Source: a virus
Length of the DNA: 23,770 nucleotides
Reading direction: 5' to 3' (one strand)
IMG/VR virus record: IMGVR_UViG_3300025127_000284
Coordinates: 1-23,770 of that record
Shown: in pieces, positions 1-23,770 of the stretch
Layout of the letters: each line of letters starts with the position of its first letter
Position numbering within the stretch: the stretch's first letter is position 1
Made by a program: the position numbers and the translations under genes
The notes under the pieces: generated by a model
The model's database searches: none
Seen by the model: only the letters and a program-made list of their open reading frames with translations
Told to the model about the DNA's origin: nothing

Positions 1-3000
1 TAGTTTTGCAATCATGTCCTGCTGCTCTGGGCTTGCAGTTTCCTCAGAGCGGCTGTCTGCTTCCATGTCTACGACACTGAATCTTCTTTCCGTTCCGGTG
101 CCATAGGGCTTCGTAGCCTCATCAACCGAGGCAGAAGATGCTCTAATCCCGTTTTCTTCGACGAGCGTTGCCCACTCCTGTCGCTTTTCTGGGGAGATGA
201 GTCTTGGGTCGTCATACCAAGCGACTCTGTCGCCTGCTTCGTTTTGGAGGGCTTTCGTTCCGTCATCGAATGTGTAATCCTCGTTTAAGATTCCTCCAGG
301 CTTATTGAGCCTGGTGCCGAATGAGTCAACTCTTGGCAATTCAGAGCTTGGCAAAAGCAATTTGCTTCTCTTGCCAGATATTTGCGCCCAAGTCTCCTCG
401 GTGAATTCGTATAAGTTGCCATCAAGCTCATACATGAGCCTGCTGTTTGTTGGGCCTCCGGTGTACTGTCTCATGGCAACCGGAACAAAAGTCATTCCGT
501 AGTTAGTTGCCCCGTATCTTGTTTCGGATGCACCCATCGACTGCGCTGAGTTATTGAAATCAACTTCTCCGCTGGTGCTGTTTCTCAAAATGTAGTTGAG
601 AGATCCGTGATTTGCAGATTGGCCACTGGCTGAGTTCCATGTATCCCAGTGGTACATCCCAACGGATACATTTTCTGCATCTAGACCTGCTTGTTCGTAT
701 TTTTGTCTTAGATTAGACGAGACATTACTTTCCAGAGCTTCATACAAAGCCAGCGATCTGTCTTCTTGGAATATATCTGAAAGCCCATTACCCTGGCCCT
801 TTTGACCATCGTAAACATTAATTCCATCGGTTCTGTCGCTACCGAACATGTTTGTGATTTGCACACGGTCCATCACAAGAACGTCGGTCCTGCCAGTAAC
901 AAGTGCAAGGAATGAAATGACCTTGTTTCCAATGCCAATTCCCTTTGGCATCTCTGCGTACATTCTTCTTCTAAGCTCTCTGCCACTGATGGAGGAGTCG
1001 GAGAAGATTTCATGGGCGTACTGGAGGTATGTGCCATCTGTCCCTGGCTTGAACTTTGACAGCTTTGGTAGCATGGTTTTGAATACTGCGTTTACATTGT
1101 CAGATACAGACTTTGCATTTGCAGGAATGTTTCTAACAGCCTTGCTTGCAAGACTTGCCCACTTTGCATCAGACCACTTTTCGGCAGTGCCATCTGCAAC
1201 AGCGTCAATTACCTCAAGCATGGCCTCGCTTGTAAACAAGTGCAGCGCGGCTGTTTCGTGGGGGTAAGGACTTGCCCTTCTGCTAAGAAGCCCCCAAATC
1301 AAAAGCTGACCAGTTCCAGAAGGAGTCACTTGGCCGCTGGAATAGGCTTTCCTAAACTCGCGACCTAATTGCATTCCTTCGTTTCTAGAGTCAATTTGAG
1401 ACTGGCTCAAGTTAGATAGAACTTTAACGTCTGAGTTTTCAATAAGTCCATAGGGGACAATTGGTGTCACAGGTCGCCTGTACAGATCCGCAAAGAATCT
1501 TTTTGCAGATGCTTCAGTGTCTAGGCCCGGATTTCTTTCCATCAAAACATCGATATTTTGAAGGAACTCAGCACGACCAGTCATTTCTACATTTGCTTTG
1601 ATGAAATTCGGTAGTCCACGAACCCCTGGCTTAAAGAACTGTTCTCCTAGTTCCTCTTGAAGCAACGGGTGCAAGTTTTTATGCGACGAGTCTTTTGCAT
1701 ACAGCGAGCTTTTGAAGCTCTTCTCGTACATTTTGGCAAGTCGCTTCTGAAAGTCCGCCCTAATATCTCTCGCTTGGCCGCGATATGTCATCATCAAATT
1801 GTGATCGATTGTTCTGGCATTCTCGATGCCGTTGTAAACAACATCCGCCAAAAGCGTAGAAATTTGACTCTTAAGGGGCCTGAGCATTTTGCCTTGCGGG
1901 TCAATGTCTGGTGCGCTCACCGCTTCATATTCGTCAACTCCAGTAATAACTTGGAGCATCTTGACCCCAAACTTTTCCATGGAATCAATGACATTTAGGG
2001 TTTCATGATCAAACCTTTTATACAGTGCATCCCACTGATTTTCATCAAGTCTTTCAAATATGCCTTCTCTAGGTGCGACACTGAATCTTCTGCCACTGTC
2101 CCTTGCCTTGTCAGACAAGTCATTGAACTTTCTAGAGGCTTTCTTTCTTGCAACGTAATCTCCAATTGCAGTCTCTCTGAGTCTTTCCGGTTGCGGCTTG
2201 TTGTTGATAGTAAACACCGGAGCAGTGCTGTTGTTCTCGTATCCAGAGAAACCATTGTCAGTTGCCTCAATGTCGCTGGCAATTTCTACCGCATATCCCA
2301 TCTCAGCAAGAGACTTGTAGACCTGGGCCTCGTCGTATGTGACCTGCGGCTGGCTTTCTACTGTGAGTCCAAGGTCCAGGGCGTAGTTTGCCGCTGTCTT
2401 GGTTGCGATCACAACAGTTCCGTCGCTGCCTTCAATGCCGTTGTCAATTCTCATCGACGCAGGGTTGCCGTTTCGCAACATCATTCTGCCAGACACGGAG
2501 CCTGTGTAAATCTGGCCGTCGAACACATCCAGGTTGATCGAAGGACCGGAGGCCCAGGAACCTGTTCTTGCCTGATCGGTGTTGACCTGGGTCGATATCG
2601 AATAGCGCCTGCCAGCCTTCTTGTCTCTTTTGGCCTTGGGTGTGGGCGACATGGACATGTCAGCCGCTCTTGTAACGCTTCCTTGAAGCTCTGAAATCAA
2701 CTGCTTGGTTGCTGCATCAGTGACTTCTTTGAACACTCTCAAGCGAAGAACTCTTTCGATTCTCTTGAGAGTGGAGAGAGATTCTGGCATACCGAACGTA
2801 TCCGTTGATCCTTCAAACCTTATTTCTTGGATTTGCCCCTTAAGCAACAATCCAGTAAGAGTTGTGTTTAGTTCTTCAGATGGTGGCTTGAATTGATTTA
2901 TTGGATAGTCGTTGAAACCCGTACCATTTTTTACGTCAAGGTCCTGCATCCGTTCGTTGAATTTTTCCAGTTCAAATACAGCAGAAGCAATTGGATCTTG

Positions 3001-6000
3001 ATTTTTCTTATCTATGGCGACTCTACCCCGTGCCATGCCAGCTATGTACTTAACTAGACTTAGGACTTCACTCACTCTCTCGTTTTGAAGCCTAACCAAG
3101 CGTTGATTTAGTTTTCTATTAGATCGGTTTTCTTCGCTTGTGTATTCGTATTCCATAAGCATCCTCTTGACTGCTTGGCCAAGAGGGCTGTCAGGATCTG
3201 TATTCTCGCTCAAGTCTGTAAGCGACTCCATATCGAAGTCGGCCTCAAATTTTTCTACAATTTTGTCAACCTGTTCCCTTGAGATAGTTCCAAGAGCTTC
3301 ATCAGCCCTGAGTTTCTTGCCCTGCCTGACCTTTCTCCTAACACCTGCTTCTGGGTCATCAGCAACCATCTCGTCAACTTCGCCAGAAGTGACCTGTGGG
3401 ATATCTTCGCCTTGTTCAACAATTGCGTCAGCAAGTGCTTCAGGTGACGTAGCTTCTCCAGCCTTGGTGTTAGCAACGCCTGCCTGCAAACCTCTAGGGT
3501 CACGCAGTGAGTCGAAAGCCTGGACAAAAATGGCGTTCAGCTCTTTGTATAGCTTTATCTGTTCCTCGCGACTAGGCTGATTCCAAGGCACCGCAGTTTT
3601 TCTGTCAGCTCTGTCGGCAGTGTTTCCGTCTTTGGCTGTGTACTTCTTCTTGCCATCCTTGGTCAACCCCATCTTTCTTGCTACGGTGATGAGGACCTTG
3701 AGGAGGGGACCGAACTTTCTGAGGTCAGGAGTGTTCTCAGTTGACCCAGTCTCTGCGTTTGATCGCATTGCATCCAGCAGCTCAGGCTCTGTCAGCGTTG
3801 CTGCAACAACTTCAGCAAGAAGTGCAGGGCCTTCGGACTCAATCATTTCCTCTGTCAAAGTTGCTGTCAAAGGGGAATCTGCAAATGCCTTTCTATAGGC
3901 AGAATCATATTCCAGCATCTTCTTCTGCAACAATGCTCTGTACTCAGGAATTCTGTAGAGTTCCATGGCCATCCTGCGGAAAGCCTCTGGGTCTCTAACT
4001 TCCAGGTCATGCACAGCTTCGTGCCAAAACACTTCGTACAAGGCTTGGTCTGTTTTTAGAGATGCGTGGATTCCAACAACGCCGGGCGCAATTTGATCGT
4101 AAAACCCTCTCTTGTTCTCAGCGACACCATCGTAAAACACGACGGTAATGCCGAGCTTGGCAGCAACCTTTGAAACTCGCCTTTGGCCGGGAGTAAGCTC
4201 TGTGACACCGTCGTCTACGAAGGTCCTCACCCTCGCAGCCAACCTTGGACCACCTCTCTCCTTGGCATCCGCAACCAATCCGTCTTTGATTGCCTTCCTT
4301 GCAGACTTAACCCTTGTCGCATTCTGCTTAGGAAACACTTCGGTTTCCTTTGGAACTGTAATTTCTTCAGCAGGAGCTGTGTCTGCTTCTGTCGTACCTT
4401 CAGGGGCAGCTTCAAACTTTGCCCTCTCGTATGCAGATTCAAACAAATCCCTGGATTCCCTGACGGATTGCTCGTCTGGGGGCGCAAATTCATCAACTGT
4501 TTCAGCAAGAGGCGAAACGGGGTTTCTGCGCTGTACACGCCGGGCATTCTTAGCGGAAATCAAGTCGTCATTTGCCCGACTAGCGGACTCGGCAATGATT
4601 ATGTCTGCTTTGGCCTTGCCGTGTTCTTCTTCTAGAATTTTACGAGTGAGGTCGTCAGTTTCTTGCTCTGACCTCGCGCCTTCCTCCAAATCGCGCTCAA
4701 CTCTTTCGTCAGACACTTCTCTTGTGGTCTCAGCGGCTTGTTCTTGAGCGAGCTGCTCTGTCTTGAGCCTGTCAAGCTCCGCTTGTTCTTGTGTCTGCTC
4801 TTTAGCTCTATCGGCCCTGCGACGCTGGCCGACCACTTGCTCTTTTGTTTCTGACTGTTGTTGCTCTGCTTCGGTCTTTGCTTTGGTAAGAGCTTCTCTG
4901 ACAGCCTTGACTTCAGGCAGGTTTGCTTCGCCGGTGAACGCGGTCTCTTGGCCCTTGCCCTGCCTTCGTTGCAGCTCGCTAATTCTTTGCATTCGCTCTT
5001 CGATAGGCAAGAAGTCTGGCAGCATCTCCGCCCTCTGCCTGACGGTTGTCACTCTCCTACCCATCACATCCAGGCCGCCGTCTGCATCTGCACTTAGCAG
5101 GTCAACGCCTGTCTCTTCGTTAAACTGAGCAATCGAGTTGTCAATAACCTCTCTTGAGGTTGCGTCCATTGCAATGCCAGCACCCTCGGGCGACACGGCT
5201 TCATCAATAGCCCTCGATCTGCGCGCACTCTCAATGTTTTGAGTTCTGTTTCTAATTGCATTGGCAAGACGGTTTCTGCCGTTCTTGCTAGAGGTGAACT
5301 TGCCAAGGCCGTGCTTTTCGGCAATTTTTTCAAGCGCGCTTCGAGAAACGTCCCCCTCAAGTGCGGCAATTTCTCTTGCTGCTTCAGGGTGAGCCGCAAT
5401 CAAAGTATCTACGGCGCTGTCCATATCCGCAGCGTCAAGCTCGGCAACCAGAGCCTCTGCAAGATATGTATCTGTTCTTTCAAAGATTGGACCACGGGTG
5501 ACTGTTTTCTGGGCCGCGCCAGGAACTTGGTCAGGCCTAGTAGCAGCATCACCCATCACAACATCCTGAACCATGTCTGCGTTGATTGTGCCTGCCGAAA
5601 CTCCTCTGTTCGAGAGTTCATAAAACGCCATCAAAGGGGAAACGGCAATTTCAGTGTCTCCCTCCCCGATAGTGACAAACTCGCGCAATCCAAGCCCAGA
5701 CTCAATAGCTTGGAACAGTTGGGCGATTGATAGTGCTTGGAATTCTGGCTGTCTCTCTGAAACCGTAGAGATAGCTTTCTGTCTTGTTGCTGCTGTTTTT
5801 TGTTCTTCGAGTTGTACAAATTGTTGTGCTGCATTTCTAATTTCAGCGGCGCTAAAGTCTTCGCGCGCATTGGGGTCTTGCTGTGCAGTTCTCGCGAGAG
5901 TGCCGAGTGGCGCGCCCAGGAAGAAACCAGCAGCAAACGCCCTGTATGTTTCGTAAAAAGCACCCTCTTTGAGAAACCCAATCTGCTCAAGCCTTGGGTC

Positions 6001-7272
6001 ATCATCATTCAGGTTTGCAACCATGCTCAATGCGGCTTTGGTTAGCTGAAGCTCGACCGCTTCCTGAGCGCCTTCTGCAAGACCACCAACGAGGAAGTTT
6101 GTCATCAACCTAGACGGCAAAGACGTAGATGCAATAGCTCTTGCGGCTGGTGACAAGAAGAAGAATGGGTTTTCAATCTGAACAGCAAGAGCTGTAGAAC
6201 CAGCAGCGGCAAATGACTCTTCTAGGATTCGGGGCAAAGCCACGCCGTAATCCATGCCCCTGTTGCCCACGAACTCTTCATAGCTTTCGTTGAATTGCCC
6301 AGCGAATGATCTAGTGGCAGCTACGCTGGTGAATACTCTTCGCCCAAGCCTGGCCTTGTTCTTTGCCTGCTCTCTGATAATCTCTGCGGCCATTTTCTTG
6401 ACCTTTTTCTTGCCAGCAGCAAACCCTAAGCGCCTAACAACGGGAACAGCAAGTGCTGTGAGCGAAGTTCCTGCTGTCGCTGGGGCGGCAATAACGGCCA
6501 GTGTTGCAATTCCAAAATCAGCAGCCAATGCTGGTGCCGATTGGAGAGCATCTACAATAATGCTGTCTGGCAAAGGACCAAGATCCTGGCCAGTCTCTGC
6601 ATCGTAATTAAGACCCTCCATGGCGATTCTGGTTTCTGCAATCTTTTCCTGTCCCCACTCAATCAGAGAGTCCGACATTGATCCTTTGCCGAACTGGTTC
6701 TGCATGATTCCGCCAGCAAAGGTTGACATTGCCCCATAGGTCTCCCCGATGGACAGCCTGCCAGCCTCCAAGGCTCTGAGGGCGGTATTCATACTCCAGT
6801 CGAAGCCCTCCTGAACCTGCATCCGGGCTTCTCGGTCCTCTTGCGCCCTCTTGCCGACGTAGTTCTCTGAGAACCCTGCCATCTTGCGGAACTGAGGGTC
6901 CAGCATAGAGCCTCTACGCGGCGTTCTGGCCATCATGCGCTGCTGGGTCTCTGCGATCTCTGCGTCGCTTAGAGGCCGTCTCTGGGGCTGCTGCTGGCCT
7001 GCTAGACGCTCCCTAAGCATTCCCCTAGTCACGAACTCCTGTGGAGCGTCCTCTTGGCCTTCAGGAAGGCCGCCTGGACGGCCAAAATCAACTCCTTCGA
7101 CAAAGCCACGCCTGTCGTCGTACTCTTGCTTCAAACGGTCGTATTCAGGGTCACGGAACATGACGGTGTCGTCAAACCTGTCGCTCTGTTGCATGGCAAG
7201 AGACATGGCCTGATCTCTCAGGTCTTTTCTTGCTACATCCTGTGCATCCTGACTGGGAATAGCCATATCCAT
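1..7272 (-). CDS. giant virion/polyvalent-type protein with zincin HExxH site (C-terminus outside window)
   Basis: This frame has no stop from 7395 down to base 1, so the protein has at least 2424 residues counted from the ATG at 7272 and continues past the window. Visible along it: a polar N-terminus with many Met, Arg and Gln; a hydrophobic stretch near residues 250-275; a Glu/Gln/Arg-rich coiled-coil-like segment near 785-900; a metallopeptidase-like site, HEAVH, at 1084-1088, with E1154 in 'LLAEVV' as a possible third zinc ligand; and three copies of RR[FY]S[VI] at 1555, 1728 and 2396. Size, low-complexity linkers, a peptidase domain and the position after another large Gln-rich protein fit the large polyvalent or internal virion proteins of podovirus-like phages, which enter the cell with the DNA. 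That role is inference. The start is unsettled: the ATG lacks a good Shine-Dalgarno (SD) sequence and lies 73 nt after the previous stop, while the frame is open upstream to 7395 with TTG (7359), ATT (7344) and CTG (7320) as alternatives. Confidence 0.85.
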   Translation of the reverse strand, partial: MDMAIPSQDAQDVARKDLRDQAMSLAMQQSDRFDDTVMFRDPEYDRLKQEYDDRRGFVEGVDFGRPGGLPEGQEDAPQEFVTRGMLRERLAGQQQPQRRPLSDAEIAETQQRMMARTPRRGSMLDPQFRKMAGFSENYVGKRAQEDREARMQVQEGFDWSMNTALRALEAGRLSIGETYGAMSTFAGGIMQNQFGKGSMSDSLIEWGQEKIAETRIAMEGLNYDAETGQDLGPLPDSIIVDALQSAPALAADFGIATLAVIAAPATAGTSLTALAVPVVRRLGFAAGKKKVKKMAAEIIREQAKNKARLGRRVFTSVAATRSFAGQFNESYEEFVGNRGMDYGVALPRILEESFAAAGSTALAVQIENPFFFLSPAARAIASTSLPSRLMTNFLVGGLAEGAQEAVELQLTKAALSMVANLNDDDPRLEQIGFLKEGAFYETYRAFAAGFFLGAPLGTLARTAQQDPNAREDFSAAEIRNAAQQFVQLEEQKTAATRQKAISTVSERQPEFQALSIAQLFQAIESGLGLREFVTIGEGDTEIAVSPLMAFYELSNRGVSAGTINADMVQDVVMGDAATRPDQVPGAAQKTVTRGPIFERTDTYLAEALVAELDAADMDSAVDTLIAAHPEAAREIAALEGDVSRSALEKIAEKHGLGKFTSSKNGRNRLANAIRNRTQNIESARRSRAIDEAVSPEGAGIAMDATSREVIDNSIAQFNEETGVDLLSADADGGLDVMGRRVTTVRQRAEMLPDFLPIEERMQRISELQRRQGKGQETAFTGEANLPEVKAVREALTKAKTEAEQQQSETKEQVVGQRRRADRAKEQTQEQAELDRLKTEQLAQEQAAETTREVSDERVERDLEEGARSEQETDDLTRKILEEEHGKAKADIIIAESASRANDDLISAKNARRVQRRNPVSPLAETVDEFAPPDEQSVRESRDLFESAYERAKFEAAPEGTTEADTAPAEEITVPKETEVFPKQNATRVKSARKAIKDGLVADAKERGGPRLAARVRTFVDDGVTELTPGQRRVSKVAAKLGITVVFYDGVAENKRGFYDQIAPGVVGIHASLKTDQALYEVFWHEAVHDLEVRDPEAFRRMAMELYRIPEYRALLQKKMLEYDSAYRKAFADSPLTATLTEEMIESEGPALLAEVVAATLTEPELLDAMRSNAETGSTENTPDLRKFGPLLKVLITVARKMGLTKDGKKKYTAKDGNTADRADRKTAVPWNQPSREEQIKLYKELNAIFVQAFDSLRDPRGLQAGVANTKAGEATSPEALADAIVEQGEDIPQVTSGEVDEMVADDPEAGVRRKVRQGKKLRADEALGTISREQVDKIVEKFEADFDMESLTDLSENTDPDSPLGQAVKRMLMEYEYTSEENRSNRKLNQRLVRLQNERVSEVLSLVKYIAGMARGRVAIDKKNQDPIASAVFELEKFNERMQDLDVKNGTGFNDYPINQFKPPSEELNTTLTGLLLKGQIQEIRFEGSTDTFGMPESLSTLKRIERVLRLRVFKEVTDAATKQLISELQGSVTRAADMSMSPTPKAKRDKKAGRRYSISTQVNTDQARTGSWASGPSINLDVFDGQIYTGSVSGRMMLRNGNPASMRIDNGIEGSDGTVVIATKTAANYALDLGLTVESQPQVTYDEAQVYKSLAEMGYAVEIASDIEATDNGFSGYENNSTAPVFTINNKPQPERLRETAIGDYVARKKASRKFNDLSDKARDSGRRFSVAPREGIFERLDENQWDALYKRFDHETLNVIDSMEKFGVKMLQVITGVDEYEAVSAPDIDPQGKMLRPLKSQISTLLADVVYNGIENARTIDHNLMMTYRGQARDIRADFQKRLAKMYEKSFKSSLYAKDSSHKNLHPLLQEELGEQFFKPGVRGLPNFIKANVEMTGRAEFLQNIDVLMERNPGLDTEASAKRFFADLYRRPVTPIVPYGLIENSDVKVLSNLSQSQIDSRNEGMQLGREFRKAYSSGQVTPSGTGQLLIWGLLSRRASPYPHETAALHLFTSEAMLEVIDAVADGTAEKWSDAKWASLASKAVRNIPANAKSVSDNVNAVFKTMLPKLSKFKPGTDGTYLQYAHEIFSDSSISGRELRRRMYAEMPKGIGIGNKVISFLALVTGRTDVLVMDRVQITNMFGSDRTDGINVYDGQKGQGNGLSDIFQEDRSLALYEALESNVSSNLRQKYEQAGLDAENVSVGMYHWDTWNSASGQSANHGSLNYILRNSTSGEVDFNNSAQSMGASETRYGATNYGMTFVPVAMRQYTGGPTNSRLMYELDGNLYEFTEETWAQISGKRSKLLLPSSELPRVDSFGTRLNKPGGILNEDYTFDDGTKALQNEAGDRVAWYDDPRLISPEKRQEWATLVEENGIRASSASVDEATKPYGTGTERRFSVVDMEADSRSEETASPEQQDMIAKL

Positions 7273-7345
7273 GAGTCCGTTATCGGTCTCTTGAAAGTGC
7301 TTGGAGAAGGCATCGTCCAGCTTGTTTTCTTCGTAGATACTAATT

Positions 7346-10300
7346 TTAGAAATCCCCAATATCTGCTTTGCTAAGGAATCCGAGTCGTCTAATCATATCG
7401 TTTGCAGCTTGCTTTAGTTCTTGCCTGTTAGCAAAGAACCCAGTAGGAACAGAAGCCATCAATCTCTTGGCTACGTTCACGGCAACTTCCGCGTACAGCT
7501 CTGAGTTTTCGTCTTCTCCCCTGTTCTGCTTGGTAAGTCTTTCAACTTCCCTCAAGAAAGGTTCTTCGCTAAGAGGTTCTTGAAGTCGCAATTGCCCGCC
7601 ATCGATTGCGTAGAAAGGCGCGTCAAATGCAACGCTAGTTATCTCGCTAGAAGACTGAACAGTTGGAAGACCATTAATTACATCCAACCGCACTGGCTCG
7701 AAGTATTGGTTTCTAATTGGCTCATTAAGAGTTACAAACTGCTGGCCGTTTGCCTGGTATCCCTTGCTGTAACTATTTTCAAGAGCAGAAACCATTCTGT
7801 CTTCTTGTGTTTGCCCAGTTACACCTTCAACAAACCCTCTGTTTCTGTCGTAATCAGATTTTGCTTGTTGAAGATTTCTTTGCGCAAGATCCTGCCCATA
7901 CCTGTTAATGAACGCCTGCCTGCTAGGCCTTACAACTTTCTCTGCGTTGGCAGGCAAAGTCAAGCCGCCTTGCGATTCACGCAATCTTGCCTGAGCATCT
8001 TGTTCCATGTTGTTATAGAACTCGAAAGCTGCCTGATCTTCAGGGCTTGATGCTGCGAATTCGCTGGCAACAGGAGCTTCGATTGACATTTCATCATCGT
8101 CAATGCCAAGTTGTTCAAGAATTTGTGCAACTCTCTTGTCAGAAATTCTCGCAGACATTGCCCAGCCGCCAAGTTCTTCTGGATCTGCAACAGGTTGATA
8201 GTCAGGCCTTGCCATGTCCTCTTCGCTAATGGTGCCTTTAGAAAGCATCATTTCCTTAACAAGTTGAGTGTAAAGGTTCTTATTCTGAGGACCCATTTCA
8301 GAAAGCTCTCTAGCTTCAATAATCCTGTCGTAAACCTCCCCAGCTTCTGCGAAGGCTTCGCGGCTAATCTCCATGCCTTCTTTTTGCATGTCAAAGTCAG
8401 CAATTCGGTCACCCGTCGCGTCCGACGCGACTCTGCCTCTGCCACCACGGCCAGGCTTGTATGGGTTGTTAATTTTCTGAGGGTTGTTCGGTGTTACATA
8501 AGGAACGTCAAGCTGCTCTGCAAGACTCTTTTGGTTCTCGTTTTGAACAACTGCAACTGGGGTGATAGATCCTGGGTGCATGGTTGCTGCGAATTGATAA
8601 CCTGACTCAGTGTTCATGATCATCTGGCCGTTTGGCCCAAGACTCATTTGATGCGGGAAGTCAGGCGCAATCTGCTGCAAATGATCAAGGTAAGGCTGGA
8701 ACTGCTCAGGAGGAATTGACCCCTGTGGCGGTTGCGGTTGCTGAGGTGCCTGCGGTTGCTGAGGTGCCTGCGGCTGACCGCTAGGAGCTTGCCCCCTACC
8801 AGCAAGTCTGTTGAACGTCGCCATACGTTCATCGTATTCTTGAGTTGCTTGTGCCTCGGCTTCTGCCGCCGTCATCCTTTGACCAAATTCTCCTGGGTCT
8901 TGGCCCATGAGCTGATCCATTCGACGGGTGATACCTTGCGCCCTTGCTTCGTTTTCTCTTTCAGTTTGCCTGTTGTCAATTTTCTGGCCAGCAAAAATCT
9001 TATCCTGCTTGCCACTCAAGCTCTTTGCTGCTTGCCCCATAGCGTCTCTGGCTTGATTGCGAGCGCTTTCAAACTGCTTCTCTCCAGCTCGTCCAGGCGG
9101 GAAATTTTCTCTGCTAATGTTCTGGAAAGCATCTCTTGCATCTGTGTACTGAGATACTTCTTTGCCAGTGTAATTACTTTGAGTAGCAGCTTCAGCCAAA
9201 CGATCCATAGAATCCATTGCTTGGGGGCTAGTTTCAAGAGCTTCCCCGTATGAACTTCCGGTCATCTGCGGTCTGTAGTTTAAATAGTATTCGCCAGGAT
9301 TGTTGGGGTTTTCACTAACACCCATTTCAAAGGTCTTGCCAGATCCTGAAGGATCGTTGATTACCAATGAGCCTTCATTGTTTTCGTTAAATACAATCTC
9401 ATCAGGTTGACCTTGTTGTTCAGCGGCAGCTCTGCCTTGTGTTCTGCGCTGGTACTCTTCATCTTCAGCGCTTCCTGCTGGCGGCCTGCCGGGTTCATCA
9501 GGTGGGGTAGCTGGATCAGAGACATTCCTAAGTTGTTGCAGTCTATTTTGATCCTGAAACTGAGTAGGAATTTGTTGCCTGGGTTCTCTTTCTCCAAGAG
9601 CGAGCTGCCTTTGGTACTCGCTTATTTCACCACGCATGTACGCTCTGTCAATTTCACCCCGGTCAAAAAACTCTTGGTTGCCTTTGCGAAAATCCTCCAT
9701 CCCTTCTTGGAATCGTTCAAAAGCATCTCCAGGTGGTGCTTCTCTTGTTGGCACATTGCTTTGCATTCCACCACGAACGTCTCCTTGCGGGAGACGTTGT
9801 TCTTGAGGTGCCGGTTGCCCCGCTGCCATTCTTTGTGCCATGAATTGATCATGTTCGTCGCGGTATGCTTGACTTTGCGCGGCTTGCTGTTCAGTAAGCG
9901 CTTGGTAATTAGCTTGCTTCTGAGCTTGCTGTCGCTGAAATGCTTCTTGATCGTATGAGTATGGAGTTAATGAACCTGGAGCAACATTGTAATTCTGGGG
10001 ATTGAATACACTTCTTTCCGCCATTGATCTATTGTCTGGAGTTTGGTCTGCGTATTTTCCAGACCCCAAACCTGAAATTACATTTCCGAATTGATCTACC
10101 GCTTGACCAGCAGCAGTCATGCCCCGGTTTATTGCACCCGGAACCTGTCCTGCAACCTGTCCTGCAACTGCGCCAGCAACATTTGCCCCCCTTGCCACAT
10201 CAGGAGCAATTTGTGTTGCAGCCTGGGTCATTTTGTTTGGCAAAGCAGAAACATTCGCAATACCTTGCAACCCTTGTTCGACAACAGGCTGCGCCATTCC

Positions 10301-10540
10301 TGAAATTTGCTCTGCCGTGTTGGACAAAGCACTAGCAGCAGTTCTGTATTGAGGATTGTTCTGAATAGCGTTGCCAAATTGATCTAGCTGTGCTTGCGCA
10401 CCCTGGGCCATAGCATCTGCGCCACCTTTAATACCAGCGGCGACTGTAGTTGCCGCTTGCAATCCAGCGGTCATTTGCCTTGTGCCTCTATCGCCGCCAG
10501 TGCCTCTTGGTCTTCTTTTTTCTTCTTCGTTGTTAGCCAT
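7346..10540 (-). CDS. 1064-aa Gln/Ala-rich putative internal virion protein
   Basis: The protein is very rich in Gln, Ala, Arg and Glu. Residues 1-20 are charged. About 25-170 form an Ala/Gly/Gln helix-prone region with repeated VAGQ-like units. About 170-370 is Gln-rich and disordered-looking. A Pro-Gln repeat (QAPQQP) lies near 590-601. The C-terminal third looks more globular and ends in a Lys/Arg-containing helix. No catalytic motif is evident. Composition, length and its place directly before the giant protein suggest an internal or ejected virion protein, or a tail-associated scaffold. This is inference, and no family is recognised. The ATG follows the previous stop by 10 nt with only a weak upstream GAGTAAAG. 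The gene contains one copy of a 17-bp palindrome (8415-8431) whose second copy is intergenic. Confidence 0.85.
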   Translation of the reverse strand: MANNEEEKRRPRGTGGDRGTRQMTAGLQAATTVAAGIKGGADAMAQGAQAQLDQFGNAIQNNPQYRTAASALSNTAEQISGMAQPVVEQGLQGIANVSALPNKMTQAATQIAPDVARGANVAGAVAGQVAGQVPGAINRGMTAAGQAVDQFGNVISGLGSGKYADQTPDNRSMAERSVFNPQNYNVAPGSLTPYSYDQEAFQRQQAQKQANYQALTEQQAAQSQAYRDEHDQFMAQRMAAGQPAPQEQRLPQGDVRGGMQSNVPTREAPPGDAFERFQEGMEDFRKGNQEFFDRGEIDRAYMRGEISEYQRQLALGEREPRQQIPTQFQDQNRLQQLRNVSDPATPPDEPGRPPAGSAEDEEYQRRTQGRAAAEQQGQPDEIVFNENNEGSLVINDPSGSGKTFEMGVSENPNNPGEYYLNYRPQMTGSSYGEALETSPQAMDSMDRLAEAATQSNYTGKEVSQYTDARDAFQNISRENFPPGRAGEKQFESARNQARDAMGQAAKSLSGKQDKIFAGQKIDNRQTERENEARAQGITRRMDQLMGQDPGEFGQRMTAAEAEAQATQEYDERMATFNRLAGRGQAPSGQPQAPQQPQAPQQPQPPQGSIPPEQFQPYLDHLQQIAPDFPHQMSLGPNGQMIMNTESGYQFAATMHPGSITPVAVVQNENQKSLAEQLDVPYVTPNNPQKINNPYKPGRGGRGRVASDATGDRIADFDMQKEGMEISREAFAEAGEVYDRIIEARELSEMGPQNKNLYTQLVKEMMLSKGTISEEDMARPDYQPVADPEELGGWAMSARISDKRVAQILEQLGIDDDEMSIEAPVASEFAASSPEDQAAFEFYNNMEQDAQARLRESQGGLTLPANAEKVVRPSRQAFINRYGQDLAQRNLQQAKSDYDRNRGFVEGVTGQTQEDRMVSALENSYSKGYQANGQQFVTLNEPIRNQYFEPVRLDVINGLPTVQSSSEITSVAFDAPFYAIDGGQLRLQEPLSEEPFLREVERLTKQNRGEDENSELYAEVAVNVAKRLMASVPTGFFANRQELKQAANDMIRRLGFLSKADIGDF
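8415..8431. repeat. 17-bp GC-rich palindrome, copy 1 (inside a gene)
   Basis: GTCGCGTC-C-GACGCGAC has perfect 8-bp arms around one central base. The same 17-mer in inverted orientation occurs at 22728-22744. Here it encodes Val-Ala-Ser-Asp-Ala within the 1064-aa protein. Flanks of the two copies do not match, so identity is limited to the palindrome. Confidence 0.85.
8738..8773. repeat. 18-bp exact tandem repeat, two units
   Basis: The unit GTTGCTGAGGTGCCTGCG occurs twice in tandem and encodes the Pro-Gln-Ala repeat of the 1064-aa protein. Partial units flank it. It probably arose by slippage in a flexible linker and is likely length-variable among relatives. Confidence 0.85.
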
Positions 10541-10550
10541 CTTTACTCAA

Positions 10551-12041
10551 TCAGGTAATGTATGTGCCGTCTGCGAGAGTTGTAGATCCGCCAGTAGGCA
10601 AAAGTGCGTCATAACCGGGGCTGCCAAAAAATTTGTCAAAGAACAAATTCAACTTGCCTGCATAATCATTTGTAAACGACAAGTCGAACCTGTCATCCAA
10701 CCTAAAATCAGCGTCGCCTCTAACTATTCCCACGCTAGGTCCGCCGGTGTAAAGCTGGGTTGGCTTGAACAATACAAGCTCGTCGATTAGAAGGCTTCTG
10801 TCTGCTTGCAACGCGGTCGTGAATTCTACTGCTGCTCTGACATCTTCTACAAGAGTGCTGGTGCCAATGTTGATTTCACCACTAAGCAAAGTCCAACTGT
10901 TGTTTTGGTTGCTAGAACTAAAATCTTTAGTGATTGCTGTGCCAGAAAGCGCAGCAGATGTTCCGTTGAAAAGAGAAATTGAAAGCACCCCAGACGTAAT
11001 TGTTGTGGTGTGTGCTTTAATTCTGCAAGCAAAAATGTAGGGGCAGTTAGCTTGCAGTTTTGCTTGACTGCCATCAGAGTTGTTCATTCTCTGTGTAACT
11101 CTGTGCTTTCTGCTGTTGTTGCCATTGAATTGCAGTGTGTAATCACCGCGACTTCCAAATGTCGTTGTGCTTCTGGTGTAATCAGTGGCAACTGCACCGC
11201 CTTCTCCGCCTGCACTAGAAGAGAGCGCCGTCCCACCGTTGTTTCCCAAGGTCCACAAACTACAAGCTGAAGTGCTTGACCAATCGTCAAAATTGCTGTT
11301 GACCAAAAGATTTGTGCCAGTGCCTTTGCTATATCCAGACCTACCAGCAGATGTAACTGGAACATGCTTCTTTGTACCGCTACCGCCAGGCCACTTCTTG
11401 TCTGATCTTTGGTAACTCTTTTCGCCTACAACGTTAAAAATCTCTCTTCCGCCAATCGTGCCAAGGTGAAGGTCTTGCAGGCAGTTAAACCTCAAAGTTT
11501 CTGCTCTTGTTGATTGGTATTCTTGAGATGCAGCACCAGAAAGATAAGCTGGTTTTGTTGTTGAAACTAAAACGGTCCCAGTGCCAACATTGTCTCTTGC
11601 AGTTGTTGAAGATGCACCAGACACCACACTGCCTGCACTAACGTCGCTTGCAGCAAGTTTGTATGCGCTACTGTGGTTAATCATGTCATCTCGAAGAAGG
11701 TCTAAGGCTTCTTCATGTCTTGTAATTTCTTTTCCAAGACCATCCCTAACAGTGCCAATGACAATGTTGTGCGCTGTGTTCCTCACCAAAGAATCAAGTT
11801 GTCCAAATATCGCTGAATTAATTTGATCTTTAGCAGAAGAAATGTCTGAAATTTGCCAAGAATCGACAGGGCCAGAAGGGTGAGCGTGAGCGTCACCGCC
11901 AGTAGTCGCAGTGTATTCACCGTACAAGTCTTCAATTTCAGTCTTCAGAGTATCTTTGAAGGTGTCTGTGACTTCTGCGATCTTGAACAACTTACCAATT
12001 CTTGTAAATAATCCATTTGTACCTGTGTATGTAATTGCCAT
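10551..12041 (-). CDS. 496-aa modular structural protein with carbohydrate-binding-like domain
   Basis: The N-terminus (MAITYTGTNGLFTRIG) resembles, from memory, a conserved opening seen in structural proteins of uncultured aquatic phages. The middle is helical and charged. Residues about 243-425 look like a beta-jelly-roll carbohydrate-binding module: it begins with an 'NSNFDDW' segment, has alternating beta strands rich in Thr, Ser and Asn, and closes with 'LLIDELVLF'. A short C-terminal region follows. The likely role is a virion surface or receptor-contacting protein (inference). I chose the ATG at 12041, 2 nt after the preceding stop, over an upstream ATG at 12074 that would overlap the preceding gene by 31 nt. 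SD is weak (GGACGATTAAAA). The gene sits between smaller tail-region genes and the 1064-aa gene. Confidence 0.85.
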   Translation of the reverse strand: MAITYTGTNGLFTRIGKLFKIAEVTDTFKDTLKTEIEDLYGEYTATTGGDAHAHPSGPVDSWQISDISSAKDQINSAIFGQLDSLVRNTAHNIVIGTVRDGLGKEITRHEEALDLLRDDMINHSSAYKLAASDVSAGSVVSGASSTTARDNVGTGTVLVSTTKPAYLSGAASQEYQSTRAETLRFNCLQDLHLGTIGGREIFNVVGEKSYQRSDKKWPGGSGTKKHVPVTSAGRSGYSKGTGTNLLVNSNFDDWSSTSACSLWTLGNNGGTALSSSAGGEGGAVATDYTRSTTTFGSRGDYTLQFNGNNSRKHRVTQRMNNSDGSQAKLQANCPYIFACRIKAHTTTITSGVLSISLFNGTSAALSGTAITKDFSSSNQNNSWTLLSGEINIGTSTLVEDVRAAVEFTTALQADRSLLIDELVLFKPTQLYTGGPSVGIVRGDADFRLDDRFDLSFTNDYAGKLNLFFDKFFGSPGYDALLPTGGSTTLADGTYIT

Positions 12042-12043
12042 TT

Positions 12044-12364
12044 TTAATCGTCCACAATTAGAAATATAGTGCAAGTTACGCCGCTGGCGATAGCAAGCAA
12101 TTTTTGATCTGGATCTAATGAAATTGTGCTGTTGTTCAACTCAAACAATGAGGAGCTTTTTGCAGGCACTTCTACAGACCAAATGGTGTGTGTGTTTGAT
12201 ACCGCTTTTACGGTGTTTTTCTGAACAGAAACTTTGACTACTGACGCTGTTGAAGTGTCTGTGTTTGCAAGTCCTATAGCTCTTACAGTTCCGCCGCCGT
12301 AATACAGCTCAGTTGGATCTGCTGCTGTTGTAGAAATTGTTGTTTGGCTAGTTATCCTTGCCAT
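12044..12364 (-). CDS. 106-aa beta-rich hypothetical structural protein
   Basis: A small protein of alternating hydrophobic and Thr/Ser residues that reads as a beta-sandwich. Segments such as 'TIWSVEVPAK' and 'LDPDQKLLAIASG' are typical of small virion decoration or tail-tip proteins. No signal peptide or catalytic motif is visible. The start overlaps the end of the Cys-rich 167-aa gene by 17 nt, and the stop is 2 nt before the 496-aa gene, so the three are probably translated from one message. No clear SD is present, consistent with translational coupling. Function unknown. Confidence 0.8.
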   Translation of the reverse strand: MARITSQTTISTTAADPTELYYGGGTVRAIGLANTDTSTASVVKVSVQKNTVKAVSNTHTIWSVEVPAKSSSLFELNNSTISLDPDQKLLAIASGVTCTIFLIVDD

Positions 12365-12851
12365 ACCGAAACTTTCTGTTTAGCTGTTTCTGCCTTTGCT
12401 TGCAGGATTTGCATTGCTTAATACCCAGCTTGTGGGTGATTTTGGCAATCGTGTCGCCTAAGCCCCTTGACTTCATCGGCTTTTTTGCTGCCTGACATTT
12501 GGAACATCCTGGCTTTGACTGTTTTACAGGACCATTTGGCGCTGCTATAGCTTGAGCTTGTTTTTCAATGAATTCTTTTTTTGCTTCTAGCTCGGATCTA
12601 ATCATTAATTGTGTGTATTCAGAATCCGGCCACAACTCTTCAGCAGTGTTTTTCTGGAGTTGTATTTTTTCGCATTTGGAACAATCTCGCCATACGGGAG
12701 TAGAACCAAAAAGACCAAGAGAACATGTCCTTGGCAAATCATCAGATTGGATCAAATCTGAACTGTGAGCGCAATTTGAGTAAATTGCCTCGTATTGGTA
12801 ATTTAAACTCAAGGCCGCGCATGATTTGTGTGCTGTTGCTCTGTCTTTCAT
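12348..12851 (-). CDS. 167-aa Cys-rich protein with C-terminal CxxC tail
   Basis: Nine cysteines in 167 residues. There is a CxxC near the middle ('DCSKCEK'), another in 'GCSKCQAAKK', and a C-terminal segment with 'GLGDTIAKITHKLGI' followed by 'CKSCKQRQKQLNRKF'. This ending (GLGDxIAxxxxxxGI, then CxxCxxRxxxLN) resembles a recurrent C-terminal tail that I recall from proteins of many phages of uncultured origin. It may bind a metal ion or join a virion assembly. The upstream gene is also Cys-rich, suggesting shared redox or metal chemistry. The ATG follows AAAGAAACAA, a weak SD. The gene ends 17 nt inside the next gene. Exact role unknown. Confidence 0.85.
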   Translation of the reverse strand: MKDRATAHKSCAALSLNYQYEAIYSNCAHSSDLIQSDDLPRTCSLGLFGSTPVWRDCSKCEKIQLQKNTAEELWPDSEYTQLMIRSELEAKKEFIEKQAQAIAAPNGPVKQSKPGCSKCQAAKKPMKSRGLGDTIAKITHKLGIKQCKSCKQRQKQLNRKFRYGKDN

Positions 12852-12864
12852 ATTTGTTTCTTTT

Positions 12865-14196
12865 CTAACTACCGCAGTTAAAACTAAATTGTTTAGGACT
12901 CAAATCTACACACGCTGATGTAGTCAGAGTAGGTGAGTTTTCTGTAGGAATTCCACCTGAAAAATGTACGGCATAACCCCCCATACTGTTAATTTCAGAT
13001 ACTTCATTGCTTTCCTCTGGAGACAGTCCATATCTGCTGCACCTCGGTCTAGATGTGTATTTTCCTATTTGGATAAAGGTGACCCCTTCATCTGTTTTTT
13101 TCGAGTAATACAAAAATTTACCCATTGCGCCACAATTAGTATCAGCACAACCACAAGTTCCAGGGCACCCATTTGGATTACCTGAAGTCTCACCACAAGG
13201 CACTGTTACCACAACTTCGTAAAATTCTGTGCCAGCACAAACTATTTGTGTGTCGGAATCAACGTAAGTTGGTTCGTAGCCAGTGAAACGCATGTTTTCC
13301 CAATAAAAATCACCATCTGTGTTTGCTTGACCACGCGGCAACACATTAGATATTCCATAAGTAGCGCAATTACCAGCAGGGAAATCTCCGCAGGGAATGC
13401 CACTAACTGGGTGATTGCCAATCATTAAGTCTGGTCCGTTGTCGTTTGGGTATTCCTCTACAAATTTCGGATCACAACCTTGGCTGAAAACCATTTCGTA
13501 TTTTGTGCTTCTTGCCAAAAAATGTGAACCGGCAAGTCTTTCGTACTCATTTTGCAAAGCTGGCCCGTTACCTACTCCAAAAGCGCAACGACAATCTTGC
13601 TGACAACCTTCGTCAAAAATATCGTTGTTAAAATAATAACAACCTTGATTACCGCAATCACTGCACCCTGCATTACATGGGCCTCTGCACGGCATTCTCC
13701 AATTCCAAGTGTCTTCAGGACTTGAATTGTTTACATATTCAAAATTTGTTCCGCATGGTGTTGCTGGTAAACACTGGCAAGGGTGTGGCCCTGGTGGTGG
13801 CTCCAGGTCTTTTGCCCACATACCTCTTTTTGTGTAACCAAAATTCGTAATTGTTCGAGGCCAACCCTGTTGACCAATCCCGCCACAAACTAAATCAACG
13901 TGCCAGTCCCAAAATTCTGATACGCAACCGCCTGCTTCTCCTCTTTTTTCACATGTCCACAGTGGCGTTCCTGTTTCGCAATACGGATCTATTTCAGCTT
14001 CACAGGACCAACCAGGTGTCGCACTAGCAACCCAAAATATGTATTCTTCTGTTCTTGGACAATCAGGGCAATCATTACTGCATTCGATGCAACCTTCACA
14101 TAAGTTGCATTCACCACACTCTGTACAAACCTGAAAATTGCCTGGGTAATTTTCATAAACAGAATTGAAGACTAAAACCCACCAGTTTTGAATCAT
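12865..14196 (-). CDS. 443-aa extremely Cys-rich hypothetical protein
   Basis: I count 36 cysteines, about 8% of residues. Near the N-terminus eight cysteines fall within about 25 residues, mostly with CxxC spacing ('CTECGECNLCEGC' then 'CSNDCPDC'). A second cluster lies in the middle ('CRGPCNAGCSDCGNQGC'), and others are spread through a Trp/Tyr/Pro/Gly-rich body. No enzyme fold is recognised. The spacing could support iron-sulfur or zinc binding, or a disulfide-stabilised extracellular tail or fibre protein; the sequence cannot decide. The ATG at 14196 overlaps the previous stop as TGATG and has a GGTGGG SD a few bases upstream. A TTG one codon earlier is possible. It sits among putative tail genes. 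Confidence 0.85.
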   Translation of the reverse strand: MIQNWWVLVFNSVYENYPGNFQVCTECGECNLCEGCIECSNDCPDCPRTEEYIFWVASATPGWSCEAEIDPYCETGTPLWTCEKRGEAGGCVSEFWDWHVDLVCGGIGQQGWPRTITNFGYTKRGMWAKDLEPPPGPHPCQCLPATPCGTNFEYVNNSSPEDTWNWRMPCRGPCNAGCSDCGNQGCYYFNNDIFDEGCQQDCRCAFGVGNGPALQNEYERLAGSHFLARSTKYEMVFSQGCDPKFVEEYPNDNGPDLMIGNHPVSGIPCGDFPAGNCATYGISNVLPRGQANTDGDFYWENMRFTGYEPTYVDSDTQIVCAGTEFYEVVVTVPCGETSGNPNGCPGTCGCADTNCGAMGKFLYYSKKTDEGVTFIQIGKYTSRPRCSRYGLSPEESNEVSEINSMGGYAVHFSGGIPTENSPTLTTSACVDLSPKQFSFNCGS

Positions 14197-14804
14197 CAAT
14201 ACCCACCAGATGAACTTCTATTTCTGAATCGCCTTGGAATTACTTTGGACAACATATTCATCGTTCTTGATTCGTGTTGTTCAATTCTTTCTTGTTGTTG
14301 TGTTTGTTCAGAAGCTAGTCCACCAGTTTCACACGCAGCGCAGATTGAGTTAGGTACACAGAAATAGTATTCGCCACTAGCTTCGTGCTTAGACATCATC
14401 ACAACTACGCCCGGTGATATTGATTGAACAAAAATAGAAATGGGTGCGCCTGCTGGGGTAGAGTTTTCTATACACGCTCTAGTTAAACCAGGAGGAAAAA
14501 AGTCATTGGTCAACCCTACTTCCATGGTGTTAAAGGCCGTGCCAGTAATTCCGCCCTCTAACTCTTCTGTAGAATTGGGTTCTTTGACCTCTACAAAAAA
14601 GTATGGCCCTGTACCCTCAGTTATCTTAGCTGGAAAAACCGGGGATTGAGCAGAACCACCACCTGACACATCCATGTACATAGAGTCTAAGATGGGTTTG
14701 TACCTCATAAGAGACACAACATCTTTAGCTATGCCTGCAACAAAGTCTCTGTACTCACGAGACAGAGGACTTTTCTGAGGAATGTTGTCAGAAGTAAAAC
14801 CCAT
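14196..14804 (-). CDS. 202-aa hypothetical tail/structural protein
   Basis: The N-terminal 40 residues are helical ('REYRDFVAGIAKDVVSLMRY'). A beta-rich domain from about 55 to 150 follows, with 'GPYFFVEVKEP' and 'APISIFVQSISPGVVVMM'. The C-terminus is Gln/Glu- and Arg-rich and probably flexible. Three cysteines cluster in 'YFCVPNSICAACETG'. Start and stop overlap neighbours by 1 nt each (TAATG and TGATG), so it is part of a tightly coupled series. The beta domain and context fit a virion structural protein. The family is not recognised. Confidence 0.8.
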   Translation of the reverse strand: MGFTSDNIPQKSPLSREYRDFVAGIAKDVVSLMRYKPILDSMYMDVSGGGSAQSPVFPAKITEGTGPYFFVEVKEPNSTEELEGGITGTAFNTMEVGLTNDFFPPGLTRACIENSTPAGAPISIFVQSISPGVVVMMSKHEASGEYYFCVPNSICAACETGGLASEQTQQQERIEQHESRTMNMLSKVIPRRFRNRSSSGGY

Positions 14805-15730
14805 TATGAAATGCCCAAATCAGCAAGAGTCCAACAAGCACTGCTGTACGCTTGTATGTTTTCCCAAACATCTACTTGGTCGTATTTTTGTGTTCCATCC
14901 CCCTCAACTTCTCCGGGGATAAAAATAGTTTCTCTGAAACCCAAGCCACCACGAGCAGTAAATTCGTAAAAACCTTTGAACTTAAAGGTTTGGCTATTGC
15001 TAGAAGTTGTTGTGCCAAATTCGTCCATTTGAACACCGTCAAACCTTACGCTAAACGCATTGAACTTTTTATCGCCAATGGTAACGCTCTCAGAATTCAA
15101 TCCGCCAACTTTCAAAATTGTGGTGTTTGACACAGGGCTGGTCAATGTTGCAAATGGTATCTGTATTTTGACCTGCGGAACCATTTCGGTTCTTGCAAAC
15201 TGCTCTACCCCGCCACTGCTGACAGAAAAATCATCTGGGACCAAAATTGTTTCTTGCTCGCCGTTTGCTGAAATTTCTTTTGCTCTGTAGTAGCTCTTTC
15301 TAGCGTACATCTCAGCGCGGAACTGAACTGCCACAGTTGTTCCTGCACCTCCGCCCTGTACACCTGGTGTGACAAAGTATTGCAGAGTGACTAGGTATCT
15401 CTGGTCTCCCATGACTGAAACATCAATTGTCTGTAGAGGCAGTGTGTTGTTGTCTGGGTGTACAATTTCCCAATCGTTCTGTTGGGTTGCTCCGTCAGGG
15501 TCTACCCATAACGGCCCAAGAATGGTTTCGTAACTACCAGCAGAACCCGTGACCGCTGTCAGTTCACCGACAACAGTAGAGGCTGAAGTGGCGTCGTGAT
15601 TGACATCTTCTATTGACGATGCGTCACTTTTGACAATCAACTTTCTTGTTGCTCGCATTCGAGAAACATCCCACCTGGAATGCTGGTAGGAAGTGCCGAT
15701 TACGTTGTTGTGTAGAATTGTTGTTGTCAT
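14804..15730 (-). CDS. 308-aa beta-rich structural protein, longer member of a paralogous pair
   Basis: Predominantly beta-strand sequence with Thr/Val/Gly alternation and no catalytic motif, typical of a tail or head-decoration protein. The first ~35 residues and a later segment containing 'HPDNNTLPLQTIDVSV' align by eye with the 104-aa protein encoded just upstream (shared IL...GxSY, RAxRK, HP...NxxLPLQ[ST][VI]). The two genes probably arose by tandem duplication, with an extra ~60-residue insert and a C-terminal extension in this copy. Its ATG overlaps the upstream stop by 4 nt (ATGA) and lacks an SD, consistent with coupled translation. Confidence 0.85.
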   Translation of the reverse strand: MTTTILHNNVIGTSYQHSRWDVSRMRATRKLIVKSDASSIEDVNHDATSASTVVGELTAVTGSAGSYETILGPLWVDPDGATQQNDWEIVHPDNNTLPLQTIDVSVMGDQRYLVTLQYFVTPGVQGGGAGTTVAVQFRAEMYARKSYYRAKEISANGEQETILVPDDFSVSSGGVEQFARTEMVPQVKIQIPFATLTSPVSNTTILKVGGLNSESVTIGDKKFNAFSVRFDGVQMDEFGTTTSSNSQTFKFKGFYEFTARGGLGFRETIFIPGEVEGDGTQKYDQVDVWENIQAYSSACWTLADLGIS

Positions 15731-16041
15731 AGTGAGTAGAAGTATGTTGCTTCAGCAATGTAGAGCAGCCCAGCATCGGAGTTGTGCCGCCTACCTACTT
15801 TCTGAATAGTAACAGATTGAAGAGGCAAGTTTGCGTTGCTGTACTGCGTTTGCGGGTGCAGATCATGGCCAGAAGCATCGTCTATTGCAGCAATGAAATC
15901 TGTGATAATCGTGGTTTTGTCTGTGACATCGCCACCGTTTATCAAAAACTTACGAACAGCTCGCTCCAACTTATAGTTGCCAGAGGTGAACCCCGTGTAG
16001 CTGGAGCCTGGAATGTCATACGCAAGAATAGCAATTGCCAT
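15727..16041 (-). CDS. 104-aa structural protein, shorter paralogue of its downstream neighbour
   Basis: A short beta-containing protein with 'ILAYDIPGSSY' near the start, 'ERAVRKFLI' near residue 25, and 'NANLPLQSVTI' near residue 70. The same landmarks in the same order occur in the N-terminal half of the 308-aa protein encoded next. The ATG has a good SD (GGAGTAGTC directly upstream), and the stop overlaps the next start as ATGA. A virion role is inferred from the pairing and context. No catalytic motif is seen. Confidence 0.8.
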   Translation of the reverse strand: MAIAILAYDIPGSSYTGFTSGNYKLERAVRKFLINGGDVTDKTTIITDFIAAIDDASGHDLHPQTQYSNANLPLQSVTIQKVGRRHNSDAGLLYIAEATYFYSL

Positions 16042-16043
16042 GA

Positions 16044-16175
16044 CTACTCCAGTGTTCGTGAAAGTAGCGATGACACAGAACTGAGTTCAGCAAGAATTTG
16101 ACGCATTGTAGCGTCTAATTCACCTAGCTTGGATTCAACTGCTGACATATCGACTTCGACTTTTTCTTCAGCCAT
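16044..16175 (-). CDS. 43-aa acidic coiled-coil mini-protein
   Basis: The ORF fits exactly between the genes on either side: it starts 11 nt after the 178-aa gene's stop and ends 2 nt before the 104-aa gene. The protein is acidic with a heptad-like hydrophobic pattern over most of its length ('SAVESKLGELDATMRQILAEL'), pointing to a short parallel coiled coil. GGGAAAATC precedes the ATG. It may be an oligomerisation or chaperone-like peptide for neighbouring virion proteins. That is inference. Confidence 0.7.
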   Translation of the reverse strand: MAEEKVEVDMSAVESKLGELDATMRQILAELSSVSSLLSRTLE

Positions 16176-16186
16176 GATTTTCCCAA

Positions 16187-16723
16187 TTACAGGGTTTCGT
16201 TAGCTTCTTCAACTGGGTGGGTCTTGCCAGAGTATTTCTCAGAAATCCTGCCAGAGATCGTAATGCCGACCACTGGTTTTTCTAGATTCCAATCAATGAC
16301 TATAGATTCTGGCACAACTCTCATGAAAATACGGGTTGCCTTGGGGGTTGATGATGACAACAATCTGTCTCCGCCAACTCCAAGAAGGAAACCAACGTCA
16401 ATGTATTCTGTGGTTTCCAGGTTTGCCAAGCCTATTGCAAGAGAACTAGGAACTTCACCTTGAATGATCATCCTGCCTTTTACATAGTGCAGGCTTTTCA
16501 TTTTTGTTTCTAGTTCTAAGTCGCCAGCAAGGTTTCCAGCAAACTCACCAGTAATGTCCATCACATCAGTGTTGTACTCAAAACGAACAGCAGTAGGTGC
16601 GATTCTAAAAACCGTACCATTGTATCCGAGTGTGGTATCAGAGAAAATGTATTCCTCTGAATTGCTTGCAGACCCAGCATCGGGCCGCAAGCCAGTGTGT
16701 GGAAACTTTGACCTACCTGGCAT
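16187..16723 (-). CDS. 178-aa hypothetical virion protein
   Basis: The protein opens with a basic, probably flexible stretch (MPGRSKFPHTGLRPDAG), then a beta-rich body with alternating hydrophobic residues ('TAVRFEYNTDVMDITGEFAG', 'RIFMRVVPESIVIDW') and an acidic C-terminus. It could be a tail-tube or stopper-type protein, but no family is recognised. It starts 14 nt after the preceding stop with a weak GAGACAAC upstream. Its neighbours are a small decoration-like protein and a coiled-coil mini-protein, consistent with a virion module. Confidence 0.8.
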   Translation of the reverse strand: MPGRSKFPHTGLRPDAGSASNSEEYIFSDTTLGYNGTVFRIAPTAVRFEYNTDVMDITGEFAGNLAGDLELETKMKSLHYVKGRMIIQGEVPSSLAIGLANLETTEYIDVGFLLGVGGDRLLSSSTPKATRIFMRVVPESIVIDWNLEKPVVGITISGRISEKYSGKTHPVEEANETL

Positions 16724-16737
16724 GTTGTCTCATTAAA

Positions 16738-16971
16738 TCAAAGGTCGGTCATGTCGATAGAACACCAGTCTGGCGTTCCGGCAGTTCCACGGTTGCAATA
16801 CAAAGTCGTGTTTGTTGCGCCGCCGTCTGTGCGAATGTAAAGTCCACCTCTACCAACACCGATGTTGTCAGTGTTGCTGGGTGCGCCAGATCCAACTTCG
16901 ATGAACTTGCCTTCAAAAGGAGTTCCGATTTGGTCTGCTCCGAGGTTTGCGATAGCGTCATGTCCGGGCAT
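16738..16971 (-). CDS. 77-aa small decoration-like protein
   Basis: A compact Gly/Asn/Thr-rich protein. The middle ('GRGGLYIRTDGGATNTTLY') and the ending 'AGTPDWCSIDM' follow the pattern of short beta-hairpin proteins that, from memory, occur beside structural genes in aquatic phages. The ATG has a good SD (AAGGATTG). It lies 10 nt after the 357-aa neck-like gene and 14 nt before the 178-aa gene. A virion role is inferred. Confidence 0.75.
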   Translation of the reverse strand: MPGHDAIANLGADQIGTPFEGKFIEVGSGAPSNTDNIGVGRGGLYIRTDGGATNTTLYCNRGTAGTPDWCSIDMTDL

Positions 16972-16981
16972 TTTTCAATCC

Positions 16982-18055
16982 TTAACTGGGGAACGTAGTC
17001 CCGCTTCTGTTTGTGTAGTAGATACTACTTCTGTCGGTTTTGTGTCCGTATGGCATGATCCGATCCGACCTGTCGGTGTTCACACCAAAGTATTCAGTTC
17101 TGTGAGCTGCGCGGTCTTCCAAGATCGCAGCTTTAAGCTGGCCTTGATACAGCTTAAGAAACCTGCCAGCGTTAGGGCTGTCAGAGTAATTCTCAGCAAT
17201 TGCAAGCGCGCCATTGATAACGACACCTTCGTACTTGTCAGGGATGCTGTCTGTAGCACTGTCCTTTGTGTACTTGTATCGCATTGTGTAATTTTCGTCT
17301 GGCAAAGGGTAGAACAGGAATCTGTCCTTGGAGTCGTCGTAAGCAACATACTGCGGTGTATCTGACAGCACTGGCTGGCCAGCATACAGGTCTCGCAGTG
17401 CGCCAATGTTGATTACTTCCACATGGTTGTGACCAGTGTTGACCTGGTGCGTCATGAATCCATCGACAGAGCCAAACGAAGTGCCAGCAGCGTGCATGAC
17501 ATGATAGAAAGTGAACGACACGCCAGTGCCGGTCTCGGCAACCGTGATTGATGTGTCAGCCAAGGTCATCCTGAATTTGTCTGTGCCGTCGTATGTAAAA
17601 CTAGTAGGAATGTGGTATCCATCAGCAGCACCGAGACCACTGACTTTGACCATTGCAGTCACTTGGTCAGCACCAGATGATCCATTGCCAGCACCGTCGT
17701 GAGTAAAAACCCACTGCGGAAAATTGGCAAGAGTCTCAAGGCCAAAGTTGACCACACCACTTGTGACCTGTGGGCAAACTTCACTGCCTGTAGTTTCATT
17801 TAACTTAGAACCAGCCGCAGCGGTGTGAGAAAATGTTTCCGGGTCGTTCAGCACGATTACACCGGAGTCACTGAGCCAAGACCATCTGTGGGCAGCAAGC
17901 TCGCCCTGCATGGGGGTTGGAATCAAAAAATCCTTAATAGCCCTGTCTGCGATGTTGTTTAAGAAATCACCCGTAGAACCACCAGCGTTTGACGCATAGC
18001 CATATCCCAGGAAATATGCGACTTCGCTTTCAACTGTCGTTGCTGATACTGCCAT
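16982..18055 (-). CDS. 357-aa neck/adaptor-like virion protein
   Basis: The N-terminal ~60 residues are helical ('FLNNIADRAIKDFL' and a Trp-containing 'AAHRWSWLSD'). The middle is beta-rich, with Thr/Gly-rich strands and several His. The last ~130 residues include 'RFLFYPLPDENYTMRYKY', then a helical 'GALAIAENY...LYQGQLKAAILEDRAAH' segment. The order (N-terminal helix, 'YPLPD.xYTMRYRY' strand, C-terminal helices) resembles phage head-tail adaptor or tail-tubular proteins, which join portal to tail. The assignment rests on pattern memory and is tentative. The ATG has a good SD (GAAAGG) and follows the HNH-like gene's stop by 2 nt. Confidence 0.8.
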   Translation of the reverse strand: MAVSATTVESEVAYFLGYGYASNAGGSTGDFLNNIADRAIKDFLIPTPMQGELAAHRWSWLSDSGVIVLNDPETFSHTAAAGSKLNETTGSEVCPQVTSGVVNFGLETLANFPQWVFTHDGAGNGSSGADQVTAMVKVSGLGAADGYHIPTSFTYDGTDKFRMTLADTSITVAETGTGVSFTFYHVMHAAGTSFGSVDGFMTHQVNTGHNHVEVINIGALRDLYAGQPVLSDTPQYVAYDDSKDRFLFYPLPDENYTMRYKYTKDSATDSIPDKYEGVVINGALAIAENYSDSPNAGRFLKLYQGQLKAAILEDRAAHRTEYFGVNTDRSDRIMPYGHKTDRSSIYYTNRSGTTFPS

Positions 18056-18057
18056 TT

Positions 18058-18288
18058 TCAGCCTTTCTTTCGGTTGGTCCTACGGCTAACAACGCGCAGG
18101 TTTTTCCTGCGATTGTCTCTGGGATCACCATTTTTGTGATCCACTTCGCGTCCGTCACCCTTGCGCACTTTGCCAGACTTTGCCATTTTCTTTCTGGCAG
18201 AGTTACGACTTGCCCTAGCCTTCTTTTGTGATGGCTTTGCATGGTATGTGTCGTACTCTTTTCTGTAATTGCGCTTTTTCTTTGCCAT
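18058..18288 (-). CDS. 76-aa basic HNH-like protein
   Basis: Residues 1-42 are Lys/Arg-rich. Residues 43-76 match the shape of an HNH (His-Me finger) nuclease motif: 'VDHKNGDPRDNRRKNLR' followed by 'RRTNRKK'. The pattern is DH...NGxxxDN...NL...N, with Asn at the third canonical His position, as in some homing-type HNH nucleases. It could be a DNA-nicking enzyme linked to packaging or homing, or a DNA-binding protein that uses the fold. It lies between two structural-looking genes, starting 1 nt from the upstream stop (TAA-ATG). The nuclease lead is moderate; activity is unproven. Confidence 0.8.
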   Translation of the reverse strand: MAKKKRNYRKEYDTYHAKPSQKKARASRNSARKKMAKSGKVRKGDGREVDHKNGDPRDNRRKNLRVVSRRTNRKKG

Positions 18289-18930
18289 TTAATACCTAAG
18301 ACATGTAATGGCGTTGCCCAACGAATCTACTTTCGCACTTCCGATGTTGTAGCTAAACGCTAACTGCTGGAAAATTCCAATCCCAGTAAAACCAGTGAAG
18401 CCGACATTGACATCACTTAGATCGCATTCTTCTGGACCTGCTGGTGCTGTTGTTGCCGCAGCAACCACATCCATTAGAATGAAGGGGTCCATCTTTGCAG
18501 TGTCACCCCCAGCGCCGCCGCCAGTCATGTGCGTGAACTCTACACCAGTTGCTGTTTTAATTACCGCTTGGGTCGAGGCAGCAGCGGTTGTACCACTAGA
18601 CACTGTTACGATTTGTGATGAGCCAAGGTAATAGAAGAACTTTCCGTCTTCGTTGTAGTTTGTCTGGCCGGGTTCACCAAAACCCATAACTCCGTAGACT
18701 TGCAATACTGCTGGATTGCTTCCACTACCATCACTACCGTCGAGTTTCAGCATGGGAATGACCATGCAACTTTGTGCGCCATTACAATCAACAAAAGCAA
18801 CTTTGTTGTCGGCAAGTTGTGTGTCAAGGGTTGCTTTGCTCACGAAAGAACCGGGATCTCCAAACAGGTCATCACCACCATTGGCAAGTCCGCTGTCAGA
18901 GAGGAAAGTGAAACCTGTGTTGAAAGCCAT
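18289..18930 (-). CDS. 213-aa hypothetical structural protein
   Basis: A Gly/Ala/Thr/Asp-rich protein with long beta-prone stretches ('SCMVIPMLKLDG', 'QIVTVSSGTTAAASTQAVI') and few charged clusters, typical of virion surface proteins. An N-terminal segment with 'LANGGDDLFGDPGSFV' may be flexible. Three cysteines are scattered. No signal peptide or enzyme motif is seen. The ATG overlaps the stop of the 43-aa basic mini-protein (TAATG), with AGGTAAG upstream as SD. Start and stop spacing couples it to the HNH-like gene. Function unknown. Confidence 0.8.
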   Translation of the reverse strand: MAFNTGFTFLSDSGLANGGDDLFGDPGSFVSKATLDTQLADNKVAFVDCNGAQSCMVIPMLKLDGSDGSGSNPAVLQVYGVMGFGEPGQTNYNEDGKFFYYLGSSQIVTVSSGTTAAASTQAVIKTATGVEFTHMTGGGAGGDTAKMDPFILMDVVAAATTAPAGPEECDLSDVNVGFTGFTGIGIFQQLAFSYNIGSAKVDSLGNAITCLRY

Positions 18931-19061
18931 TATTTCTTACCTGTCCTTTTGCCTGGTCCTCTTCGCGCACTAGTGCTGCGGAGAGTTGATTTCTTTCCCT
19001 TTGGGGGACTCTTTTTGCCGCCTTTACCCGGCCTACTAACACCGCCACCACCTTTAGGCAT
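18930..19061 (-). CDS. 43-aa Lys/Arg/Gly-rich mini-protein
   Basis: The ORF has a clear SD (AAGGTG about 6 nt before ATG), and its stop overlaps the next gene's ATG, which supports it as real. The product has 15 basic residues (10 Lys, 5 Arg), no acidic residue and many Gly/Ser/Pro, so it is disordered and strongly cationic. It probably binds nucleic acid or another polyanion. One of a set of basic mini-proteins in this stretch. Confidence 0.65.
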   Translation of the reverse strand: MPKGGGGVSRPGKGGKKSPPKGKKSTLRSTSARRGPGKRTGKK

Positions 19062-19093
19062 AACGCACCTTCTTTCTGTCGCGTAGACGCAAC

Positions 19094-19198
19094 TCACTTG
19101 CCTCTGGAAGGCTTCTTCTTCTTCATGAAATTGTTCATCTTCTTCTTCATAGGAGACTTCTTGCCCATCTTCTTCATCGTCTTCTTCTTACCGCGCAT
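19094..19198 (-). CDS. 34-aa Lys/Met-rich mini-protein
   Basis: The ORF begins 11 nt inside the end of the 179-aa gene and ends 32 nt before the next mini-gene. The product has 15 Lys, 2 Arg and 6 Met in 34 residues, and no acidic residue. Repeated 'MKK' units suggest it grew by internal duplication. Such peptides can condense DNA. The ORF is short and partly repetitive, so it is less certain than its neighbours, but nothing else explains this interval. Confidence 0.55.
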   Translation of the reverse strand: MRGKKKTMKKMGKKSPMKKKMNNFMKKKKPSRGK

Positions 19199-19727
19199 TT
19201 TTGTTCCTTTCTGAAACATACTTTTTGAACTGCTCTGTGCAGTTGTCGTAGTAACCCTTGCTATCGAGCATTTCGCTGGCTTTCTTTAGATCAGACGCTC
19301 TTTGCATAAACACCATTGCGTAAGGTTCTTCAATCAAATGTGGCCAATTTTGCAGCTCTTGGTCCGGCTGTCCTGATTCTACTCCCAGCCCTGGGACAAA
19401 TTCCATGGCAACAAGATCCATGTTCTTGTAACGCTTGTTCTCTATTTTGCAGACCCACCCTAGAGTGCCAAAATGCACCCTGTCTTTGATTACATGTATA
19501 TGCAATTTGCATGAATCGTCCCAAGTGTCCAAGTATCTGTTTATGTGACTTGGTCTGCCGAAAGTCACTTTTACTTGTTTTTTCTTCCAAGCCTTTTTGG
19601 CAAAAGGGCAGGCTGATAATCCATTAAAAAATTTACTTGGTTTGCTGAGTACATGATCTGTCCAGAGTAAAAGCTCTTTTTTGACCTTTCGCCTCCAGAA
19701 GATTTGTCTCAGCAACTGCAATCCCAT
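19188..19727 (-). CDS. 179-aa hypothetical protein with CPFA motif
   Basis: The N-terminal 25 residues are basic and hydrophobic ('LLRQIFWRRKVKKELLLW'). 'NGLSACPFAKKAW' near residue 38 recalls the Cys-Pro-Phe-Ala motif of DUF1415-type proteins, but the resemblance is short. An alpha/beta body follows, with 'KLHIHVIKDRVHFGTLGWVC' and 'YAMVFMQRASDLKKASEML'. No known active site is clear. It overlaps the upstream 90-aa basic protein's end by 19 nt. SD is weak. Unknown function; a host-interaction or metabolic role is possible. Confidence 0.75.
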   Translation of the reverse strand: MGLQLLRQIFWRRKVKKELLLWTDHVLSKPSKFFNGLSACPFAKKAWKKKQVKVTFGRPSHINRYLDTWDDSCKLHIHVIKDRVHFGTLGWVCKIENKRYKNMDLVAMEFVPGLGVESGQPDQELQNWPHLIEEPYAMVFMQRASDLKKASEMLDSKGYYDNCTEQFKKYVSERNKNAR

Positions 19728-19981
19728 TTTCTCAATGCCTTATTAATTCTGCTCTTTGGGTCTCTTGCTGTCTTTGCGCTAGTCAGCTTTGATTTCATCC
19801 CACACATTCTAGAGCAAAAAGATTTTCTTCGCCCAGCAGCCTTCTTGCTAGTTTTAGCTTTCTTGGCGCTGACTGGTGGCTTGAGAGTTCCTTTTTTGTA
19901 ACTGCGTCGGCCCTTGGCGTTCAACCCGCCACTTGGGCTTTTGCCTGCTTTACGCTGCCAAGCTGGTGTTTTCTTTGCCAT
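19709..19981 (-). CDS. 90-aa basic phage protein (DUF6321-like)
   Basis: A Lys/Arg/Ser-rich protein with the order 'TPAWQRKAGKSPSGGLNAKG', then 'LKPPVSAKKA', then 'RRKSFCSRMCGM', and ending 'DPKSRINKALRKWDC'. From memory this is the signature of a small protein family found in many phages (I believe DUF6321), of unknown function. I chose the ATG at 19981, just after the upstream stop, rather than an upstream start inside the previous gene, because the family begins near 'KKTPAW'. Upstream AGAAGAAG could act as SD. Possibly a nucleic-acid-binding virion or packaging-related protein. Confidence 0.85.
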   Translation of the reverse strand: MAKKTPAWQRKAGKSPSGGLNAKGRRSYKKGTLKPPVSAKKAKTSKKAAGRRKSFCSRMCGMKSKLTSAKTARDPKSRINKALRKWDCSC

Positions 19982-19982
19982 T

Positions 19983-20132
19983 TCACTTCTTCTTTGCTGT
20001 CTTTTTAGATCGCTTGAATGCCTTGTTCGTTGGCGCACCCTTTGTGCCCGGCTTTCTCATCTTTTCGCCAGAGCCAGCCTTAATTCTCTTTCTCTTTGCG
20101 TGAATGTTTGCGTACAAACCTCTTTTAGCCAT
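19983..20132 (-). CDS. 49-aa conserved-looking basic mini-protein
   Basis: The ORF overlaps the upstream Cys-containing gene by 8 nt and stops 1 nt before the DUF6321-like gene. The product opens MAKRGLYANIHAKRKRI and contains 'GSGEKMRKPG' and 'KGAPTNKAFKRS' before a Lys-rich end. I recall near-identical small proteins beside structural genes in other phages. Strongly basic; function unknown. The sequence is too ordered and familiar to be a chance ORF. Confidence 0.8.
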   Translation of the reverse strand: MAKRGLYANIHAKRKRIKAGSGEKMRKPGTKGAPTNKAFKRSKKTAKKK

Positions 20133-20289
20133 CTTGATCACCTGAACTTGGAGTGTAAAAAAGCATAAAACCCTGGCATTCAGGGCAAGAATAATTGGAG
20201 ACCATCAGCCACTCTTCAGTGTCGTGGCCGCAATCTTCAGCGTCATGGTCTCCTCCATGAATCATTTCTGCTCCGCAGTTACATTTCAT
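20125..20289 (-). CDS. 54-aa Cys-containing small protein
   Basis: The product has 'MKCNCGAEM' at the start, a Cys-His segment ('HDAEDCGHD'), and 'SCPECQGF' near residue 34. The CxC and CxxC pairs plus His suggest a small zinc-ribbon-like fold. I chose the ATG at 20289, preceded by GAGGA, over in-frame upstream ATGs inside the preceding gene. It overlaps that gene by 11 nt and the next by 8 nt. Possible role as an anti-host or regulatory peptide; unproven. Confidence 0.7.
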   Translation of the reverse strand: MKCNCGAEMIHGGDHDAEDCGHDTEEWLMVSNYSCPECQGFMLFYTPSSGDQDG

Positions 20290-20458
20290 CGTCATCGTCC
20301 TCTTCTTCATCGTCATGTGCGTCAATAATCATTAGCCTGTCCATGGCAATGTCAAATAACACGCCAGAGACCTGCCACTTATCAAGCTCAAATTCAGTCA
20401 TCCAGTAAGCAACATGCTTCTCGACTTCCATTTTCATCTTTTGGGCGGGGCTAATCAC
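20279..20458 (-). CDS. 59-aa protein with acidic tail
   Basis: The GTG at 20458 overlaps the metallophosphoesterase stop as GTGA and has an AAGGA SD 7-8 nt upstream, whereas the internal ATG at 20437 has none. The protein is helical ('EKHVAYWMTEFELDKWQVSG'), then ends in a run of Asp/Glu ('DDEEEDDDDEM'). An acidic tail of this kind could mimic DNA or bind basic partners, and five very basic proteins are encoded just downstream. Function unknown. Confidence 0.7.
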   Translation of the reverse strand: MISPAQKMKMEVEKHVAYWMTEFELDKWQVSGVLFDIAMDRLMIIDAHDDEEEDDDDEM

Positions 20459-21234
20459 TGTGGCATCCTTATCAATTCAGCATCCCAGCATTTGCCGTTC
20501 AGCCTAGATGGCCTGTCCCAGACGCATTCTACAACAATTATTGCCGCGCCCCACATGCTTGTATCTTTTCTCTTTGCGTAATTAGGCTTCAGGGGGCCAC
20601 ATGTGCCGACATTGGCATACCAGAAGGGCAGAGGCACTTTCTTTGTTCTCATCGACTGAGTGGGTTCTACGGGCCTGTGGGTGTGGCCTCTGACTGTGAG
20701 GCCAAATGGTATCCACCCTGCGCACTGCATCATTTGTAGGCCTTCTAGCTCATCGCTGGTCATAGAGCAGTCAAAGCCATGATAGAAAAGGCATTGCCCT
20801 ACTTTGTATATTCCCTTGCGAGACTTTTCGTATGGGACCCAGTGCCACTGTTCAAACTCATCTCCGAACTCTGGGTGATTACGCCAGTCAACCAGGCTTC
20901 TGAGAGACCTGGGTATTCTCCTGGGGTCTGTGGCAAGAATGTTGTCATCGTGGTTTCCAGTGCAAATCCATCTGTTGCAGCCATTTGGCAACACATCTCG
21001 TATCGATCTGAGCAGATTAGCCCCATGTTCGTATTCATCAGACAGCGTGTGGGTGTCTTCGTTCGGGTGAACGGATGCTGCGCTTGACTCAAAAACATCC
21101 CCAAGATGACCGAAGTGGGTCAAATCGGGGATGTTGGAAAGGGTGTCTAATATCCACCTGTGGGTTTCTGGAGGGGTAAACGGTGAGTGAGTGCAGGATA
21201 TTGCTGCAATCTTTGCTTTACGCCTTTCCGTCAT
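20455..21234 (-). CDS. calcineurin-like metallophosphoesterase
   Basis: The protein has the core motifs of the dimetal phosphoesterase fold: 'FGHLGDVFE' (GD), 'CTGNHDD' (GNHD), 'FYHG', and 'VRGHTHR' (GHTH), in the right order. The first motif, usually DxH, reads 'ISCTHSP', so the metal-binding Asp is replaced by Cys or Ser. It may hydrolyse a phosphodiester or phosphomonoester on nucleic acids or nucleotides, as phage members of this family do. I chose the ATG at 21234, preceded by GGAGGCGAG, over ATG 21249 and TTG 21252. Its stop overlaps the next start as GTGA. Classification is strong; substrate unknown. Confidence 0.9.
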   Translation of the reverse strand: MTERRKAKIAAISCTHSPFTPPETHRWILDTLSNIPDLTHFGHLGDVFESSAASVHPNEDTHTLSDEYEHGANLLRSIRDVLPNGCNRWICTGNHDDNILATDPRRIPRSLRSLVDWRNHPEFGDEFEQWHWVPYEKSRKGIYKVGQCLFYHGFDCSMTSDELEGLQMMQCAGWIPFGLTVRGHTHRPVEPTQSMRTKKVPLPFWYANVGTCGPLKPNYAKRKDTSMWGAAIIVVECVWDRPSRLNGKCWDAELIRMPQ

Positions 21235-21296
21235 CTCGCCTCCAGACATCAAGTGTTCCGAATTGTCATCGGCATTAGGCTCTATTCTGGTTTAAG

Positions 21297-21332
21297 TAAA
21301 ACGAAAAATTACGGACCACCGCCAATGGTTCC
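21297..21332 (-). terminator. possible intrinsic terminator after the membrane cassette
   Basis: On the minus strand GGA-A-CCA pairs with TGGTCC around a 7-nt loop, with one bulged A. This is followed after GTAA by TTTTTCGTTTT. The stem overlaps the end of the pilin-like gene. The stem is short, so efficiency is doubtful. A 74-nt gap to the next gene, unusual here, supports a transcript boundary. Confidence 0.35.
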
Positions 21333-21506
21333 ATCTGAGTTGGTGTCGAGAGCTTCTGAGAGCTGCTGAAACTTCTCAACCTGTCCGTCTCGGACAGTCT
21401 TGATTGCTCCAATCGAGCCAGCACCCATCACAGTACCGAGAATCATGTATTCTGCGGTTTGCATTCCATTTTCGTCTGCAAGAAAAGCCTTGATTCGATC
21501 AACCAC
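21309..21506 (-). CDS. Flp/type IVb prepilin-like protein
   Basis: A 65-aa protein with a short basic leader (VDRIKAFLADENG), then 'GMQTAEYMILG', an exact G-X4-E-Y prepilin cleavage motif, then a hydrophobic helix ('MILGTVMGAGSIGAI'), a polar helix and a Gly-rich tail. Leader, motif and helix match the layout of Flp/Fap pilins of Tad secretion systems. The start is GTG, with GGGGG about 8 nt upstream, and it overlaps the 46-aa TM gene by 8 nt. In a phage it might be a virion or envelope protein, a decoy for the host pilus system, or a membrane-active helper. It could also be a coincidental small TM protein, but the motif and leader argue against that. Confidence 0.75.
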   Translation of the reverse strand: MVDRIKAFLADENGMQTAEYMILGTVMGAGSIGAIKTVRDGQVEKFQQLSEALDTNSDGTIGGGP

Positions 21507-21639
21507 TGTACTTGCCCCCGGTGATCAGCTTGAGAAATGGCGTCTTGAAGACAATGCCAGCGCCAAAGCTGGCTCCAGCCAGAAGCAGCATGAACCAAAA
21601 TGTACCGAGGAAACTAGAGAAACTTGCGAGAGTAATCAT
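21499..21639 (-). CDS. 46-aa single-TM protein
   Basis: The ATG at 21639 overlaps the lipoprotein stop as ATGA and is preceded by GGAGAAGAAG, so this start is preferred over one at 21702. Residues about 8-32 form one transmembrane helix ('FWFMLLLAGASFGAGIVF'), followed by a short basic/Gly tail. Size and context fit a holin, antiholin or small envelope protein, but no family is recognised. Confidence 0.75.
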   Translation of the reverse strand: MITLASFSSFLGTFWFMLLLAGASFGAGIVFKTPFLKLITGGKYSG

Positions 21640-22007
21640 TTTTTCTTCTTCTCCAAAAGGATTTGTTTGACAATCTTGTACGTCCAAGCTGCCGAGATGC
21701 ACCCGGTGAACACCACCAGGGGGTAGAAAAGGTAATCATCGTACTTTGCCACCATATAGTTTAGGACCGTCAGTATCAAACCGCCAATTACTGGATACCA
21801 GCCTCTGGCACCCTTAGTAATCACGAGAAGAACCATGCCAGCAAGAAGACAAAGCCCTCCGACAACACTCAACACGCTGAGAGGCTCAGAAGCCGATATT
21901 TCCTTGATTGCTGACACGGCAGTATCTTTGCCGGTCGGTGCAAGTGTGATGGATCGGCACCCAGATGCCATGAGGAAGGCCAGGCTTGTTGTGGCAGCTT
22001 TGATCAT
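21636..22007 (-). CDS. 123-aa lipoprotein with three TM segments
   Basis: The N-terminus is a short signal peptide ending in a lipobox (LMASGC), so Cys17 would be lipid-modified. The mature part has three likely membrane helices: about 45-63, 70-87 and 92-113. A Lys-rich cytoplasmic tail (LLEKKKK) follows. Lipidation together with multiple TM helices is unusual and fits a holin- or envelope-associated role. The gene overlaps both neighbours by 4 nt (ATGA), so it belongs to a tightly coupled membrane cassette. Confidence 0.8.
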   Translation of the reverse strand: MIKAATTSLAFLMASGCRSITLAPTGKDTAVSAIKEISASEPLSVLSVVGGLCLLAGMVLLVITKGARGWYPVIGGLILTVLNYMVAKYDDYLFYPLVVFTGCISAAWTYKIVKQILLEKKKK

Positions 22008-22213
22008 ATGTCGTTTATGCTTTTTCGTATGGTGAATGCCTTGTCAAAGTGCTTTGACAGAGTGGCTTTATTGTCTTTGATTCTGTGATCGTGGGCTTCT
22101 AGCTTTTTCTCTATGCCAGCCAGCCTGCTGTTTACCTTCCAGAGAAACGCAAACACGCCAAGAACTGCCGGTCCAGCAATTCCAACCGCGATCGATGTGA
22201 GATGTTCTTCCAT
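22004..22213 (-). CDS. 69-aa TM plus coiled-coil protein
   Basis: One membrane helix at about residues 6-27 ('AVGIAGPAVLGVFAFLW') is followed by a charged coiled coil ('RLAGIEKKLEAHDHRIKDNK'). The layout resembles XhlA-like or spanin-like lysis accessory proteins. AGG lies upstream of the ATG, and the stop overlaps the next start as ATGA. It shares its architecture with the 88-aa protein encoded just upstream; the two could be partners or distant duplicates. Confidence 0.75.
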   Translation of the reverse strand: MEEHLTSIAVGIAGPAVLGVFAFLWKVNSRLAGIEKKLEAHDHRIKDNKATLSKHFDKAFTIRKSINDI

Positions 22214-22218
22214 GTTGC

Positions 22219-22485
22219 CTACTGCCCCTGTAATTCCAGTCGCTCTAGTCGAGTTTTTAGATCCGCGATGTTCTCGTTGTGCTTGGAATCATTGGCCTCA
22301 GACAGCACCTGTGACTTGACTAAGTCCTGGGATATTTGACTCAGTTGCGATATCTGCATTCCATGGAACGTGATTTCTTGATCACGCCTTCCCATTGACA
22401 GAAACACGCCTGCTGCGGCTGCTGCAATCACAATTGTTTGGACTGCCGCCCACATCCCCGCTGTACCACTCTTGCCATGATCCAT
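22219..22485 (-). CDS. 88-aa TM plus coiled-coil protein
   Basis: One membrane helix at about residues 11-32 ('TIVIAAAAAGVFLSMG') is followed by a Gln/Ser-rich helix and a heptad-patterned C-terminus ('NIADLKTRLERLELQ'). It is probably a membrane-anchored coiled-coil protein for lysis or envelope interaction. I chose the ATG at 22485. The frame extends to an ATG at 22578, but that would read through the inverted-repeat region and has no SD. The chosen start also has only a weak SD (GAGTGG). First gene of the membrane cassette. Confidence 0.7.
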   Translation of the reverse strand: MDHGKSGTAGMWAAVQTIVIAAAAAGVFLSMGRRDQEITFHGMQISQLSQISQDLVKSQVLSEANDSKHNENIADLKTRLERLELQGQ

Positions 22486-22554
22486 TGATTTTTCGCCACT
22501 CTGTTTGGTTACGGTTTCAGTGAAGACGCACCGACCCCTAGCACTATGCTCCTT

Positions 22555-22569
22555 ATCGGAAAAACCGAT
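22555..22569. other. 5-bp stem-loop ATCGG/CCGAT with A5/T5 loop
   Basis: ATCGG-AAAAA-CCGAT on the plus strand; the minus strand has a T5 loop. It overlaps GATGGG (22567-22572), which can instead pair with CCCATC at 22581-22586, so the two stems exclude each other. Confidence 0.55.
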
Positions 22570-22579
22570 GGGGAACATT

Positions 22580-22637
22580 ACCCATCACGGACTGGCGGAG
22601 AAGGCAGTGTGTCGGTACGCCGACCTTCTCGATGGGT
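22580..22637. ncRNA. composite stem with bulges; candidate structured RNA or DNA element
   Basis: ACCCATC (22580-22586) pairs with GATGGGT (22631-22637). GAGAAGG (22598-22604) pairs with CCTTCTC (22624-22630). TCGG (22612-22615) pairs with CCGA (22620-22623) around TACG. The three right-hand arms are contiguous, giving 18 consecutive paired bases on one side, with 11- and 7-nt bulges on the other. The pairing is symmetric, so the strand is not determined; minus is favoured by transcription direction. CCCATC can alternatively pair with GATGGG at 22567-22572, a switch-like arrangement. No known RNA family is recognised. Confidence 0.45.
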
Positions 22638-22653
22638 CACAATCGGCACACAG

Positions 22654-22668
22654 AGCCAGCCGCTGGCT
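22654..22668. other. 6-bp stem-loop AGCCAG/CTGGCT
   Basis: Perfect 6-bp arms around a 3-nt loop (CCG). Part of the structured region and not followed by a T-run on either strand. Confidence 0.5.
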
Positions 22669-22727
22669 GCTTGGATGCCCCTTAGAGCTTACCCCACCAA
22701 GCAAGGGTTGGTATCTAGACCTATGCC

Positions 22728-22744
22728 GTCGCGTCGGACGCGAC
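22728..22744. repeat. 17-bp GC-rich palindrome, copy 2 (intergenic)
   Basis: GTCGCGTC-G-GACGCGAC, the inverse of the copy at 8415-8431. Here it is noncoding and lies between the composite stem and the GC stem next to the resolvase stop. A perfect 8-bp dyad fits a dimeric protein's binding site or a hairpin. Confidence 0.85.
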
Positions 22745-22753
22745 TAAAAGACC

Positions 22754-22803
22754 ACCGCCTGCCCCTCTTCGATCCACATTTTGAGGAAGGGGCAGGCAGC
22801 GGT
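22754..22803 (-). terminator. strong GC stem after the resolvase gene, possible terminator
   Basis: GCCTGCCCCT (22757-22766) pairs perfectly with AGGGGCAGGC (22788-22797) around a 21-nt loop. ACCGC (22754-22758) can also pair with GCGGT (22799-22803) in an alternative register with a 3-nt bulge. It begins 14 nt past the stop of the RusA-like gene. The minus strand downstream reads GGTGGTCTTTTAG, so the T-run is short and displaced, and this is not a classical terminator. Confidence 0.4.
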
Positions 22804-22817
22804 TGCAACTGGAGTTT

Positions 22818-23210
22818 TTAAGGAGGGCATTCCACAGTGATGTGGACCCTAGTTATCTTATCGTCTGATTTCGCCTGTGTCACACTGAGATTTTTGATAT
22901 GTGCATTTGAATCGTCAGCAATCAGGCAGAGGCACTTTTTCTTGGAACGAGGCCCTGGTTCTCGGATCACATCGAGAGGTAGTTTTACGGCTCCATAAAG
23001 ATTGTCAGGGTCCATTGCTCTCTTTCTGAAACCATACTCCCTGTGTATTGTTATGTCAACCGGATCGTGAAAAGGATTCACTTCATCGCCGTAGATCATC
23101 ATCAGTTCCAGTAGCTTTTTGTGTTCAGCCATTCTGGTTCTGAAGTGCATTCTCATAAACCTGTTGGGGCTGATGAGATCGTAGTCTGGGATTGTGCATT
23201 TCCAGATCAT
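22818..23210 (-). CDS. RusA-like Holliday junction resolvase
   Basis: The 130-aa length is usual for RusA-type endonucleases, which cut four-way junctions during replication and recombination. The core reads 'MDPDNLYGAVKLPLDVI' and later 'LIADDSNAHI', matching the family's DxDN...K...D...[ILV]xDD arrangement of acidic metal ligands. The N-terminal half has the usual beta strand and basic patch ('RFMRMHFRTRMAEHKK'). The ATG overlaps the upstream stop as ATGA with AAGGA as SD, so translation is coupled to the primase-like gene. A resolvase and a primase together fit a phage replication module. Family call is fairly secure; activity is inferred. Confidence 0.85.
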   Translation of the reverse strand: MIWKCTIPDYDLISPNRFMRMHFRTRMAEHKKLLELMMIYGDEVNPFHDPVDITIHREYGFRKRAMDPDNLYGAVKLPLDVIREPGPRSKKKCLCLIADDSNAHIKNLSVTQAKSDDKITRVHITVECPP

Positions 23211-23770
23211 TGTCCTTTGATTATCTCCAGTAAATCTTTCCTAGTTGCACCTTGCTCAACGAATTCTCTTACGTCTTTCGCTGGCGGGACTGCGACGGTA
23301 ACGGATTTGCAGCATTGTGTCAAAGCGCTTGCCAATCTTTCTGCTCCATCTAATCCTGGCCCATCGCAGTCTGCCATGATTGCTATGTGTCTTCCTTTGA
23401 CAAACTCGCAAATCAAATCAGTTCCGCTGTTGCAAGACGGCCTGCCGATGGCATCAAACTTCATGTCCAACATGCAAGCAGTGTCGGTTGGACCCTCGCA
23501 AATTACTAATCCACCCTTGCCACTTAGTTTGTTTGGTATGAATAGCCCTTGCTTGGAACCCTTGATCGCCCACTTCTTGCCCTGCATGTTTCTCATGCGA
23601 ACGCCTAGCAACCTGTTCCCCATCCTGAGCATCGGAAAACTGTAGGCATCTTGTTGTGGCGAGAAGCCGACATTGAGTCTTTTCAATGAATCGACCGAAA
23701 CACCTAGATTCTCAGACAAAACAGAGACTCGTTCTTCAGTGATCGATCTGGCCAGCTTGCGCGCGATGAT
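23207..23770 (-). CDS. TOPRIM primase-like protein, C-terminal part (5' end outside window)
   Basis: The frame is open to the right edge, so the true start is outside; a TTG at 23719 is internal. The visible part has the lead-in seen before TOPRIM domains ('SFPMLRMGNRLLGVRMRN', 'KQGLFIPNKL'), then the TOPRIM motifs 'VICEGPTDTA' (conserved Glu) and 'IAIMADCDGPGLDG' (DxD). These bind metal in primases and topoisomerases. The protein ends about 35 residues after 'VAVPPAKDVREFV', so no helicase domain follows in this polypeptide. Probably a DNA primase or primase-like replication protein that makes RNA primers. It is coupled to the RusA-like gene. Confidence 0.85.
   Translation of the reverse strand: MIARKLARSITEERVSVLSENLGVSVDSLKRLNVGFSPQQDAYSFPMLRMGNRLLGVRMRNMQGKKWAIKGSKQGLFIPNKLSGKGGLVICEGPTDTACMLDMKFDAIGRPSCNSGTDLICEFVKGRHIAIMADCDGPGLDGAERLASALTQCCKSVTVAVPPAKDVREFVEQGATRKDLLEIIKGQ

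Follow-up and report, generated by a model that had tools for sequence, protein, structure and literature searches.

Why would a phage carry the subunit of a bacterial pilus? The question is raised by the window, by which we mean the whole stretch of 23,770 nucleotides analysed here (IMG/VR record IMGVR_UViG_3300025127_000284), where an earlier note had read a short open reading frame on the minus strand as a Flp-type prepilin gene. This gene, the predicted segments of its product and the neighbouring genes are as follows.

21309..21506, minus strand: Tad/Flp-like prepilin gene, 65 aa, GTG start (open reading frame, 12-row viral alignment, host homology, selection)
21465..21506, minus strand: leader peptide, residues 1–14 (MVDRIKAFLADENG), with the predicted prepilin-peptidase cut after G14 (G14, E19 and Y20 invariant)
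21369..21464, minus strand: mature N-terminal core, residues 15–46, expected to pack in the filament (phage pilins and host pilin 2 average 82% identity; helix 12–39 in a low-confidence model)
21312..21368, minus strand: distal end, residues 47–65, diverged from the host pilin and probably exposed (identities over residues 47–53)
21499..21639, minus strand: 46-aa membrane-protein gene, immediately upstream and overlapping the pilin start (hydropathy)
21636..22007, minus strand: 123-aa membrane protein with a lipobox-like N-terminus (LMASGC), cassette neighbour (open reading frame, hydropathy)
22004..22213, minus strand: 69-aa membrane and coiled-coil protein of the neighbouring cassette, with a weak resemblance to XhlA (Pfam E = 0.032, under the cut-off; hydropathy)
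20455..21252, minus strand: metallophosphoesterase gene downstream of the pilin, chassis marker by which sister phages were located (phrog_221, E = 7.6e-9)

The open reading frame at 21309–21506 is a real gene. Its GTG start overlaps the stop codon of the upstream small membrane-protein gene (GTGGTTGA), and the 65-codon translation consists of MVDRIKAFLADENG followed by MQTAEYMILGTVMGAGSIGAIKTVRDGQVEKFQQLSEALDTNSDGTIGGGP, with the predicted cut between the two. The same 46-aa membrane-protein neighbour lies beside the pilin in L017, L018, L026, L020, L120 and L121. The G-X4-E-Y processing motif that was initially reported is exact (G14-M15-Q-T-A-E19-Y20, i.e. G-MQTA-E-Y) and invariant in all aligned viral homologues. 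The leader ends in DENG, as had been described, but is not basic overall, with two basic and three acidic residues. The hydrophobic helix that was expected to follow the motif corresponds to a moderately hydrophobic stretch that falls short of classical Flp hydrophobicity, with a best 19-residue Kyte-Doolittle mean of 1.27 versus 2.76 for a classical Flp pilin; pilin 2 of the host Tad locus (see below) also scores 1.27. A structure model contains a helix at residues 12–39 (mean pLDDT 67.8); both structure models are of low confidence. An EF-hand reading of the segment DTNSDGTIGG (Pfam E = 0.14) was rejected, since the residues that would bind the ligand differ from phage to phage.

Taken alone, the motif is weak evidence, because 0.235 open reading frames with such a motif and a hydrophobic stretch are expected per window of the same composition. 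Judged from the alignments, it is conservation, rather than the motif alone, that lifts the pilin reading frame above chance. Two IMG/VR scans located the gene in 20 viral contigs besides the window, and a third located a variant pilin type in five further contigs. G14, E19 and Y20 are unchanged in the 12 viral sequences that were first aligned, as well as in 21 phage and host pilins, and the mature-side identity among the phage pilins checked is 73 to 98%. Between unrelated phages, the protein differs little although synonymous sites have reached saturation (pS 0.84 and pN 0.057 for the window compared to the pilin gene of the 82-kb phage G005), which argues for strong purifying selection on the pilin protein.

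No significant match to the window pilin was found in searches of Pfam (PF04964 included), NCBIfam, PHROGs or PDB sequences. The best match, below the cut-off at E = 0.002, is to DUF4244 (PF14029), a Flp-like pilin family of actinobacterial Tad loci. The identification was therefore made through host loci and profile comparison. A scan of a species-representative genome collection returned only two loci, on the Phycisphaerales/Planctomycetes MAG contigs L029 and L030, each with two tandem pilin homologues just downstream of a Tad locus. The products of the L030 Tad locus match Pfam models for RcpC/CpaB, secretin, T2SSE (CpaF), two T2SSF (TadB and TadC) and TPR proteins, and in G001, G002 and G053 the pilins share their contig and strand with genes for a TadV-type prepilin peptidase (PF01478) and RcpC. 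The Tad systems that the earlier note had proposed to look for are present in the matching hosts, together with a TadV-type peptidase. The two tandem host pilins (L029 7561–8168; L030 7530–8168) are clearly different from each other, and the phage pilins resemble the second more than the first.

The window pilin is 73% identical to pilin 2 of L029, and profile comparison links its family to canonical Flp pilins, by way of host pilins that grade into them, with a probability of 97.4%. One of these wider host relatives matches PF04964 at E = 6.9e-6, which is itself below the curated cut-off. The PF04964 match anticipated for the window protein was not obtained; this does not weigh against the identification, because the hosts' own Tad-locus pilins miss PF04964 equally, and the model is not sensitive to this branch of pilins. 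Absence of a profile match combined with loss of the motif had been named as evidence against a pilin; there is no PF04964 match, yet the motif is invariant. The proposal of a Flp-type prepilin in a phage is supported: homology places the window protein among the Tad/Flp-like pilins, although its score does not place it in PF04964. It shares with canonical Flp/Fap pilins (PF04964) and DUF4244 (PF14029) the short prepilin form, the DExG leader end, the G-X4-E-Y site and, as predicted, a helix after it, and differs from the canonical pilins in the missing PF04964 match, the DUF4244 score below the cut-off and the less hydrophobic helix. With the host Tad-locus Flp-like pilins (L029, L030 and G053) it has in common its length, leader, G-X4-E-Y site and core sequence; unlike them, it is encoded alone, without the Tad machinery, which the host would supply, and its distal end differs.

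This difference between core and distal end is visible throughout the set. Over residues 15–46, the phage pilins share a mean identity of 82% with host pilin 2. Over residues 47–53, the phage-host identity is 40%, compared with 61% between phages and 100% between the two host copies, and the distal end is unlike the host pilin in all phages compared. With two host pilin 2 copies as its reference, the pattern is suggestive of an assembly-capable pilin that shows a different end.

The same gene, which the earlier note had proposed to look for in related phages, does occur in other phages, and the carriers are unrelated tailed phages, as gauged by shared-protein counts, in which the motif is kept. 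Some are T7-like podoviruses that encode a terminase, a head-tail adaptor and a major head protein (one of them, G005, additionally a single-subunit-type RNA polymerase). Another carrier, a T4-like myovirus of 118 kb, encodes a tail sheath, a baseplate wedge and a phage DNA polymerase. The window's own lineage is marked by RecT, exonuclease and helicase genes. All of these phages are metagenome contigs and the nearest cellular relatives of the pilin are from MAGs, phages and hosts alike being uncultured. From this origin one could suspect misassembled viral contigs, contaminating host DNA or a captured gene that is neutral, but any of these is very improbable given the terminase, capsid, tail-sheath and phage polymerase genes on the pilin-bearing contigs, the lack of any accompanying Tad gene, the saturated synonymous change in a conserved protein and the recurrence in some 20 contigs.

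In the podoviruses, the pilin gene sits as a precise insert with a membrane/coiled-coil gene on one side and a short basic gene on the other. It is present in L109, L115 and L116 and absent in L112, L113, L114 and L117, and the gene downstream of the site is identical at the DNA level between L109, which has the pilin, and L112, which lacks it. The chassis sisters of the window, L089–L091, whose phosphoesterases are 90–93% identical, are also without the pilin. At its place they encode a 47-aa membrane protein (MEPSTLIQFAETTAAPLVAWVLVYYTLVRSLRKDMERVC...; L089 2743–2997, L090 3728–3982, L091 3724–3989), which might be a functional alternative. No homologue of CpaB, CpaC, CpaF, TadB, TadC or TadD was found on the phage contigs. 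From these sequence comparisons, the phage pilin is a dispensable, mobile and exchangeable single-gene cargo that is matched to the host. INPHARED contains no convincing relative of the window pilin or of a canonical Flp pilin, and non-exhaustive pattern scans of IMG/VR gave neither canonical Flp pilins nor pilins from the sister genera that were sampled; in these collections, carriage looks specific to one host genus.

The match to the host extends to pilin type. The window pilin, close to pilin 2 of L029, shares 49% identity with the pilin of G053, a host genome that groups with L029 and L030 in one genus set. A different pilin is found in the chassis sisters L092–L094 (phosphoesterase 86% identical), as well as in L120 and L121; this L092-type pilin is 61% identical to the G053 pilin and 44% to the L030 pilin, so that within the window's chassis the pilin can give way to one matching another host species. 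With hosts assigned by pilin match, the phage pilin type appears to track the host type within one genus of uncultured marine Phycisphaerales (Planctomycetota). In a 4.3-kb alignment of two podovirus-chassis phages, identity is 0.91 in one flank and 0.95–1.00 in the other, but 0.65–0.67 over the coiled-coil gene and the pilin core, and the divergent pilin matches the G005 pilin at 94% identity. The pattern resembles a recombinational replacement of alleles within conserved flanks. The membrane/coiled-coil gene beside the podovirus pilin has diverged as much as the pilin itself, with conserved flanks (L109 2314–2493, L011 928–1188, L021 7063–7242), and the two genes may be exchanged together. 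Because the tree of the ~62-residue pilins is unresolved, we do not claim a number of captures from hosts.

What the phage gains is best explained, in our estimate with a probability of roughly 0.55, by an action on the host pilus, in which the phage pilin would be processed by the host TadV and would enter and alter or jam the Tad pilus, limiting superinfection or loss of progeny. After infection, the phage pilin would insert into the inner membrane, be cut by TadV after G14 and pass into the host Tad machine, alongside the host pilin or replacing it. Because the packing core is kept and the exposed end is different, the pilus would then be changed or jammed. The likely benefit would be that rival phages using the Tad pilus are kept out, that the phage's own progeny are not wasted on infected cells and debris, or both. 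The pilin gene is frequently located near lysis-like membrane genes, and this neighbourhood hints at late expression. Late expression would fit early exclusion poorly and would rather favour a role in sparing the progeny from infected cells and debris.

Both kinds of benefit have precedents in Pseudomonas phages: their proteins Tip, Aqs1 and Zip exclude superinfecting phages by disabling type IV pili, and the shorter pili produced by Zip keep progeny from being wasted (PMC11656802). These are likewise small phage proteins, and the proposed action of the phage pilin would likewise be on the host pilus; they act as soluble inhibitors on the T4aP motor PilB or on PilZ, whereas the phage pilin is a copy of the Tad subunit. 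A change that extends the C-terminus of Caulobacter PilA, obtained in a screen for resistance to the pilus-dependent phage phiCb5, leads to short, apparently non-retracting pili (PMC13170226). Among open-licence PMC papers, we found no earlier description of a phage that carries a pilus subunit.

Phages convert or mask receptors in several ways, such as O-antigen conversion via sugar-modifying enzymes and the blocking lipoprotein Llp of phage T5. As in these systems, the infecting phage would change or mask a surface structure to which phages bind; in contrast to them, the phage pilin would supply the receptor's own structural subunit. A more specific version of this idea, which we regard as tentative, is that same-genus phages share swappable pilin alleles with which the host Tad pilus is re-surfaced, such that rivals no longer recognise it. 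This would be the protein-subunit counterpart of O-antigen conversion, common to unrelated phages and tracking the host pilin type. The presence of a host-matched pilin in T7-like, T4-like and other phages, exchanged or dropped as one piece, suggests a phage battleground at the Tad pilus of these uncultured marine planctomycetes. The phage pilin can also serve as a sequence marker that connects such phages with their hosts, and opens a direct test of its entry into, and change of, the Tad pilus.

The phage pilin might instead support or change piliation rather than block it, by keeping infected cells piliated or making them more or less sticky, so that infected cells stay attached or aggregated and lysis occurs among susceptible neighbours. 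The protein indeed looks assembly-competent, with its invariant processing site and conserved core, and the host has a full Tad machine; we nevertheless consider this unlikely, as the distal end is unlike the host pilin in all phages and the frequent placement near lysis-like genes would leave little time if expression is late.

Roles in lysis or in the virion are less probable still. The window pilin lies among small membrane-protein genes and the podovirus pilin adjoins membrane/coiled-coil genes, as would befit a holin-, antiholin- or pinholin-like membrane protein built on a pilin. Such a protein would have no need to match the host pilin type, and sister phages lack the pilin alone while the rest of the cassette is kept; in G011 and G012, moreover, it has other neighbours. 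Flp pili bundle side by side, so that a pilin on the particle could bind pili, as a decoration that sticks to or aligns particles along them, or could act as an adhesin; in some phages the gene does lie in or near structural gene regions. The T7-like and T4-like carriers, however, have unrelated virions, the gene is absent from close sister phages, and a TadV processing site would be needless in such a component. The precise single-gene presence or absence between sister phages disfavours a required part of either lysis or the virion and leaves decoy, exclusion and pilus-altering roles as candidates.

Several other features of the region were observed. Four small membrane proteins (46, 123, 69 and 119 aa) are encoded at 21499–22578 on the minus strand; the group has a lysis-like look and one member is weakly XhlA-like, with no confident family found for the members of this cassette. 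The minus strand at 1–7359 carries a 2453-aa open reading frame that runs off the window end and is apparently a giant multi-domain phage protein, and very large open reading frames also adjoin the pilin region in G003 (L017) and G005 (L019). A run of short, very Lys/Arg-rich open reading frames occupies 18930–20141 on the minus strand, and similar short basic frames occur between structural genes in the podoviruses (e.g. L109 2680–2775).
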